Part shown: piece by piece, positions 1-64,000 of the stretch
Layout: every line of letters begins with the position of its first letter
Position numbering within the stretch: the first letter of the stretch is position 1
NCBI RefSeq assembly: GCF_011516825.1
Contig: NZ_WOTA01000006.1
Span: 1-64,000 of the forward strand
Direction of reading: 5' to 3'
DNA: 64,000 bases
From: Acetobacter oeni
GTDB lineage: Bacteria > Pseudomonadota > Alphaproteobacteria > Acetobacterales > Acetobacteraceae
Translations under genes and position numbers: made by a program
Notes under the pieces: generated by a model
Told to the model about the DNA's origin: nothing
The model's input: only the letters and a program-made list of their open reading frames with translations
Databases searched by the model: none

Positions 1-1523
1 ACTGCGCTCGGGTGATTTCAGTCCAGGCCATCTTGATCTCATCAGGTTATCGCAAACCCATGAATCATAACCCGCTGAAATCACTCAACTCATTTTCGGT
101 CAGACACTGAGGGGTACAGGCCTCTTCAATTCTGAGTATGGCATCTTCTGATCAGAGATCTGTGCGTCAGGTGCGACGATCCGGATACCGGACTTTACAG
201 TTTTTATTTTGATGTGGAGTCTGGCTGTGTCATCCGTTTCTGATGATCAGTCGGGTATGTTTGTTTAAGACAGTGCAAATCTTACTTCAGGCAAGCGGGT
301 CATTTTTACGTCTGACACATCCCGGTAACTATTGTATCGAAATGTTCGGGGAGCGGCTGATTGCAGCCGTCATGTCTTCAAAAGAAACCGCTGTAATCCA
401 CGAAACCCGGCGTCTTACTTCGTGAAAAACGAAATGAAGTCAGCACTTTTTCGTCAGATTGAATCAGCTTCGAGGCATCGCGGCGCGCTACGGTAAGTTG
501 ACACCGGTTTTTCTCCTGGATCGTCCGGTTCAGAATTTCAGTCATCGGAAGCAACCGATGACACGTTCTGCGAAAACGGACTGTCGACCCGGGCCTCCGG
601 ATTGTCAAAAGCAATCTGGAATTCGGGGTGTTTCATTTCCATGGGGTTCAGGGGGATCCCACATTGTGGGCGGGCTCTGGCCTTCTCGCTTGCAACTGCG
701 GGAGAATGAAATGCTTCAGGGCGCCGGAAGACCAATAGCATCATCGTTGTCACATATATCAGGATTATGATCCGACACGTCGCCAGATGTCTTACGTCTT
801 TTGTTTCGGGGTATCGTGTCCGGTATAAGTATAAACGGACAGCGCGCCGGATATGCCTGTCGGTCCCTGTGCCATATCGATGTGGTCATGTCTGTCGGGA
901 TGAGGCAGCGCGCCGAGCCCGGGCTTTTTCACCGCGCGATGACTTTTAGGCCATACAGGACTCGCTCCCGAGCCCATCAGCTTTCTTCTGAAATATCTTT
1001 TTCCTGCAGTTGTTCCCCAGAGTGCGTTTGATATTTTTTTTCGGCGAATTCTGCCGATTTTATCAGGGTTCTTACTAATCACATACCGCAATGTTATGGC
1101 CCCCTTCTTTTTTGGGAAATCGCTTCAGAACGATTTTTATCCGGGCGAATTTCTGATTCGGGTGCAGAGTAAAATGTTACTGATGGTTCTGAAACCATGC
1201 GAACTGACTTAAAAATAAGAAAATGATTCGTCCATGTAATTTACACCCGTTAAGAGATTTATCTCACTGGATGAGAAAAAGGTGATCATATTCGATCTCT
1301 TTTGTATTTATCAGTTTCTTTTCGATGCCAGAGAAACGACATTGATAAAAAAAGAGACTTTCCGACTTCTCTCTGTGGCCTCTTATAAGATATTGCAACA
1401 TCACGAACTATCACAAATTCTTGATGTGTGGCGGCAGGCTGCGGAGTGTCGTCAGTTAAGCAGGCCTGTATCTTTTCTGACTGTTTATAGTGAATGTTTC
1501 CCTGTTTTCGGGAATCCAGGCGG
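1..1523. other. Gene-free, degenerate stretch
   Basis: No convincing gene is visible here on either strand. The open frames are short, overlap one another antisense, and encode no family I recognise. The codon composition is unlike the GCG/CTG-rich genes downstream. A perfect 10-base inverted repeat (GTGATTTCAG at 12-21, its complement at 75-84) is the only clear local structure. Since a decayed transposase follows directly, I infer that this is a graveyard of mobile-element and gene fragments. Confidence 0.5.
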
Positions 1524-1761
1524 ATGCGGCATAACGGTTTACGCGATGAGAGGTATGATCGGGTAAAAGATCTTTCTTTATCCGGCTTCGGAGACGGAAG
1601 AACAGTCCCCGGCGTCTGTACCGATGGTATGAAAGTGGTGTCATCGGAAGGATTTTTCGCCTCTGATTGCTGATCGTGACACCGCATATATGATGATCGA
1701 CAGTACGATCGTCCGGGTGCATCAGCATGGCGAGGGCACCCTGAAAAACCGGATAATCTAA
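1524..1761 (+). pseudogene. IS5-family transposase remnant
   Basis: Translation from the ATG at 1524 reads MRHNGLRDERYDRVKDLSL, matching the N-terminus typical of IS5-family (IS427-like group) transposases. It then jumps in frame to SGFGDGRTVPRRLYRWYESG. About 35-40 residues expected between these blocks are missing, so there is an internal deletion. Around 1657 the frame shifts by one, and the new frame reads IADRDTAYMMIDSTIVRVHQ, which holds the first catalytic Asp of the DDE triad, before a stop at 1761. The rest of the transposase is absent. The element is dead: deleted, frameshifted and truncated. I could not identify terminal inverted repeats. Confidence 0.8.
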
Positions 1762-1886
1762 AAGCGGCGCAAGAGTGAGTCTTTCATGATGGGATTGGGG
1801 ATCTGGCAGTGTCCGGATGATTTGATTTTTAGGGTAATATTGCGACGTGTATAATTACACATCCTTTATTGCGTGCAAATCAATAG

Positions 1887-2306
1887 TTATTTTTTATTGA
1901 GTGGCTGTTGAAGATCAGGCGTTGTTCTCAGTGTCATGTAGCGTGAGGCGAGAACTGCGGCCCAGGCGCTGATGCCGTAGCTCCAGAGGAGCCAGGCGGC
2001 GGCGAGACGGTTGCTGGAATCGCTGGGGGTGTAGAGGGGCGTGAACCAGCGGAGGGCGATGGCGTCGCAGGTCATGGCTTCGGCGAGGACGATGAGGCAT
2101 CCGGCGAGGAACTGGTCTGAGGTGAGGTTTGCGAGGCGTCGGGTGAGCCAGAGGCAGAGCAGGGCCGGCGGGATGCTGGTGAGGAAGGCGATGGTGCCGG
2201 CTGTGTCGGCGAGGCGCTCGGGGAAATAGTGAATAAACGCGGTGGCGCCGGCCCAGAAGAGGAAGCCGAGCAGGACGCAGATCAGAATCTGGCTGAAGCG
2301 GAGCAT
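1887..2306 (-). CDS. Small four-helix membrane protein (DUF5367-like)
   Basis: A 139-residue protein with about four predicted membrane helices (roughly residues 5-26, 38-56, 66-86 and 103-122), short loops and a polar C-terminal tail. The size and helix pattern suggest the DUF5367 family of unknown function; that assignment is from memory. It lies divergent from a TetR regulator. Two identical-type palindromes fill the gap between them, so it is probably the regulator's target, perhaps an efflux or envelope-stress protein. No catalytic motif is visible. The start at 2306 has a plausible GGA-containing ribosome site just upstream. Confidence 0.65.
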   Translation of the reverse strand: MLRFSQILICVLLGFLFWAGATAFIHYFPERLADTAGTIAFLTSIPPALLCLWLTRRLANLTSDQFLAGCLIVLAEAMTCDAIALRWFTPLYTPSDSSNRLAAAWLLWSYGISAWAAVLASRYMTLRTTPDLQQPLNKK

Positions 2307-2344
2307 GACAGGTTTTCCGGCGGAGTGTTACGGGTATAGGTTGG

Positions 2345-2386
2345 TGTAGTGAGTGCTACATATGCATGGATGTAGCGAGTGCTACA
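2345..2386. promoter_or_regulatory. Twin TetR-type operators
   Basis: Two 16-base palindromes of form TGTAG-N6-CTACA lie at 2345-2360 and 2371-2386, with starts 26 bases apart. Both N6 spacers end in GAGTG. They sit in the only gap between the divergent membrane-protein gene (start 2306) and the TetR gene (start 2404 or 2419). This is the expected position for operators repressing both promoters. Confidence 0.7.
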
Positions 2387-2403
2387 ACTAAAAATAACGG
2401 GGT

Positions 2404-2988
2404 ATGCGGGTGGCGGTAATGGATGAGGTCGCGGAGCGGGCGAGGCGACGTCGGGAGCTGACGGAACGGCTGGTGGATCTGGTGTTGCGCGAGGGGCTGG
2501 GAACGATGGGGCTTCGCGGGCTGGCGAAGGCGCTCGGGACCAGTGACCGGATGCTGATTTATTATTATAGCAACAAGGAGAATCTTGTTTCCGAAGTGCT
2601 CGGGTGCCTGATCGGTCGGTTGCTGGTGATGTTCAGTGCGGCGGGGGACGGCGAGCGGGTGGAGCCGGGCGTGTTTCTGACGCGGGCGCTGGCTGCGGGG
2701 GAGGCGCCGGAGGTGCGGCCTTTTATGTGTGTGCTGTCGGATGTTCTGTCGCGGGGCGGGCGTGGGGAGCGGCCTTACGACGGGATTGCATCCGAACTGG
2801 TCGGGTCCTGGACAGGGTTTATCCGGAGCCGGATTACGGAGACGGACGCGGCGCCGGTGGTGGCGATTGCGCTGCTGGCGATTGTCGAGGGCATGACGGT
2901 GCTGGAGCTGGCGCGACCGGGGGTGACGGCGGGGGTGGGAGAAATGCTGGCCGGGGTGCTGATGCGGCGGTCGGGGCGGAAATTGTGA
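2404..2988 (+). CDS. TetR/AcrR-family transcriptional regulator
   Basis: A 194-residue regulator. The N-terminal helix-turn-helix covers about residues 15-60, including GLRGLAKALGTSDRMLIYYY, the TetR recognition-helix region ending in the usual Y-x-x-x-K-E-x-L pattern. The remaining helical part would be the ligand and dimerisation domain. A second ATG at 2419 is an equally good start; no strong ribosome site separates them. It is divergent from a small membrane protein and sits just beyond twin palindromes, so it probably represses itself and that gene. The ligand is unknown. Confidence 0.85.
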   Translation: MRVAVMDEVAERARRRRELTERLVDLVLREGLGTMGLRGLAKALGTSDRMLIYYYSNKENLVSEVLGCLIGRLLVMFSAAGDGERVEPGVFLTRALAAGEAPEVRPFMCVLSDVLSRGGRGERPYDGIASELVGSWTGFIRSRITETDAAPVVAIALLAIVEGMTVLELARPGVTAGVGEMLAGVLMRRSGRKL

Positions 2989-3010
2989 TTATTTGTGAGG
3001 GTGGCGGGTA

Positions 3011-3067
3011 AAGCCAGGGTTCTGCCCTGGAACCCGGCAAAGGTCGTGGACCTTTGCGAACCGGTTT
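3011..3067 (+). repeat. Dispersed double-hairpin repeat, copy A
   Basis: Two adjacent hairpins: CCAGGG-TTCTG-CCCTGG, then AAAGGTC-GTG-GACCTTT, separated by a short AACCCGGC linker. Closely related sequence occurs at 22137-22205 (opposite strand) and 51806-51864. The conserved order is CAGGG-loop-CC, AACCC, then a CAAAGG/CCTTTG stem. It lies just after the TetR gene, and may serve as a transcription stop or be a REP-like non-autonomous element. Confidence 0.65.
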
Positions 3068-3120
3068 TTGTATGGGGATCCGGGCTGGCGGGTTTGGGCG
3101 GAGGCTGCGATGACGGGCTG

Positions 3121-3531
3121 TTATTTTGCCTCGGGGGTTACCTGTGTGCCTCTGAGTGAGGTGATGAGATCCTGGGCGCCGATGGCGAACTGGAGATCGG
3201 GGTTTTTCTGGCAGAAATCGTTGACGTGGGAGAGAAAGGCGCTGTTGCTCAAGTGGGTTCCGGCCTGATCGGGACGGTCTTCGACGAAGGCGCGCATATT
3301 ATATTCGGAGAGCATGCCCTGGATGATGGTGACGTAATCCGCCATGGCGGTTGTGGCCTGGGCGGGTGTTTCGGCCCGGGCTTCCGCGAACTGGCGGCTG
3401 AAGGTTTCGCAGGGGGTTCCGGCGGTGCCGAAGAGGATGGGCGGGGTCGGGGTTGTGGCGCCTGCAGGGTGTGTGGCGGAGAGCAGGGTGCAGAGGACGG
3501 CGGTTGCGACGAGATGGTGCGGTTTGAGCAC
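3121..3531 (-). CDS. Secreted two-cysteine protein, HdeA/HdeB-like
   Basis: A 136-residue protein with a clear N-terminal signal peptide (hydrophobic stretch about residues 8-24, ending HPAGA). The mature part contains one Cys near residue 40 (GTPCETF) and one near residue 111 (NDFCQKNPDLQF). A Cys followed by K-x-P-D and a short helix is reminiscent of HdeA/HdeB periplasmic acid chaperones, in which two cysteines form a disulfide. That fits an acid-producing host, but similarity is limited to size, cysteine pattern and the local motif. Otherwise it is an unknown periplasmic protein. It is monocistronic. Confidence 0.5.
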   Translation of the reverse strand: MLKPHHLVATAVLCTLLSATHPAGATTPTPPILFGTAGTPCETFSRQFAEARAETPAQATTAMADYVTIIQGMLSEYNMRAFVEDRPDQAGTHLSNSAFLSHVNDFCQKNPDLQFAIGAQDLITSLRGTQVTPEAK

Positions 3532-3641
3532 GGGGCGGTTCCTTGCGCCGGATGGTCTTTAATCCCGGTTATGTTACCTCATAATAAATCAAATTTTTCT
3601 TAAAAGGTTTTTCAGATTCTCTGCTCATGTAACTGAAGGTT

Positions 3642-4712
3642 TCAGTCTGCGGACATCTGTTCGACGATGACGGGGGGCTGGCTGAGACCATTGGGGCGTC
3701 GTCCTTCGTTCCAGCCGGTGGGGAGGAAGTGGGCGAGGGGCCAGAGGCCGTAATGCGGGTCGGCGACGACATCCGGATTGTGGGCGGCGTAGTAGGCGGC
3801 GTCGTAGGTTTCGAAGATGTGGCGCTGTTCGCGATGTTCCGCTCTGTGGACGAGGAAGTTATGGGGCGGACGGAGGGGGAGCTGCACGCCGCCGGTGCCG
3901 AGCATGGGGCGCCAGTCGATGCCGAGGCTTTCCAGATACGGGAGGATGCCGGGGATATAGACGTCGGGCTGGTCGCGGTACTGGCTGAGGAAAGTCTCTT
4001 CGCTGGTACGGAAGTATGAGTAGAGGTGGTAGCCTTCCTCGGTGGGTTCCATGGTGGCGAGGTCGGCCTCTCCGGTGAGGTGGCGGAGTTTGTTGCGGGC
4101 GACGGTCTTTATATCTTCGTAGTTCGGTCGGTTGTGCAGGTGCAGGCAGGCGAGGAGGGACTGGCCGCAGCGGTCCGGGTAGATGGTTCCGGGGAAGTGG
4201 TAGCCCTGATCGAGAGAAGTGATGGTGTCGGCGGCGAAGATGGCGCGCTGGATGATCTGGGGGCGGAAGTAGCCGGGGCGGTGCGGGATGTTGAGCAGCA
4301 TACGGTTGTTGACGAAGGTTGATTTCTGACCGGCCATACGGGCGAGGGCGGCGTGGACGGAGGCGCGGTCCCAGGCGATACGTTCGGTGACGGTGATGAG
4401 CAGTTCGTCACAGTCCAGTGGCAGGGCGAAGGCGTAGCCGCCCCTGCGGTCCCATTCGCGGATGATGTCGGCGACGATTTCGCCTTTGCGTCCATAATCT
4501 TCTTTTGTCGGGTAATCGTGGATGACGGTGACGCCGCGGGCTTCGTAGCGCTTTAGGGTATCGAGGACGGCGGGGTTATCGGAGCCGTTATCGAGGACGG
4601 TGAGGGCGTCGAAGCCGAACAGGGCGGCGTGGTGGAGCAGCCAGGGTTCGAGGAGGACGGCCTCGTTTTTCTGCATGGTGATGCAGCGGGTGGGAAGAGT
4701 TTGCTTCGTCAT
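3642..4712 (-). CDS. Glycosyltransferase family 2-like protein
   Basis: A 356-residue soluble protein. It opens with RCITMQKNEAVLLEPWLLHH, followed by LDNGSDN and later LPLDCDELL, the layout of the Glyco_tranf_2_4 group of GT-A fold enzymes: an N-terminal nucleotide-binding strand, then a D-x-D-type metal site. No membrane helix or signal peptide is visible. The C-terminus contains NPDVVADPHYGLWPLAHFLP, an N-P-D-V segment often seen appended to bacterial glycosyltransferases. It stands alone, so the sugar donor and acceptor cannot be inferred; polysaccharide or glycoprotein decoration is likely. Confidence 0.75.
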   Translation of the reverse strand: MTKQTLPTRCITMQKNEAVLLEPWLLHHAALFGFDALTVLDNGSDNPAVLDTLKRYEARGVTVIHDYPTKEDYGRKGEIVADIIREWDRRGGYAFALPLDCDELLITVTERIAWDRASVHAALARMAGQKSTFVNNRMLLNIPHRPGYFRPQIIQRAIFAADTITSLDQGYHFPGTIYPDRCGQSLLACLHLHNRPNYEDIKTVARNKLRHLTGEADLATMEPTEEGYHLYSYFRTSEETFLSQYRDQPDVYIPGILPYLESLGIDWRPMLGTGGVQLPLRPPHNFLVHRAEHREQRHIFETYDAAYYAAHNPDVVADPHYGLWPLAHFLPTGWNEGRRPNGLSQPPVIVEQMSAD

Positions 4713-4911
4713 CGTGGGGGGTGTTTTTGCAGATGGGGCCGGTTTTGGGAAATGCGGGCGGGAAGGGGGTGGTTTTCCGCTAAAATGGATTGCAAAGATC
4801 CGCGAGCTTTGACGGGTCCGGGCTGGTTGCCGTTACGGGCTTTGAACTCATCGGATCATTTCATAAAAGATATGAACGGACTGGTTTTGGGGTGAGATGG
4901 GGGGTGTTTTC

Positions 4912-5829
4912 ATGGCTTACGATATTCCTGTGATTGATATGTCGTCGTTGCGTGACGGGGGTTTGGGGGATCGTGTGGCGACGGCTGCGGCGATCGGGCG
5001 GGCGTGTCGGGAGACGGGGTTTTTCTACATCACGGGGCATGGGGTGGCGCCCGCGGTGATGCGGGGGATGTTTGAGGCGTCCCGGCGTTTTTTTGAGTTA
5101 CCGGATGAGGTGAAGGCGCGGATTTCGCGGGGGCGGATCGGGCATAATCGGGGGTATGTAGGGTTTGGGGTTGAGCGGCTGGACACGCTGGCGCTGCCGG
5201 ACCGGAAGGAGGCGTTTAACATCGGTCTGGAGTCGGAGGCGGAGGGGGAGCCGGCGAACGGGTGGCCGGATCTGCCGGGCTGGCGGGAGGAGATGCTGTC
5301 TTATTTCTCGGTGTGTCTGGATCTGGGAGCGGCGCTGCATCGGGGGTTTGCGCTGGATCTCGGGGTGGCTGAGGATTTCTTTGCCGGGAAATTCAGGCGT
5401 CCGATGGCGACGTTACGGTTGCTGCATTACAGCGCGCTGATGGCGGCGGAGCGGGATGGCGCGCCGGGGGCGGGGGCGCACACGGATTATGGTAATGTGA
5501 CGATTCTGGCGGTGGACGGGGTTTCGGGGCTTCAGGTGCGGCCTCGGGGCGGGGAGTGGATCGATGCGCCGGTGATCGGGGGGGCGTTTGTCTGCAACAT
5601 CGGGGACTGTCTGATGCGCTGGAGCAATGACGTTTATGTCTCGACGCCGCATCGGGTGATCCGGCCTGCGTCGGAGCGGTATTCGATTGCGTTTTTTCTT
5701 GATCCTGACGCGGATGCGCTGGTGGAGCCGATTGTCACGCGGGCCGGGGAAGGGGCGCATTATCCGCCTGTCACGGGGGCGGATTATCTGGCCGAACGGC
5801 TGGCGGCGACGTACGGGCATGGCGGCTGA
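4912..5829 (+). CDS. 2-oxoglutarate/Fe(II)-dependent oxygenase (isopenicillin-N-synthase-like)
   Basis: A 305-residue oxygenase of the isopenicillin N synthase/plant-type 2OG family. The N-terminal DIOX_N part reads YDIPVIDMSSL and GFFYITGHGV. The iron ligands are H190 and D192 (HTDYGN) and H247 (TPHRVI), and R256-x-S258 binds 2-oxoglutarate. All facial-triad residues are present, so it should be active. The substrate is unknown; bacterial relatives act on small molecules such as amino acids, lactams or ethylene precursors. I chose the ATG at 4912 because a G-rich ribosome site lies about seven bases upstream; an in-frame ATG at 4897 lacks one. Confidence 0.85.
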   Translation: MAYDIPVIDMSSLRDGGLGDRVATAAAIGRACRETGFFYITGHGVAPAVMRGMFEASRRFFELPDEVKARISRGRIGHNRGYVGFGVERLDTLALPDRKEAFNIGLESEAEGEPANGWPDLPGWREEMLSYFSVCLDLGAALHRGFALDLGVAEDFFAGKFRRPMATLRLLHYSALMAAERDGAPGAGAHTDYGNVTILAVDGVSGLQVRPRGGEWIDAPVIGGAFVCNIGDCLMRWSNDVYVSTPHRVIRPASERYSIAFFLDPDADALVEPIVTRAGEGAHYPPVTGADYLAERLAATYGHGG

Positions 5830-5861
5830 GGGCGGATTTTAGCGTATCCTGGACGGAAAAA

Positions 5862-5885
5862 GAGCCGGACCTTCCGGTCCGGCTC
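5862..5885 (-). terminator. Intrinsic terminator between convergent genes
   Basis: A perfect 10-base stem GAGCCGGACC-TTCC-GGTCCGGCTC with a UUCC loop lies between the oxygenase gene and the KGG gene. Five A residues precede it on the plus strand, giving a U-run after the hairpin on the minus strand. It is therefore a standard rho-independent terminator for the KGG gene, and may also slow plus-strand transcription. Confidence 0.85.
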
Positions 5886-5895
5886 CTGTCCGGGT

Positions 5896-6195
5896 TTATG
5901 TTTTGCTGTGGCTGTGCTGGCCACCTTTTTTGCCGGCTTCGGAGGCCCGCTCGGGGTTATCAGCGAAATTGCCTGACTTGTGTTCGCTGTCTTTATGGCT
6001 GGCGGCGGTGGTTTTCTCCGGTGTGTGGGTGCTGTGTCCGGCTGAGTGTTCGCCGCCTTTTTTACCGGCTTCCGAGGCTTTTTTCGGATCATTGGCGAAA
6101 TTGCCGGGGTTATGGGCGGCGCCACCGCCTCCGTGGCTGTCGGCGGCCATGACGGGGGAGGCGGAGCGTTCGTGACTGTAAAAACTGTAAATCAT
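5896..6195 (-). CDS. KGG-repeat general stress protein
   Basis: A 99-residue, very hydrophilic protein with two copies of the stress-induced KGG motif: GNFANDPKKASEAGKKGG and GNFADNPERASEAGKKGG. They are joined by a His/Ser/Thr-rich linker. Related small proteins (E. coli YciG, Bacillus GsiB-type) accumulate in stress or stationary phase and are thought to be disordered, hydrophilin-like protectants. The start at 6195 is chosen because AGAGGAT lies eight bases upstream; the frame is open further upstream but without a ribosome site. A strong terminator follows. Confidence 0.85.
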   Translation of the reverse strand: MIYSFYSHERSASPVMAADSHGGGGAAHNPGNFANDPKKASEAGKKGGEHSAGHSTHTPEKTTAASHKDSEHKSGNFADNPERASEAGKKGGQHSHSKT

Positions 6196-6522
6196 GATGC
6201 TTATCCTCTTTGTGTTCAGCGCATATCTCCAAAATCCCTGCTTTTTTCGGATCATTTTCAAATGTTGTCAGGATTTTTCAGCGGTATGCGTTGTGCAGGA
6301 CTCAACGGCGGGTGTGATTACGGGTTTGCGGTAAAATGGAATTAATTTAAATTTATCTTTGATCCTGTCAGGGGATTTTTGATTTGTGATGAAAAAACTT
6401 CCAGGTGGGTATTTTTTGTGAGCAGGTTGCGGTCTGGTGGATGATCGGGGGCGGAACTTGTCTGCCTGTCTTCGTGCTGATAATGAGACTCTCTCGCAAT
6501 TAAGGTCTGGCAGGCTGTTTTC
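6196..6522. other. Intergenic region between divergent genes
   Basis: These 327 bases separate the start of the KGG gene from the start of the Sel1-repeat gene. The middle (about 6335-6420) is AT-rich and should hold both promoters. I see no protein-coding frame, strong palindrome or RNA-like fold that I can support. Confidence 0.4.
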
Positions 6523-7272
6523 ATGTTTTCCGTTTTGCGTCGTTCCGCGCGGGCCCGGGTGGATCGGGCGCCGCTGCCTGAGCATATTGAGGCGATCCGG
6601 CTTGGCGCGCTGAAGGGTGATCCGCTGGCGCAGGTGCAGTGGGGCCAGGCGCTGCTGGACAGCGATTATATGGAGAGCGATCCGGCGGCGGCGGCGGGGT
6701 GGTTTTCCATTGCGGCGAAGGCGGGGTTCGGACCGGCGGAGAACATGCTGGGGCGATGTCATCATTTCGGGCGCGGGTATCCGAAGGATCTGGCGCGGGC
6801 GGCGGTGCATTATGGCCGGGCGGCGGCGCTTGGGGATGAGTGGGGCCGGTATAATCTGGGGATTCTGACGTTGCGGGGGCTGGGGATGCCGGCGGACCGG
6901 GCTCGGGCTTTTGCTTTGTTCAGCGTGGCGGCGGCGAATGGTCATGCGAAATCGATGAACATTCTGGCGCGTTTTCTGGAAGAGGGCTGGGAGACGGAGC
7001 GGGACCCGGCGGCGGCGTTGCGGTGGTACCGGCGCTCGGCTGAGGGCGGGGATTATCGCGGGCAGCATAATTATGCGACGGCATTGCTGGAGGCCGGGTT
7101 TGCTGAAGAGGCGCTTGGGTGGTGGCGGCGGGCTGTTGAAGATGCGACTTCGGACATATTGCTGGCGATGGAGCGGTCGCTGGGGCGGCTGGGGGCTGCC
7201 GGTGATGTGGTTTTGCTTGGACAGGTCAGGCGGCGGCTGGGGAAAATGGGGATTACTGCGCCGTATGGCTGA
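6523..7272 (+). CDS. Sel1-like (TPR-type) repeat protein
   Basis: A 249-residue alpha-solenoid protein of Sel1-like repeats, each about 36 residues. Examples are DPAAAAGWFSIAAKAGFGPA, then GYPKDLARAAVHYGRAAALG, DRARAFALFSVAAANGHAKS and DPAAALRWYRRSAEGGDYRG. Such proteins are scaffolds or regulators rather than enzymes. There is no signal peptide or membrane helix, so it is probably cytoplasmic. The C-terminal 50 residues depart from the repeat. It stands alone, and the partner is unknown. Confidence 0.85.
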   Translation: MFSVLRRSARARVDRAPLPEHIEAIRLGALKGDPLAQVQWGQALLDSDYMESDPAAAAGWFSIAAKAGFGPAENMLGRCHHFGRGYPKDLARAAVHYGRAAALGDEWGRYNLGILTLRGLGMPADRARAFALFSVAAANGHAKSMNILARFLEEGWETERDPAAALRWYRRSAEGGDYRGQHNYATALLEAGFAEEALGWWRRAVEDATSDILLAMERSLGRLGAAGDVVLLGQVRRRLGKMGITAPYG

Positions 7273-7287
7273 TCTCCGTGATGAGGA

Positions 7288-8346
7288 TTACCGGGTTGCG
7301 GGTTGTGCGATCGGTGGCTCCGGAATGTAGCGTTGTTTTCGGACGGGCAGATTTATATTAAATCTTTTTCGGATCAGAAAGCGCGCTGCTTTCAGAGGCA
7401 CAATGGCTGTGAGCAGGGACCAGCCGATAATGAGTATCCGGAATGTGAAGCTCTCGAAATGATTGCGAAACAGGAGAGTGACTGCATCCTTCAGGGCTTT
7501 CCCCAGGCTGTCTTCTGGCAGCGGGTGCAGGGCGGGTGTCAGCCGCATGGATGCGACCCGTAATTGCAGAAGATGGCTGCCGCGATAGAGCGCGTTGATG
7601 TCCGGTGGGGTCTGTTTCTGCATGATGCAGGCTTTTTGTACGGCCTCAAAGCGCTTCAGGGCACGACTGACTTCCCGGCTGCAGGCGCTGTCTTCCGCCG
7701 TCATGTTGCTGTTATTGTTGCCATGCATACGATAGAGCACGAAAACCTCTGGCAGGGTAATAATGTCTCCGAAATAAGGTGCCATTGCGATGCAGGTTGA
7801 ATCTGTAAAAGAGTCGCAGTCTTTATCGAGCGGGAATATCTGGTTGAGGAATTTGCGTGACCAGGCATTCGCGGAACCGGGAGGGCCGGGGTATTCGATG
7901 CTGTCCAGGCTCCATGACCGGATATGTGCGGGGTCGAGTGTGCCGTTTATTTTTGGAATGACATTTCCGGATGGCGTTCCGTCGCGATCGGCGCGCTGCA
8001 TCAATACCTGAACCTTGCTGACCTTTTCGGTCCATACCGAGACGACTGAACTCAGGAAACCGGGAAGGAGAAGATCATCGGCATCGAGAAAAACGATGAT
8101 GTCTCCGGAAGACAGCGCAAACCCTGAATTATTTGCTTCTCTTTGCCCTCTGTTTTTGGTGAAGACAGATTTGATTCTATCCCCGAACAGGTTTATTTTT
8201 GCACGGGACTGATCGGTCGATCCATCGTCGATGACGATTATTTCTTTGAAGGGCCAGTCCTGCGCTAAAGCGCTCCGGATAGCATCAGAGATAAACTCGG
8301 CATAATTGTAATTTGCTATTATTACTGAAACCATAATATGTGACAT
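7288..8346 (-). CDS. Family 2 glycosyltransferase
   Basis: A 352-residue GT2 enzyme with the classic N-terminus: MVSVIIANYNYAEFI, VIDDGSTDQS (nucleotide-sugar Asp pair) and FLDADDLLLPGF (D-A-D metal motif). A hydrophobic segment near residues 300-320 may anchor it to the membrane. It is the last gene of a minus-strand run of three glycosyltransferase-like genes, an FAD enzyme and a DegT aminotransferase, so it probably adds a sugar to a surface polysaccharide or lipid-linked glycan. The DNA is less GC-rich than the core genes, consistent with transfer of the cluster. Confidence 0.85.
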   Translation of the reverse strand: MSHIMVSVIIANYNYAEFISDAIRSALAQDWPFKEIIVIDDGSTDQSRAKINLFGDRIKSVFTKNRGQREANNSGFALSSGDIIVFLDADDLLLPGFLSSVVSVWTEKVSKVQVLMQRADRDGTPSGNVIPKINGTLDPAHIRSWSLDSIEYPGPPGSANAWSRKFLNQIFPLDKDCDSFTDSTCIAMAPYFGDIITLPEVFVLYRMHGNNNSNMTAEDSACSREVSRALKRFEAVQKACIMQKQTPPDINALYRGSHLLQLRVASMRLTPALHPLPEDSLGKALKDAVTLLFRNHFESFTFRILIIGWSLLTAIVPLKAARFLIRKRFNINLPVRKQRYIPEPPIAQPATR

Positions 8347-8436
8347 GGTTTTTTCAGTTCTGTTTTATGTGTAAAAGAAATCGTGCTGGCATCTGTACTG
8401 AGCAGTGGCGTTTTAAGAGTATATTTTCAGGCGCGG

Positions 8437-9387
8437 TCATAACGCGGGTCTGTAGTGTCTGTATGTTCGCTTCAGGCTGGGAATGGTTTGCCGGATAATG
8501 TTTTTTATACCGAGATCCGTTCCGTCGAGTCTCATACGGTAGTTGCGTATGATATTCTCCATGACATCAGTGGGATACTGATTCTGAAAAAATCCGGTGG
8601 ATTCAGTATTTTCCAGGATTTCCATGAGGTAGCTCCCCTGAGGAGGAAGGGTATCTTTCCAGTATCCTGTTTTTACCAGGATGTTATTGAAGAGATGGAG
8701 GGTCGCTGCTGTCGAAACTCTGTCACGGCACCAGTCTGCGTATTCCGGAAGAAGGATTTTATAAATATCTCCATGTGCAATGGGATAGAATTTCGAAACG
8801 TCTGAAACTGTTACCTGGTTTCTGAATTTTCTGACCATTTTTCCCAGCAGGAGAGGACCTGTTTCCCCCCAGCGCAGATTTTTATCCATCAGGCGTGTGG
8901 TTTCCGAGATCAGATAGTGCAGTATATTTTTTGATGAAATATACAGTATGGCGCCGTTATAACCCTTGCCGTGTTCTTTTGCGATAATATCGCCTGAACT
9001 CTGGTCGGGAATTTTTCCCGTGACCATCATATCGAGGTCTATCCAGGTCATATTATTTTCGAGCATCATTCTGTAACGGAAAAAATCGGAAAAATGACCG
9101 TAATGCGGGTTGTTATTCAGAATAAAACGGGATGTCATGTGCTGTGGTGTGATCGTGCGGGCATCTTCGATCAGAACACCGTCCGGTGCATTTTCTATCG
9201 GGTCATAAGAAAAAAGCGTCAATGAAACGCCTTGTCTGATAAAAGAGTACGCGCAGGCGCATTCAATGGCGCTCAGTCTTCCGCCGTGCCAGAACGTACC
9301 AAAATGTCTGTTCTGAAGAGGGGATGCGGACACGCTGTGCTCCTTCTGATTCCAGGAAACACTAGCAGATGCCGGTTGAATATTCAT
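8437..9387 (-). CDS. Glycosyltransferase with D-x-D sugar-binding motif (GT32-like)
   Basis: A 316-residue protein with FGTFWHGGRLSAIE near the N-terminus and HFSDFFRYRMML then MTWIDLDMMVTG in the middle. The combination S-D-x-x-R-x-x followed by hydrophobic-D-x-D is the mark of the alpha-1,4-galactosyl/mannosyltransferase-like group (DXD sugar-binding, capsule-type). It would use a nucleotide sugar and a metal ion in the cytoplasm. It lies between two other glycosyltransferase-like genes with short gaps and the same strand, so it is probably part of one glycan operon. AT-richer codons suggest acquisition. Confidence 0.75.
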   Translation of the reverse strand: MNIQPASASVSWNQKEHSVSASPLQNRHFGTFWHGGRLSAIECACAYSFIRQGVSLTLFSYDPIENAPDGVLIEDARTITPQHMTSRFILNNNPHYGHFSDFFRYRMMLENNMTWIDLDMMVTGKIPDQSSGDIIAKEHGKGYNGAILYISSKNILHYLISETTRLMDKNLRWGETGPLLLGKMVRKFRNQVTVSDVSKFYPIAHGDIYKILLPEYADWCRDRVSTAATLHLFNNILVKTGYWKDTLPPQGSYLMEILENTESTGFFQNQYPTDVMENIIRNYRMRLDGTDLGIKNIIRQTIPSLKRTYRHYRPAL

Positions 9388-9467
9388 TTATTTTCTGAGC
9401 AGTTATAAACATTTCGACGTGAAACCTCACAGTCAGATGCCGATGTGGCCAGCTGGCGGTCTGACTG

Positions 9468-10406
9468 TCAGAAACCGCCCAGCTGTAATTTTACCCGTTC
9501 GATGCTTCGATTGAACGCGGCATGGATCAGGTCTGATCTGGTGACTGACTGAGGAAACCTTTTCAGTTCACGCCTGAGGTGGCTGTCCGGGGAAATAAAG
9601 TCTTTCACTAAATGTGTATTGGTAAGAAGGCTTTTCACGTATCGATTCTGATCCAGGACCGGGTGGATAAATCTGAGATGACCGTCAGGCGTTGTGTCGA
9701 GATCGTTTTCGAGTGTCGGTGGAAACCACTCATAGTGTGACACGTCGCCAAAGCTGGAAAGTGGTATGCAGGTAAATCCGCCACGTTCCAGTTCCGTGGG
9801 AATGAATGTTTCACTTAACGGCCAGAAAGAGATGTCGCCTGCCGATGACATGTTCTGTCTTCTCCTGAAGAGAAACTCCAGAGCGCGCCGTGTATGAACG
9901 GTGATGCAGTTAAGAGATCCCCGGCATATTTCTTTCGGATAAACGTTTTTATGAAATCTTGTCCACATCCATGCATCCATGTCTGATCTCAGATGGAGGA
10001 CGTTTTCGGCTCCGGAACTGATGACCTCGTCCATGAACCATCCTGCGCCTCCGTGAATATACACGTCGTATTCAACAAACATGTAATAATCATAATCGGG
10101 AATTTCACGGAGGACATGGTAGTGCGTATAATCTGGATTCCACCAGAGAAGGCTGCCTTTCTCATAACGATCGGCCAGTCCGAGCGCGAGGATTTCGGAC
10201 TGATTTGTCCGCAGCACATTCCTGACTGACGCGGGGGCTCTGGCGCCGTTTGTTTCATCGACAGAGAGGTAGACATCCAGACCGTCCGCGCCATCGCAAA
10301 GTCGCGAATACTGTCTTTCGACGAACGCATCCCAGCTATAGGTTTTCATAATGACGGCGCAGCGTGGTTCTGCACTCGTTGACGTGTGGGCTGCGTGTGG
10401 GCTCAT
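9468..10406 (-). CDS. Putative glycosyltransferase-like protein
   Basis: A 312-residue soluble protein that I do not recognise with certainty. The opening strand CAVIMKTYSWDAF is like the nucleotide-binding start of GT-A enzymes. YYMFVEYDVYIHGG resembles the acidic metal site of DUF3405-type and related sugar transferases (E-x-D in place of D-x-D). Position supports this: it sits between a D-x-D glycosyltransferase and an FAD enzyme on the same strand. The alternative is an uncharacterised protein with a GT-like fold. A second possible start is the Met at residue 20. Confidence 0.5.
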   Translation of the reverse strand: MSPHAAHTSTSAEPRCAVIMKTYSWDAFVERQYSRLCDGADGLDVYLSVDETNGARAPASVRNVLRTNQSEILALGLADRYEKGSLLWWNPDYTHYHVLREIPDYDYYMFVEYDVYIHGGAGWFMDEVISSGAENVLHLRSDMDAWMWTRFHKNVYPKEICRGSLNCITVHTRRALEFLFRRRQNMSSAGDISFWPLSETFIPTELERGGFTCIPLSSFGDVSHYEWFPPTLENDLDTTPDGHLRFIHPVLDQNRYVKSLLTNTHLVKDFISPDSHLRRELKRFPQSVTRSDLIHAAFNRSIERVKLQLGGF

Positions 10407-10519
10407 TTCTGGTTTGCCTTCATTCCGGGATGATGAAGTGAGTTTGCCGGGTATGACGCGGGGTGGCGTGATTGTCCTGTTCCCTGGGGAATATAAGATC
10501 GGGCATGAATGTTTTCATT

Positions 10520-11986
10520 TTATAACGAGATGTGCAGGGCATCCGGTCGCTCGGATTTTCTGCTGTCGGGACTGATCAGAGCGGATATATCAGCAACGGA
10601 TTCCGCTTTTTCGGCAGCGGTAAAGCTGTCAGAACCTTTCATGGAGGGATCTCTGTATTTCGGTGCATTCTGGATGGCGTTTACGATGAGGCTGCCGACA
10701 TCTTTTTGCCACAGCCATAATCCGTTGGCCTGTCCTCTGAAGCTTGCCTCGCCGCCCAGTGGTCCGCGTGGAACGAAGCCGGCGGCGAGGCCCATGCCGA
10801 ATAGTCCGGGCAATGCGACCCCGTCGCTCCGGAGCACCCGGCACTGGCTGTCCACCAGCGGTTCCTGCGGGCCTGTCCCGGCTTTCAGGGGGATTTCAGC
10901 GCCGGACAGGTCATAAACAGGGAGGGCACGGGGACGATAACCGAGTGCTGATATGACGATATCGGCGGAAGCGAAGCATTCGCGGGTTGCTGTTTCTGTC
11001 TCTGTGGCCAGGTGATGGAGGCGGAGACGTGGTTCCGGAGGGCGGTTGCCGAGTCCGCGTGCCTGCATGACCAGTTCTCTTGATTCGAGGCGGAAACCTG
11101 CAAAACGAAAGACTTTTCCACTGATGTTGCAGATATCGTCCGGTCCGAATTCGGTATAGTTTTCTGCCAGGGCGCTGGCGGCATCGGGGTAGTACACCCG
11201 GAGTTCGCGCCGGTGCAGCAGAGTTACGCCGTCTGGCGAAAACCGGATTTCGGGCATGCGGTTCAGGAGTGCGTGACAGACGGCGACCGCGCTTGTGGAG
11301 CCGCCGATGACGGCCACGCGGGGACTGGTGAGTCCTTTGAGGCGCTGTGTCAGGGATCTGAGGCCGTCGTGTGAAAGGACGTCATCTGACTGAAGGAGGC
11401 GGTCGCCGCAAAGGGCTGTCAGCGAGGCGTTGCCGACTGTTTCCGCAGCCAGGCGGGTGAGGGGCTGGCCGGCGCCGGTCGAAAGCACGACATTTTTTGC
11501 ATAGACAATGCGTTCCTGTCCGCTGGAATCGCGTAATGTCACGCTCCATCCGTTCAGGGTGCGTCTGGCGGATATCGCGGTATGCCCGAGAAAGACATTG
11601 CAGCCTTTATGTGTGGCGACGATATCTTTCAGGCGGGCTCCGACGAGGTTCAGAAATTCCGCGGCGTCTTTGAGGGCGACGGCGCCGTCTCCGGCTTCCG
11701 CCAGTGTTCGGGTCAGGGGATGATTATACAGCTCCGTCAGCCCGCCGGGGGAGGATGAACGGAGGCAATCGACAAATGTCAGGCCGCTGCTGTCTGAATT
11801 GATGGCGTACTGGCCGAGGGTGCCTGCGCCTATCGCGGAGCCTTTCTCGACGATGGCGACGCCTTCTTTCAACAGGTCATCGAGCTGGCCTGTGTGATGG
11901 GCGGCGAGGAGTGTCGCCATTCCGCCGGGTCCGCCGCCGACGATGAGGAGCTGGAACGGGTGCGTTCGGTCGGAAGTCGAAGGCAT
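10520..11986 (-). CDS. FAD/NAD(P)-binding oxidoreductase (N-hydroxylase-like layout)
   Basis: A 488-residue flavoprotein. The N-terminal FAD motif is LLIVGGGPGGMATLL, a second dinucleotide site is VAVIGGSTSAVAVCHALL, and a late motif VISALGYRPRA resembles the hydrophobic-A-T-G-Y segment of N-hydroxylating and Baeyer-Villiger monooxygenases. The order FAD, NAD(P), then that segment suggests a single-component monooxygenase. It follows the DegT aminotransferase by 74 bases on the same strand, so it may modify an amino-sugar or amine made there. The substrate is not predictable. A plain pyridine-nucleotide oxidoreductase is the alternative. Confidence 0.7.
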   Translation of the reverse strand: MPSTSDRTHPFQLLIVGGGPGGMATLLAAHHTGQLDDLLKEGVAIVEKGSAIGAGTLGQYAINSDSSGLTFVDCLRSSSPGGLTELYNHPLTRTLAEAGDGAVALKDAAEFLNLVGARLKDIVATHKGCNVFLGHTAISARRTLNGWSVTLRDSSGQERIVYAKNVVLSTGAGQPLTRLAAETVGNASLTALCGDRLLQSDDVLSHDGLRSLTQRLKGLTSPRVAVIGGSTSAVAVCHALLNRMPEIRFSPDGVTLLHRRELRVYYPDAASALAENYTEFGPDDICNISGKVFRFAGFRLESRELVMQARGLGNRPPEPRLRLHHLATETETATRECFASADIVISALGYRPRALPVYDLSGAEIPLKAGTGPQEPLVDSQCRVLRSDGVALPGLFGMGLAAGFVPRGPLGGEASFRGQANGLWLWQKDVGSLIVNAIQNAPKYRDPSMKGSDSFTAAEKAESVADISALISPDSRKSERPDALHISL

Positions 11987-12060
11987 TTCGAAATCTCTTT
12001 TCTGAAAAAAATGTTACGCGACATCTGTCGGACTGTTGCCCTGAAAGATGGCGATTCCGG

Positions 12061-13209
12061 CTAGTTAAAGGCTCTCTGCATGTTGCGCTTCAGTTCGGAG
12101 GCAACATAGGCGACGTCATCGGTCGTCATCGTATGTTTGACCGGGAGGGAAATGATGGATGAGGACAGGGCTTCCGTGACCGGCAGATGGCTGGCGGACC
12201 CGAAGGAAGAAAAATACTCCTGTTCGGCAAGGTGCGGGGAGAAGTAGGACGCTGTTCCGATCCGGCTTTCTTTCATGAGATCAAGCAGTCTTGCCCGTCT
12301 GGTTTTGTCCGCGTTTGGGATGCGGGCTGGCATGAACTGATAGGCCGCCCGCCGTCCGCCTGGTTTCTGAAACTGAAGTTCGGGAAGGAGTTTCTGATAG
12401 TTCGCCGCGATATTTTCTTTTTTTATGGCGATCTTGTTGAGTGTTTTCAGGCCTTCGAGTCCGAGGAGCGCGCTGACTTCGGGGAGTTTTGAATTGAGGC
12501 CGTGAATGGTTGCGTGTCGGGGTTTTTCGAAGCCGAAATTTCCCATGGCCCGCATCTGGGTGATGGTTGTGGCGTCTGAAGAGTAAATGAACCCGCCTTC
12601 ACCGACGCCCATTGTTTTTGTCGCGTGAAGAGAAAAGACGACGGGAAAGGGAAATCCGCTTCCGAAAGCCTTGCCTGCGAAATTCAGGGAGCCAAGAGAG
12701 GAAGCGGCGTCCACGACGACGGGTATACCGTATTGATCGGAGAGGGAAGAGTAGTGTTCCAGGTCGATGCTGTTTCCGAAGGTGGCATAGGGAAATATTG
12801 CGGCTGTTTTTGAAGAATATGTTCTGAGAAGTTCTTTTTCCGCTTCATGCGATGAGGACCAGCTGTCGGGCGCGACATCCACGAACAGTGGTGTAAATCC
12901 TGCCCATAATACGGCATGGCCGGCGGCGGCAAATGTGAAGGATGGCATGATGATGTAGGGCTTGTCGGCGGGGTTTGTGTGACGTGTTACATATTTCAGG
13001 GCCAGGATGAGTCCGATTGTGGCGTTGCACACGGTCAGGCAGTGGCCGTTGCCGCCGAAGATATGGGTTCGGAGACTGTTTTCGAATTTACTGTTTACGG
13101 GGCCATAATTACTATAGATTCCGGAATCTTCTATCTGCTCAAGCTCTGCGGAAAGCCGGCTCAGCTTCGGGATGTTGGTCTCAAGGAAAGAAATTTCAAC
13201 ATCGGGCAT
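12061..13209 (-). CDS. DegT/DnrJ/EryC1/StrS-family PLP aminotransferase
   Basis: A 382-residue sugar-aminotransferase-family protein. It contains LTVCNATIGLILAL near residues 60-75, PVVVDAASSLGS (PLP-binding Asp) and SLHATKTMGVGEGG, in which the Lys forms the Schiff base. The family makes amino sugars from nucleotide ketosugars for LPS, capsule or antibiotics. I chose the start at 13209 because GGAG lies seven bases upstream; the frame extends 25 codons further without a ribosome site. It is the first gene of the minus-strand glycan-type cluster that continues to 7288. Confidence 0.85.
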   Translation of the reverse strand: MPDVEISFLETNIPKLSRLSAELEQIEDSGIYSNYGPVNSKFENSLRTHIFGGNGHCLTVCNATIGLILALKYVTRHTNPADKPYIIMPSFTFAAAGHAVLWAGFTPLFVDVAPDSWSSSHEAEKELLRTYSSKTAAIFPYATFGNSIDLEHYSSLSDQYGIPVVVDAASSLGSLNFAGKAFGSGFPFPVVFSLHATKTMGVGEGGFIYSSDATTITQMRAMGNFGFEKPRHATIHGLNSKLPEVSALLGLEGLKTLNKIAIKKENIAANYQKLLPELQFQKPGGRRAAYQFMPARIPNADKTRRARLLDLMKESRIGTASYFSPHLAEQEYFSSFGSASHLPVTEALSSSIISLPVKHTMTTDDVAYVASELKRNMQRAFN

Positions 13210-13692
13210 CGACCTGCTCCTGCAAAATTTTCTTGCGGTTATTTTTTGATACATGGGCAGCAGTGTTGTGTGTACGGGGCACAAAGCTCTGCCAGAATGC
13301 TGCGTCTATTATGATGATCTGTAAGGATTTAGAGATTTTCGTCCAGATAATTATTTCCAGGAGACATTAAATCACGGAATTGTGAAAAAGGAGCATCGGG
13401 GTCGCAGAAAGATCCGGAGGCTTTATTATTATAAAAAAATGTTTGTTGTGAAACGGTTGCCTGAATTTTATCAGGTCACTGCCGGTGGGGCGGTGTGTCG
13501 GTCTCTCGGGGCAGAACCCGGTGGGTGGACCGGGGTGGCGGAGTACGTTGCCTGCGATGAACCGCTTTCTTTGAAATATGTGAAAAATATTACATGTTTC
13601 AAAACGTGTCCTGGTAGAGTCGTGGAGGCTCCGGGCGGGTTTTTGATCGTCAGCAGGACATTGTTTTTTTTTGCGACAGGGTGGCCCTGGAA
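13210..13692. other. Intergenic, AT-rich promoter region
   Basis: These bases lie upstream of the DegT-led cluster and downstream of the alpha/beta-hydrolase gene. The half near 13320-13460 is AT-rich and should contain the cluster promoter. A 124-codon plus-strand frame at 13382-13756 has no ribosome site, no recognisable domain and runs into the hydrolase terminator, so I do not call it a gene. Confidence 0.4.
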
Positions 13693-13725
13693 TCCGTATC
13701 CCGCCTTGCCGGGGCGGGATACGGA
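13693..13725 (-). terminator. Long hairpin after alpha/beta-hydrolase gene
   Basis: A perfect 13-base stem (TCCGTATCCCGCC paired with its complement) and a seven-base loop lie nine bases beyond the stop codon of the hydrolase gene on the minus strand. No U-run follows, so it may act as an RNA-stabilising 3' end or an imperfect terminator. Confidence 0.6.
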
Positions 13726-13733
13726 CCGGTGCT

Positions 13734-14690
13734 TCAGATATTCAGTGTGCGTTTGATGGTGCCGCAGTAGCTGTCCATGAAGCGCTTTGAAAGTTCGGCG
13801 TCGGGGACGAACATATCGAAGACATGGTAGGCGCCGGGGACGACGGAGACTTCGGTGGGGACGCCGGCGGCCATCAGACGGGTGGCGTAGGCGAGGTCCT
13901 CGCACAGGAAGAGATCCATCGAGCCGACGCCGATGAAGGTGGGGGGCAGGCCGGCGAGGTTTTCGGCGCGGGCGGCGGAGGCGTAGGCTGGGGTTTTGTC
14001 GCCGCCGGCGGCGTCGCCGAGATAGCACTGCCATGCGTATTTGTTGGCGGAACGGGTCCATACATATTCACCGAAGGCGGACGCCGGATCGTGTTTTGTG
14101 GCGGTCCGGTCATCGAGCATCGGATAGATAAGGATCTGGCAGGCGAGTTTGTATTCGCCCTTGTCGCGGGCCATGAGGGACAGGGCGGCGCTGAGTCCGC
14201 CGCCCGCGCTTTCACCGGCGACGACGACTTTGTCGCGGTTGATGCCGAGGCGGGCGGCGTTTTCGTTCACCCATTTGAGCACGGCGTAGCAGTCTTCGAT
14301 CGCGCCGGGATATCTGACTTCCGGAGCGAGGCGGTAATCGACGGAGAAGATGCGCATGCCGAGGCGCGAGGCGAGGATCTGGCATTTCGGATCATCGACT
14401 TCCGGGTGACCGGAGACGAGGCCGCCGCCGTGGATATAGACCATGGCCGGAGCGTTGGGTGCGATTTTGCGCGGGCTGTAGGCGAGGACGCGGACATCCG
14501 GGGCGTTGTTGAGGCCGGGGACGTATTCTTCCTGCGTTTCGACGTCAGCCTGGGGTTTGCCTTCCATGAGACGGATGGAGATCAGGAAAATTTCACGCAC
14601 TTCGGGGAGCGAGCGGGCGGAGAGGCCGTCGAAAGACGGCATCTTTGCCAGGACGGGCAGAAATTCCGGATTTACGACATTCTTTGGCAT
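13734..14690 (-). CDS. Alpha/beta hydrolase, hormone-sensitive-lipase-like esterase
   Basis: A 318-residue esterase of the HSL (bacterial family IV) type. The oxyanion-hole motif is MVYIHGGGLVSGHP, the nucleophile elbow is VVAGESAGGGLSAA with catalytic Ser, and the late motif GAYHVFDMF contains the catalytic His; an Asp in VGSMDLFLCED is the probable third residue. No signal peptide is seen, so it is cytoplasmic and acts on short-chain esters. I chose the start at 14690 because GGAAAGGAAA lies upstream; an open extension upstream lacks support. A palindrome-rich promoter region precedes it. Confidence 0.85.
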   Translation of the reverse strand: MPKNVVNPEFLPVLAKMPSFDGLSARSLPEVREIFLISIRLMEGKPQADVETQEEYVPGLNNAPDVRVLAYSPRKIAPNAPAMVYIHGGGLVSGHPEVDDPKCQILASRLGMRIFSVDYRLAPEVRYPGAIEDCYAVLKWVNENAARLGINRDKVVVAGESAGGGLSAALSLMARDKGEYKLACQILIYPMLDDRTATKHDPASAFGEYVWTRSANKYAWQCYLGDAAGGDKTPAYASAARAENLAGLPPTFIGVGSMDLFLCEDLAYATRLMAAGVPTEVSVVPGAYHVFDMFVPDAELSKRFMDSYCGTIKRTLNI

Positions 14691-14805
14691 GATGGTCAGA
14701 TTTCCTTTCCGGACCGGTTCGGGAGAGGCGGGTCCGTTCGGGGGATGATAGTGGCGGGGTATTGCCTGCGCGGCTATGATGTATGTCACCGAACAGATAG
14801 AGATG

Positions 14806-14870
14806 GTGAATGTAATTTATTCACTGGCACAAATACATATGCTATAAATATCATATGTTATGTGAATAAA
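14806..14870. promoter_or_regulatory. Nested palindromes upstream of esterase gene
   Basis: GTGAAT-N7-ATTCAC (14806-14824) is followed by two CATATG hexamers (14836-14841 and 14852-14857) and a further GTGAATAAA (14862-14870). The last pairs with TTTATTCAC at 14816-14824. This AT-rich block lies about 115-180 bases upstream of the esterase start. It looks like a promoter with operator half-sites for an unidentified regulator. Confidence 0.45.
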
Positions 14871-15392
14871 ATTCGTATTTGTAATGAATTATTCCGGGTG
14901 TTTTTTGGCTTCCTGTCTGGCTGTCAGATGGTTTTTCAGGTCGTGTGGCGGTTGATGCGGTTTTTTACTGAGTGTTCGGATTGTTCAGTTGATGCGGGTC
15001 GGTGGCTAAAAACAATATCTGAGCGTTTTGCGTCCGGGGCAGGATGTCTGCGTGTTTGTGGCGAAGCTTTTTCGGGAGATGTATTCTGATGGGATGCGGG
15101 CACGATCGTCTCCCGGGTGGAAGAAGCGGGATGCGTGTCTGTGACTGATGATTTGCCGCATATGGCGGTTTTGTCGCCTTCGCCCGGTTATCGGCTTCTG
15201 CTTCGACGGTCGGAACCGGGACTGATGACCAGGGTGGCGGAGACGATCCGGGTGGTGTTGCGGCAGACAGTCAGGCCGGGGCGCGGTTTGGGTTCGGGCT
15301 GGCCTGGACGAGGCGGGCGGCGACGGGGATGAGGCTGCTGCTGGACCGTCTTGTTTTCTGTTGTTCTGAGCAGGATGTTTTCGGATTTTGTT
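14871..15392. other. Intergenic, no gene seen
   Basis: This stretch separates the esterase promoter block from the 3' end of the SDR gene. The first 60 bases are AT-rich, the rest GC-rich. A 71-codon plus-strand frame at 15117-15332 has no family resemblance, and I do not support it as a gene. No RNA gene is evident. Confidence 0.4.
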
Positions 15393-15421
15393 GCAACCCG
15401 GACGGAGGGAGTCCGGGTTGC
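15393..15421 (-). terminator. Hairpin at 3' end of SDR gene
   Basis: A perfect 11-base stem GCAACCCGGAC with its complement encloses a seven-base loop, 17 bases beyond the SDR stop codon. The minus-strand continuation is A-rich rather than U-rich, so it is either a weak terminator or an mRNA 3'-end stabiliser. Confidence 0.55.
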
Positions 15422-15437
15422 GGGGATAATATGATCG

Positions 15438-16226
15438 TCAGATTGTGCTGAGGACGCCGCCATCGACGCGGACGGCTGCGCCGGTTGTTGCTGAGGCCTG
15501 GGGCGAGCAGAGATAGACCACCATGTTTGCGACTTCCTCGACGCGGGCGGCGCGGCGGATGATGGAGGAGGGGCGATGCTCCATGACGAAATCCGCCGCG
15601 ACCTCTTCAATCGGTTTACCGGATTTTTCCTGAGCCGGTTTCAGCATGTCCTCCAGGCCCTCCGAGAGGGTCGGGCCGGGGAGGACGGAGTTTACGGTGA
15701 CGCCGGTTCCGGCGAGGCTTTCGGCAAGGCCTCGGGCGATGGCGACCTGGGCGGTTTTGCTGAAGCCATAATGGACCATTTCGACGGGAATGTTGAAGGC
15801 GGATTCTGATGAGATGAAAACGATGCGACCATCGTTGTTCTTTTTCATGGCCGGGGCGTAGGCGCGGGAGAGGCGCACGCCGGACATGACGTTGATTTCG
15901 AAAAAGCGGCTCCAGTCTTCGTCGGGGATGTCGAAAAATTCTTTGGGTTCGAAGATACCGAGATTATTGACGAGGATATCGCAGGCAGGGTGGGCTTTGA
16001 CGAGGGCGGCGCAGCCTGCGGCGGTGCCGAGATCGCCGGTGTATCCGATGGCGGGTGTGGGGCCGGTTGCGGAGACGGCTGCGACGGCGCGTTCGACGGC
16101 ATCCGGGCGACGTCCGTTGACGATGACCTGCGCGCCGGCTGTGGCGAGGCCTTTCGCGATGGCGAGGCCGATGCCACCGGTAGAGCCGGTGACGATGGCG
16201 GTGCGTCCTTTGAGGTCGATCAGCAT
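15438..16226 (-). CDS. Short-chain dehydrogenase/reductase (SDR)
   Basis: A 262-residue classical SDR. The cofactor motif is TAIVTGSTGGIGLAIAKG (T-G-x3-G-x-G), followed by DILVNNLGIFEP (N-N-x-G). The catalytic set is the Asn near 110, Ser in FISSESAFNIP, and Y-x-x-x-K in VHYGFSKTAQVA. The residue after the second strand is N-G-R-R, suggesting preference for NADP(H). It would oxidise or reduce an unknown alcohol or ketone in the cytoplasm. The start at 16226 has GGGAGA upstream; the frame extends upstream without support. Confidence 0.85.
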   Translation of the reverse strand: MLIDLKGRTAIVTGSTGGIGLAIAKGLATAGAQVIVNGRRPDAVERAVAAVSATGPTPAIGYTGDLGTAAGCAALVKAHPACDILVNNLGIFEPKEFFDIPDEDWSRFFEINVMSGVRLSRAYAPAMKKNNDGRIVFISSESAFNIPVEMVHYGFSKTAQVAIARGLAESLAGTGVTVNSVLPGPTLSEGLEDMLKPAQEKSGKPIEEVAADFVMEHRPSSIIRRAARVEEVANMVVYLCSPQASATTGAAVRVDGGVLSTI

Positions 16227-16383
16227 GAGGTTCTCCCGTTGAGGTCGGATTCTGCGGGGGAGACTATACGAAACGGGAGAATGTGGCACGGGTGGCGGGA
16301 CGGATGCGTCCGCAGGGCGAGGCAGGCCTGAGAAAGTTTCGTAATGGAAATTTTAATTTCATTGTACTGATGCTGGACATACT

Positions 16384-16962
16384 ATGACATGGTTTGGCAA
16401 TACAATGGACAAAAATATTATGAGTGGACACGGCATGCGCGCGAATCCCGGGCCGCTTGGGCTGATGGGGTTTGGAATGACCACGGTGCTGCTCAATCTG
16501 CATAATGCGGGGCTGGTGCCGATGGGTTCGGCCATTCTGGCGATGGGGCTCATTTTTGGGGGCGCGGCGCAGATTTTTGCGGGTCTGCTGGAGTTTGTGA
16601 ACGGCAATACGTTCGGTCTGACGGCGTTTACGTCTTACGGCGCGTTCTGGATTTCTCTGGTTGTGCTGATTTTTCTGCCGCATCTCGGGCTTGCGCCTGT
16701 GTCTTCACCGTCTCTGATGGGAAGTTACCTGCTGATGTGGGGGATTTTCACGGCGATCATGTTTGTCGGCACGCTGAGTGCGTCGCGGGCGTTGCAGTTT
16801 GTTTTCGGATCTCTGACGATTTTGTTCGGGTTGCTGGCGGCGGGCGAATTCACGGGGCAGGCGATTGTCACGACCGTAGCAGGGTTTGAGGGGATTATTT
16901 GCGGATTTTCCGCGATTTATCTGGCGGCGACCGAAATTCTGGCGGCGCGGGAGCATGGCTGA
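16384..16962 (+). CDS. satP: GPR1/FUN34/YaaH-family acetate/succinate carrier
   Basis: A 192-residue membrane protein with six hydrophobic helices. It has the family signature NPGPLGLMGFGMTTVLLNLH at about residues 21-40, with the N-P-x-P-L-G-L motif needed for acetate transport. Bacterial members (E. coli SatP) are acetate/succinate-proton symporters. In an acetic acid bacterium this would serve acetate uptake or balance. The start is uncertain: ATGs at 16384, 16405 and 16420 all lack a strong ribosome site. It is monocistronic and divergent from the SDR gene. Confidence 0.85.
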   Translation: MTWFGNTMDKNIMSGHGMRANPGPLGLMGFGMTTVLLNLHNAGLVPMGSAILAMGLIFGGAAQIFAGLLEFVNGNTFGLTAFTSYGAFWISLVVLIFLPHLGLAPVSSPSLMGSYLLMWGIFTAIMFVGTLSASRALQFVFGSLTILFGLLAAGEFTGQAIVTTVAGFEGIICGFSAIYLAATEILAAREHG

Positions 16963-17007
16963 GAGGAGCGGCTGACGAGGTTTTGTCGCCGATTTTCGGG
17001 AGGTGTT

Positions 17008-17700
17008 TCAGGCTGGTTGCTGTTCCGGTCGGGGGTTTTTCTTTTCGGGTCCGGGCTTTCCGGGGGCGGGCGGAGGATCGCGGTAAGGGGTCAGGCGTGA
17101 CGAGAGGTAGAGTCTGTTCATTCTTTGCAGTTCGTCGGGGGCGCCCGGGGTGGCGGGCACTTCCCCGAGTGTCATGCCGAGCATGGTTTTCATATTGTTG
17201 AGTATGACGGCGGCAATGTTCCGTGCCGTTTCCTGATCGAGCCGGGGGGCGCAGACCCGGAGGGCGCCGGCGATGCCGTCGAGCGCCAGAGCGCGTGACC
17301 GGTCCCGGATTTCCGTCCGGTCCGTGCGTGCCGACAGCAGGGTCGGGAGCGACCGGATGCGGGGGTAAAGCGTGACCAGCAGCGTGAGCAGCAGGTCCGC
17401 CAGGTCTTCGGGCGTGATATTTTCAGCCCGTTTTTCCAGTGCTCCGCATTCGTCGCCCAGCACCTTGATATGCCGTTGCAGCAGGGTGTCGGCGATGGCG
17501 TCCTTGCCGGGAAAGAAGCGGTAGAGGGAGCCGATCCTTGTATCGGCGCGGGCGGCGATGTCGGCCATGGTGGTGGCCTCGTAGCCGCGTTCCGCGATGA
17601 GGTCGGAGGCGGCCTTCAGCAGCGCCTCGACGCGCTGACGCCCGCCTTCACGCTGAGGCAGGAGCGCCGTTCGCTTTTCGCTTGACGAATTTGAGTCCAT
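17008..17700 (-). CDS. TetR/AcrR-family transcriptional regulator
   Basis: A 230-residue repressor. The N-terminal helix-turn-helix reads LIAERGYEATTMADIAARAD then GSLYRFFPGKDAIAD, the standard TetR pattern. The C-terminal half is helical, with a Pro-rich basic tail (PAPGKPGPEKKNPRP). The start is the ATG at 17700; an in-frame TTG two codons upstream is a poorer choice. A 20-base palindrome (17689-17708) overlaps the start codon, suggesting tight autorepression. It is divergent from a cysteine-hydrolase-like gene, the likely target. Confidence 0.85.
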   Translation of the reverse strand: MDSNSSSEKRTALLPQREGGRQRVEALLKAASDLIAERGYEATTMADIAARADTRIGSLYRFFPGKDAIADTLLQRHIKVLGDECGALEKRAENITPEDLADLLLTLLVTLYPRIRSLPTLLSARTDRTEIRDRSRALALDGIAGALRVCAPRLDQETARNIAAVILNNMKTMLGMTLGEVPATPGAPDELQRMNRLYLSSRLTPYRDPPPAPGKPGPEKKNPRPEQQPA

Positions 17701-17708
17701 ACTCAAAT
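17689..17708. promoter_or_regulatory. Palindromic operator overlapping tetR start codon
   Basis: ATTTGAGT-N4-ACTCAAAT is a perfect inverted repeat whose centre falls at the start codon of the TetR gene (ATG at 17698-17700 on the minus strand). Its length and symmetry fit a TetR operator. Because it overlaps the initiation codon, binding could block both transcription and, if transcribed, fold the leader. Confidence 0.65.
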
Positions 17709-17806
17709 ACTATCCTTTCCCGCGTGTTTCATCAAACTTTTAACAATGGGCTTCTGACCGGACAACGGGCCGGAGGGGGGGCCATTATTGCGAGAAAGAT
17801 TTTTCC

Positions 17807-18376
17807 ATGATTTCTCTTCCGGTTTCCACGACGGCTCTGGTTCTGATCGATCTTCAGAAGGGGATTGTAAGCCGCGCTCTGGCGCCGCATGCCGGTGAGG
17901 ACATTGTCAGGCGCTCGAAAGAGTTTGCGGCTCGTTTTCGCGCCGTCGGGGCGCCGGTCATTCTGGTCAATGTGGCTTTTGCGCCGGATTTCGCGGATGC
18001 GGTGCGGACGCCGGCGGATCGTCCTTTCGCTCCGCCGGAGGGCGGATTTGCTGAGGACTGGACTGAGCTGGCCGAGGGGCTGGAGCAGCCGGGCGATCTG
18101 ACCGTTACGAAGCGGCAATGGGGAAGTTTCTATGGCACGGAACTGGATTTGCAGCTTCGCCGGCGCGGGATCACGACTGTTGTGCTGGGTGGGATCGCGA
18201 CGAATATGGGGGTGGAATCCACGGCGCGCGCGGCGCATGAGCATGGTTATGGCGTGGTGATCGCGGAGGATCTGACCTCGACTTTTTCTGAAGAGATGCA
18301 GCGTTTTGCGATTGACCGCATTTTCCCGATGCTTGGACGGGTTGCGACGAGCGATACGATTGAGCTTGCGGGCTGA
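17807..18376 (+). CDS. Isochorismatase-family hydrolase homologue lacking the catalytic Cys
   Basis: A 189-residue protein of the isochorismatase-like/cysteine hydrolase fold. D15 (LVLIDLQKG) and K102 (VTKRQWGSF) occupy the positions of the catalytic Asp and Lys, and GGIATNMGVESTARAA is the family's nucleophile loop. Gly135 stands where nicotinamidases and related amidases have Cys. Several YwoC-like members share this change, so it may be an isochorismatase-type (Cys-free) enzyme or act on another substrate. It is divergent from a TetR gene and followed closely by the VanX-type gene. Confidence 0.8.
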   Translation: MISLPVSTTALVLIDLQKGIVSRALAPHAGEDIVRRSKEFAARFRAVGAPVILVNVAFAPDFADAVRTPADRPFAPPEGGFAEDWTELAEGLEQPGDLTVTKRQWGSFYGTELDLQLRRRGITTVVLGGIATNMGVESTARAAHEHGYGVVIAEDLTSTFSEEMQRFAIDRIFPMLGRVATSDTIELAG

Positions 18377-18401
18377 GGGAATACTGTTGCCTGGTGGAAA
18401 G

Positions 18402-19199
18402 ATGTTGCTGAATCGCAGGAAGATGATGACGGGACGTTTTCCGGTTGTTGTGGTGGCGGGACTGTGTGTGGCGGGTTTTGTGTCTGGCGCCGCGCGGGCT
18501 GACGGTGTTGTGCAGGCGCAGGAGAGCAATGTGGCGAAGGTTTTTCGCGTGGTGCCGGTGCGGCCCGTGGCTGAACTGCTGCAGGAGGCTCGCCAGGCTT
18601 CGCCGCCCTTGCAGGCGGCGGGGCTGAGAAAACCGGATCTTGTGGATCTGGCGACGTTGTCACCGGATTTCCGGTTTGATGTACGGTATGCGACGTCGCG
18701 GAATTTTCTGGGCGTGCCGGTTTATTCGTCGTCGCATGCGTTTATGGAGCGGCCGGCCGCGGAGGCGCTGGGACGGGTGCTCGGGGCTTTGCGGGCGCAG
18801 GGGTACGGGCTGCTGGTATTCGATGCTTACAGGCCCTGGTATATTACGAAGGTGTTCTGGGATGCGACGCCGGCGGACAAGCATCGGTTTGTGGCGAATC
18901 CGGACCCGGGTTCGATGCATAACAGGGGCTGCGCGGCTGATCTGACTTTATATGATCTGCGTACGGGGGAGCCGGTTTCCATGCCGAGCGGGTATGACGA
19001 GATGACGGCGCGGGCTTATTCGGATTATCCCGGTGGGACGGCCGCTGAGCGGGCGGCGCGGGAGGTGTTGCGTAAGGCCATGATGCGGGAAGGGTTTTTG
19101 CCGATTCCGGAAGAGTGGTGGCATTTTGATTATAAGGACTGGGCGCTGTATCCGGTTCAGAATATGCGGTTTGAGGATATCGGTCCGTCTGGCCGCTGA
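18402..19199 (+). CDS. VanX-type D-alanyl-D-alanine dipeptidase, exported
   Basis: A 265-residue zinc dipeptidase of peptidase family M15D. H173 and D180 (SMHNRGCAAD) and H241 are the zinc ligands, and E238 (EEWWHFDYKD) is the catalytic base. The N-terminus (MMTGRFPVVVVAGLCVAGFV, then ARADG) is a signal peptide with an A-R-A cleavage site, so it should act in the periplasm on D-Ala-D-Ala or other short D-peptides during murein turnover. The start at 18402 is preceded by GGTGGAAAG. It lies 25 bases after the hydrolase gene, probably co-transcribed. A resistance role is not implied. Confidence 0.85.
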   Translation: MLLNRRKMMTGRFPVVVVAGLCVAGFVSGAARADGVVQAQESNVAKVFRVVPVRPVAELLQEARQASPPLQAAGLRKPDLVDLATLSPDFRFDVRYATSRNFLGVPVYSSSHAFMERPAAEALGRVLGALRAQGYGLLVFDAYRPWYITKVFWDATPADKHRFVANPDPGSMHNRGCAADLTLYDLRTGEPVSMPSGYDEMTARAYSDYPGGTAAERAAREVLRKAMMREGFLPIPEEWWHFDYKDWALYPVQNMRFEDIGPSGR

Positions 19200-19221
19200 G
19201 GGGCGGCGCGCGATTGCCGGT

Positions 19222-20048
19222 TCACGCTTCCGGCCGGGAAAAGATGGAGCGAAAAAGTTGTTTTCCAGATGACGATTTCTCCGGGTTTCCGGGGAGAATA
19301 CTGAGCTGCCTGTCATTACATTTTTCCAGTGCCGCCTGCAGATTTTCGACTGCCAGCCGCAAGTGTCGTTCTGATCAGGATCCTCTCTTCTGGTTTTTCG
19401 ATTGGTCGCGATTTCGAGCAGATTGAGAACACGCTTTCGGCGTACAGAGGTAAATTCGTTTGAGCCAGGAACTGCTGTGCTGAAAGGAATGAGACAACAG
19501 ATGAGCCGGATGGAGAACATCGCCACGCCGCCGGAAGGGATATTCTGTTTCGTTGCGTCACTCGTAAAAAATCCGGAAAGCAGAGAATATATAAGTGGTG
19601 GAGCAAACGCCAGACTTAGAACCGGTCCAGGAAACAGCTTGAGGCGATGCGTGATATCGTTGTTGTGTCGTTCAAAAGTGGTTTTTGCGAGGGTAAAGTC
19701 TTTTTTCTCACACGAGGCAAGTTGCTCAAGAAATCGATTGTCCTGCGGAATTTCCATTTTAGTGTCATCAACGGCCCGGGAACCAGTTTGTTTCATTGTA
19801 TCAATGATTGGCTTTATGATTTTATAGAGACGCCATGCCATGACGGTTGATGCCAGCACGTTACAAATGAAAGCGCCGCAATCTAATTTCCAGGCCAGTT
19901 CCGGACGATTCAGAGTGAATACATGATGCGATAATGCCTGAAAGGCATCGCCTGTTAGTCCTGATATTAAAAATAATAATATTTACATTAATATAAATTT
20001 AAACTTCAAAAAAGTTTTATAGTATTTTGTTGGGACCAGTTTTATCAT
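19222..20048 (-). pseudogene. Broken gene for a hypothetical membrane protein
   Basis: Translation from the ATG at 20048 gives MIKLVPTKYYKTFLKFKFIL, then an in-frame TAA (19983-19985). It then continues in the same frame as ILLFLISGLTGDAFQALSHH and a protein-like sequence with two more hydrophobic segments (about 19660-19600 and 19550-19490). Near 19370 the frame must shift by one base to continue as RHLRLAVENLQAALEKCNDR, ending at a stop at 19222. Unshifted, the frame runs on antisense into the VanX-type gene. One nonsense and one frameshift make it a pseudogene, unless there are sequencing errors. AT-rich codons suggest acquisition. I do not recognise the family. Confidence 0.65.
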
Positions 20049-20230
20049 TATTTATATTTTGTATGATTTCTATTGCCGGGTTGATGTCTTGTATCGTCTC
20101 CGTTGCTGAATGCGGATTGTTTGGAGAAGAAGTGGGCATGGCAATCCTCTGTTTTTCCAGGGAACATTTGCGAAGAAGATCTGCAATGATATTTTCTGGT
20201 ATTCTCGGCTTTTAATGGAAGATGTGTAAG

Positions 20231-21025
20231 ATGCCAGTGACCGGAACGACACGGGTTTTTGCAACGCTTGGCCATCCTGTGGCGCATGTGCGGACGCCGC
20301 AGAAGATGAACGCGCTGTTTGAATCGCGTGAGTATGACGGGGTGATGGTGGCGGTGGATGCAGCGCCGGGGGCAGATCTGGCGGCTGTTTTTGCGGGATT
20401 TCGGGCGATGGCGAATTTTGGCGGCACGGTGGTGACGGTGCCGCATAAGACGTCCGTGGTGGCCTTGTGTGATCGGGTTTCGCGTCGGGCGGAGATGGCC
20501 GGGGCGGCGAATGTGGTGCGGCGGGAGCGGGACGGGAGTCTGACCGGGGATCTTCTGGACGGCGTCGGGTTTGTGGCCGGGCTGACCGGGGCGGAGGAGA
20601 CGGTTGCCGGGCGGCGGGTGTTTCTGGCGGGGGCCGGGGGCGCGGCGTCGGCGATTGCGTTTGCGCTGGCGGAGGCCGGGGCGGCGCATCTGACGGTGGC
20701 GAACCGGTCGCGCGAGAAAGCCGGTGAGCTGGCGGGGCGGTTGTCGGAGGCGTTTCCGGTGTTGTCGGTGGCGGTCGGGGGTGAGCCTGACGGGCATGAT
20801 ATTGTTGTGAACGGGACATCGCTGGGGCTGCGGGAGGGCGATCCGCTGCCGGTGGATGCGGGGCGGCTTTCGTCGGGGATGCTGGTGGCGGAGGTAGTGA
20901 TGATGCCGGAGGAGACGGCGCTTTTGCGGGAGGCGGCGAAGGTCGGGTGTCGGGTTCACTCCGGGCGGCACATGCTGGAGGGGCAGCTTGAGGCGATTTT
21001 TGCGTTTCTGACCGGGGTGGCGTGA
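20231..21025 (+). CDS. Shikimate/quinate dehydrogenase-like protein, substrate site altered
   Basis: A 264-residue AroE-fold protein. The catalytic Lys (TVPHKT), the Asn (AANVV) and the Asp (LLDGVGF) are kept, as is the NADP loop GAGGAASAIAFA and NGTSLGL. The shikimate carboxylate-binding H-S-x-S-P motif is instead H-V-R-T-P (V20 and T22 replace both serines). It is therefore probably a family member with another substrate rather than the biosynthetic AroE. The start at 20231 is chosen for GGAAG nine bases upstream; the ATG at 20222 abuts that site. It is convergent with a LysR gene. Confidence 0.8.
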   Translation: MPVTGTTRVFATLGHPVAHVRTPQKMNALFESREYDGVMVAVDAAPGADLAAVFAGFRAMANFGGTVVTVPHKTSVVALCDRVSRRAEMAGAANVVRRERDGSLTGDLLDGVGFVAGLTGAEETVAGRRVFLAGAGGAASAIAFALAEAGAAHLTVANRSREKAGELAGRLSEAFPVLSVAVGGEPDGHDIVVNGTSLGLREGDPLPVDAGRLSSGMLVAEVVMMPEETALLREAAKVGCRVHSGRHMLEGQLEAIFAFLTGVA

Positions 21026-21078
21026 TCCGGGGTTCGGGTCTGAAATGCCCGGCTGCGGGTCCGGATGCGGGTATTGAA

Positions 21079-21978
21079 TTATGTTTTATGGAGCAGGGCT
21101 GTCAGAAACGCTGAGAAAACCTTCAGTTTTGGCGGGAAGGTTTTCTTGGGTGGGTAGAGAAGGGCGATGGCGGGCGTGCCTTCGGCTGAGGCGCCCCACT
21201 GCCAGGAGCTGAACAGGCGGACGAGTTTGCCGGTGGCGAGGTCGGGTGCGATCAGCCATTCGGGGAGGATGGCGGGTCCGAGGCTGTCACGGGCGGCCTG
21301 ACGGAGTGTTTCCAGGTCATTGGTTTTCAGAAGCGGGATGGGTGTGAGATCGCGGCGGATGCCGGCCGGGGTGCGGCAGGGCCAGCGGTCGGAGCCGGGG
21401 CCTGTGTGGCAGAGTGTGGGGAGGGTTTCGAGGTCTTCCGGCGACGCGTCGGCGTATGTGGCGGCGAGGGCGGGGCTGGCGACGAGGGTTGTCGGCGCGT
21501 CAGCGAGGCGTTTCATCACGAGGGCGGAATCCGGGAAGAGGCCGGTGCGGATGACGGCGTCGTATCCGGCTTCGATGGGGTCGATGGCGGTGGCGGTGAG
21601 GATGGCTTCCAGTCTGATCTGCGGGTGGGCGGCGAGGAAGGCCGGCATGGCGGGCATGATTTTCAGGTGGCCGAGGGTGACGGGCATGGCGACGCGCAGG
21701 AGGCCCTGGGGTGTGGCGTTGAAGCGGGAGACGTCCTGGCGGGCCTGTTCGAGTTCGGCGAGGATCAGGCGGCATTTTTCGTAAAACAGGGTTCCGGCTT
21801 CCGTCAGGTGGAGGTGACGGGTGGAGCGGTTGAAGAGGGCGGCGCCGAGTTCGGTTTCGAGGGCGGCGATGTGGCGGGAGATGGTGGAGACCTTGACGTC
21901 GCAGGCTTCGGCGGCGCGGGAGAAGCTTCCGGCATCGGCGGCGGCGAGGAAGTGGCGGAGGGAGGCGAGGCTGTCCAT
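21079..21978 (-). CDS. LysR-family transcriptional regulator
   Basis: A 299-residue LysR protein. The N-terminal winged helix-turn-helix covers LASLRHFLAAADAGSFSRAA and VKVSTISRHIAALETELG. A periplasmic-binding-protein-like effector domain follows, from about residue 90. It belongs to the group close to DsdC/AaeR-type regulators with an early MDSL start. The Met at 21978 gives the canonical N-terminus; an upstream in-frame Met at 22020 is less likely. It is convergent with the shikimate-dehydrogenase-like gene, so its target may be that gene or the bicupin gene downstream of its own start. The ligand is unknown. Confidence 0.85.
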   Translation of the reverse strand: MDSLASLRHFLAAADAGSFSRAAEACDVKVSTISRHIAALETELGAALFNRSTRHLHLTEAGTLFYEKCRLILAELEQARQDVSRFNATPQGLLRVAMPVTLGHLKIMPAMPAFLAAHPQIRLEAILTATAIDPIEAGYDAVIRTGLFPDSALVMKRLADAPTTLVASPALAATYADASPEDLETLPTLCHTGPGSDRWPCRTPAGIRRDLTPIPLLKTNDLETLRQAARDSLGPAILPEWLIAPDLATGKLVRLFSSWQWGASAEGTPAIALLYPPKKTFPPKLKVFSAFLTALLHKT

Positions 21979-22136
21979 CGTGCGGAGTTTAGGGGATGCG
22001 CGGGGAGGTCGGGGGAACACAGTTTCGTGTTGGCCTCTGGTTGTTGCTCGCCAGGTGGCTTTGTCCGGACCCGGCAGGGGCCATTACGCGGGGTCTGCGC
22101 TGCACGACATCCTCTGTATTCCGATTTATTGTTAAA

Positions 22137-22205
22137 TAAACAAACAGGTTTCCAAAGGTCTCTGGTCTTTGGTGGGTTTCGGGGCAAAGCCCTGAGAAAA
22201 AAGCC
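22137..22205 (-). repeat. Dispersed double-hairpin repeat, copy B
   Basis: Read on the minus strand, this copy has CTCAGGG-CTTTG-CCCCG, then AAACCCACC, then a stem with CCAAAG and CTTTGG arms, ending AAACCTGTTTGTTTA. It matches copies at 3011-3067 and 51806-51864 in order and much of the sequence; the CTGTTTGTTTA end is nearly identical to copy C. It lies between the LysR and bicupin genes. Confidence 0.65.
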
Positions 22206-22325
22206 ACATTTAACGAGAGCCGCCGTTCCCTTTTTGCAAAAATCTTTTGTCGTCCGGGGGATCGTTACAGGGCGTGGTGACGCGCTTTGCTGATTGCAGC
22301 TTATTTCTAACGATCGGAGGGTGTG

Positions 22326-23261
22326 ATGGACGGATCTGTGACGGAGCGGGCGCGTGTGGTGACGGCGCCGGCGGACGGGCTTTTTTTTGAATACAGCAAG
22401 GCGGCGAACCCGGTGCGGCCGGGGCTAACGCCGCCGATTCCGTATCACTTTTTTTCGCCGTCGCTTTATGCGGACGGGGCAACGCGGGTTGTGCTGCTGG
22501 ATCTGAGTGAAGAACTGAAATGTCCGTCTCCGGCGACGGGGCCGGGGCTGTGCGCGAATTTCGTTCGGATCAATGCGGGTGAAGGGGTTTCCCTGAAACC
22601 GAATGCGACATCGATTGTGTTTTACGCGCATCGGGGCCGGGGACGGGTGGTGTGTGGCGATGTTCGTTTTGAGTGGGGCGCGGGAGATTTTTTCGCGATT
22701 CCGGGGCTGACCGGGGTTGAGCTCGATGCGGAGGAGACGGGGGTGTTGTATGCGGTGCATGATGCGCCGCTGCTGACTTATCTCGGGGTGCGGGTGGACG
22801 AGGCGCGGTTTCGTCCGACGCTGTTTCGGGCTGAGGATGCGCAGCGGGAGCTGGAGGCGGCGATTTGCGATCCGGCGGCGGCGAACCGGAGCCGGATCAG
22901 TGTGTTGCTGGGAGCGGAAGAGTTTCCGCTGACGCGGACGGTGACGCACACTTTGTGGGCGATGTATGGGGCGATCGGGCCGGATACGCAGCAGAAGCCG
23001 CACAGGCATCAGTCGATTGCGCTGGATTTCATCGTGGACTGTGCGCCGGGGTGTTATTCGCTGGTCGGGCGGTCTCTCGATGCGGACGGGGCCATCCATG
23101 ATCCGGTGCGGGTGGACTGGGAGCCGGGCTGTGCGTTTGTGACGCCGCCGGGGTACTGGCACGCGCATTTTAATGAATCGACGACATATGCGCGGCTGAT
23201 TCCGATTCAGGATGCCGGGTTGCAGACTTATCTGCGGTCTCTGGATATCCGGTTTACCTGA
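22326..23261 (+). CDS. Bicupin protein (gentisate-dioxygenase-like fold)
   Basis: A 311-residue protein with two cupin domains. The first (about residues 80-150) includes SIVFYAHRGRGRVVCGD and a G-D-F-F-A-I-P loop; the second (about 205-300) includes KPHRHQSIALDFIVD and GYWHAHFNES, whose histidines would hold a metal. The two-domain layout resembles gentisate 1,2-dioxygenase and related ring-cleaving or sugar-binding bicupins, but the first cupin lacks the usual paired histidines. Function is open. The start at 22326 has GGAGG five bases upstream. It is monocistronic. Confidence 0.7.
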   Translation: MDGSVTERARVVTAPADGLFFEYSKAANPVRPGLTPPIPYHFFSPSLYADGATRVVLLDLSEELKCPSPATGPGLCANFVRINAGEGVSLKPNATSIVFYAHRGRGRVVCGDVRFEWGAGDFFAIPGLTGVELDAEETGVLYAVHDAPLLTYLGVRVDEARFRPTLFRAEDAQRELEAAICDPAAANRSRISVLLGAEEFPLTRTVTHTLWAMYGAIGPDTQQKPHRHQSIALDFIVDCAPGCYSLVGRSLDADGAIHDPVRVDWEPGCAFVTPPGYWHAHFNESTTYARLIPIQDAGLQTYLRSLDIRFT

Positions 23262-23279
23262 GAGGGTTCCGGTCCGGGT

Positions 23280-23305
23280 CGTCAGAGACGGGCATGTCTC
23301 TGACG
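23280..23305. terminator. Hairpin after bicupin gene
   Basis: A perfect 10-base stem CGTCAGAGAC, six-base loop and complement, 18 bases past the bicupin stop codon. No strong U-run follows on either strand. It sits between convergent genes and probably serves as a transcript 3' end. Confidence 0.55.
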
Positions 23306-23332
23306 ATGGTTTGTGGCTATGAAAGAGAATGT

Positions 23333-23349
23333 CCGGATGTGTCATCCGG
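23333..23349 (-). terminator. Hairpin after CBS-protein gene
   Basis: CCGGATG-TGT-CATCCGG is a seven-base stem with a triloop, just beyond the CBS gene stop codon on the minus strand. The following minus-strand bases are pyrimidine-rich (ATTCTCTTTC). It is a candidate terminator for the CBS gene. Confidence 0.5.
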
Positions 23350-23355
23350 GAGGAT

Positions 23356-23838
23356 TCAGGAATCGCATTCCGCTGATTTTGCGTGCCGGACGGAGGCGTG
23401 GTCGCTGCCGGTTACGTAATCCTGAAGTTCCTGAGCTTCCTGTTCGGCGTTTTCGGCGCGCAGTTTTACGATGTCGCCGATGCTGACCAGGCCGGCGAGT
23501 TTGCCGTCTTCAAGAACCGGTACGTGGCGGGTTCGGTAATATGTCATCCGGCAGGCGATGTCGTAGATGCTGTCATCGGGTATGGCTGTCGGCATGTTTG
23601 TCTGCATGATGTTTTTTGCGAGCAGGGTGGAAAAGTCTTTCTTCTGATTTGCCACGGTGCTGACAATCGTTTTTTCCGAGACGAGGCCGACCAGGTTTCC
23701 GGCGGAATCGACGACGGGCGCGCCGCCGATATTGTGTTGCATCAGGGTGCTGGCGATGGAGAGAACCGTATCGTTTTCACCGACTGTGATAACGCTGTGT
23801 CCCTTTCGGGCCAGGATATGAAAGACGCGGGACGACAT
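23356..23838 (-). CDS. Two-CBS-domain protein
   Basis: A 160-residue soluble protein made of a single CBS pair: VITVGENDTVLSIASTLMQH then IGGAPVVDSAGNLVGLVSE, and TAIPDDSIYDIACRMTYYRT then RHVPVLEDGKLAGLVSIGDI. Such stand-alone pairs bind adenosine ligands and regulate partner proteins. The C-terminal tail (ENAEQEAQELQDYV) is the usual helix after a bacterial CBS pair. It lies 49 bases beyond nuoN on the same strand, so it may be co-transcribed with or follow the complex I operon; a link to NADH or energy sensing is only an inference. Confidence 0.85.
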   Translation of the reverse strand: MSSRVFHILARKGHSVITVGENDTVLSIASTLMQHNIGGAPVVDSAGNLVGLVSEKTIVSTVANQKKDFSTLLAKNIMQTNMPTAIPDDSIYDIACRMTYYRTRHVPVLEDGKLAGLVSIGDIVKLRAENAEQEAQELQDYVTGSDHASVRHAKSAECDS

Positions 23839-23887
23839 GAGAAAATCCTTTCCGTATTCTGACTGAAGAGGGACAGGGGGATATTGC

Positions 23888-25372
23888 TCAGGGAGGAAGT
23901 GTCCGGCTGTCGGTCTCCTGGGTGGTGTCGGGGGGCGGTGCGGTGTTCACGCTGGCGGATGCGGGGAGAACCGGCCGGATCAGCCAGGCGGGGAAAATTC
24001 CGCCGACGACGACGATTATAGCGAGAACGAATACCAGGGCTGTCAGTTCCGGATTGTTCCTTCTGTTATCGGTTTGCGATGAAAAAGAGGCCGGGCTCAG
24101 CATGACGCGGATGATGTTGAGATAATAATACAGTCCGATGATGCTTCCGGTGACGAGGACGGCGAGCAGCAGGTTGCGCTGATGTTCGACGCCTGTGGCT
24201 GCGATTTCGAATTTTGCGAAAAATCCTATTCCGGGCGGGATGCCGGCGAGAGAGAGCAGCATCAGGGACATGGCGCTGGCGAGCAGGGGGTGTTTTGTGA
24301 ACTGTCCTTTCCAGTCCGCGATGTTTGTGCCGTCGGTACCTTCCTGTGTGGCCAGGGCGCTGATGACCGCGAAGGCGCCGAGGGTGGCGGTGGTGTAGGC
24401 GATCAGATAGATCGCGACGGCGCCGGACTGGATCAGGCCCGGGGAATAAAATGCCATCAGAAGATAGCCGACATGGGCGATGGACGAACAGGCGAGCAGT
24501 CTTGTGAGGTTAGTCTGACGCAGCGCGAGGAGGTTGCCGCCGAGGATGGTCAGGATGATGATGGCTGAAAGGGTGCCGTGCAGGAAGGGCGGCAGGTCGC
24601 CGGTGCCGAAATAGCGGATAAGGGCTGAAAAAACCGCGATCTTTGGCACGATGGCGATGAAGGCAGCGACGGGGACGGAGGCGCCTTCCATGACGTCCGG
24701 CATCCACATATGGAAGGGGACGGCTGAGAGTTTGAAGAAAATTCCGGTGAGAATCATGATGGTGGCGGCGAGGGGGAGGCCTGGGATGGCGTTGTTGGCC
24801 GGGTCGGGCGGGGCGAAGTGAAGCGAGCCGGTTGCGGTGTAGGCGAGGCCGATGCCGAAGAGGAGAATGGCGGAGGAGAAGCCGGAGAGGATGAGATATT
24901 TCATCGCGGCTTCGCTGGCGGCGGGGATGTGGTGATGCCGGAAGGCGACAAGTCCGGTCAGGGAGAGGCTGAGGATTTCCAGCCCCAGGAAGAAAGACAT
25001 GTAGTTCGTGCTGAAGACCATCGTGACTGCGCCGAGGGTGCCGAGCAGCAGGAGGAGGGGATATTCGTCGGGGGGCTGATCCGTGTCACGGGCGATGTTG
25101 CGCCAGGACAAGCCGAGGATGCAGAGGGAGGACAGCAGGATCAGGGCGGCTGTGTAGTCGGCCCAGAGGTCTTCCGTGAAGAATGTTGTGCCGCCGTGCA
25201 GGAACGTTGTGAGGCGATGGTGGGTAAAGGCGAGTGTGAGAAGCAGGGTGAGCAGGGCGAGTGAGAAGCTGCGCGTGGCGGAGCGGTGCCATGTGATGGA
25301 GAGCAGGAGAAGCATTGTTCCTGTCGGGAGAACGACCAGCGGGAGGGGGAGGAAGAGATCATGGATGAGCAT
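23888..25372 (-). CDS. nuoN: NADH-quinone oxidoreductase subunit N
   Basis: A 494-residue antiporter-like membrane subunit of complex I with about 14 helices. Family segments include FHMWMPDVMEGASVPVAAFI, with the proton-channel region preceded by a conserved Lys (GIFFKLSAVPFHMW), and LACSSIAHVGYLLMAF. It forms one of the three proton-pumping modules in the inner membrane. The start at 25372 overlaps the end of nuoM by 14 bases, which implies translational coupling. It is the last nuo gene. The C-terminus has a Pro/Thr/Ser-rich extension of about 30 residues. Confidence 0.93.
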   Translation of the reverse strand: MLIHDLFLPLPLVVLPTGTMLLLLSITWHRSATRSFSLALLTLLLTLAFTHHRLTTFLHGGTTFFTEDLWADYTAALILLSSLCILGLSWRNIARDTDQPPDEYPLLLLLGTLGAVTMVFSTNYMSFFLGLEILSLSLTGLVAFRHHHIPAASEAAMKYLILSGFSSAILLFGIGLAYTATGSLHFAPPDPANNAIPGLPLAATIMILTGIFFKLSAVPFHMWMPDVMEGASVPVAAFIAIVPKIAVFSALIRYFGTGDLPPFLHGTLSAIIILTILGGNLLALRQTNLTRLLACSSIAHVGYLLMAFYSPGLIQSGAVAIYLIAYTTATLGAFAVISALATQEGTDGTNIADWKGQFTKHPLLASAMSLMLLSLAGIPPGIGFFAKFEIAATGVEHQRNLLLAVLVTGSIIGLYYYLNIIRVMLSPASFSSQTDNRRNNPELTALVFVLAIIVVVGGIFPAWLIRPVLPASASVNTAPPPDTTQETDSRTLPP

Positions 25373-26867
25373 GGTTCGGTTCTCCCTTGCCGGTGACGAC
25401 GGACGGTGGAGACGGGGCTGAGGCCGCGATGAACGGCCGGGGATAAAGGCCGAGTATGACGAGGAAGATCATGAGGCTGCCGAGAATGGCGATCTGTGGG
25501 GTCGGGACGTCTTTTGTGGGGGATGGGGCTGGTGCGGCGGGGGCGAGAAAGATGCCGTTGACGAGTTTCAGCGCGTAGATGGCGGCGAGCACCAGCCCGG
25601 TCGCGGCCAGGATGGCGAGTGGAGGGCTGACGCGCCAGGTTGCGAACAGGACCAGAAATTCTCCGGCGAAATTGCCGAGCCCTGGCATGCCGAGGGAGGC
25701 CACGGCGAAGAAGACGCCGGCGCCGGAGAGGCGTGGCATGGTGGCCCACAGGCCGCCGATACGGGTCATGTCCCGGGTGTGCATCCGGTCCTGGAGGCTT
25801 CCGGCGATGAGGAAGAGGGCGCCTGTGCTGAGGCCGTGAGCCAGCATCTGGATGATGGCCCCCTGCATGCCGGCCTGCGATCCGGAGAAGATGCCGGTCA
25901 GAACGAAGCCGAGATGGCTGATGCTGCTGTAAGCGATGAGGCGTTTGATGTCGTTCTGCTGGCAGGACATCCAGGCGCCGTAGAGGATTCCGGCGACCCC
26001 GAGGGACAGGGCGACGGGGGCGAAGTGCGCGGCGGCTTCGGGGAACAGCATGATGTTGAAACGGATCATGCCGTATCCGCCGGTTTTGAGCAGGATGCCG
26101 GCGAGCAGGACGCTGGCGGCGGTCGGGGCCTGGGTGTGGGCGTCGGGGAGCCAGACATGCACGGGGATGACGGGGAGTTTCACGGCGAAGGGGATGAAGA
26201 AGCCGAGCATCAGCACCATGGAGAGGGCTGGCGAGAGGGGCGTGGCGGCGAGCGTGAAGTAGTTGAATGTCAGGAAGCCGGTTTCGCGGAAATGCGTGAT
26301 GGCGAGGCCGAGAATGGAGAGAAGCAGGAGCAGGCCGCTGCCCTGGGTGAAGAGGAAGAATTTCATGGCGGCGCGGTGTCTGTCCTCGTGTCCCCAGATC
26401 AGGATCAGAACGAACATCGGGACCAGCATCAGTTCCCAGAAAAAGAAGAACAGGAAGAGGTCGGTGGCGAGGAAGGTTCCGGTGACGCCGCTGATGGTGG
26501 CGAGGAACAGGAAATGGAACAGGCCGGGGCGGGTGCGGATCTGACGTGTTGCGAGAAGCACGCAGGGAAGTGACAGGATGAGAGTCAGCCAGAGCAGCGA
26601 CAGGGAGAGGCCGTCCATATCGAGCCGGACGTCTATGCCCAGGGGGGGAATCCATGGCCTGGAGAAATGATCCAGCCATGGTCCGGGATCGGGGGACTGT
26701 CTGAATGTCTCTGCAAGGAGCAGGGCTGTTTCGAGAATGAGGGTGATGAGTGTGATGAGCCAGGCGACAGGCGGGGGCTGTTCCGGGCGCGTGCGGGAGC
26801 GGTCGGCCAGCCAGGCGATGGCTCCGCCCAGGACGGGCAGTAAGACGAGGGCGGGGAGCGGGGTCAT
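25359..26867 (-). CDS. nuoM: NADH-quinone oxidoreductase subunit M
   Basis: A 502-residue antiporter-like subunit with about 14 helices. Conserved stretches are FFFWELMLVPMFVLILIWG (membrane Glu), FAVKLPVIPVHVWLPDAHTQ and IAYSSISHLGFVLTGIFSGS. It pumps protons in the distal arm of complex I. The ATG at 26867 overlaps the nuoL stop codon as ATGA, so the long open extension upstream is not used. Its 3' end overlaps nuoN by 14 bases. The length matches the family. Confidence 0.93.
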   Translation of the reverse strand: MTPLPALVLLPVLGGAIAWLADRSRTRPEQPPPVAWLITLITLILETALLLAETFRQSPDPGPWLDHFSRPWIPPLGIDVRLDMDGLSLSLLWLTLILSLPCVLLATRQIRTRPGLFHFLFLATISGVTGTFLATDLFLFFFFWELMLVPMFVLILIWGHEDRHRAAMKFFLFTQGSGLLLLLSILGLAITHFRETGFLTFNYFTLAATPLSPALSMVLMLGFFIPFAVKLPVIPVHVWLPDAHTQAPTAASVLLAGILLKTGGYGMIRFNIMLFPEAAAHFAPVALSLGVAGILYGAWMSCQQNDIKRLIAYSSISHLGFVLTGIFSGSQAGMQGAIIQMLAHGLSTGALFLIAGSLQDRMHTRDMTRIGGLWATMPRLSGAGVFFAVASLGMPGLGNFAGEFLVLFATWRVSPPLAILAATGLVLAAIYALKLVNGIFLAPAAPAPSPTKDVPTPQIAILGSLMIFLVILGLYPRPFIAASAPSPPSVVTGKGEPNHAHP

Positions 26868-28849
26868 GCCAGCATCGCCGCGGCGAGGGTCGCGCAGAGG
26901 CCGGTTGCGATCCATGCCGCGTACCAGCGGACGCGGCCGTTCTGCATTCGCCCCAGGAGCAGGCTGCCTTCGCGGGTTATCCGGAGCGTGCGGGAGCTGA
27001 GATGGGCGATGAGGCTGGTTCTGGTTTGTGCGGCGAGCGTGCTGGCGCGGCACAGCGCCCGGGAGATGCTGTCACTCAGGCGGTCGGGGAGGTCATAGCG
27101 GCCGATGCGGTTCAGGATGCGGAGGGGGCGGAGGAAGAGGGCATCGGGCACGATGCCCGGTCTCCACCGGCTTTCGACGGTGCGGGCGGTGAGGACGCGG
27201 TGGGCGCCGGGGGTCGGGACGGGGGCTTCCCGGATGACGGGGTTTGCGCTGCCCCACAGGGTCCAGGCGAGGGCCAGGCCCGCGATTGGGGTGAGGGCGC
27301 CGGCGAGGAGGAGCCAGGCCGGGTCGCTGGTGTGGGGGAGGGGATGGGACGGGTCGAGCATCCGGGTGAAGAGGTGAACGGGGGCGAGGGTATCCGGCAT
27401 TTCGACGATGCCTCCGAGCAGGGAGAGAAGCGAGAGGCAGGCGAGGGGAATGGTCATGAGGCGGGGTGTGGTGCCGGAGATTTCGGTTTGTGGCGGGCCT
27501 GAAAAAACGATGAAGAAGCAGCGAAAGATATAGAGTGTTGTCAGGAAGGCGCCGGCGAGTGCCAGGCTCCAGAGGACGTGTCCGGAGAGGGCCAGGCCTC
27601 CGCCGACGGGAAAGGTGGCTTGCCAGACTGAGGATAAAATCAGTTCCTTGCTGTAGAATCCTGCTGTGATCAGGGGCAGGCCTGCGAGGGCGGCGGCGCC
27701 CGTGAGGAAGGCGGCGGCGAGGCCGGGGGTGGCGCGGAGCAGGCCGCCCATGTGGAAAATGTTCCGCTCGTGGCGGACGCGTTCGATGATGGCGCCTGCT
27801 GTGAGAAACAGCAGGGCCTTGAAGAAGGCGTGGGTCATGAGGTGGAACAGCGCGGCCTGCCATATGCCGGTTCCGAGAGCGAGGAACATGTAGCCGAGCT
27901 GGCTGACGGTGGACCAGGCGAGGATGCGTTTGAGATCGGTCTGCACGAGGGCGTTGCAGGCGGCCATGAGGAGGGTCAGCGTTCCGATAACGGCCATGAG
28001 GGTCATGACGGCCGGGGTGGCGGCGAACAGGACATGCAGGCGGGCGATGAGGTAGATGCCGGCTGTCACCATTGTTGCGGCGTGGATGAGGGCGGAGGTC
28101 GGGGTGGGGCCGGCCATTGCGTCGGGGAGCCAGGACTGGAAGGGTATCTGTGCGGATTTGGCGAGGGCGCCGGTGAGGAGCAGCAGCGCGACGGCGGTGA
28201 GCGGGGCGGGCGGGATCTGACCGGAGGTGACGGCCTGGAGCAGTGTGTCGATCCGGAGGGTGCCGGTTCGGGTGGCGAGGAGGAGGAGGCCGCAGAGCAG
28301 GGCGGCGTCTCCGGTTCGTGTGATGAGGAAGGCTTTGCGGGCGGCGGCGGTGTTGGCGGGGTCTGTGTACCAGAAGCCGATGAGCAGCCAGGAGCAGAGG
28401 CCGACGCCTTCCCATCCGATGAACAGGCAGAGCAGGTCGGAGGAGAGCACCAGCACGAGCATGGCGGCGACGAAGAGGGTCATGCTGCCGAAGAAGCGCG
28501 CGGTGTCGGGATCGTTCTGCATGTAGCGGATGGCGTACAGGTGGATCAGAAATCCGACGATGGTGACGATAAGGATCATGAGGAGAGAGAGCGGGTCGAG
28601 GGCGAAGGCGATCTCTGCCGGGAAGCCGGGGAGGGTCATCCAGTTCCAGAGTGTGATCCGGATCGGGGCCGAGGGCGGGGCGGACAGGACTATCACGGCC
28701 AGGAGTGTGCTGATGATGGCGGACAGGCCGACGGCGGCGGTGGCCAGCGGGCCGGCCTGACGGGCGGGCAGGCGTCCTGCCGACAGGAAGAGGATGACGG
28801 CGGCGGCGAGCGGGGCGAGCACGGTGAGCGGCAGAAGCAGTTCGGTCAT
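26864..28849 (-). CDS. nuoL: NADH-quinone oxidoreductase subunit L
   Basis: A 661-residue, longest antiporter-like subunit. Diagnostic segments are FIGWEGVGLCSWLLIGFWYT, FQSWLPDAMAGPTPTSALIH and ILAWSTVSQLGYMFLALGTG. After the 14 core helices comes the long lateral helix and a final membrane anchor (YAAWIATGLCATLAAAML), as in E. coli NuoL (about 613 residues); this copy is somewhat longer in the lateral-helix region. It lies five bases after nuoK and overlaps nuoM by four. Proton pumping is its role. Confidence 0.93.
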   Translation of the reverse strand: MTELLLPLTVLAPLAAAVILFLSAGRLPARQAGPLATAAVGLSAIISTLLAVIVLSAPPSAPIRITLWNWMTLPGFPAEIAFALDPLSLLMILIVTIVGFLIHLYAIRYMQNDPDTARFFGSMTLFVAAMLVLVLSSDLLCLFIGWEGVGLCSWLLIGFWYTDPANTAAARKAFLITRTGDAALLCGLLLLATRTGTLRIDTLLQAVTSGQIPPAPLTAVALLLLTGALAKSAQIPFQSWLPDAMAGPTPTSALIHAATMVTAGIYLIARLHVLFAATPAVMTLMAVIGTLTLLMAACNALVQTDLKRILAWSTVSQLGYMFLALGTGIWQAALFHLMTHAFFKALLFLTAGAIIERVRHERNIFHMGGLLRATPGLAAAFLTGAAALAGLPLITAGFYSKELILSSVWQATFPVGGGLALSGHVLWSLALAGAFLTTLYIFRCFFIVFSGPPQTEISGTTPRLMTIPLACLSLLSLLGGIVEMPDTLAPVHLFTRMLDPSHPLPHTSDPAWLLLAGALTPIAGLALAWTLWGSANPVIREAPVPTPGAHRVLTARTVESRWRPGIVPDALFLRPLRILNRIGRYDLPDRLSDSISRALCRASTLAAQTRTSLIAHLSSRTLRITREGSLLLGRMQNGRVRWYAAWIATGLCATLAAAMLA

Positions 28850-28854
28850 TTGTC

Positions 28855-29166
28855 TTATCCCCTCAGGAGATTACCGGTATCGGCATCGAGCGAGGGGCGG
28901 CCTCTGGCGTGCAGGCGGAGGATGATGGCGAGGCCGGCGGCGGTTTCTGTCGCGGCGAGGGCGAGGATCATCAGGAACATGACCTGGCCGGTGGCATCGT
29001 GCCATTTCGCGCCGGCGGCGATGAAGACGAGTGCGGCGGCGTTGAGCATGATGTCGATCGACATCAGCATGAACAGGAGGTTGCGTCTGATGAGGATGCC
29101 GGCCAGGCCGGTTGAGAAGAGGATGACGGCGAGCAGCAGCGCGTCTCCGGGGGGCAGGGCGGTCAT
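28855..29166 (-). CDS. nuoK: NADH-quinone oxidoreductase subunit K
   Basis: A 103-residue, three-helix membrane subunit. It has the family pattern GILIRRNLLFMLMSIDIMLN with a conserved membrane acidic residue, followed by MFLMILALAATETAAGLAII with the second membrane Glu. These carboxylates form part of the central proton path. It starts within a few bases of the nuoJ stop and ends five bases before nuoL. Length is standard. Confidence 0.93.
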   Translation of the reverse strand: MTALPPGDALLLAVILFSTGLAGILIRRNLLFMLMSIDIMLNAAALVFIAAGAKWHDATGQVMFLMILALAATETAAGLAIILRLHARGRPSLDADTGNLLRG

Positions 29167-29167
29167 C

Positions 29168-29665
29168 TCAGGGGGTCTCCGGCCGGTGGCGTCCGATATG
29201 AAAGGCTGTGACGAGGCCGGCGAGAAGCAGGAATGAGGCCAGTTCGACCATCATGACGCAGGGGCCGAACAGGCTCAGGCCGACATCGCGGGGTGTGATC
29301 GGCGCGGGGGTGCCGGTGTGGGGTGTGGCGCGGAGGCCGAAGAGGAGTTCGCCGCAGAGGAGGGTGGCGAGGATGGCGGGGCCGAGCCAGGCGCGGGGTC
29401 GCAGCCATTCCTTTTCGCGGTCGCTTTCCGGCTGGGCGGGGCCGATCATCATGATGACGAAGATGAAAAGGACCATGATGGCGCCGGCGTAGATGATGAC
29501 TTCCAGGGCGGCGGCGAAGGGGGCGCCGAGCAGGGTGAAGACGCAGGCGAGGGCGAGGAACGTCACGACCAGCCAGAGCACGGCGTGGACGGCGATCCGG
29601 CGGGTGATGACCATGACGGCACCGATGACGGTGAGGCTGGCGGCGAAGAGGATCATGACGGGCAT
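29168..29665 (-). CDS. nuoJ: NADH-quinone oxidoreductase subunit J
   Basis: A 165-residue membrane subunit with five helices. Segments such as VTFLALACVFTLLGAPFAAA, EVIIYAGAIMVLFIFVIMMI and the following basic loop are characteristic: the third helix contains the Y-x-G-A-x-x-V-L-F motif with its pi-bulge. It sits next to NuoH and NuoK in the membrane arm. It is six bases from nuoI and one base from nuoK. Confidence 0.93.
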   Translation of the reverse strand: MPVMILFAASLTVIGAVMVITRRIAVHAVLWLVVTFLALACVFTLLGAPFAAALEVIIYAGAIMVLFIFVIMMIGPAQPESDREKEWLRPRAWLGPAILATLLCGELLFGLRATPHTGTPAPITPRDVGLSLFGPCVMMVELASFLLLAGLVTAFHIGRHRPETP

Positions 29666-29671
29666 GGCGCG

Positions 29672-30184
29672 TTACGGCAGCAGGGAGTGGAGGTCGACGG
29701 GGGGGCGCTCGTGTTCGGACTCGCCGCGTTCCTTGCCGGGAACGGGGACGCCCGCGACGCGGTAGAAATTATAGTCCGGGTATTTTCCGGTGCCGCTGAT
29801 GAGCAGGTCTTCCTTTTCGTAGACGAGGTTCGGGCGGCTGTATTCGCTCATTTCGAAATCGGGTGTGAGCTGGATGGCGTAGGTCGGGCAGGCTTCCTCG
29901 CAAAAACCGCAGAAGATGCAACGGGAGAAATTGATCCGGAAATATTCGGGATACCACCGGCCTTCCGTTTCGGCTTTTTGCAGGCTGATGCAGTCCACCG
30001 GGCAGGCGACGGCGCAGAGATTGCAGGACACGCAGCGTTCCTCGCCGTCCGGGTCGCGCGAGAGGATGATCCGGCCGCGATAGCGCGGGGGCAGATAGGG
30101 TTTTTCTTCCGGATACTGCACGGTTTCCCGGCGCCGGAAGGCGTGGAGGAAGGTCAGGAACAGGGTGCGCAGGGTGCCGGACAT
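29672..30184 (-). CDS. nuoI: NADH-quinone oxidoreductase subunit I
   Basis: A 170-residue ferredoxin-like subunit binding the [4Fe-4S] clusters N6a and N6b through [16 protein letters not shown] and [16 protein letters not shown]. Both four-Cys sets are complete. An N-terminal amphipathic segment docks it to the membrane arm. It passes electrons towards NuoB. It starts 24 bases after nuoH and ends six bases before nuoJ. The length and tail (about 50 residues after the second cluster) are typical of the E. coli-type protein. Confidence 0.93.
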
Positions 30185-30208
30185 GAGCGTGCCTTTCCGT
30201 TCGCGGTG

Positions 30209-31165
30209 TTATCCTGGTGCGTGCAGCATCAGGACGGTTCCGGTGGCGGCGATATTGAGGAGGGAGACGGGAAGCAGGACTTTCCAGCCCAGGGCCATGA
30301 GCTGGTCGTAGCGCGGGCGGGGGAGGGCGGCTCTGAGCAGGATGAAGAAGGCGACCAGGGCGCCGGTTTTGAGGGCGAACCAGAGGACGGGGGGAAGGAG
30401 CGGTCCCTGCCAGCCGCCGAGATAGAGCGTTGTCACGAGGGCGGAGACGAGGATGATTCCGGCGTATTCCGCGAGGAAGAACATGCCGAATTTCATGCCG
30501 GAATATTCGGTGTGGAACCCGGCGCCGAGTTCGTTTTCACCTTCCGGAAGATCGAAGGGCAGTCTGTGAGTTTCGGCGATGCCGGCCAGGAGGAACACGA
30601 CGAAGCCGGCGCACTGGGGGATGATGAACCAGAGTCCGGACTGGGCCGTGACGATATCATGCAGGCTGAAGGAGCCGGTGATCATGACGACGCCGAGCAG
30701 CGAGAGGCCCATGAAGACTTCGTAGCTGATCATCTGCGCGGCGGCTCTCATGCCGCCGAGCAGGGCGTATTTGCTGTTCGAGGCCCAGCCGGCGAGGACG
30801 ACAGCGTAGACGCCGAGGCTCATCATGGCGAGCACGAAGAGCAGGCCGACATTCAGATGGTCGGCGATGCTTTGCCGGGCTGTGACGGGGATGACGGCGA
30901 AGGACAGCATGACGGTCATCATGCCGATGGCGGGGGCGAGGATGAACACGGCTTTGTCGGCGAAGGGGGGAATCCAGTCCTGTTTGAACAGGAGTTTGAT
31001 GCCGTCGGCCACGGCCTGGAACAGGCCGCCGGGGCCGACGCGGTTGGGACCGTAGCGGTCCTGCCAGAGGCCGAGGAGGCGTCGTTCGACCCATGTGAGC
31101 AGGGTGGCGAGGGCCAGGATCAGCAGGGGCGTGAGGATGATGGTGAGGAGGGGCGGTTGCGTCAT
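30209..31165 (-). CDS. nuoH: NADH-quinone oxidoreductase subunit H
   Basis: A 318-residue membrane subunit with eight helices. It contains WVERRLLGLWQDRYGPNRVG, GVYAVVLAGWASNSKYALLG and LPFDLPEGENELGAGFHTEY, the acidic loop that lines the quinone entry and links redox to proton pumping. The ATG at 31165 overlaps the nuoG stop as ATGA, so I reject the open upstream extension, which lies inside nuoG. Length matches the family. Confidence 0.93.
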   Translation of the reverse strand: MTQPPLLTIILTPLLILALATLLTWVERRLLGLWQDRYGPNRVGPGGLFQAVADGIKLLFKQDWIPPFADKAVFILAPAIGMMTVMLSFAVIPVTARQSIADHLNVGLLFVLAMMSLGVYAVVLAGWASNSKYALLGGMRAAAQMISYEVFMGLSLLGVVMITGSFSLHDIVTAQSGLWFIIPQCAGFVVFLLAGIAETHRLPFDLPEGENELGAGFHTEYSGMKFGMFFLAEYAGIILVSALVTTLYLGGWQGPLLPPVLWFALKTGALVAFFILLRAALPRPRYDQLMALGWKVLLPVSLLNIAATGTVLMLHAPG

Positions 31166-34044
31166 GGTCTGTCTCTCCGGGGAGTGACGGATGCGGTGGG
31201 GCCGGATGCCGGTGTGACGGGGATGGGTGTGACGGGGGCCGGTGTGAGAGGTGAGGGGGTGACGGGCGTGGCGTGCCCGGGTGCGGCGTATCCGGGTGTG
31301 ACTGCGGCGGCGGATGTGACGGGAGACAGGCGGGCCGTGCGGGGGAAGGCGAAGGCCCGCATGACCATGTGGGGGGGACACAGGGCGATGCCGTCCGGGA
31401 GGTTGGTGACGGGGCGGGTTGCGAGGTCGTGCGGGCCGTCGCTCAGGTGGAGGGTCATGCGGGGCGGGTAAGGGGTACCGGCGGGCAGGCTGAGGGTCGG
31501 GGCGTCGGCCGCGGATCGGGCGGCGACGGACGGGGAGAGGGCGCTCAGTTCTTCGGGGCCGAACAGTCTGCCTTCCGGGAGCAGCAGCATTTCATCGTCG
31601 CGGGGGGTGAAGGCGGCGGGGATGTCAGGGGTGCGGGGCGGCTCGGGGGGGCTGTCGGAAGGGGTGGCGAAGAGACGGATGCCGGGGTCTCCGCCGCGCA
31701 TGGCGCCGCCGATTTCCTGCTGGAAGCGGGTGAGTGACTGGCCTGAGTTCCATGACGGCACCTGGAAGAAGGGGATGAGGGCGGCGGGCAGATCCGGGCT
31801 GTAAGCGCCTTCCATGGAGTTGCTGAACGGGGTGTCCGGGTTTTGTGGCGGTGGCTGATCGCGGACGCTGATATGGGAGCGGATGACGGTCCGGCCGCTG
31901 GCGCGGGCGGGTTCGCTGCGGATTTTCTGGTTGTCGGCGCGATAATCGGCGTTCGGGGCGGCGTTTATGGCCTCGGCGAGGGCGGGGCAGGCCCGCGAGA
32001 GGGCGGCGGTGACGTCATCGACGCGGGTCCAGGTCCGGAGGTCGGTGGCGGGATTCCGGTCCGGTAGTGTTTCGTCATTGGTGCTGATCTGTTCGGCGAG
32101 CATCCGGACCCAGCGCCAGGCGGCCTGCACGGGGGCGGCGGGGGTGATTGCGGGAAAGAAGCGCTGAATCCGGCCTTCCTGGCTGACCAGGGTTCCGGTG
32201 CATTCGGTGAAGGGGGTGGCGGGCAGCACGAGGGCGGCGTCGCGACTGAGCGGGGTCAGGGTGTGGTCGATGAGGACGATGTTCGGGACGTCGTTTTTCA
32301 GTTTTGTCAGGGAGGACGGATCAAGGCGGCGGCTGAGGTCGTTTTCGGCGATGACGAGGGTGGCGATCTCGCCGGTTGCGGCTTTTTCCAGCACGTCTTC
32401 GAGGGTGAGGCCGCCGAGGATGGTGAGCCCCATGCTGTTGCAGTCGGGCAGGACCAGGGACAGGCCGGCGGCGGGGTTCTGTGTGGCGAGGGCGCTGGCG
32501 ATGCTGGCGGCGGCCTGCATGAGGGCGGGCGAACCGTATTGCATTCCGGACACGATGAGGGGTTTGCCGGCGGCGACGAGCGTGGCGGCGATGCGGTCGG
32601 CCTGGGCGGCGTCGGTGTCCGGCATGTCGGGGACGGGCGGGGCGGCGGGGTTGATGCGGTGGGCGATGGCGAAGCCGAGGCGGGCGATATTGTCCGGGGC
32701 TGTGCGGACTGTTTCGCGGGCGATGCTGTCCAGTTCGGTGGGGGCGGGCGTGGCGATGAACAGGGCGGAGGGGCATTCGGCGCCGAGGGTACGGACGGCG
32801 GCGTCCATCCAGCGGGGCACTTTCGCGGCGTCGGCGGCGTGGAAGGAGGGCTGTCTGACGGACTGGCGCAGGGCCAGGCCGAGGCGGGGCGCGGTGGCGG
32901 ACACGTCTTCTCCGAGCACGAGGACGGCGTCGGCGCTTTCCATGTCGTGCAGGGTCGGGATGGCGCCGGGATGGGCGCGGAGAAGGCTGAGGGCGCAGTC
33001 CGTGCAGGTCTGTTCCTGTCGGGTTTGTCCGGTTGAGAACCGGTCGGGGCCGACGAGGGCGCGCAGGCTGAAATTCGTTTCCAGCGAGGCGCGGGATGAA
33101 CCGATGCCGATGACCGGACCGTCCGCGGCCATGCGGGCGAACCGGGTCAGGGCGTCCTGTGCGGGGATGGGGGTCTGCTGTTCGCTGATGACACGCAGCG
33201 GGGCGCGGATGCGTGTGGGGGCGTTGACGAAGCCGTATCCGAACCGTCCGAGGTCGCACAGGGCGTAGCGGTTGACCTCGCCGTTGTAGCGGTTGAGCAC
33301 GCGGCGGACGGTGTCCTGGCGGGCGTTGACGATGATGTTGCATCCGGTTGCGCAATGGACGCAGACGGAGGGGGCGCCGCTCAGGTCCCATTTGCGGCTG
33401 TAGGCGGCGGAGAAGGGTTTGTCGGTGAAGACGCCGGTCGGGCAGATTTCGGCCAGATTGCCGCTGAAGGCGTTTTCGAGGGTGCCGTCTGTCGCGCGTC
33501 CGAAATAGACGTTGTCGTGTGAGGCAAAGACGGCGAGATCCTCGCCGCCGGCGTAATCGTGGTAGAAGCGCACGCAGCGGTAGCAGGCGATGCAGCGGTT
33601 CATTTCGTGTTTGACGAACGGTCCGAGATTCTGGCTGGTATGGGTGCGTTTCGTGAACCGGTAGCGGCGTTTGTTGTGGCCGGTCATCGCGGTCATGTCC
33701 TGGAGGTGGCATTCGCCGCCTTCCTCGCAGACGGGGCAGTCATGGGGATGGTTCACCATCATCCATTCGATCACGTTTTCCCGAAATTCTCTGGCTTCGG
33801 CGTCATTGATCGAGAGGAGGGCGCCGTCGGTGACCGGGGTCATGCAGGCCATGACGATGCGGCCTGTTTTGTCTTCGGGGCCGCTGAACTGTCTGACGGC
33901 GCACTGGCGGCAGGCGCCGACGGAGCCGAGTTCGGGGTGCCAGCAGAAATAGGGGAGGTCGGCGCCGGCTTCCAGGCAGGCCTGGAGCAGATTGGTGCCG
34001 GAACGGGCGGCGCAGGGTTTGCCGTCGAGGTGGATGGTGGCCAT
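31162..34044 (-). CDS. nuoG: NADH-quinone oxidoreductase subunit G, E. coli type with repeat tail
   Basis: A 960-residue subunit carrying cluster N1b (CWHPELGSVGACRQC), a His-ligated [4Fe-4S] N5 site (HPHDCPVCEEGGECH), N4 (CIACYRC and later ICPTG), and a complete extra N7 site (CVHCATGC plus ALCDLG 26 residues on). N7 marks the E. coli/Thermus-type NuoG rather than the mitochondrial-like one of most alphaproteobacteria. The molybdopterin-oxidoreductase-like domain follows. The last 55-60 residues are a low-complexity V-T-P/A-P-x-T-P tail not expected in the family, encoded by a GGTGTGACGGG-rich stretch. It lies between nuoF and nuoH. Confidence 0.92.
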   Translation of the reverse strand: MATIHLDGKPCAARSGTNLLQACLEAGADLPYFCWHPELGSVGACRQCAVRQFSGPEDKTGRIVMACMTPVTDGALLSINDAEAREFRENVIEWMMVNHPHDCPVCEEGGECHLQDMTAMTGHNKRRYRFTKRTHTSQNLGPFVKHEMNRCIACYRCVRFYHDYAGGEDLAVFASHDNVYFGRATDGTLENAFSGNLAEICPTGVFTDKPFSAAYSRKWDLSGAPSVCVHCATGCNIIVNARQDTVRRVLNRYNGEVNRYALCDLGRFGYGFVNAPTRIRAPLRVISEQQTPIPAQDALTRFARMAADGPVIGIGSSRASLETNFSLRALVGPDRFSTGQTRQEQTCTDCALSLLRAHPGAIPTLHDMESADAVLVLGEDVSATAPRLGLALRQSVRQPSFHAADAAKVPRWMDAAVRTLGAECPSALFIATPAPTELDSIARETVRTAPDNIARLGFAIAHRINPAAPPVPDMPDTDAAQADRIAATLVAAGKPLIVSGMQYGSPALMQAAASIASALATQNPAAGLSLVLPDCNSMGLTILGGLTLEDVLEKAATGEIATLVIAENDLSRRLDPSSLTKLKNDVPNIVLIDHTLTPLSRDAALVLPATPFTECTGTLVSQEGRIQRFFPAITPAAPVQAAWRWVRMLAEQISTNDETLPDRNPATDLRTWTRVDDVTAALSRACPALAEAINAAPNADYRADNQKIRSEPARASGRTVIRSHISVRDQPPPQNPDTPFSNSMEGAYSPDLPAALIPFFQVPSWNSGQSLTRFQQEIGGAMRGGDPGIRLFATPSDSPPEPPRTPDIPAAFTPRDDEMLLLPEGRLFGPEELSALSPSVAARSAADAPTLSLPAGTPYPPRMTLHLSDGPHDLATRPVTNLPDGIALCPPHMVMRAFAFPRTARLSPVTSAAAVTPGYAAPGHATPVTPSPLTPAPVTPIPVTPASGPTASVTPRRDRP

Positions 34045-34065
34045 TTTTCCGCTCCTTTCCGGATT

Positions 34066-35361
34066 TCAGGCGGCGTGGCGCATCGGGCAGCCGTGCCCGG
34101 TGATATGGGCGGCGAAATCGTCCCGGAAGAGTTTCAGGCCGCTGGCGAGTGGCGCCATGGCGCCGGGGGCGTGGGCGCAGAAGGTGCGGCCGGGTGTGCC
34201 GAGCATTTTCGTATGGCGCCGGAGCTGTTCGATATCGTCGCTTTCGCCGGTGCCGTCTTCGATGGCGGCCAGCAGGCGGGCGACCCAGGGCAGGCCATCA
34301 CGGCAGGGGGTGCACCATCCGCAGGATTCCTGCGCGAAGAAGTGTTCCAGGTTGTGGAGCATGCCGACAGGGCAGGTCCGGTCATCGAGGATGATGGCGA
34401 GGCCGGTTCCGAGGCGGCTGCCGGCTTTTTCGACGGAGCTGTAATCCATGGCGACATCCAGTGCTGTGGCGTCGAGGAACGCGGTGGAGGCGCCGCCTGG
34501 GAGAAAGGCGCGGAGGGTGTATCCGGGCTGCATGCCGGCGGCGTGGTTTTCGATGATTTCGCGCATGGGGGTGCCGATCGGCAGTTCCCAGGCGCCGGGG
34601 CGGCGGACGCGGCCGCTCACGCCGTAGAGTTTGGTGCCGCCGTCCGCGCCGGTTCCGAGGGAGAGGAACCATCTCGCGCCGTTGGTGACGATATGGGGAA
34701 GATTGCAGAGGGTTTCGACGTTGTTCACCACGCTGGGGGCGCCCCAGAGGCCGCCGGTCTGGGGGAAGGGTGGTTTGCTGCGTGGTGTGGCGCGTCGTCC
34801 TTCGAGGGCGGTCAGCAGGGCGGTTTCCTCGCCGCAGATGTAACGTCCGGCACCTGCATGCATATGAATGTCAAAACTGAAGCCGGCGCCGAGGATGTTT
34901 TCACCCAGCCATCCGTTATGGCGGGCGTCTTCGATGGCCTGTTCCAGTCTCCGGCGGGCCAGGTGATATTCGCCGCGCAGGAAGACGATGCCGTGGCTGG
35001 CCTGGATGGCGTAGGCGGCGAGGAGCATGCCTTCGATGAGCTGGAGCGGGTTGCCTTCCAGCAGGAGGCGATCCTTGAAGGTACCGGGTTCCATTTCGTC
35101 GGCGTTGGCGATCAGGTATTTCCGTTGTTCGGAGGCGGGTTTTTTGGGGACGAAGCTCCATTTCTGTCCGGTGCCGAAGCCGGCGCCGCCGCGTCCGCGC
35201 AGTTTCGACTGTGTGACGATTTCGATGATGTCGTCGGGCGTGCAGGTTTTCAGGGCTTTGCGCGTGGCCTGCCAGCCGCCGGCTTTTTCGTAGGCCGTGC
35301 AGTCCGGCGGGGCGGCCGAGGCGTCGATCATCGCGGTCAGAGGGCGGTCGGACGGGCTCAT
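34066..35361 (-). CDS. nuoF: NADH-quinone oxidoreductase subunit F
   Basis: A 431-residue NADH-oxidising subunit. GRGGAGFGTGQKWSF and NADEMEPGTFKDR form the FMN/NADH site, and SCGWCTPCRDG plus a later Cys (FCAHAPG) hold the N3 [4Fe-4S] cluster. It accepts hydride from NADH and passes electrons to NuoE/NuoG on the cytoplasmic arm. It overlaps nuoE by four bases (ATGA), and ends 21 bases before nuoG. Length is near the E. coli protein. Confidence 0.93.
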   Translation of the reverse strand: MSPSDRPLTAMIDASAAPPDCTAYEKAGGWQATRKALKTCTPDDIIEIVTQSKLRGRGGAGFGTGQKWSFVPKKPASEQRKYLIANADEMEPGTFKDRLLLEGNPLQLIEGMLLAAYAIQASHGIVFLRGEYHLARRRLEQAIEDARHNGWLGENILGAGFSFDIHMHAGAGRYICGEETALLTALEGRRATPRSKPPFPQTGGLWGAPSVVNNVETLCNLPHIVTNGARWFLSLGTGADGGTKLYGVSGRVRRPGAWELPIGTPMREIIENHAAGMQPGYTLRAFLPGGASTAFLDATALDVAMDYSSVEKAGSRLGTGLAIILDDRTCPVGMLHNLEHFFAQESCGWCTPCRDGLPWVARLLAAIEDGTGESDDIEQLRRHTKMLGTPGRTFCAHAPGAMAPLASGLKLFRDDFAAHITGHGCPMRHAA

Positions 35362-35855
35362 GGGGGCGGCTCCTCCGTCAGGGTATCGGTCAGGCGGGCG
35401 AGCATCGGGAGATCGACATCTCCGCAGAGGGTGTCATCGACGAGCATGGCCGGGGCGTGGTCGCAATGTCCGAGGCAGACGGTTGGCAGGAGGGTGATGG
35501 CGCCGTCTTCCGTGGTTTCGCCGGGGCGGATTGCGAGTGTCCGGCAGAGGTGGTCGCAGAGGTGGTCGCGGCCCATGATCCAGCAGGAGATGCTGTCGCA
35601 GAGGAGGATGACGTGCCGGCCGACGGGTTTGCGGAACAGCAGATTGAAACAGGTTGCGATTCCGTCGAGGTCGTCGGGCGACATATCGAGCAGCCGGGCG
35701 ACGTCCCGGAGATGGTGGGTGCTGATCCAGCGGTAACGGGACTGGACGCGTTGCAGGGCCGCGACGCAGGCGCTGCGCGGGTGTGGTTCCGCGCGGGCGA
35801 GGGCGAGGATTTCCGCCTGCAGATCGTCGGGGAGGGGGTGGTCAGCGGTCGACAT
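35358..35855 (-). CDS. nuoE: NADH-quinone oxidoreductase subunit E
   Basis: A 165-residue thioredoxin-like [2Fe-2S] (N1a) subunit. The cluster cysteines are in [11 protein letters not shown] and [11 protein letters not shown]; the first pair is C-x4-C and the second C-x3-C, as expected. The N-terminal helical part ([20 protein letters not shown]) is typical. It partners NuoF. It overlaps nuoCD by 14 bases and nuoF by four, so translation is coupled. Confidence 0.93.
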
Positions 35856-37638
35856 CGGCCATCACGAAATCGATGCTGCCGATGATGGCGATCAGATCGG
35901 CGATCAGGACGCCGCGACTGAGGAGGGGGATCATCTGCAGATGTGGGAAAGACGGCGTGCGGATACGGGTTCTCCAGGATGTGGTGCCGCCGTCGCTGAT
36001 CAGGAAATAGCTGTTGAGGCCTTTTGTGGCTTCGATGCAGGCGCGGGCTTCGCCGGGCGGGATGACGGGCCCCCAGCTGACGCTGAGGAAGTGGTGGATG
36101 AGGGTTTCGATGTCGTGCATCGTGCGGGCTCTGGGCGGGGGCGTGGTGAGGGGGTGGTCGGCTTTCACGCGGCCTGCCGGCATGTTGTCGATGCACTGGC
36201 GGATGATGCGGAGGCTCTGCCGGATTTCCTCGATATGGACGGCGATCCGGTCATAACAGTCACCGTTATTGCCCGTGGGGATCTCGAATTCGAGGTCGCC
36301 GTAGCAGGCGTAGGGGGCCTGTTTCCGGTAATCCCAGGACAGGCCGCAGGCGCGGAGGCCGGGGCCTGTCACGCCCCATTCCACGGCTTCGGCTGTTGTA
36401 TAGGCGCCGACTCCTTTGGTGCGGGCTTTGAAGATCGGGTTTCGCATGACCATGGCGTCGTATTCATCGAGGCGGCGGGGGAGGTCGTCGATGAAGGCGC
36501 GGATCAGGCCTTCCCAGCCCGCGGGCAGATCCATTGCCACGCCGCCGATACGGAACCAGGCCGGGTGCATGCGGAATCCGCAGATGGCTTCGATGACTCC
36601 GAAGACGCGCTCCCGGTCGGTAAACATATAGAACACGGGTGAGAGTTGTCCGACATCCTGTGCCATGGTGCCGTAGAAGACGAGGTGGCTGGCGATGCGG
36701 AACAGTTCGGCGAGCATGACGCGGATCATCTGCGCGCGCGGGGGGACGGTGATGCCGGCGAGTGTTTCGACGGCCATCACGTAGGGGAAGTTGTTCATGA
36801 CGCCGCCGAGGTAGTCCACGCGGTCCGTGTAGGGGATATAGCTGTGCCAGGACTGGCGTTCTCCCATTTTCTCGGCGCCCCGGTGGTGGAAGCCGATATC
36901 CGGTACGGCGTCGACGATGCGTTCGCCTTCCAGTTGCAGAATGATGCGGAAGACGCCATGCACGCTCGGGTGATTGGGGCCGAGGTTGAGAAACATGAAG
37001 TCGCTGTGGTCACTGTGCCGTTTCATGCCCCAGAGCGAGGGATCGAATCGCATGGCGTCCTGCTGGCGCATTTCCTCATCTTCCGTGAGGCTGTAAGGCG
37101 GCATTTCGGTAGCGCGTGCGTGATGGTCCTTGCGGAGCGGGTGGCCGGTCCATGTCGGCGGGGTGAGGATGCGGCGCAGAAACGGGTGACCTTCGAAACG
37201 GATGCCGAAGAGGTCCCAGATTTCCCGTTCGTACCAGTTCGCGCTGGCCCACAGGTCGCTGATGCCGGGCAGGACGGGGCTGTCTCCGGTCAGGGCGACT
37301 TTGAGCCGCGCTTCATCCGCGCGCGTGGTCAGCGACATCAGGTGATAGACGACTGTGAAGGAGGCTGCGGGCTGTTCGTCCCGATGGCGGCGGCCGCGTT
37401 CGTCGATGGCTGTCAGGTCGAACAGCATGTGGGTGGTCGGGGCGGCGTGTTTCAGTCCGGCGAGGACCGGGCGGAGGGCGGCGGGCGTGATCCAGAAGGT
37501 GGCGACGCCGTCGCGTGTGGTCTGGCGGAGCAGCGGGGTCGGGATTCCGGAAGCCTTATGCAGGTCGGTTATTTTTTCCGACAGGCTGTCCGGGATGATC
37601 CGTTCGGGCGCCAGGGTGGTTGGGGCTGTGGCGGTCAT
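35842..37638 (-). CDS. nuoCD: NADH-quinone oxidoreductase fused subunit C/D
   Basis: A 598-residue fusion. Residues about 20-190 are the 30-kDa NuoC part ([20 protein letters not shown] and [15 protein letters not shown]). From about 205 it is the 49-kDa NuoD part ([35 protein letters not shown], ending in [20 protein letters not shown]). NuoD lines the quinone site. The fusion is the enterobacterial arrangement; most alphaproteobacteria have separate genes. The ATG at 37638 follows the nuoB stop by four bases, so the upstream frame extension is not used. Confidence 0.93.
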
Positions 37639-37642
37639 GGTG

Positions 37643-38287
37643 TCAGATCCTGTCGGGCGAGCGGAGGTCTCGCGCGGTCTGGCGTTCGCTGCGTTTTGCG
37701 TCACGGAGGGAGGGGGGCGTGACAGTTTCGACGCCCTGGGGGCCGATCATCCAGCTGAGTGGTCGCCTGCTGCTGCCGATGGATTTTTGCAGCAGGGTGA
37801 GGCCTTCGAGGAGGGCTTCGGGGCGGGGCGGGCAGCCGGGCACGTAGACATCGACGGGCAGAAAGCTGTCGACGCCCTGCACGACGCTGTAGATGTCGTA
37901 CATACCGCCGGAATTGGCGCAGGAGCCCATGGAGATCACCCATCTTGGTTCCATCATCTGATCGTAAAGATGCCTGATGATCGGGGCCATTTTGACGAAG
38001 ACGGTTCCGGAGATGACGATCAGGTCGGCTTCGCGCGGGGTGGCGCGGAGGACTTCGGCGCCGAAGCGGGCGATATCGAATTTACTTGTGAAGGCTGTTG
38101 CCATTTCCACGTAGCAGCATGACAGGCCGAAATTCAGTGGCCAGACGGAATTTTTCTGTCCCCATGAAACGAAATCCTGAAGGCGTCCCATGACGAGATT
38201 GCGTCGCACGGTTTCGGTGAAAGCGGGTGTTTCGGGGGATGTCCGGGCGGGTGGCGCGCGATCGGCGGGAAAGAGGGACCATGTCAT
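37643..38287 (-). CDS. nuoB: NADH-quinone oxidoreductase subunit B
   Basis: A 214-residue subunit holding cluster N2, the last before quinone. The ligands are the tandem cysteines in [11 protein letters not shown], then [14 protein letters not shown] and [12 protein letters not shown]; all four are present. It contacts NuoCD and NuoI at the junction of the arms. It overlaps nuoA by four bases. The C-terminal 30 residues form a charged tail common in the E. coli-type protein. Confidence 0.93.
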
Positions 38288-38709
38288 GCGTCATGCGTCC
38301 TCTGGTTGTTTGTGGCCGGGATTTTGCGGGGATGGCTGCCCCAGTCGAGGGCGCCGCTTCGCCAGAGCCAGGCGAGAGAGAGGGCGAGGAAGGCGATGAA
38401 GAGGAGTGCGGCGCCGTAGCCGACGCGGCCGGTATCGGTGACGACGGTTGTCCAGGAAAAGAGGAAGGCGGTTTCGACGTCGAAGATGACGAAAAACATT
38501 GCGACGAGATAATACTGGACGGGCAGGCGGAGGCGGGCTGAGCCGGTGGGGATGATGCCGGATTCGAATGGCATGAACATGGAGCGTCCGGTTGCGGCAC
38601 CGGTGCGGCGTGTTCCTGTGATGGCGGAGAGGCCCATCATGCATGCGATGAGAACCGCGATGGCGATTGCATAGACGGCCAGGGACAGAATGCCGGAAGA
38701 ATCCATCAT
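38284..38709 (-). CDS. nuoA: NADH-quinone oxidoreductase subunit A
   Basis: A 141-residue, three-helix membrane subunit. Helix one is [20 protein letters not shown], the loop has [20 protein letters not shown] (E. coli-type F-E-S-G-x-x-P-x-G), and helix two begins [15 protein letters not shown] with the conserved D-V-E. It is the first gene of the nuo operon. The start is ATGATG, so 38709 or 38706 is possible. The 40 bases upstream contain AGAAGA as a weak ribosome site and an AAC/AAT-rich leader. Confidence 0.93.
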
Positions 38710-39344
38710 GTCAGTGTCTTCTGGTTGTTATTGTTATTGTCCGGACGAAGACTTTTTATGAAATTCCAGTGACAGTCTGATGCTGTGATTTGTCCGGTTT
38801 TCCCGGTCTCACGGCATGGATGTTGTCTTTTATGTTCCGGTGCCGTTTCGGAGATGCGGGGCCGGTTGTTCAGGCGATACGTATTGTGGAGAGGGAAGTT
38901 CCGGGAGAAAGCGGTCGGGGGGATGCTTTTTTCCTGGCGGGGGTTGGTTCCGCCGGGGTGGAAGAGGCTGATCGGGGAGGGGCGTGGTGCCGGGAAGAGG
39001 CAGCGAGCGGGGTTATGGGTGTGGTTCGGGTGGAGGTGATGTGGCGAGGCCGGGGAGACGTGGAGGCCGGGTTTCCGGTCCGGGTGAGGGGCTTATGCAG
39101 GCGTGGAGTGCGGATTTAGTGTCGGCCGGGGACGTTCGGGCGGCGGTGTATTCCGGGGTGTTGTCAGGCGGATCGGGTTTGTGAATAATTTTTTTGTGGT
39201 GTCTGGTAAGAAGGCAATAAATTCGGAAGTATAAATTTATAATAAGAGCGGGGTTGCGGTTTTTATCCGTTTGTCGCGTTTGAGTTCTCTGTGAGTGCCG
39301 GAAGAGCAGTGGCTGTTCCTGTTACGGGTGACGGTTTATTGCTG
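38710..39344. other. Long divergent intergenic region between nuo and pst operons
   Basis: About 730 bases separate the nuoA start from the pstC start. This should hold the promoters of both operons. The stretch around 39180-39260 is AT-rich. Plus-strand frames of 85-109 codons (38785-39119) are GC-skewed, overlap each other, and have no recognisable domain; I do not call them. No RNA gene is evident. Confidence 0.4.
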
Positions 39345-39362
39345 GTGCAATAAAAATGTCAT
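39345..39362 (+). promoter_or_regulatory. Candidate Pho box upstream of pstC
   Basis: GTGCAAT-AAAA-ATGTCAT has the 7-4-7 spacing of a PhoB box (consensus CTGTCAT, four A/T-rich bases, CTGTCAT). The second half-site matches well, the first only partly. It lies 82 bases upstream of the pstC start codon, on the strand of the operon that itself encodes PhoB. Confidence 0.45.
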
Positions 39363-39443
39363 GCGGGGAGTCGCGTTCCCTGGTTGCCGGTGGAGGGGGC
39401 GTTCAGTATTGGTCGCCGGACGTAGGGGGAGCGGAGCGCCTTT

Positions 39444-40469
39444 ATGGATGGAACATCGCATGCTGCGGGTCAGGCTCCGGAAGACGGAGCCGGCGGGCGC
39501 GGCGGACCTGTGACGCCGGTTTCCGGGGCTGGTGGCCGGCGGTCTTTTGATGGTGACGGGGTGTTCCGGGCGCTTGTAACGGGCAGCGGGATTGCCGTGC
39601 TGGCGCTACTTGGCGGCATTATTCTGGTCATGGTCACGGGCGGGATGAAGGCGTTTGCGACCTTTGGCCCGGGTTTTCTGGTGTCTTCCGTCTGGAATCC
39701 GGTGACGCAGCATTACGGGGCTCTGGCTCCGGTGTTCGGCACGGTTGTCACGAGTGCGCTCGGGCTGCTGATGGCGGTGCCGCTGGCCTTTGGCGCGTCG
39801 TTCTGGCTGACGCAGATGGCGCCGGCGCGGCTTTCGGCTGTAGTGGGGATGGCGGTTCAGCTTCTGGCGGCGGTGCCTTCGATCATTTTCGGCATGTGGG
39901 GGTTTTTTGTCATTGTGCCGCTGATGGCGCGCTATGTGCAGCCGACGGCGCGGCACTGGTTCGGGCATGTTCCGGGGCTCGGGGCGCTGGTTCAGGGGGC
40001 GCCGTTCGGCACGGGGCTGATGACGGGCGGCGTGATTCTGGCGGTGATGGTGACGCCGTTCATTACGGCGGTGATGTGTGACGTGTTTGCGTCGATTCCG
40101 GCGGTTCTGAAGGAGAGTGCGTTCGGGCTGGGCGCGACGCGCTGGGAGGTGATGCGGAACGTCATTCTGCCGTGGTCGCGCAAGGCGGTTGTGGGCAGTG
40201 TGGTGCTCGGCATGGGGCGTGCGATGGGCGAGACGATGGCGGTGACGTTTGTGATCGGCAACGCGAACAGGATCGGCTGGTCGCTGTTTGCGCCGGGGAA
40301 CACGATTGCCTCGCTGATTGCGCTGGAGTTTCCGGAGAGTCCGTCGGGGAGTCTGAAGCTGTCTTCGCTGATGGCGCTGGGGACGATTCTGATGGCGCTG
40401 TCTTTTCTGGCGCTGGCGGCCTCCCGTCTGATGCTGGGCTTTTCCGGGCGTCGGGAGGGGAAGCGATGA
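39444..40469 (+). CDS. pstC: Phosphate ABC transporter permease PstC
   Basis: A 341-residue inner-membrane permease with about six helices. It contains FGTVVTSALGLLMAVPLAFG, VPSIIFGMWGFFVIVP and the EAA-type loop KESAFGLGATRWEVMRNVIL that contacts PstB. A Gly/Pro-rich N-terminal extension of about 35 residues precedes the first helix. Together with PstA it forms the channel for phosphate delivered by PstS. GGAGCG lies upstream of the start. It overlaps pstA by four bases. Confidence 0.93.
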   Translation: MDGTSHAAGQAPEDGAGGRGGPVTPVSGAGGRRSFDGDGVFRALVTGSGIAVLALLGGIILVMVTGGMKAFATFGPGFLVSSVWNPVTQHYGALAPVFGTVVTSALGLLMAVPLAFGASFWLTQMAPARLSAVVGMAVQLLAAVPSIIFGMWGFFVIVPLMARYVQPTARHWFGHVPGLGALVQGAPFGTGLMTGGVILAVMVTPFITAVMCDVFASIPAVLKESAFGLGATRWEVMRNVILPWSRKAVVGSVVLGMGRAMGETMAVTFVIGNANRIGWSLFAPGNTIASLIALEFPESPSGSLKLSSLMALGTILMALSFLALAASRLMLGFSGRREGKR

Positions 40470-41359
40470 GCGCGGAACGGGATGTGTCCGGCGTTACGGG
40501 CAGGTCGGACGGATGGAAGCCGCATGGAGCGCTGGCGATGCGGCGGCGGTTTATGGACCGGCTGGCGACGGGGCTGAGTCTGGCGGCGACCTGTGTGGCG
40601 CTGCTGGCGCTGTGTTCGATTCTGCTGACGCTTCTGGTGCGCGGGCTGTCGGGTCTGTCGCTGGTGACGTTCATTCATTCGACGGCTTCGCCGGGGATGA
40701 ACGGGGGGCTGGCGAATGCGATTGCCGGCAGTGTGATCCAGACGGCGGTGGCGATTCTGATCGGCGCGCCGCTGGGGATGCTGTGCGGGATTTATCTGTC
40801 GGATTATGGCCGGGGCTGGATGGCGTCCACGACGCGGTTTGTTTCGGACATGCTGCTGTCGGCGCCGTCCATTCTGATCGGTCTGTTCATTTATCAGCTG
40901 ATTGTTGTGCCGACCGGGCATTTTTCGGGGTTTGCCGGGGCTGTGGCGCTGGCGATTCTGGCGCTGCCGATTGTGGTTCGGACGACGGAGGACATGCTGG
41001 GGCTGGTTCCGACGGCGCTGCGTGAGGCCGGGATCGGGCTTGGCGCGTCGAAGTGGCGGGTGATTGTGTTCATCTGTCTGCGGGCGGCGCGGACGGGGGT
41101 ACTGACCGGGATTCTGCTGGCGGTGGCGCGTGTGGCGGGTGAGACGGCTCCGCTGCTCTTTACGTCGCTGGGCAACATGGACTGGTCGGTGAGTCTGGCG
41201 CAGCCGATGGCGAGTCTGCCGGTGACGATCTATCAGTATGCCGGGTCGGCTTATGATGACTGGGTGCAACTGGCCTGGACGGGGGCGCTGCTGGTGACGC
41301 TGGGCGTGCTGGCGATCAACATTCTTGTGCGGGTCGGCTTTGGCCGGAAGGGAGCTTAA
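40466..41359 (+). CDS. pstA: Phosphate ABC transporter permease PstA
   Basis: A 297-residue permease. It has [36 protein letters not shown] and the cytoplasmic loop [20 protein letters not shown] that docks to the ATPase. The start ATG overlaps the pstC stop (ATGA). The long open frame upstream of 40466 lies within pstC and is not used. It ends five bases before the pstB start. Confidence 0.93.
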
Positions 41360-41363
41360 GCGG

Positions 41364-42185
41364 ATGAGCGGAAGCGCTGTATCGGGGCGGGTGATGCCGG
41401 AGGGTGGCGTGCCGGGTGAGGCTGTGGCGGGGAAACCGGCGATTTCGGTGCGGAATCTGGATTTCTACTATGGGGAGCTGAAGGCGCTTCGCGGGATTTC
41501 GATGGAGTTTCCGACCCGGAAGGTGACGGGGATGATCGGGCCTTCGGGCTGTGGCAAGTCCACGCTGCTGCGGGTTCTGAACCGGATGTACGATCTGTAT
41601 CCGGGGCAGCGGGCGACGGGCGAGGTTATTTTCGACGGGCGGAACATCATTGCGCCGGGTATGGATGTAAACCGTCTGCGGGCGCGGGTTGGCATGGTGT
41701 TTCAGAAGCCGACGCCGTTTCCGATGTCGATTTACGATAACATTGCGTTCGGGGTGAAGCTGCATGAGACGCCGTCGCGGTCCGAGATGGAGGGGCGGGT
41801 TGAGGATGTGCTGCGGCGCGTGGCGCTGTGGAACGAGGTGAAGGATCGCCTGAAGGCGTCGGCGACGGCGCTTTCGGGTGGTCAGCAGCAGCGTCTGTGC
41901 ATTGCGCGGACGATTGCGACCCGGCCCGAGGTTGTTCTGCTCGATGAGCCGACGAGTGCGCTCGATCCGGTTTCGACGGCGCGGATCGAGGAGCTTCTTG
42001 ATGAACTCAAGAAGGAGTTCACGATTGCGATTGTGACGCACAATATGCAGCAGGCGGCGCGGTGCGCGGATCAGGTGGCGTTTTTCTATCTTGGCGAGCT
42101 GGTTGAGATGGACAGCACGGACCGGATCTTTACGGCGCCCCGCGAGACGCGGACGCAGGATTACATCACCGGCCGGTTCGGCTGA
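41364..42185 (+). CDS. pstB: Phosphate ABC transporter ATPase PstB
   Basis: A 273-residue ATPase. Walker A is GPSGCGKST, the signature is [15 protein letters not shown], Walker B is [13 protein letters not shown], and the switch His is in [13 protein letters not shown]. The segment [17 protein letters not shown] is the insertion typical of PstB. It powers phosphate import through PstCA. GGAAGGGAG lies upstream of the ATG at 41364. A roughly 25-residue N-terminal extension precedes the ABC core. Confidence 0.94.
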
Positions 42186-42202
42186 AGCGGGGGTTTGGGG
42201 CG

Positions 42203-42925
42203 ATGACCGAGGCAACGCATACCGTCAAGAGTTACGAGCAGGAACTGGAGCGTCTTCGCGGCATGATGGCGCGGATGGGTGGTCTTGTGGAGCGTCAGAC
42301 CGCGCAGGCTGTGAAGGCTGTGGTGGAAGGGGATGAGGAGGCGGCGATCGAGGCGCCGGATCTGGACCCGGAGGTGGATGAGCTGGAGCGTGAGGCGGAG
42401 GCGCTGGCGATCCGTATTCTGGCGTTGCGGTCTCCGATGGCGATTGATCTGCGCGAGATTGTGGCGGCGCTGAAGATTACGGGTGATCTGGAGCGGATCG
42501 GGGACTATGCGGCCTCGATTGCGCGGCGGGCGCTGAAGCTGGACATGGATGGCGGGATTTCGCTGATCGGGCTGCGGAGCATGGGGCGGCTGGTGCAGGA
42601 CAATCTGCGTCGCGCGATCGATGCGCTGGCGGCGCGGGACCGGGATCAGGCGATTGCGGTGTGGCAGGCGGACACGGCGGTGGATGAGCTTTACACGGCG
42701 ATGTTCCGTGAGCTGATGACCTATATGATGGAAGATCCGCGCAATATCGGGTCTTGCATTCATCTGTTGTTTGTGGCGAAGAATCTGGAGCGGATTGGCG
42801 ATCACACCACCAATATCGCGGAGCGGATTTACTATGCGGTGACGGGCGAGATGCTGCCGGCGGTCCGGCCGCGGGGCGGGCTCGGGCCGCAATATGCGTC
42901 CGCCACCGTGCCGGATGCGCGCTGA
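42203..42925 (+). CDS. phoU: Phosphate transport regulator PhoU
   Basis: A 240-residue all-helical protein with two PhoU repeats. Metal-binding motifs of E/D-x-x-x-D type occur in each half (DPEVDELEREAEALAIRI and DTAVDELYTAMFRELMTYM). It links the Pst transporter to the PhoR kinase and prevents PhoB activation when phosphate is plentiful. It lies 17 bases after pstB and overlaps phoB by one base (TGATG). Confidence 0.94.
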   Translation: MTEATHTVKSYEQELERLRGMMARMGGLVERQTAQAVKAVVEGDEEAAIEAPDLDPEVDELEREAEALAIRILALRSPMAIDLREIVAALKITGDLERIGDYAASIARRALKLDMDGGISLIGLRSMGRLVQDNLRRAIDALAARDRDQAIAVWQADTAVDELYTAMFRELMTYMMEDPRNIGSCIHLLFVAKNLERIGDHTTNIAERIYYAVTGEMLPAVRPRGGLGPQYASATVPDAR

Positions 42926-43644
42926 TGTCGGAAACGGTTGCGGCGCAGGGCGGAACGGGCGCGCGGATTCTGCTGGTTGAGGACGATCCCTCGTTGCAGG
43001 TGATGGTGCGGTATAATCTGGAAAAAGCGGGTTATGTCGTTGAGACGGCGGGGGACGGGGCGCGGGCTCTTGATCTGGCGGTGTCTTTTCGTCCGGCTCT
43101 GGTGCTTCTGGACTGGATGCTGCCCGGGTCTCTGTCGGGGATTGATGTTTGCAGGCGGTTGCGGGAGCTGCCGGGGAGCCGGGATGTTCCGGTGATCATG
43201 CTGACGGCGCGGTCCGAGGAGGCGGATGCGATCCGGGGTCTGGAGAACGGGGCGGATGATTATCTGACCAAGCCGTGCAGCATGGCGACGCTGGAGGCGC
43301 GCATCCGGGCGATGCTGCGGCGTGTGGCCGGGCCGAGCGATGTGCTGGAATTTGACGATATCGCGCTGGATCTGGTGCGGCACCGGGTGGAGCGTGGCGG
43401 GCGGACTTTGCAGCTGGGGCCGACGGAGTTCCGGTTGCTGGAGTTTTTCATGCGTCGTCCGGGTCGGGTGTTTTCGCGTGAGGACATTCTGAAGGCGATC
43501 TGGGGCGAGAACATTCATGTGGAGGTGCGGACTGTGGATGTTCATATCCGCAGGCTGCGCAAGGAGATTAACGCGCCGGATGAGCGGGATCTGATCCGGA
43601 CGGTGCGTTCGGCGGGTTATGCGCTCGACAACAGCGCGGAGTGA
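42925..43644 (+). CDS. phoB: Phosphate response regulator PhoB
   Basis: A 239-residue response regulator. The receiver has ILLVEDDPSLQ, phospho-acceptor D63 in LLDWMLPG (the D-W-M-L-P-G form typical of PhoB), and a conserved Lys in DYLTKPCS. The C-terminal OmpR/PhoB winged helix includes GPTEFRLLEFFMRRPGRVFS and VRTVDVHIRRLRKEIN. When phosphorylated by PhoR it binds Pho boxes; candidates lie upstream of pstC and pstS. The start overlaps the phoU stop. Confidence 0.94.
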   Translation: MSETVAAQGGTGARILLVEDDPSLQVMVRYNLEKAGYVVETAGDGARALDLAVSFRPALVLLDWMLPGSLSGIDVCRRLRELPGSRDVPVIMLTARSEEADAIRGLENGADDYLTKPCSMATLEARIRAMLRRVAGPSDVLEFDDIALDLVRHRVERGGRTLQLGPTEFRLLEFFMRRPGRVFSREDILKAIWGENIHVEVRTVDVHIRRLRKEINAPDERDLIRTVRSAGYALDNSAE

Positions 43645-43695
43645 GCGGTCTTTCCTGTCTGACGGCCAGGTGAGTGCGGACGGGGGAGCGGGGGA

Positions 43696-44901
43696 ATGAC
43701 CGGAGCCGAACTGGCGTTGTATCTGCTGGGGGTTTCCGGTTTCAGTGGCATGATCGGGTGGCTGGCCGGCGGGCGCCGTCTGCCGCAGCGGGCGCCTTTC
43801 CGGCCGTCGTCGCGGCGGGATGAAGCGACGATGCAGGGCGTCGGGCTGGAGGAGCTGCTCGCCGTTCTCCCCGATTGCGCGGTATTGCTGACACGCACGG
43901 GCAGTTTGCGGTTTGCCAGTATGGAAGCTCAGGCGGTGTTCGGAGATGCGCTCGGCACGATTGTGCGGCATCCGGATGTTTTCGCGGCGTTGCAGCGTCT
44001 GGATGCCGAGACGGTTCTGGCGACGGCGGATATTATCCTTGATGTGCCGGTCAGGCGGGTTGTGCATCTGGTGTTCCGGCTCGTGCCGGAGACGCTCTCT
44101 CTGGCGGGGGTGCCTGTTCTGGCGATTTTATCTGATACGTCCGAGAAGGATGCGGTCGAGCGGGTGCGGGCTGATTTCGTGGCGTATGCGAGCCATGAGT
44201 TGCGGACGCCGCTGGCAGCGCTGATCGGGTTTATCGAGACGCTGCGGGGGCCGGCCGCGGATGATCCTGTGGCGCAGAAGCAGTTTCTGGAAATCATGGC
44301 TACGCAGGCCGGGCGGATGCAGCGGCTGATCGAGCAGTTGCTGGCGTTGTCGCGTGTGGAGATGATGGAGCATCGGAAACCGCGCGGGGAGATGGATGCG
44401 GCGCGGATTGTGTCGCGGGTGCGGGATGAATCCGCGCCGCTGTGTGCGGCGCGCGGGGTTGAGCTGAAGACGGAGGCGAGGTCGCTTGTTTTTCAGGGCG
44501 ACGAGGATCAGATTGTTCAGGTTCTTCTGAATCTTGTTGAGAATGCCACGAAATATGCGGTTACGGGACAGCGGGCGCCTGTGGTGTCTCTGGTGATGGC
44601 GCAGAGCACGGTTGGCGGGAAGGCCGGGGTTTCGCTGACGGTTGCGGATAACGGGCCGGGCATTGAGGCGCGGCATCTGCCCCGGCTGACGGAGCGGTTT
44701 TACCGGGTTGAGGGTGGTCAGGGGCAGTCCGCGCCGGGGTATGGGCTGGGGCTGGCGATTGTCCGGCATATTGTGGACCGGCATGACGGGCGGCTGTTTA
44801 TCGAGAGTGAGATCGGGGCCGGCACGCGGTGTACCGTGTGGCTGCCTTTACGGGGTGAGCGGCGGCAGGCGAAGGAGCGGCCTTCGTTGCTGCTCGGGTA
44901 G
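43696..44901 (+). CDS. phoR: Phosphate sensor histidine kinase PhoR
   Basis: A 401-residue kinase. One N-terminal membrane helix (about residues 5-24) is followed by a PAS-like domain (about 55-155), the H-box with H167 (YASHELRTPLAALIGFI), and the ATPase domain with N-box QVLLNLVENATKY, G1 VADNGPGIEARH and G2 GYGLGLAIV. It is shorter than E. coli PhoR (431), with a single helix. It controls PhoB, encoded 51 bases upstream. A GGGGGA stretch just before the ATG may act as ribosome site. Confidence 0.9.
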   Translation: MTGAELALYLLGVSGFSGMIGWLAGGRRLPQRAPFRPSSRRDEATMQGVGLEELLAVLPDCAVLLTRTGSLRFASMEAQAVFGDALGTIVRHPDVFAALQRLDAETVLATADIILDVPVRRVVHLVFRLVPETLSLAGVPVLAILSDTSEKDAVERVRADFVAYASHELRTPLAALIGFIETLRGPAADDPVAQKQFLEIMATQAGRMQRLIEQLLALSRVEMMEHRKPRGEMDAARIVSRVRDESAPLCAARGVELKTEARSLVFQGDEDQIVQVLLNLVENATKYAVTGQRAPVVSLVMAQSTVGGKAGVSLTVADNGPGIEARHLPRLTERFYRVEGGQGQSAPGYGLGLAIVRHIVDRHDGRLFIESEIGAGTRCTVWLPLRGERRQAKERPSLLLG

Positions 44902-45120
44902 CGGCCTGGCTTTTGGTTCGGGGTTTTGTGGGCCGGGGCTGCCATTCGGGATCTTCGGGAGAGGTACGGTGCCGGCCCGGCGTGCAGGGTCTTTCGCCGG
45001 TGGGTGCGCGGGATTTTGCGTGACCGGCGGGGCGGTGCATGCTGATATCGGGACCGGCTCTGTTCTGACGCATCTGGCGGCGTGGCGGGGCTGGCCGGAT
45101 GAGAAAGTGGTTTTCTGTTT

Positions 45121-46020
45121 ATGAATGCAGTGTTGTTCGCGTCGGTTGTGATTGTTTGGGGGCTGTCCTGGTTTGCCATTCATCTTCAGCTTGGCGGCAC
45201 GCCGACGGATGTGGCGGTGTTCTGGCGTTTTGCGGTTTCGGTTATGCTGCTGGGCGGCTGGCTGGGGCTGACGGGGCGGCTGCGTCGTCCGTCACGGGAG
45301 ATGGTGCCGTGGCTGGCGGGGATGGGGGCCTGTCTCTTCTCCTGTAATTTTCTGGCCATTTACAGTTCCGAGATGTTTCTGCCGAGTGGAACGGTTTCGG
45401 TTGTTTTCAGTTTGTCGGCGATTCTGAATGCACTGAATCTGTGGCTGTTTTTCAGGCTGAGGCCTGACTGGCGGGTGCTTGCCGGAGGCGTGGCGGGTGT
45501 GGCGGGCGTGGCGTTGCTGCTTGCGGGGGGCGCGGATACCGGCGCGGGAATAGCGGCGCCGGTCGGGGTGGGGCTGGCGTTGCTCGGGACGACGCTGTTT
45601 TCATTTGGCAACATGCTGTCGCGGCGGATTGCGCGTTTCGATCTTGGCTTACCGAATGCGGTGTTTTACGGAATGGTATTCGGCGCCTTTCTGATGGGCG
45701 TGAATGTGATCAGTCGGGGGCACAGCTTCATGCCGGTGCTGACGGTCTCATGGATTGGCGGGCTGCTGTATCTGGCGGCGTTCGCGTCGGTTGCCGGATT
45801 TCTGACTTATCTGGCACTGGTGCAGCGCATCGGGGCGGACCGGGCGGCTTATACGACGTTTCTTTCTCCTGTTATTGCGCTGGGTGTGTCGGCGTTTTTC
45901 GAGGGGGCTCACTGGTCCGCGCTGATGCTGTGCGGACTGATCCTGATTCTGGCGGGGAATCTGCTGGCGTTTATGCGAAAGCGGCCGGTGGTGCAGCCGG
46001 TCGAGGTGGAGCAGGGGTAG
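45121..46020 (+). CDS. EamA/DMT-superfamily transporter
   Basis: A 299-residue membrane protein with ten predicted helices in two EamA repeats. It begins with a first helix containing VVIVWGLSWFAIHLQLG, and AIYSSEMFLPSGTVSVVFSL is the typical end of the first repeat; the second repeat includes YTTFLSPVIALGVSAFFEG. Such proteins are drug/metabolite exporters of amino acids, nucleosides or small amphiphiles. It lies 220 bases after phoR. The substrate is unknown. It is convergent with a LysR gene. Confidence 0.88.
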   Translation: MNAVLFASVVIVWGLSWFAIHLQLGGTPTDVAVFWRFAVSVMLLGGWLGLTGRLRRPSREMVPWLAGMGACLFSCNFLAIYSSEMFLPSGTVSVVFSLSAILNALNLWLFFRLRPDWRVLAGGVAGVAGVALLLAGGADTGAGIAAPVGVGLALLGTTLFSFGNMLSRRIARFDLGLPNAVFYGMVFGAFLMGVNVISRGHSFMPVLTVSWIGGLLYLAAFASVAGFLTYLALVQRIGADRAAYTTFLSPVIALGVSAFFEGAHWSALMLCGLILILAGNLLAFMRKRPVVQPVEVEQG

Positions 46021-46046
46021 TCGTCTGCTTCGGGTTCGGCGCGGGA

Positions 46047-46943
46047 TCAGGTCATGTTCCGAAGCAACCGGATAAAGGCGGTTTCGGCGGGCGAGGTGTG
46101 TCGGGAGCGGTGGCGCACGAGGCTGAAGCGGCGTTCGGGCAGCGGGAAGGGGATGTGACAGAGAAGGCCGGCGTCCAGTTTTCCGGCCACGACGGAGGCG
46201 GACAGGACGCTGGCGGCGTGGCCGGTTTCTATGGCGCTGGCGACGGCCTCGTTTGAGGGCAGTTCCATGCGGACGGGCAGGGATTTCGGATCGAGGCCTG
46301 CGTGGGTCAGGGCTTCTTCGAATTCCGATCGGGTGCCGGAGCCGGTTTCGCGCAGAATCCAGTTGCTGGCGGGGAGGTCCGCCAGGGTGGGCGGTGTTGT
46401 GGCCCAGGGGTGGCGCGGGGAGGTGACGAGGATCATCTGATCGCGGGCGACTTCGCTGAAGATGAGATCCGGTCGGAGGAGTTCGCCTTCGACGAGGCCG
46501 ACGGAGACGGTGCCGTCCTGGACGGACTGGCAGACTTCGGCGGTGTTACCGGTCATCATTCTGATTTCGATGCCGGGGTAGCGGTCCTGAAAAGCGTTGA
46601 GGCGGGCGGGGAGCCAGTAGCTGGCGATGGTCTGGCTGGCGCGGACGGGCAGCAGGCCGCTTCTGAGGTCGCCGAGGTCTTCCATGCGTTGCCGGGCGGC
46701 GCTGGCGCGGGCGAGGACGGCGCGGGCTTCATCGAGGAAGATGCGGCCGGGTTCCGTGAGTTCGATGTGGCGGCCGACGCGGCTGAACAGGGCGAGGCCG
46801 AGTTCGGTTTCCAGGCCTGTGACGGCCTGGCTGACGGAGGAGGGGGTGAGATTCAGGGCTTCGGCGGCGCGGGTGACGTGTTCGCGTGTGGCGACGGCGA
46901 TGAAGATGCGGAGCTGTTCGAGGGTCATGCCGGGGTGTTTCAT
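46047..46943 (-). CDS. LysR-family regulator (CysL/CbbR-like)
   Basis: A 298-residue LysR regulator. The helix-turn-helix lies at about residues 5-62 (LEQLRIFIAVATREHVTRAA, then TPSSVSQAVTGLETELGLAL). The effector domain has GLLPVRASQTIASYWLPARL and NWILRETGSGTRSEFEEAL, which resembles the CysL/CbbR subgroup. Its start codon overlaps the stop of the upstream FAD-enzyme gene (ATGA), so the two are co-transcribed. That arrangement is unusual for a LysR gene and suggests it regulates its own operon. Confidence 0.85.
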   Translation of the reverse strand: MKHPGMTLEQLRIFIAVATREHVTRAAEALNLTPSSVSQAVTGLETELGLALFSRVGRHIELTEPGRIFLDEARAVLARASAARQRMEDLGDLRSGLLPVRASQTIASYWLPARLNAFQDRYPGIEIRMMTGNTAEVCQSVQDGTVSVGLVEGELLRPDLIFSEVARDQMILVTSPRHPWATTPPTLADLPASNWILRETGSGTRSEFEEALTHAGLDPKSLPVRMELPSNEAVASAIETGHAASVLSASVVAGKLDAGLLCHIPFPLPERRFSLVRHRSRHTSPAETAFIRLLRNMT

Positions 46944-48274
46944 CCGGAGGCGAGGTGGTTTGCAAGATCGGCGGCCTGCTGACGGATTTCCGGAATTGCG
47001 ATGCTTTCCAGGAGGGTGCCGAGCCGGGCGGGGCCGAGGGTGAAGAGTCCGTCTGTCGGGGTGTTGTCGCGCCCGGTGACCAGGCCGTCCGGGGTGCAGC
47101 TGAGGGCTTTCCCTTCGTCGCCGGGGAGGGCGAGTCCTGTTTCGAGCAGGTCGCGCAGGAGGGGGGAGCCGTTATGGGCGTAGTTCAGGCTCGGTCCGGT
47201 ACAGTTGATGATGTGCGCGGTCTGAATCCGGATTGTCTCCGTGTCGGAGCGGGCTTCGAGTGTGACGGTGTCGTTGGTCAGGGTGGCGCGTGTGACGTGG
47301 CCGTTCCGTGTGGTGACGCCGCCGGTGTCGCGTTCGTGTTTCAGGGCTGCGGCGATATGCGGGGCCATGCGATGGCGGACGCGCTCCCAGCGGCGCTGGA
47401 GGTGGCGGGTGAAGCGGCGGCGTTCGGTGTCCGGCAGGGCCAGCCAGAGGAGGTTGGTGACGGGGCGCAGGCTGTCGACGGCGGCTCGCCAGTCTGTTCC
47501 GTTCCTGAGTGCGTTGTGGAATTTCCGGAGATACGCTCCTGCCGTGGGGGTGGTGTTCGCGGGGGTGAACAGCGGGGCGGGGAGTGGCGTGTGTGGGGCG
47601 TGCGCGGCGGGAAAGAGGCCGTGACGGGAGAGGGCGGTGACGGGGCCGTGGCGTCCGGCCCTGCGAAGTCTGAGGATGATGTCGATGGCTGTCAGGCCGG
47701 TGCCGATCAGGGCGACGGGTTCGTGTTTGCCGATGGCGGCGAAGGTTGAGTCGGTCCAGGCGTTGTGATGGTAGCGGCCTGCGTGTTCGACGGCGGGGTC
47801 GATGCCTCTGAGACGGGCGGGGTCGAAATTGCCGGTTGCGAGCACGATTTTCCGGCTTTTCAGGGTGCGCCCGTCGGAGAGGGTGAGGTGAAAGTGGTCG
47901 TCATGCTTCCGGCAGGCGGTGACTTCGGCGCGGATGTGGCGGGGGGCGGCTTCGCAGAACAGGGATTTCAGGTAGAGGCCGAAGACGGCGCGGGGGATGA
48001 AATCTTCTCTGCCGGCGTTCAGGTGCAGGTCGGTGCGGAGCCAGTTCAGCAAGTGATCCGGATCGTCCGGTGTAGCGCTCAGGCCTTTGACGGGGACGTT
48101 CATTACGTGATCGGGGCAGGGTGTGCCGTAGGCGAGGCCGAGGCCGGGGTGTTCGGACGGTTCGATGAGGATGGCGGTTGTTCCGGTGGTTCGCGCGAGG
48201 TGCCAGGCCAGAAGGGTGCCACTCGCGCCGCCGCCGATGATGGCGCAACTCTGAATGGTGGTGTGTTCTGGCAT
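46940..48274 (-). CDS. FAD/NAD(P)-binding oxidoreductase
   Basis: A 444-residue flavoprotein. The N-terminal Rossmann motif is CAIIGGGASGTLLAWHLA, followed by GLGLAYGTPCPDHVMNVPVK, and a second dinucleotide motif is VALIGTGLTAIDIILRLRRA near residue 165. This is the PF13454-type FAD-NAD(P)-binding group (HI0933/YhiN-distant), with largely unknown reactions. It is translationally coupled to the LysR gene that follows. A palindrome (48348-48361) and direct repeats lie 75 bases upstream. It is probably cytoplasmic. The substrate is unknown. Confidence 0.75.
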   Translation of the reverse strand: MPEHTTIQSCAIIGGGASGTLLAWHLARTTGTTAILIEPSEHPGLGLAYGTPCPDHVMNVPVKGLSATPDDPDHLLNWLRTDLHLNAGREDFIPRAVFGLYLKSLFCEAAPRHIRAEVTACRKHDDHFHLTLSDGRTLKSRKIVLATGNFDPARLRGIDPAVEHAGRYHHNAWTDSTFAAIGKHEPVALIGTGLTAIDIILRLRRAGRHGPVTALSRHGLFPAAHAPHTPLPAPLFTPANTTPTAGAYLRKFHNALRNGTDWRAAVDSLRPVTNLLWLALPDTERRRFTRHLQRRWERVRHRMAPHIAAALKHERDTGGVTTRNGHVTRATLTNDTVTLEARSDTETIRIQTAHIINCTGPSLNYAHNGSPLLRDLLETGLALPGDEGKALSCTPDGLVTGRDNTPTDGLFTLGPARLGTLLESIAIPEIRQQAADLANHLASG

Positions 48275-48347
48275 GGTTCTTCTCCCTGTCGTGTTCCGGG
48301 GGACAGTGGCGGATGGAGACCGTTTAATCCAGACGAACGATTCGAAT

Positions 48348-48378
48348 AAACCGTTCGGTTTTTGTGAATGAACCGTCG
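48348..48378. promoter_or_regulatory. Palindrome and direct repeats upstream of FAD-enzyme gene
   Basis: AAACCG-TT-CGGTTT (48348-48361) is an inverted repeat. On the minus strand the decamer ACGGTTYATTC occurs twice, about 23 bases apart, one copy overlapping the palindrome. It sits upstream of the FAD-enzyme/LysR operon and between it and the secreted-protein gene. It could be a regulator site. Confidence 0.4.
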
Positions 48379-48394
48379 GCGGGGGCGAGTGGGT

Positions 48395-48961
48395 TTATTG
48401 CGCGGGGGCGATCATCACTTCGATTTCGGGTTTGCTGCTGCCGCTGAGTTGCAGGGTGTAGAGTGTGCCGGGCGTGAGGGAGAACTCCACGACTTTCCCG
48501 ATTCCGGAGCAGGCGGGGCCGTGATGGTGGGCGGTTGAGGGGATGGCTGTGCCGTTGCTGAGCACGTCGATCCAGGCGCGGCTGCCCAGCATGACACGCC
48601 AGGTTCCGGCTGCGGGGACGGTGAAGCGGATCATGCCGCCTGTGGTGGGGCTGGTGTCGGTGCTTGTGTCGGGTCTGGCCGGGGTGTGGGCGAAATAGAC
48701 GTTCGCGGTGTTTGCGAGGTGAATGCGCGCGGCCTGGCCGGGGCTAAGGGTGGCTTTGGGGAGGGCGGCCTCGTTTGTTGCGGCGGTCAGGGCGGTGGGG
48801 GTGCGCCAGGACGGTGGCGTGTTGTCGGTGGCGGGGCAGGTGTTGTGCGTCGGGCTGGTCGGTGTGGGGGCGCTGCCGGTCGGGGCGGCGGCGTGGCCTG
48901 TGTAAGGGCCTGCGAGGGTGGCGACGGCGAGGAGTGCGGGGATGAGGGAAGGGTTTTTCAT
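48395..48961 (-). CDS. Secreted protein of unknown function
   Basis: A 188-residue protein with a signal peptide (LIPALLAVATLAGPYTGHAA), then a Pro/Thr/Ser-rich linker with one Cys (NTCPATDN). A compact, mostly beta C-terminal domain follows: MIRFTVPAAGTWRVMLGSRA, then VEFSLTPGTLYTLQLSGSS. The ending resembles a small carbohydrate-binding or pre-peptidase-C-like beta-sandwich, but I cannot assign a family. A second Cys near the end (GPACSGIGK) could pair with the first. It is monocistronic and should be periplasmic or released. Confidence 0.65.
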   Translation of the reverse strand: MKNPSLIPALLAVATLAGPYTGHAAAPTGSAPTPTSPTHNTCPATDNTPPSWRTPTALTAATNEAALPKATLSPGQAARIHLANTANVYFAHTPARPDTSTDTSPTTGGMIRFTVPAAGTWRVMLGSRAWIDVLSNGTAIPSTAHHHGPACSGIGKVVEFSLTPGTLYTLQLSGSSKPEIEVMIAPAQ

Positions 48962-49091
48962 GGCGCTTTCGGCGTGAGGGGGAGATGTTTCGTTATATAT
49001 AATCAGATGATGCGGAACATTTACATGCCGCTTTATCGCGGGCGGGCTCGCCGGGAGACAGGAGTCTGTGTGGAGAGTCCGGCGGGTCTGT

Positions 49092-49615
49092 TCAGTCGTC
49101 TTCCGCGAAACGGTATTGCGCCCGGAGGTAGAGTTCGCCGGTGCATTGCAGGGCGATAATGGCGCCGAACATGAATATGGGCACTTCCATACCGAGTTGC
49201 AGGGCGGTTCTCTGTCCGGTGATCCCGCCGAACATGATTGTCAGGAGAGCGCAGATCATTGCGACGGTGAGTGTGGCCAGACGGACCGTGGTGGCGGCGC
49301 GCAGGATGGTGCGTTCCCGTTTGTCGGGTGGAAAGATTTTTCGCTGACGTGCGGATCTGATTGTTATCAGACAGAGGGCCAGAAGATTTATCGCACTCAT
49401 GATCCGGAGGTCGCTGTTCCGGAGCGCCGGTTTCAGGATGATGAGGAGCGTGGCGCCGATGTCGGCGGACAGGAGCAGGAGAGGCAGCCAGCACTGGCTC
49501 CGGGGTGGTTTCCGTTCGGTTTTTGCAAGCCATTTTTTCGGGGTGCGGGGCCTGGTGTAGTGGCGAGGATGCTGTCGAGGCGTGCGGGAAGAGTGGGTCT
49601 GCTCCGGTCGGTCAT
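49092..49615 (-). pseudogene. Four-helix membrane protein coupled to XRE gene, frameshifted
   Basis: The start at 49615 (MTDRSRPTLPARLDSILATT) overlaps the XRE stop codon as ATGA. After about 28 codons the frame breaks at a run of six A residues (minus strand; 49533-49538). Adding one A restores a continuous protein: KWLAKTERKPPRSQCWLPLL, then four hydrophobic helices, ending QYRFAEDD at 49092. The pair (small XRE regulator plus coupled four-helix protein) is a common bacterial module of unknown role. The break may be a true mutation, slippage-controlled (phase-variable) expression, or a read error. Confidence 0.65.
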
Positions 49616-49848
49616 CTGGTTTCTGCCTGCCGGAAGATGGGGATGAGGCGGGGGAAGGGTTCGAGCGAGAACACTTCTTCCACGGGTGTACTGAAGACGC
49701 GGGCGATTTTCAGGCCGAGTTCGAGGCTGGGCGCGTAATCGTCGCGTTCGAGGCAGCCGATGGTCTGGGGGTTAACGCCGATGCGGGTGGCGAGGTCTTT
49801 CCGGGACAGGCCGAGTTCGGCGCGGAAGACGGCGATGCGGTTGAACAT
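49612..49848 (-). CDS. Small XRE-family helix-turn-helix regulator
   Basis: A 78-residue Cro/CI-type regulator: FNRIAVFRAELGLSRKDLAT, RIGVNPQTIGCLERDDYAPS and LKIARVFSTPVEEVFSLEPF. It belongs to the short group ending with V-E-E-V-F-x-x-E that pairs with a downstream membrane protein, here overlapping it by four bases. The start at 49848 gives the canonical N-terminus; an open extension upstream has no support. A near-perfect 14-base palindrome 22 bases upstream is the likely autoregulatory operator. Confidence 0.85.
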   Translation of the reverse strand: MFNRIAVFRAELGLSRKDLATRIGVNPQTIGCLERDDYAPSLELGLKIARVFSTPVEEVFSLEPFPRLIPIFRQAETR

Positions 49849-49869
49849 GAGGGGATGGTGGCATGGGTG

Positions 49870-49883
49870 TTGTGTATAGACAA
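49870..49883 (-). promoter_or_regulatory. XRE operator/promoter candidate
   Basis: TTGTGTATAGACAA is an inverted repeat TTGT-N6-ACAA whose inner TATA is also symmetric; only one base pair breaks the symmetry. On the minus strand it contains TATACA, a plausible -10 box. The position directly upstream of the XRE gene suggests that the regulator represses its own promoter here. Confidence 0.55.
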
Positions 49884-49976
49884 CGTATTGTTCTGGTGGC
49901 GTGGTGGGTATGGTTCTGTTTGTGGTTCCGGGCGGGGCGTGTGACGGTGCTTCCCGTGGAGCGCGGGGATCGGGCT

Positions 49977-49994
49977 TTGTCATGGAGTCTTCAT
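49977..49994 (+). promoter_or_regulatory. Pho box upstream of pstS
   Basis: TTGTCAT-GGAG-TCTTCAT fits the 7-4-7 PhoB box: both half-sites keep the T-C-A-T end, and their starts are 11 bases apart. It lies 95 bases upstream of the pstS start codon and in the same orientation. It supports co-control of the detached pstS with the pstCAB-phoUBR operon. Confidence 0.65.
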
Positions 49995-50088
49995 TTTCCC
50001 GGGGCGGGGAAGTGCGGTAGGACGTTTCCGAATGGCGCTGCACGGGCGTCTGTGGTCGGCTATGGCCGGTTCTTGTGAGGAATATGAC

Positions 50089-51117
50089 ATGCTGTCCTGT
50101 CACCGCCTGCTTGCCGCGCTTTTACTGACGGCGGCGCCTGCCGGTTTAACTCTGTCCGTGGTTCAGGCTTCCGCTGCGGAGATCACGGGTGCCGGGTCGA
50201 GCTTTGCGGCGCCGATTTATCAGGCATGGGGTGACAAGGCGAAGGCATCGACCGGCATTGCGCTGAACTATCAGAGCGTCGGGTCGAGCGCCGGTCAGAA
50301 TCTGGTGACGGCGGGCACGGTTGATTTCGGGGCTTCCGATGCGCCGATGGCGGCGGAGAAGCTGGCTTCGGCGTCTCTGTATCAGTTTCCGACGGTGATG
50401 GGCGGGATTGTTCCGATTGTGAATATTCCGGGGATTGCGTCCAATCAGCTGAAGCTGAACGGCCCGGTGCTGGCGGATATTTATCTCGGGACGATCACGA
50501 GCTGGAACGATCCGAAGATCGCGGCGCTGAATCCGGGTGTGTCGTTGCCGGATGTGGCGATTGCGCCTGTGCATCGCGCGGACGGATCGGGGACGTCGTT
50601 CGTATTTACGTCTTATCTGACGAAGGTTTCGCCGGCGTGGAAAGACGCTGTCGGGGCGGCGACTTCCGTTCAGTGGCCGGGCGGGGCGGGTGCGCGTGGC
50701 AATGATGGTGTCGGGGCATCGGTTCGGGCGACAGAAGGCGGGATCGGCTATGTCGAGTATGCCTATGCGCGGCGGAATGCGATTCCGACGGTGCTGTTGC
50801 AGGATAAGGCGGGTGAGTTTGTCTCGCCGGATCTGACGAGTTTCTCGGCGGCGGCGGCTGCGGCGGACTGGGATCATGCTTCGCATTTCGCGGTGGACAT
50901 GCTGGACGGCGCGGGCAGGGGCGTATGGCCGATCATGTCGGCGACGTTCGTTCTGGTGCCGACGGCGCCGAAAGATGCGTCGCGCGGGGCGGCTGTGTGG
51001 AAATTCTTTGATTATTCCTTCCGGAGCGGGGATGGCACGGCGAAGTCTCTGGACTATGTGGCGCTGCCTGAGAGTGTGAAGCAGAAGGTTGAGGCGGAGT
51101 ATCCTGTCAAACACTGA
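50089..51117 (+). CDS. pstS: Periplasmic phosphate-binding protein PstS
   Basis: A 342-residue substrate-binding protein with a signal peptide (LLAALLLTAAPAGLTLSVVQ, cleavage after ASA). Phosphate-binding loops are ITGAGSSFAAPIYQAW, VGSSAGQNLVTAGTVDFGAS with DAPM, and HRADGSGTSFVFTSYL. It captures phosphate for PstCAB. The start at 50089 has GAGGAA eight bases upstream; the frame is open further upstream without support. It lies more than 5 kb from phoR. A Pho box precedes it and a strong terminator follows. Confidence 0.93.
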   Translation: MLSCHRLLAALLLTAAPAGLTLSVVQASAAEITGAGSSFAAPIYQAWGDKAKASTGIALNYQSVGSSAGQNLVTAGTVDFGASDAPMAAEKLASASLYQFPTVMGGIVPIVNIPGIASNQLKLNGPVLADIYLGTITSWNDPKIAALNPGVSLPDVAIAPVHRADGSGTSFVFTSYLTKVSPAWKDAVGAATSVQWPGGAGARGNDGVGASVRATEGGIGYVEYAYARRNAIPTVLLQDKAGEFVSPDLTSFSAAAAAADWDHASHFAVDMLDGAGRGVWPIMSATFVLVPTAPKDASRGAAVWKFFDYSFRSGDGTAKSLDYVALPESVKQKVEAEYPVKH

Positions 51118-51143
51118 TTTCTGATCGTTTCGCGGTTTTGAGG

Positions 51144-51173
51144 GGGGCTTCCTGTGAAGGAGGCCCCTTTTTT
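51144..51173 (+). terminator. Intrinsic terminator of pstS
   Basis: A 10-base stem (GGGGCTTCCT with AGGAGGCCCC, one G-U pair) and a GTGA loop are followed by six T residues. It lies 26 bases past the pstS stop codon. The 3' arm contains AGGAGG, which is also the best ribosome site for the next gene, whose possible ATG (51174) directly follows the T-run. Confidence 0.88.
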
Positions 51174-51770
51174 ATGGACAGGATGATGCGGATGGCGGAC
51201 CGTTTTGAGGTTGGTCCGGGAGGGAGGAAGCAGGGTGTATTTGTTCGGGGAATGGATGTGACGGTGTGTCCGGTTGTGTATTTTCCGGATCAGCGTCTGC
51301 GGCGGATGGCTGCGCCGGTGACGGTGTTTGACGAGCCGTTGCGCGGGCTGGCGGCGGATTTGCTGGACACGATGCGGGCTGCGCCCGGAATCGGGATTAC
51401 CGGGCCGCATATCGGGGTGGCGCGTCGGGTGGTTGTGCTGGAGTTGCCGGGGGATGCCGCGCCGGTGGTTTATGTTAATCCGGAGCTGGTCCGGGTCTCT
51501 GACGAGACGTTCCGGCATAAGGAAGGCAGCATTTCCATGCCGGGCGTTGTGGAGCAGGTTGAGCGCGCGGTGCGGGTGTCTGTGCGGTATTGCGATTCTG
51601 AGGGGGTGGAGCATACGGAGGACGCGGAGGGATTGCGGGCGGCGTGTCATCAGCATGAGATTGATCAGCTGGACGGGGTTTTCTGGATTCAGAGATTGTC
51701 CGCTCTGCGGCGGGGACGGGTTCTGGCGCGGTATGAGAAGATGAGGCGTAGCCGGGGAGCAGAGGGCTGA
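51174..51770 (+). CDS. Peptide-deformylase-like protein lacking metal ligands
   Basis: A 198-residue homologue of peptide deformylase (from the second possible start at 51252 it would begin MDVTVCPVVYFPDQRLRRMA, as typical deformylases do). The three signature motifs are altered: motif 1 reads GIGITGPHIG instead of G-x-G-x-A-A-x-Q. Motif 2 is EGSISMPG, with Ser119 in place of the metal-binding Cys, and motif 3 is H161-E162-I-D-Q165, with Gln in place of the second metal-binding His. It is therefore unlikely to be a normal metal deformylase. Such PDF-like paralogues occur in other alphaproteobacteria; their function is not settled. Confidence 0.75.
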   Translation: MDRMMRMADRFEVGPGGRKQGVFVRGMDVTVCPVVYFPDQRLRRMAAPVTVFDEPLRGLAADLLDTMRAAPGIGITGPHIGVARRVVVLELPGDAAPVVYVNPELVRVSDETFRHKEGSISMPGVVEQVERAVRVSVRYCDSEGVEHTEDAEGLRAACHQHEIDQLDGVFWIQRLSALRRGRVLARYEKMRRSRGAEG

Positions 51771-51805
51771 AACTGGTTGGGAGGCCTGCTTCAGGTGTTG
51801 TTGTT

Positions 51806-51864
51806 CTCAGGGCTCTGGCCTGGAACCCGCCAGAGGCCGGGGGTTTTGGAAGCCGGTCTGTTTA
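51806..51864 (+). repeat. Dispersed double-hairpin repeat, copy C
   Basis: CTCAGGGCTCTGGCCTGGAA, then CCCGCCAGAGGC and a second, imperfect stem ending TTTTGGAAGCC, then GGTCTGTTTA. It aligns along its length with copies at 3011-3067 and 22137-22205 (minus). It lies between the deformylase-like gene and the 3' end of a glycosyltransferase gene that looks acquired. Confidence 0.65.
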
Positions 51865-51878
51865 TTGGCGGGCCGGGG

Positions 51879-52676
51879 TCAGGGGCAGACGGAACTGTAT
51901 TTCGAATACTTTTCTGTTTTCCGGTACATAACTTCTTCTTCTTCCGGGACGGTTGTTTCTTCGTACCAGGGTGTGTGTTCGCTCTCATAGTTTCCCGAGA
52001 CGCGCACGGCATGGAAAAACTGGTCCGGGTTAAAATATTTCTTGTTGTATAAAGCGAATGTTGTATCGATCGGGGCGTCGAAGACCTCGCTTCCGTCCGG
52101 GAGATGTCCCAGTTTGTAACGCCAGAACTGGCTTTCCCATTCCCATATATGGGTTGGGCCGGCCTGGCTGGCATTGATGAATCTGGCCTGCTTCATTTTA
52201 TCTTTGTTCTTCAGGGATAACGCGAAACCGACTTTCCCGATTCTGAAATGGTCGCTCAGCAGGGTCAGTTGTGTCATGAAATCTGCTGGCAGACTTTTGC
52301 TGAACTCGATATCCGGGTCTGTAAGACAGAACAGTTCCGGGAGCATGTCATAAATTTCTTTTGTTTTGACAATATATTTTGGGCCTTTGTTCTCTCCGAG
52401 CCGGATGACGTGGCAGATTTTGTCGTGTTGTAATTTGTTCAGGACAAGAATCATTTTATCGTAATCGGAGGCGTTATCGACGACGATTATTTTTCTGAAT
52501 CTGTGCCGGATGAGCTGTCTGATCATCTTCACGACGTAAGTCGGGTTGTTGAAAGACGGGATATAAACGGGGATATGGCAGTAATAGAGGCTTTTTACGT
52601 AATCGTAAGATGATTTATGGAAATCATAAAAGCTGTCAGACAGGAAAGAGTCAACATCGTTGCCCGATGGTTCCAT
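51879..52676 (-). CDS. Family 2-like glycosyltransferase, probably acquired
   Basis: A 265-residue protein with HIPVYIPSFNNPTYVVKMIR, IIVVDNASDYDKM and FCLTDPDIEFSKSLP; D-N-A-S and D-P-D are the nucleotide and metal motifs of a GT-A enzyme. No membrane helix or signal peptide is visible. Codons are strikingly AT-rich (AAA, ATT, TAT) against its neighbours, and a dispersed repeat and a strong inverted repeat flank it. I infer recent transfer. A dyad (52684-52715) sits immediately upstream of the start. Donor and acceptor are unknown. Confidence 0.75.
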   Translation of the reverse strand: MEPSGNDVDSFLSDSFYDFHKSSYDYVKSLYYCHIPVYIPSFNNPTYVVKMIRQLIRHRFRKIIVVDNASDYDKMILVLNKLQHDKICHVIRLGENKGPKYIVKTKEIYDMLPELFCLTDPDIEFSKSLPADFMTQLTLLSDHFRIGKVGFALSLKNKDKMKQARFINASQAGPTHIWEWESQFWRYKLGHLPDGSEVFDAPIDTTFALYNKKYFNPDQFFHAVRVSGNYESEHTPWYEETTVPEEEEVMYRKTEKYSKYSSVCP

Positions 52677-52683
52677 TGTTAAC

Positions 52684-52715
52684 GAACACCAGTCTGTATT
52701 AGTAAACTGGTGTTC
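52684..52715. promoter_or_regulatory. Strong dyad directly upstream of glycosyltransferase start
   Basis: GAACACCAGT and its exact complement ACTGGTGTTC are separated by 12 bases. The dyad ends seven bases upstream of the start codon (52676) and is preceded by a very AT-rich stretch, the likely promoter. It may be an operator, or form a hairpin in the leader that covers the ribosome site. Confidence 0.55.
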
Positions 52716-52814
52716 TGTTTATTGTAAATAAATTAAAAAATACTGAACGGTACTTTGCTGTTCCGGGTCGGGCGCATTGTCATTGCGCCGGTTTCAGCCG
52801 TCTCCGAAGAGGCT

Positions 52815-54296
52815 TTATGCTTCCGCGTCGGCGGTCTCTTTTGCCACCAGTCCGCGGACGGCCGGATATAAGGCTCTGTAGCGCGGCAGGATCGCTGCAT
52901 AAGCGTCCCGCAACACCGGGTCCGGCAGGACTGTTTCGATCCGTTCCGGCGCGCCGCAGACTGTGGCGGGGGCTTCGCCCGTTACGGCCATTCGTGCCAG
53001 CCGCGCGGCTCCGAACGAGCCGCCGCGCTCACCATGTTTCAGGCGATGCAGCGGTAAGTCCAGCACGGACGACAGGATTCGGACCCAGTGCGGGCTTCGT
53101 GAGCCGCCGCCGATCACATCTGCTTCCGTGAGGGCTGAGCCGGATTCCCGCAGGCCGTCCAGCGCGTCCCGGAACGAAAACGCCACGCCTTCCAGGACGG
53201 CCTGCGTGAGGGCTGCTCGTGTCGTATCCTGCGATAATCCGAGAAAGCCGCCCCGGATTTCCGGATCGTTATACGGTGTTCGCTCTCCGGACAGGTAGGG
53301 CAGAAAGATGGCTTCCGACGGGTGTTCGATCCGTTCGGGCAACTCTGCCAGCAGGGCCGTTTCCTCCATTCCCGTGACCCGCGCCCACCAGGCGAGCGAC
53401 GCGGCGGCTGACAGTGTGACGCCCATCTGGTGCCAGGTGGCGGGGATGGCGTGGCAAAACGCATGGATGGCGGAGCGTGTGCCGGTTCGCAGGCGGTCGG
53501 TTGTCACCCACAGGACGCCGGAGGTTCCGAGTGACAGAAACGCGGAGCCGGGGATGATTGCGCCGATTCCGACGGCGCCGGCGGCGTTGTCTCCTGCGCT
53601 TCCGGCCAGCACGGGCGGGGTTTTCCATCCCCATTCCGACGCCAGGGCGGGTGTTACATGCCCTGCCGGGTCCGTTCCCTCACACAGGGTCGGCATGGTG
53701 GCTTCTGTCAGGTCGCACGCGGCCAGCGCTTCGTCCGACCAGCGTCGGGCTCCGACATCCAGCCATAGCGTGCCGGAGGCGTCGGACATATCTTCGATCA
53801 TGTCGCCTGTCAGCCGGTAGCGGACCCAGGCTTTCGGCAGCAGGACGTGGCGCGTGGCGGCGAAGATCTCCGGCTCGTGGCGGGCCACCCAGAGGAGTTT
53901 CGGCGCGGTAAATCCGGGCATGGCGATATTCGCGCAGACTTCGCGGCTGCGTGGAAACCGGCGTTCGATTTCCGCGCATTCCGCGCCGGCGCGCTGGTCG
54001 TTCCACAGGATGCAGGGACGCAGAACCTGGCCGTCTTCATCCAGGAGGACGGCGCCGTGCTGCTGGCCGGACAGGCCGATGCCCCGGACTTTTGCGAATG
54101 CGTCCGGCTCTGCTGTCCGCAGCGCGGCGAAACAGCGGAGCACGGCCTGCCACCAGTCCTCCGGGTTCTGTTCGCTCCAGCCGGGGTGCGGGCGGCTGAC
54201 GGTCAGCCCTTCGGTGCGGGCTGTCACCACTGTCTGTGTCTTGTCGACAAGGACAGCCTTGACGCCGGAAGTTCCCAGATCGATCCCGATATACAT
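52815..54296 (-). CDS. xylB: Xylulokinase
   Basis: A 493-residue FGGY carbohydrate kinase. The N-terminus MYIGIDLGTSGVKAVLVD is the phosphate-1 motif; LSGQQHGAVLLDEDG and CILWNDQRAGAECAEIE are the xylulose-binding segments typical of XylB; ISDASG-like EDMSDASGTLW and GGGSRSPHWVRILSSVLD mark the C-terminal ATPase lobe. It phosphorylates D-xylulose for the pentose phosphate pathway. Length matches E. coli XylB (484). The start is ATG at 54296, one codon after an in-frame GTG. It stands without xylA or transport genes, so it may serve arabitol or xylitol use via a dehydrogenase elsewhere. Confidence 0.9.
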   Translation of the reverse strand: MYIGIDLGTSGVKAVLVDKTQTVVTARTEGLTVSRPHPGWSEQNPEDWWQAVLRCFAALRTAEPDAFAKVRGIGLSGQQHGAVLLDEDGQVLRPCILWNDQRAGAECAEIERRFPRSREVCANIAMPGFTAPKLLWVARHEPEIFAATRHVLLPKAWVRYRLTGDMIEDMSDASGTLWLDVGARRWSDEALAACDLTEATMPTLCEGTDPAGHVTPALASEWGWKTPPVLAGSAGDNAAGAVGIGAIIPGSAFLSLGTSGVLWVTTDRLRTGTRSAIHAFCHAIPATWHQMGVTLSAAASLAWWARVTGMEETALLAELPERIEHPSEAIFLPYLSGERTPYNDPEIRGGFLGLSQDTTRAALTQAVLEGVAFSFRDALDGLRESGSALTEADVIGGGSRSPHWVRILSSVLDLPLHRLKHGERGGSFGAARLARMAVTGEAPATVCGAPERIETVLPDPVLRDAYAAILPRYRALYPAVRGLVAKETADAEA

Positions 54297-54536
54297 CACG
54301 CGTTGTTCCGCCCGCAGTTTGTCCTGGATACTGAACCACGTTTTCGTCTGTTTAGCACCGTGCGCCCGGAAGCCGGCGAGACTGTGACACGGGGTGTGCG
54401 GGGAGTGGTGATCTTTTTCCGGTACGGGAAATCATAAATAAGACAGGCCGGGCGAATGTCAGCCCTGTCTGGACAGAAAGATGTGTCAATGCTGTAACAG
54501 AGAGCGAGACGCGCAAAGCAATACCGGAAGATTACA

Positions 54537-57500
54537 ATGAATTCAGGGCCGCCGGACACATTGAATACTCCGGATACCACTCCCGAATATCAGCGGGATG
54601 CGCCGGAAGGGCTGCGTCTCAGCTTTTCCTTGCAGGACAGTATCAATGCGTCGCTCTGGGAAAACAGTGTTCCTGTTCTTCAGGAACTTTCACTTGAAAA
54701 TCACACGGAGCAGAATTTTCCGCGTCTTGATGTCACCATTGCCTCCGAGCCGCCTCTGATCCGTCCGCGCACATGGCATCTTCAGGATGTTGGCGCGGGA
54801 AAATTCTGTGCGATTGGTGGTCTGGAGCTGACGCTCGACGGGGCTGCGCTTCTGAAGCAGACGGAGGCCTCCCGGGCTGAAGTGACTTTTACCGTTATCG
54901 CGCCGTCGGAGGCGGACACGGAGGGCACGCCTGAGCCGCTTCTTCGTGACACCACTGTTGTCCGTGTTCTGGCCCGCAACGAATGGGGTGGGCTCTCCGG
55001 TATTCCGGATATTCTCGCCGCTTTCGTTCTTCCCAACGATCCGGCTGTCGCCCGTATTCTTCGTGGTGCCTCCACTGTTCTGAAGGAGGCCGAAAAGCCG
55101 CATTCGCTGGAGGGGTATCAGGGCAGTAAAGCGCGTGTCTGGGAGCAGGTTCAGGCCATCTGGCATGCTGTCTGCGCGCTCGACATTACATATGTGAATC
55201 CGCCGGCTTCTTTTATCGAAAGTGGCCAGCGCATCCGACTTCCCACGCAGATCATGGAGGAAAAACTCGGGACCTGTCTGGATACCGCGCTTCTTTTCGC
55301 CTCCTGCCTGGAAGCGGCGGGGCTTCATCCGGTTATCGTGCTGACGAAAGGTCATGCGTTCACCGGTGTCTGGCTGGCTGATACCGATGCCGGTGCTTCT
55401 GTCATGCAGGATCTGCCTGCCCTGCGAAACCGTCTGAAGCTTGACGATCTGAAAGTGTTCGAGACCACGCTTGTCACCCTGGCGCGTAAACCTGCTTTCA
55501 CGGTGGCCTGTGAAAAAGGCGAGCTCAATCTGCGTAATGCAGGCGAGGACGAGGATAATACGTTCCGGGAAGTCATCGACATTCATCGCGCCCGGCTGCG
55601 AAAAATTCATCCTCTTTCTTCTCAGGCAGCGCCTTCGGCGACGACGGATGCGGAGGCCGATGAAGAGGGCGCGCAGCTTCCTGTTTTCGACGCGGCGCCG
55701 GCTCTGCGTGAAGATGCGCACGAGCAGGCGGAGGATCTGTCTGGTGCGCCTGATGACCGTATCCGGCGCTGGTGCAACCGGCTGCTGGATATGTCGAGCC
55801 GGAACCGGCTGCTCAATCTGCCGAAATCAGAGAAGCAGATTATTGAAATCGACTGTCCCGATGCGGAGGAACTGGAAAATATTCTTGCCGGAATGCGGGC
55901 GGGTGGCAAGGTAAAGCCTCTTCGTCTCTGTGCCTGGCCTGACATGATGAAGAACGGTGATCCGCGTAATGCGGCTCTGCACCACGAGCGTCATCATGAT
56001 GAAGCGGCGCTGACTTATGCGAAAGGGTCTCTGCAACGCGGCGAACTTCTGATCGATCGTACTGAGCCGGTGGTTCAGACGGCGCTCACTGAAATCTATC
56101 GTCGTGCTCAGGCTGCTGAGCAGGAAGGGGGCTCCAACATTCTCTTTCTGACTGTTGGCGCTCTTGCCTGGACGAAGAAAGATGGTGACAGGCCGTGGCT
56201 GGCGCCGTTGATTCTTGTTCCGGTTGTACTGGAACGTCCGAGCGTGAAATCCGGGTTTACGCTCCGTGCTCATGGCGATGACAGTCGGGTCAACATCACC
56301 CTGCTGGAAATGCTTCGGACGGAGTATGCCCTGCGTATTCCCGAACTTGAGGGTGACAGTCTGCCGGAGGACGAATCCGGTCTCGATGTCGGGAAAATTA
56401 TTGAAATCTTCCGGTTGCGTCTGAGAAAAGTTCCCGGGTGGGAGGTGCGGGATCATGTTACGCTGACCACGCTCTCTTTCGCTAAATTCCTGATGTGGAA
56501 GGATCTCACGGAGCGTCAGGACAGTCTGCGCTGCAATGATGTCGCGCGTCGGCTTCTGGACGGGGTGACTTCGGATGCCGGTGATCTGTCCGGCGGGACT
56601 TTCACGGAGACCGATGGCGGGCTTGACGACACGCTGGCAAAAGCCGGGCTGATCTGCCCCATGGAGGCTGATTCTTCCCAGCTTAAAGCGGTTGCCCGTG
56701 CGGCGGCCGGTGAAAACTTTGTTCTCATCGGGCCGCCCGGAACCGGGAAAAGTCAGACGATTACGAACATTATTGCCAATACGCTGGCGCAGGGTCGCAC
56801 GGTTCTTTTTGTCGCTGAAAAACGGGCGGCTCTGGAAGTTGTCCGCAATCGTCTCAGGCAGATCGATCTGTCTGAATTCTGTCTTGATCTGTTTTCGCCC
56901 AAAGCCAGCAAAATGGAGGTTCTGGAACAGCTCGGCAGTGCCCGGGATGTTGCTGATCGTTTCGATGAGTCTTTCTGGACTTACAGCCACACCCAGATCG
57001 GCCAGCTTCGTGGTGAGCTTAATGCGTATGTCCATGAGCTTCACAAACGCTGGCGCAACGGGTGGACTCCTTATCGCGGCATTGGCGTCTCCCTGCGGGC
57101 TTCGGATGCCCGGCTTATGGATCTGTCTTTTTCATGGTCCGGGCCTGATGCTCATAGTGAAGATGATTACCGGCAGCTTGAGGCGGCTGCTGAAGACCTT
57201 GCCGATGTGCATAAACGCATCGGGGACGTGGCGGCTTCTCCCGCGCTTGCCGGTCTTGCCCGCACCGGGTGGGGGCCGCAATGGGAGCAGGATTTTCTGG
57301 GTGCCGTCCGGACTCTGCGGGCTGGTCTCGAACGTCTTGTGCCTGTGGCGCGGGATACGCGAAAACTTCTTGGCCTCGACACCGCCTGTTTCTCGCTGTC
57401 AGCGCTTCTTCGGACGAACGATCTCTGTAGCCAGATGCTGAATCATGAAGCATCGGCATGGGCTTTTTCGGAAAAAGCGCCTGAAATCCGCGATGTTATT

Positions 57501-60500
57501 CTGGCTGAGCAGCCTTACGTTACCCGTCATCGTAGTCTGACGGGCGAACTGGAGGCCGGCTGGAAGCCGGAAGTGACCACGCTGCCGCTGGAAGAGCTGC
57601 TGAAAACATGGCGCGACGCTAAGGAAAAATCCGTCTTTCAGTTTCTTGCCCGTTCGAAGGCTCAGAAATCCGTGCGGGGCCAGCTTGCTTCTCATGTCAC
57701 GGGTGAGATTCCGGAAGAGTGCGAAGCCGAGCTGGAACGTCTTGTCGAACTTCAGGCGATTGAAAAACGTCTGGGGGACGCGCCTCATGCCGCGACGGTT
57801 GGCGCCGGGCTCTGGCGTGGTCTGGACACTGATTTTGACCGGATCGATGCCTGTCAGACATGGGGTAAAATCACGCGCGCGACACTGGCCGCCTGCGCTC
57901 CGGATGTCAGCGCGCTTCTCACTGCCCGCACGCAGCTGACAACGCTGTTGCGGGACGGGCAGGATCTTCTTCAGAGCGGCGGGGCGGCCTGCGCCACGTT
58001 TGGGAAATTCAGTTCTGAACTGCAAACGGTCACAGACGCGCTCGATGCGCTCAGCGGGCTGAGTGGCGCCGATGCGGTCGGGCTTGTCGATGCCGGGGCG
58101 TCTGACTGGCCTGCTCTTCTTATTGCCAGGCTGGACAGCTGGACCAGTGCGGCGCGTGATCTCCGCGACTGGTGCAACTGGAAACTGACCTGTCAGAAAG
58201 CGGTGCGTCTCGGTCTTGCTCCTCTTGTGGAGGCTATTGAGAAGGGGCTGCTTCCGCCGGAACGGACTGTTGAAATCTTCAGGGCGAATTATGCCCGCTG
58301 GTGGATTGCCGGGGCTGTTGAGCAGTCTCCTCTTCTGCGCGGCTTCATTGCGGCGACTCATGAGAAAAGTATCGAGCGGTTCAGGGAGCTTGACAGGCAG
58401 CTGATGGCGATGGCCTCGCGCATGACCCGTGCGCGGCTTGCCGGGCAGATCCCCGATGAACAGGCGCGCCAGGCTGACCCGGAATACAAGGTGCTGACCC
58501 GTGAACTTGCCAAGAAGGCACGGCATCTTCCTGTTCGTCAGCTGGCGGAAAAAATGCCTGGCGCTCTTCGCAGTCTGACCCCCTGTCTGATGATGAGCCC
58601 GCTCTCCGTCGCGCAATATCTGCCGCATGACGCGGCGCCTTTCGATCTGGTCATCTTCGACGAGGCCTCGCAGATTCCGACATGGGATGCCATTGGCGTC
58701 ATCGGTCGGGGGAGGCAGGTCATTGTGGTTGGCGATCCGAAGCAGCTGCCGCCGACAAACTTTTTCGGCAACACGGCGGATGATGAAAGTGACGATCCGG
58801 AAAGCGTCGATCTGGAATCTATTCTCGATGAATGTCTTGGCGCCGGTATTCCGCCTGTCTGGCTGACCTGGCATTATCGCAGCCGTCACGAAAGCCTGAT
58901 CGCTTTTTCGAATCATGCTTATTATCACGGGCAGCTTGTTACATTTCCGTCTCCGGCCACGAAAGACAACGCCGTTTCATTCCGCTTTGTGCCGGATGGC
59001 GTTTATATGCGCGGCAGCCAGCGCACCAACCCGGTTGAAGCCCATGCCGTTGTTGCCGAGGCGCTTCGTCTGCTCCGGGACGGCAGCAACCGCACGCTGG
59101 GGATTGTCACGTTCAACAGCCAGCAGCAGGCTCTTATCATGGACCTGCTGGAAAAGGCCCGGGGCGATCATCCGGATATCGAACGCTTTTTCGGTGAAGA
59201 GGCCGCCGAGCCTGTTCTGATCCGCAATCTTGAAAATGTGCAGGGGGAGGAACGCGATGTCATGCTGTTCTCTCTCACCTTCGGTCCGGATCAGGCGGGC
59301 CATATCACGCTCAATTTTGGTGCGCTCAACCGGGATGGCGGAGAACGTCGCCTGAATGTGGCCATTACCCGCGCCCGCGAAAAACTTGTCGTTTTTGGCT
59401 CTCTGCGCCCTGAGCAGATCGACCTCAACCGGACCAGTGCGCGTGGTGTGCATGATCTTCGCGGCTTTCTGACCTTCGCCGGACACGGGGCCTCTGCCCT
59501 GGTCGGTCTGCCCAAAGGGTCCGTCGGCGATTTCGACAGTATTTTTGAGGAAGAAGTCGCTGCTCTTCTGCGGCAGAAAGGCTGGCAGGTTGTCCCGCAG
59601 GTGGGCGTTTCTGCTTTCCGCATTGATCTTGGTGTTGTCGATCCTGAAAGTCCGGCCACTTTTCTGGCCGGTGTCGAATGTGATGGCGCGACGTATCATC
59701 GCAGCGCCACGGCCCGCGACCGGGATCGTCTGCGGCAGGGGGTGCTGGAAAAGCTCGGCTGGACCATTCTCCGCATCTGGTCAACGGACTGGTGGACCAA
59801 CGCGCCGCGTGAATGCGATCGTATCGATATTGCTCTGCGCGCCACGCTGGAAATCAGACAGAAGCAGCGCGCGGAGCAGGCTGAAAAAGATCGTCTGGCG
59901 GCGGAGGCTGCTGTTGCTGCCGTGCCTGTGTCCGCCCGGCCGGAGGCTCCCCCGACCGGGGCGGATGTGTCGTTGCCGGAGGCCGGGGCGGTTCCGGAAC
60001 CGCCGGTTCAAACGCCGCCGGAGCCGCTTTTCGCAAAGGCGCCGGTTCGGGACGATGTTGCGTCTTCTCCGGCTCTCCAGGCCGATCACGATCGCTTTTT
60101 CGATGAGGATTACGCGCCTGTGCTGGCGGACCTGATCGCCCGGCATATCGAACAGAACGGGCCGGTCCGGGAGGATCTTCTGGTCAGGTATGTCTCGCGG
60201 CTTCATGATTTCGGGCGGGCCGGTTCCGACATTCGTGAGCGCATTACAAACGCCATTCCGTCCGGGCTGCGCCGGACTGACGAGGAGCCGGGCATTTTTC
60301 TCTGGCCGGAGTCCGTGTCTCCGGAGAGCGGCATGGTTTTTCCCGCGCCGGCAAAAGGGGAGACGCTCGATCCCGCGACGGTGCCTCTTGCGGTTCTGGC
60401 GGCGCGTGCCCGGAGCCATCTGGAAGCCGGGCTTAATCCGGAAGCTGGTCTTCTTGCTCTGCGGGCCGATTGCGGTCTGTCACGCATGAGCGGCGGCACA

Positions 60501-60569
60501 CGCACGCGTCTGGAACAGGCTGTCAGTCTGGCGGCGGAGAGCCGGTCCGACAGGGAGGACGTTCTCTGA
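54537..60569 (+). CDS. DUF4011/SF1 helicase/nuclease protein with transglutaminase-like N-terminus (Hhe-like defence candidate)
   Basis: A 2010-residue multidomain protein. Residues about 200-350 form a transglutaminase-like domain with C247 (KLGTCLDTALLFA), H273 (KGHAFTGVW) and probable D348 (VIDIHRAR). DUF4011 starts near 406 (RRWCNRLLDMSSRNRLLNL). The SF1 helicase has Walker A 732-739 (GPPGTGKS), Walker B 1375-1378 (DEAS), GDPKQLPP at 1399, and motif VI near 1607 (NVAITRAREK). A PD-(D/E)xK nuclease of the Vsr/MTES_1575 kind follows, with D1697 (FRIDLG) and E1714/D1716 (GVECDG). DUF3320 lies near 1850-1990. The order recalls the single-gene Hhe (DUF4011-helicase-Vsr) antiphage protein. All motifs are intact. 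GGAAG precedes the start. Function here is inferred. Confidence 0.85.
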   Translation: MNSGPPDTLNTPDTTPEYQRDAPEGLRLSFSLQDSINASLWENSVPVLQELSLENHTEQNFPRLDVTIASEPPLIRPRTWHLQDVGAGKFCAIGGLELTLDGAALLKQTEASRAEVTFTVIAPSEADTEGTPEPLLRDTTVVRVLARNEWGGLSGIPDILAAFVLPNDPAVARILRGASTVLKEAEKPHSLEGYQGSKARVWEQVQAIWHAVCALDITYVNPPASFIESGQRIRLPTQIMEEKLGTCLDTALLFASCLEAAGLHPVIVLTKGHAFTGVWLADTDAGASVMQDLPALRNRLKLDDLKVFETTLVTLARKPAFTVACEKGELNLRNAGEDEDNTFREVIDIHRARLRKIHPLSSQAAPSATTDAEADEEGAQLPVFDAAPALREDAHEQAEDLSGAPDDRIRRWCNRLLDMSSRNRLLNLPKSEKQIIEIDCPDAEELENILAGMRAGGKVKPLRLCAWPDMMKNGDPRNAALHHERHHDEAALTYAKGSLQRGELLIDRTEPVVQTALTEIYRRAQAAEQEGGSNILFLTVGALAWTKKDGDRPWLAPLILVPVVLERPSVKSGFTLRAHGDDSRVNITLLEMLRTEYALRIPELEGDSLPEDESGLDVGKIIEIFRLRLRKVPGWEVRDHVTLTTLSFAKFLMWKDLTERQDSLRCNDVARRLLDGVTSDAGDLSGGTFTETDGGLDDTLAKAGLICPMEADSSQLKAVARAAAGENFVLIGPPGTGKSQTITNIIANTLAQGRTVLFVAEKRAALEVVRNRLRQIDLSEFCLDLFSPKASKMEVLEQLGSARDVADRFDESFWTYSHTQIGQLRGELNAYVHELHKRWRNGWTPYRGIGVSLRASDARLMDLSFSWSGPDAHSEDDYRQLEAAAEDLADVHKRIGDVAASPALAGLARTGWGPQWEQDFLGAVRTLRAGLERLVPVARDTRKLLGLDTACFSLSALLRTNDLCSQMLNHEASAWAFSEKAPEIRDVILAEQPYVTRHRSLTGELEAGWKPEVTTLPLEELLKTWRDAKEKSVFQFLARSKAQKSVRGQLASHVTGEIPEECEAELERLVELQAIEKRLGDAPHAATVGAGLWRGLDTDFDRIDACQTWGKITRATLAACAPDVSALLTARTQLTTLLRDGQDLLQSGGAACATFGKFSSELQTVTDALDALSGLSGADAVGLVDAGASDWPALLIARLDSWTSAARDLRDWCNWKLTCQKAVRLGLAPLVEAIEKGLLPPERTVEIFRANYARWWIAGAVEQSPLLRGFIAATHEKSIERFRELDRQLMAMASRMTRARLAGQIPDEQARQADPEYKVLTRELAKKARHLPVRQLAEKMPGALRSLTPCLMMSPLSVAQYLPHDAAPFDLVIFDEASQIPTWDAIGVIGRGRQVIVVGDPKQLPPTNFFGNTADDESDDPESVDLESILDECLGAGIPPVWLTWHYRSRHESLIAFSNHAYYHGQLVTFPSPATKDNAVSFRFVPDGVYMRGSQRTNPVEAHAVVAEALRLLRDGSNRTLGIVTFNSQQQALIMDLLEKARGDHPDIERFFGEEAAEPVLIRNLENVQGEERDVMLFSLTFGPDQAGHITLNFGALNRDGGERRLNVAITRAREKLVVFGSLRPEQIDLNRTSARGVHDLRGFLTFAGHGASALVGLPKGSVGDFDSIFEEEVAALLRQKGWQVVPQVGVSAFRIDLGVVDPESPATFLAGVECDGATYHRSATARDRDRLRQGVLEKLGWTILRIWSTDWWTNAPRECDRIDIALRATLEIRQKQRAEQAEKDRLAAEAAVAAVPVSARPEAPPTGADVSLPEAGAVPEPPVQTPPEPLFAKAPVRDDVASSPALQADHDRFFDEDYAPVLADLIARHIEQNGPVREDLLVRYVSRLHDFGRAGSDIRERITNAIPSGLRRTDEEPGIFLWPESVSPESGMVFPAPAKGETLDPATVPLAVLAARARSHLEAGLNPEAGLLALRADCGLSRMSGGTRTRLEQAVSLAAESRSDREDVL

Positions 60570-60778
60570 CCTTCTGGCGCAATGTGATGCGTCTTCCCTG
60601 TTGCGGCGTGATACGGCGGGCGGGCCACCGGAAAAACACACAGGGGACAAAAAGCGCGCGGCGAACCGCTCTCTGTCCTGTCACAACGCTGGTCCCGCCC
60701 CCCCTGGACAGGGTATAGTCTTTCCAACGGCGGTGTCTTCCGGGGCACTGGCCGCCCAACAACACACCGGTTGGTTCC

Positions 60779-62077
60779 GTGCTTCTCCTGTTCCTGGGCG
60801 TTGTCGCCCTTGTCCTTCTTATTGCCATCAGCATCCTGATTTCTCTCTCCGAAATCTCCTTCGCCGCTGCCAGGGACGTGCGTCTTCGCGCGCGCGCCGA
60901 TACCGGTGACGAGAGGGCCACTGCTTTTCTTGCACTGCGCCGCAACAGCGGCCAGGTGATGACCGTTCTGCAGATTCTGCTGAATGCGGTTGGCATTCTT
61001 GGGGGCATGATCAGTTCGGAAATGCTGGCTCCGCCGATTGCGACGATTCTTGCCGGGTGGGGGCTCGATAAGGCCAGCGCGGAGAGTATTGCTTCCGCCA
61101 CGGGCTTTATTTTCACCACGGGTGTTTTCGTTCTGTTTGCGGATCTTCTGCCCAAGCGCATTGCGATGAACGCGCCGGACCGCATCGCGCTGTCTGTCGG
61201 CTGGTTTCCGGCTGCGGCTTTGCGTGTGCTTTATCCCTTTGTCTGGGTCTTTTCTAAAATCTCCGATGCTCTGCTCAGGGTGCTGAAGATTCCCGCTGCG
61301 TCCGCGGTTGAGCCGGTTACGCCGGAAGATCTCCGGGCCATTCTTGCTGCCGGCACCGCTTCAGGCGTGTTGCTGGAGCAGGAACATCAGATGATCCAGA
61401 ATGTTCTGGGTTTGCAGGATCGTTCGGTCACCTCGGCGATGACGCCGCGTGATGAAATCGTTTATCTCGACATTCAGGAGTCGCCGGAAATTCAGCGCGA
61501 CAAGGTTCGTGTGCGTCCTTATTCGCGGTATCCGCTGTGCAACGGGGGGCTCGACCATGTGATCGGCTCCATTCGTGCGGAGGACGTTCTTGTTGTTGCC
61601 GTGGATTCTCCGACCACGCCGATTTCGAAACTGCGCCGCGACGTGCTCTCTGTTCCCGAGACCCTGAATCTCTGGGACACTCTGGCCCAGTTCGATACGC
61701 ACGGGGCTGGTTTTGCGCTTGTGGTCAGCGAATACGGCATGATCGTGGGGCTCATCACGTTCAAGGATATTATGGGCGCACTGATGGACGGTCTTGCCAA
61801 TCCGTTCGAGGAGCAGGCCATTGTCCGTCGTGACGAGAATTCCTGGCTGATCGACGGGGCGGCTCCGATTGGCGATGTGATTCGTGAGCTTGGCGTGGCT
61901 GATCTGCCTGACAGCGCGTCCTTTGACACTATCGGTGGGTTTGTCATGCATCGTCTTCGTCGCATGGCCCGCAAAGCCGACCGGATCGACGCTGCCGGGT
62001 TCCGTTTTGAAGTGGTTGATGTCGAAGGTTTCCGCATCAACCAGCTTCTTGTGACCCGGCTGGAGCGCAAGGATTAA
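60779..62077 (+). CDS. CorC/HlyC-type CBS membrane protein (YtfL-like)
   Basis: A 432-residue protein. The N-terminal DUF21/CNNM domain has four hydrophobic segments (LLFLGVVALVLLIAISILIS first, with S-L-S-E-I-S-F-A-A-A after it). A CBS pair follows (SAMTPRDEIVYLDIQESPEI and VPETLNLWDTLAQFDTHGAG with MIVGLITFKDIMG), then a C-terminal CorC_HlyC domain (WLIDGAAPIGDVIRELGVAD). Family members influence magnesium, cobalt or other cation transport. The start is GTG at 60779. It lies 210 bases after the DUF4011 helicase gene on the same strand, with no sign of coupling. Confidence 0.88.
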   Translation: MLLLFLGVVALVLLIAISILISLSEISFAAARDVRLRARADTGDERATAFLALRRNSGQVMTVLQILLNAVGILGGMISSEMLAPPIATILAGWGLDKASAESIASATGFIFTTGVFVLFADLLPKRIAMNAPDRIALSVGWFPAAALRVLYPFVWVFSKISDALLRVLKIPAASAVEPVTPEDLRAILAAGTASGVLLEQEHQMIQNVLGLQDRSVTSAMTPRDEIVYLDIQESPEIQRDKVRVRPYSRYPLCNGGLDHVIGSIRAEDVLVVAVDSPTTPISKLRRDVLSVPETLNLWDTLAQFDTHGAGFALVVSEYGMIVGLITFKDIMGALMDGLANPFEEQAIVRRDENSWLIDGAAPIGDVIRELGVADLPDSASFDTIGGFVMHRLRRMARKADRIDAAGFRFEVVDVEGFRINQLLVTRLERKD

Positions 62078-62086
62078 CCGGGGGTT

Positions 62087-64000
62087 TCACGCTTCTTCGC
62101 CGGTTTCCTCCAGGTAGGGCAGCAGGGCGGTCCGGACCCGTGCCAGTTCCTCTTCGACGGCCCTTATCCGGTCTGCCGGTCTGGCCGGACTGTCGGGCGC
62201 GCCCCAGCGGCGACAGAGCGCCATAAGCCGGTCGGCGCCGACATTCGCGGCGGCGCTTTTCAGGGCATGGGCTGCATCGGGCAGGCCGTCCATATCTTCT
62301 GCTTCGCAGGCGGCTTTCATCTGTCCGACTGTTATTCCGGCATCCTGAAGAAATTCGGCGACCACGTCGGCACGAAAGGCCGCGCCGCCCAGCGTGTCGA
62401 GATCCTGCATTGCTTTCCGGTTCACACCGGAGCCGGGGAGTGCGACCACGACGGCATCTCTGGCGGGCGGCGCATCCGGTGCGGGGTCTTTCGCGCTCAT
62501 ATCCGGCTCTGTTTTCGCCGATCCATAGAGGTCGAGCAGGTCGAGCAGTTGTCCGGCGTCAACGGGTTTGAGCAGGAAGGCGTCCATTCCGGCCTCGTGG
62601 CAACGCTCCCGGATCAGCGGCGAGGCATCCGCGGTCAGGGCGATGATCGGGGTGTGCTGTCCGTCGGCGGCCTCGCGCAGGCGCCACATTCTGGTCGTCT
62701 CGATGCCATTTCGTAACGGCATGTTGACATCCATCAGCACCAGGTCGAACGGTTCATGCTCAAGCGCGTCCAGAGCGGCGTCTCCGTTGCTGACGGAGAC
62801 CCATTCATGACCGGCCTGCTCCAGAATTTTCGCGGCGACCATGAAGCTGACCAGATAATCTTCCGCGATGAGTACCTTGTATTTTCTACCGTCGTTTTTC
62901 ATGACCGGCTGCCTGAGTTCTGAATGATCGGGCATAATATGGGTGAGCAGGGTTAATGCGGCGCGTATCCGGTCGGGATGGTCTGTCAGGGAGACTTCGC
63001 AGAGCGCCATATCACCTGTCTTGCCGGGATGCGTCTCCTCGTTCCGGACGGGCCCGACAAATGTCAGATGAGGCAGAAGAACCGGAACGGTCCTGAGTCT
63101 GTCTTTACAAATGTGTACGGCGAGGGCGGAGGAAGACGGGTCTGTCGCCAGAATGGCGCGTCCGTTCAGTTGCCGAAGCTGTGCGCCGGCTTCTTCGACG
63201 GTTTGCACGACTTCTACAAACAGGTTCATACCGCGTAGCTGCCGGAACAGCGTCTTCCGCTGCTCATGCGACCGGGTGAGAAAAATGATCGGAGGCCATT
63301 TTCTGTTTTCAGGGCCGGTTATTTTTTCGACATCATAGGTGAACTGGAATCTGCTTCCTTCTCCAGGAGTGCTTTCAGCGGTCAGGCGGCCGCCGTGCAG
63401 GTCGACCAGCTTGCGGCAAATCGCAAGTCCGAGCCCTGTTCCGCCAAAACGGGCCGGGACAGTGCCATCCGCCTGGGTAAACGAATCAAAGATATGCGCG
63501 ATTGCAGAAGGGGGTATCCCGATTCCTGTATCCCGCACCGTGACATGTAGTTCCGTTGTTCCGTCTGGTTTTTCTTTTCCGTCGAGTGCGACGGTAACGG
63601 AGCCATGGATCGTGAACTTTACGGCGTTGGAAACTATATTTCGTAAAATATCTTCAAGATGATGTTTATCGCCGTTTGCCCAGGGGGGCACGGATGGCGA
63701 GACGGCGCATGTCAGAGTCAGTCCCTTGCGGCGTGCTTCCACATGGAGCATGCCGATGACATGTCTTACGGAGGCCATCACGGCAAAAGGCTGCGTCCGG
63801 ACGGGCATGCGCCCGTCTTCAAGGCGGGAAAACTCCAGTAATCCGTTGATGGTATTCAGGAGAGACAGACCTGCTTCGTGAATGATGCTGACCATATCAA
63901 GCTGTTCGCTGTTCAGCGGTCCGGATTTTAAAATCGGGCCAAGCCCGAGAATGGCGTTTAAGGGTATGCGCAGTTCATGACTGACAGTGGCGACGAAAAA
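62087..64000 (-). CDS. Hybrid sensor histidine kinase, 5' end outside window
   Basis: A partial protein whose N-terminal sensor lies beyond base 64000. It opens within the H-box (FVATVSHELRIPLNAILGLG), with its phospho-acceptor His. The ATPase domain follows: NIVSNAVKFTIHG (N-box), VRDTGIGIPPSA (G1) and FGGTGLGLAICR (G2). Next come a receiver with KVLIAEDYLVSFMVAAKILE, phospho-acceptor Asp in LVLMDVNMPLRNG and the Lys in FLLKPVDAG, and a C-terminal HPt domain with AHALKSAAANVGA. The visible part is 637 residues. This is a BarA-like phosphorelay kinase. It is convergent with the CorC-type gene. The input signal and the partner regulator are not visible. Confidence 0.9.
   Translation of the reverse strand, partial: FFVATVSHELRIPLNAILGLGPILKSGPLNSEQLDMVSIIHEAGLSLLNTINGLLEFSRLEDGRMPVRTQPFAVMASVRHVIGMLHVEARRKGLTLTCAVSPSVPPWANGDKHHLEDILRNIVSNAVKFTIHGSVTVALDGKEKPDGTTELHVTVRDTGIGIPPSAIAHIFDSFTQADGTVPARFGGTGLGLAICRKLVDLHGGRLTAESTPGEGSRFQFTYDVEKITGPENRKWPPIIFLTRSHEQRKTLFRQLRGMNLFVEVVQTVEEAGAQLRQLNGRAILATDPSSSALAVHICKDRLRTVPVLLPHLTFVGPVRNEETHPGKTGDMALCEVSLTDHPDRIRAALTLLTHIMPDHSELRQPVMKNDGRKYKVLIAEDYLVSFMVAAKILEQAGHEWVSVSNGDAALDALEHEPFDLVLMDVNMPLRNGIETTRMWRLREAADGQHTPIIALTADASPLIRERCHEAGMDAFLLKPVDAGQLLDLLDLYGSAKTEPDMSAKDPAPDAPPARDAVVVALPGSGVNRKAMQDLDTLGGAAFRADVVAEFLQDAGITVGQMKAACEAEDMDGLPDAAHALKSAAANVGADRLMALCRRWGAPDSPARPADRIRAVEEELARVRTALLPYLEETGEEA

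What the first reader, a model, noticed from the sequence alone, without database searches (positions are those of the whole stretch)
54537..60569. 2010-residue DUF4011-helicase-nuclease protein: single-gene defence candidate
Seen: intact SF1 helicase motifs, a DUF4011 region, a Vsr/MTES_1575-like PD-(D/E)xK nuclease with D1697, E1714 and D1716, and DUF3320 at the C-terminus. Known: the same domain order was described for Hhe, a single-protein antiphage system. Inference: this gene protects the host from phage. It stands alone between xylB and a CorC-type gene, with no other defence genes near, so it may be a compact island on its own.
Basis: partly seen in the sequence, partly recalled or inferred. 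Interest (0 to 1): 0.75.

Follow-up and report, generated by a model that had tools for sequence, protein, structure and literature searches.

The report
ProA-type single-gene phage-defence candidate
An acetic acid bacterium carries one very large gene for a DNA-motor-plus-DNA-cutter protein of an already named anti-phage family, which moves between species and is often lost, so it is a good but not new defence candidate.

Summary
In detail: window 54537-60569 (+) is one open 2010-residue ORF with DUF4011, intact SF1 helicase motifs, a Vsr-like MTES_1575 nuclease and DUF3320. The listed residues are correct; K738, D1697, E1714 and D1716 are invariant in 52 of 52 distinct aligned sequences.

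The protein passes NCBIfam's 'anti-phage protein ProA' equivalog model (2058 bits, cut-off 1500) and fails the Hhe model (828, cut-off 2000). Its best PADLOC model is PDC-S37, not Hhe. So it is a relative of Hhe, not an Hhe.

Comparative tests fit a mobile accessory gene: intact in 12 of 49 genomes of the genus, broken, partial or at contig ends in 6; in 0 of the 5 other genomes with the xylB-corC pair does it lie there; a single Acetobacter clade is rejected in its tree (p-AU 5e-73). None of 56 other called window ORFs matches a PADLOC defence model at 1e-10.

Phage defence and mechanism remain untested. New member of a known kind.

The parts
54537..60569 (+). proA-type gene, 2010 aa
   Evidence: NF058533 2058 bits, cut-off 1500; PADLOC PDC-S37 1185 bits
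54606..54971 (+). N-terminal beta-sandwich (about residues 24-145)
   Evidence: AlphaFold model, pLDDT blocks mostly 85-96; VIA-align Z up to 9.7 to many unrelated beta-sandwiches, so the fold is common
54984..55610 (+). transglutaminase/PNGase-like domain (about residues 150-358); invariant C247, H273, E309
   Evidence: VIA-align: 1x3w Z 9.0 (rmsd 4.0, 158 aligned), 4xz7 Z 8.9, 9crn Z 8.8; C247, D249, H273 and E309 invariant in 52 of 52 distinct sequences
55779..56315 (+). DUF4011 (residues 415-593)
   Evidence: PF13195, E 4.2e-38
56670..56861 (+). SF1 helicase motifs I and Ia (residues 712-775); K738
   Evidence: PF13086; K738 invariant 52 of 52; motif table
56862..58586 (+). all-helical insert between motifs Ia and II (about residues 776-1350)
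   Evidence: AlphaFold model of residues 770-1350: pLDDT 89, nearly all helix; no Foldseek match at E <= 0.001
58641..59402 (+). helicase motifs II-VI (residues 1369-1622: DEAS, GDPKQLPP, VQGEERDV, NVAITRARE)
   Evidence: PF13087; motif numbering is mine
59544..59828 (+). Vsr-like MTES_1575 PD-(D/E)xK nuclease (residues 1670-1764); D1697, E1714, D1716
   Evidence: PF18741, 119.6 bits, cut-off 38.2; invariant 52 of 52; the one such match found in the genome
60090..60239 (+). DUF3320, winged helix (residues 1852-1901)
   Evidence: PF11784, E 1.6e-8; called wHTH in PMC3710099 (passage); C-terminal part absent in 12 of 52 distinct homologues aligned
54300..60778 (.). variable xylB-corC interval
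   Evidence: 6479 bp here; 3081, 960, 201, 201 and 200 bp in the 5 other genomes with the pair, none with proA there

Best explanation
The gene encodes a ProA-family (PADLOC PDC-S37) single-protein anti-phage effector, gained horizontally at a variable site between xylB and corC. Shown: family membership by curated profile, intact and invariant active-site residues, patchy and horizontally mixed distribution, decay in relatives. Inferred: an Upf1/Dna2-like SF1B motor loads on single-stranded or branched DNA made during phage replication and translocates 5' to 3'. The Vsr-like nuclease, placed by the winged-helix tail where that is present, cuts the DNA. The N-terminal transglutaminase-like domain, DUF4011 and the helical insert recognise a phage cue and hold the enzyme off until then. 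The outcome is phage DNA destruction or abortive infection; I favour the latter weakly, by analogy with Hna.
For: NF058533 passed over residues 37-1969. PDC-S37 is the best PADLOC model. Helicase and nuclease residues invariant in 52 of 52 distinct sequences. phmmer matches to Sen1, SMUBP-2, Upf1 and DNA2. 12 of 49 genus genomes intact, 6 broken, partial or at contig ends. G007/G062: 8 shared flanking ORFs shown at 92-99% identity, gene intact in one and reduced to a remnant of about 270 bp in the other. G061's copy is split by a stretch that holds a DDE transposase. A single Acetobacter clade is rejected, p-AU 5e-73. Acetobacter sp. AN02's copy is 93.5% identical to that of Gluconobacter vitians and 92.5% to one on a conjugative G. 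albidus plasmid, against 75.6% to A. pasteurianus (plasmid typing).
Against: I saw no phage assay for this gene or a close relative. The experimental basis of the NCBI name ProA was not found. No defence-island context. Of 449 plasmid records that match at 1e-5, 448 are under 60% identical and only 58 cover 80% or more, so most may be other helicases; among 50,697 phage records only 2 match. PMC10250203 (passages) reports a DUF4011 gene in every P. aeruginosa isolate, so DUF4011 proteins can be core genes; whether that one is ProA-type was not tested. The mechanism steps are all inference.
Confidence: 0.72

Rival explanations
1. It is a DNA-repair or plasmid/transposon-exclusion nuclease: an Upf1/Dna2-like end-processing enzyme that acts on broken or incoming DNA, with phage only one of several targets.
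For: SF1B kinship to DNA2 and Upf1; nuclease of the Vsr fold class (PMC3710099 passage; that Vsr is a mismatch-repair nuclease is recalled); a homologue on a conjugative plasmid.
Against: 30 of 49 genus genomes have no match, so no housekeeping need; inactivated or deleted repeatedly; the curated family name is anti-phage.
Confidence: 0.17
2. It is a true Hhe system.
For: Second-best PADLOC model is Hhe (584 bits); the Hhe profile aligns with residues 1192-1791 as its best stretch of four.
Against: 828 bits against a curated cut-off of 2000, while the ProA cut-off is passed. All 4 homologues scanned behave likewise (764.7-865.4 bits for Hhe, 2101-2372 for ProA).
Confidence: 0.04
3. It is a resident gene of no defence function that persists by transfer, for example a selfish or addiction-like element.
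For: Frequent decay and transfer between genera.
Against: Invariant catalytic-type residues in three separate domains across 52 distinct sequences, down to about 36% identity, show long selection on function; its immediate neighbours are xylB and corC, with no partner antitoxin gene between.
Confidence: 0.07

Closest known systems
ProA anti-phage protein (NCBIfam NF058533); PADLOC PDC-S37
   Same: Near full-length match over the curated cut-off; same domain order; single gene
   Different: 77-79% identical to its nearest relative found (A. musti); different genomic site
Hhe (NCBIfam NF042953; PADLOC Hhe)
   Same: DUF4011 (in the model's name), helicase-nuclease part aligns with the Hhe profile
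   Different: Fails the Hhe cut-off; best aligned stretch is only residues 1192-1791
MTES_1575-type proteins (PMC3710099, passage)
   Same: Transglutaminase, Vsr-type REase and wHTH (overlapping DUF3320) domains in one protein
   Different: The paper's example is also fused to a HEPN domain; no Pfam HEPN model was among the 25 of 30 matches listed here, and I did not test it further
Hna, Hachiman (helicase-nuclease defences)
   Same: A motor and a nuclease working together; works-like comparison only
   Different: Hna is one protein with SF2 helicase motifs and a PD-(D/E)XK nuclease (PMC13381803, introduction); Hachiman is the two-protein HamAB complex (PMC12278908, abstract start in the listings); no homology claimed

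Membership tests
ProA (NF058533) | Whole-protein score over curated equivalog cut-off (1500 bits) | tested here: met
   2058.2 bits, residues 37-1969 on profile 1-1889 of 1903
ProA (NF058533) | Protects cells against phage | not testable with these tools
   Needs a plaque assay
PADLOC PDC-S37 | Best-scoring PADLOC model, near full length of the profile | tested here: met
   1184.6 bits, residues 407-1999 on profile 8-1533 of 1550; PADLOC's own system thresholds were not shown
Hhe (NF042953) | Score over curated equivalog cut-off (2000 bits) | tested here: not met
   828.4 bits
SF1 (Upf1/Dna2-like) helicase | Motifs I, Ia, II, III, V, VI intact | tested here: met
   motif names recalled
MTES_1575 nuclease (PF18741) | Domain over cut-off with conserved D...ExD residues | tested here: met
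   119.6 bits against 38.2; D1697, E1714, D1716 invariant 52 of 52
Transglutaminase-like superfamily | Papain-like/TG fold | tested here: inconclusive
   Z 8.8-9.0 to PNGase, TGase and TglA over 146-158 residues; Foldseek E about 1e-2 for PNGase; no Pfam transglutaminase model in the 25 of 30 matches listed
Transglutaminase-like superfamily | Conserved Cys, His and acidic residue | tested here: met
   C247, H273 and E309 each invariant in 52 of 52 distinct sequences; that E309 stands for the usual Asp is inference, and geometry was not measured
Defence island or mobile element | Other defence genes, integrase or flanking repeats nearby | tested here: not met
   0 of 56 called window ORFs (100 aa or more) match PADLOC at 1e-10; no integrase among 7 window genes scanned by Pfam; no shared direct 9-mer across the two flanks
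Housekeeping gene | Present in nearly all relatives at the same place | tested here: not met
   12 of 49 intact; 0 of 5 other xylB-corC intervals hold it

The most novel reading that the evidence does not exclude
ProA proteins are three-enzyme defence machines: besides the motor and the nuclease, the N-terminal transglutaminase-like domain is a working thiol enzyme (C247-H273-E309) that cleaves or modifies a protein, either the phage protein sensed or ProA itself, to release the nuclease. A defence switch made of a thiol-enzyme sensor fused to a translocating nuclease would be a new way of triggering immunity.
Probability: 0.15. Interest if true: 0.65.

Novelty: new member of a known kind. Interest (0 to 1): 0.3.

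Why it matters
It adds a well-documented member of a large single-gene anti-phage family in acetic acid bacteria, with natural presence/absence pairs (G007 against G062; the window genome against G063, G015, G011, G069 and G071 at this site) that make phage tests easy. The invariant thiol-type residues in the N-terminal domain give a specific, testable question about how the family is switched on.

Tried and rejected
Hhe membership: rejected on the curated cut-off.

Housekeeping gene at a conserved locus: rejected.

Defence-island context: 0 of 56 window ORFs match PADLOC at 1e-10. These ORFs come from a simple longest-ORF caller of mine (100 aa or more), so short or overlapped genes may be missing and some ORFs are surely not genes. 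Of 122 ORFs flanking 8 homologues (122 of the 158 ORFs of 130 aa or more at 10 loci listed), the matches were mad3 4, mad8 2, mad2 1, ATPase-Toprim 1 and AriA 1. I rescanned 20 of the 122: all 4 mad3, both mad8, the ATPase-Toprim and the AriA matches fall on 4 proteins, and Pfam calls all 4 ABC-transporter ATPases. The mad2 match was not traced.

Insertion signature: no shared direct 9-mer between 54200-54540 and 60541-60800; two inverted 10-mers only. Composition: GC 0.592 lies within the range of eight other window genes, but its GC3 (0.612) is the second lowest of the nine measured; weak either way.

Known folds for the helical insert: no Foldseek match at E <= 0.001; no VIA-align look was made, so this says little. 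HEPN in this protein: one stretch at residue 477 fits an RN...H pattern (pattern recalled); not pursued. PHROGs gave only helicase-region matches (5 families, best 4e-31 to a family of unknown function).

Literature: 10 of 10 searches used. No paper describing ProA, PDC-S37 or this DUF4011/DUF3320 family experimentally turned up in the listings; the library holds no separate bioRxiv set and lacks most subscription papers, so this is not evidence that none exists. I read no paper on Hhe itself; I saw it only named as HheA in a methods passage of PMC12278908. 'Prometheus' occurs as a defence-system name in six papers (one or two passages each); that ProA is its protein is a guess from the name, unverified. 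The one ProA hit in PMC12753305 was the word 'proactive'. PMC13092281 held none of the terms looked for.

Full report
WHAT WAS CLAIMED AND CHECKED. The ORF at 54537-60569 (+) is real: 2010 codons from ATG to stop with no internal stop, and the search found one copy in a 99.99% complete, 4.1-Mb genome. Pfam confirms DUF4011 (415-593), the two halves of an SF1 helicase (712-775, 1428-1622), the MTES_1575 restriction-endonuclease domain (1670-1764) and DUF3320 (1852-1901), all over the curated cut-offs.

CONSERVATION. Two rows are repeats, leaving 52 distinct sequences (45 named, 4 unnamed, 2 plasmid, the window). K738 (Walker A), D1697, E1714, C1715 and D1716 are the same in 52 of 52; the DEAS box and motif VI are conserved too. 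phmmer against solved structures finds Sen1, SMUBP-2, Upf1 and DNA2 (best E 2e-10), the SF1B branch, which by general knowledge moves 5' to 3'. The part after residue 1800, with DUF3320, is missing in 12 of 52, so it is not essential to the family.

WHICH FAMILY. NCBIfam's equivalog for 'anti-phage protein ProA' is passed (2058 bits, cut-off 1500, near full length) and that for Hhe is not (828 bits, cut-off 2000). PADLOC ranks PDC-S37 (1185 bits) far above Hhe (584). Four homologues, including one on a P. aeruginosa plasmid, give the same picture in 4 of 4. I did not find the experimental source of the ProA name in the literature held.

THE N-TERMINUS. An AlphaFold model of residues 24-610 (44 sequences, mean pLDDT 79, higher before model residue 260) shows a beta-sandwich followed by a domain that VIA-align matches to yeast PNGase (1x3w Z 9.0, rmsd 4.0, 158 aligned), a TGase (4xz7 Z 8.9) and S. 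pyogenes TglA (9crn Z 8.8). These Z values are moderate, the rows are a minority of the 50 listed (most fall on the beta-sandwich), and Foldseek has no match at E <= 0.001. But PMC3710099 (passage) independently describes a transglutaminase domain in the founding MTES_1575 protein, and C247, H273 and E309 are each 52 of 52. That E309 takes the place of the usual aspartate is my inference. In one search, at least four alphaproteobacterial relatives (G164, G165, G191, G234) match the ProA profile only from about position 329-351 to the end, in frames of 1602-1639 residues, so the N-terminal module may be absent or too divergent to match; three of these four fall below the ProA cut-off, and one (G165) has an internal stop.

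THE MIDDLE. Residues 770-1350 model as an almost purely helical insert with good confidence (pLDDT 89) and no significant Foldseek match.

THE SITE. XylB at 1e-60 or better occurs in 6 of 49 genomes of the genus and CorC in 46 of 49. In all 6 with XylB, CorC is its neighbour. The gap is 6479 bp in the window genome, 3081 bp in G063, 960 bp in G015, and 200, 201 and 201 bp in G011, G071 and G069 (G071 is only 68% complete). The G063 gap holds other genes (FKBP-type isomerase and a GST protein); none of the five holds proA. So the interval is a variable spot and proA is one of its fillings. In one search no flanking protein of the window copy is shared (1e-30, 45% identity, half the length) with any of 17 other loci of the genus.

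DISTRIBUTION. Searching the protein in all 49 held genomes of the genus (37, 12) gives 19 with a match at E <= 0.001: 12 with one open frame over nearly the whole length (G000, G007, G009, G014, G015, G020, G022, G028, G033, G066, G068, G072); 6 broken, partial or at contig ends (G008, G010, G027, G036, G061, G062); and 1 weak helicase-only match (G067). 30 have none. G007 and G062 share 9 flanking ORFs, the 8 shown at 92-99% identity, yet G062 keeps only a stretch matching residues 1911-1999; G062 is listed with 9% contamination. G061's copy is split by about 3 kb that holds a DDE transposase. Assembly error cannot be excluded for G010 (frame break) and G036 (contig ends). In an even draw of 289 genomes of the class, 11 reach the ProA cut-off, the window's own included; none of the 14 control genomes does.

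TRANSFER. In a tree of 21 rows of my choice from Acetobacteraceae loci the Acetobacter copies need 4 changes of label, and holding them as one clade is rejected (p-AU 5e-73; quick tree, LG+G4, no bootstrap). Acetobacter sp. AN02's copy is 93.5% identical to that of Gluconobacter vitians and 92.5% to that of a conjugative G. albidus plasmid, but 75.6% to that of A. pasteurianus. An old duplication with losses could explain the deep split but hardly these close pairs across genera. The window's own copy is 57.5% identical to the plasmid copy, so it did not come from that plasmid type recently.

NEIGHBOURHOOD. None of 56 other called ORFs of the window matches a PADLOC model at 1e-10. Around 8 homologues, 122 ORFs gave nine model matches, eight of which fall on four ABC-transporter ATPases; the ninth (mad2) was not traced. 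Being alone is thus usual for this family in the acetic acid bacteria sampled rather than special to this window. Mobile-element genes do lie near some relatives: a phage-type integrase near the G020 copy and a resolvase near the G008 remnant.

HOW IT PROBABLY WORKS. Shown: a motor and a nuclease with intact, strictly conserved active-site residues in one chain, in a family that NCBI names anti-phage. Inferred: ATP-driven 5'-3' movement on single-stranded or branched DNA, cutting by the Vsr-like nuclease, control by the N-terminal domain and the helical insert, and release by a phage cue. Hna is a useful comparison for how such a protein can be held inactive and released, there by a phage single-stranded-DNA-binding protein (PMC13381803, abstract and introduction); it works alike at most and is not a relative by any test made here.

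VERDICT. A sound observation, a useful but slightly misfiled interpretation, and a known kind of gene. The transglutaminase-like residues are the part worth a specialist's time.

Noticed in passing
window 51879-52676 (-): Glycosyltransferase family 2-like gene with low GC (0.457) beside xylB (0.663): a possible recent acquisition.
   Followed up: no
L124 (G063), xylB-corC interval: The same interval in the near relative holds an FKBP-type isomerase and a GST-type gene instead of proA, so the site takes up different genes.
   Followed up: partly
L140 (G061) about 7.1-10.0 kb: ProA homologue split by about 3 kb that holds a DDE transposase (PF13701), with an IS4/5-type transposase ORF upstream; a similar ORF flanks the region on both sides in opposite orientation.
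   Followed up: partly
L136 (G020) and L142 (G008): Both share a 92%-identical ORF near ProA or its remnant; in G020 it is a phage-type integrase, and G008 also has a resolvase nearby: a possible carrier.
   Followed up: partly
L082, L084, L088, L091, L093, L094, L095, L096, L100, L107, L114, L115: These 12 homologues, 11 of them from gammaproteobacteria by record title, end soon after the nuclease and lack the DUF3320 tail.
   Followed up: partly
P. aeruginosa cDHS1 (PMC10250203): A large DUF4011 gene is reported there as a core right flank of a defence hotspot in every isolate; whether it is ProA-type was not tested (passages).
   Followed up: no
phage record MT836269.1, 5631-11270: An unannotated 11-kb faecal 'Bacteriophage sp.' record holds a homologue covering 82% of the protein at 33% identity; it may be a bacterial or satellite fragment.
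   Followed up: no
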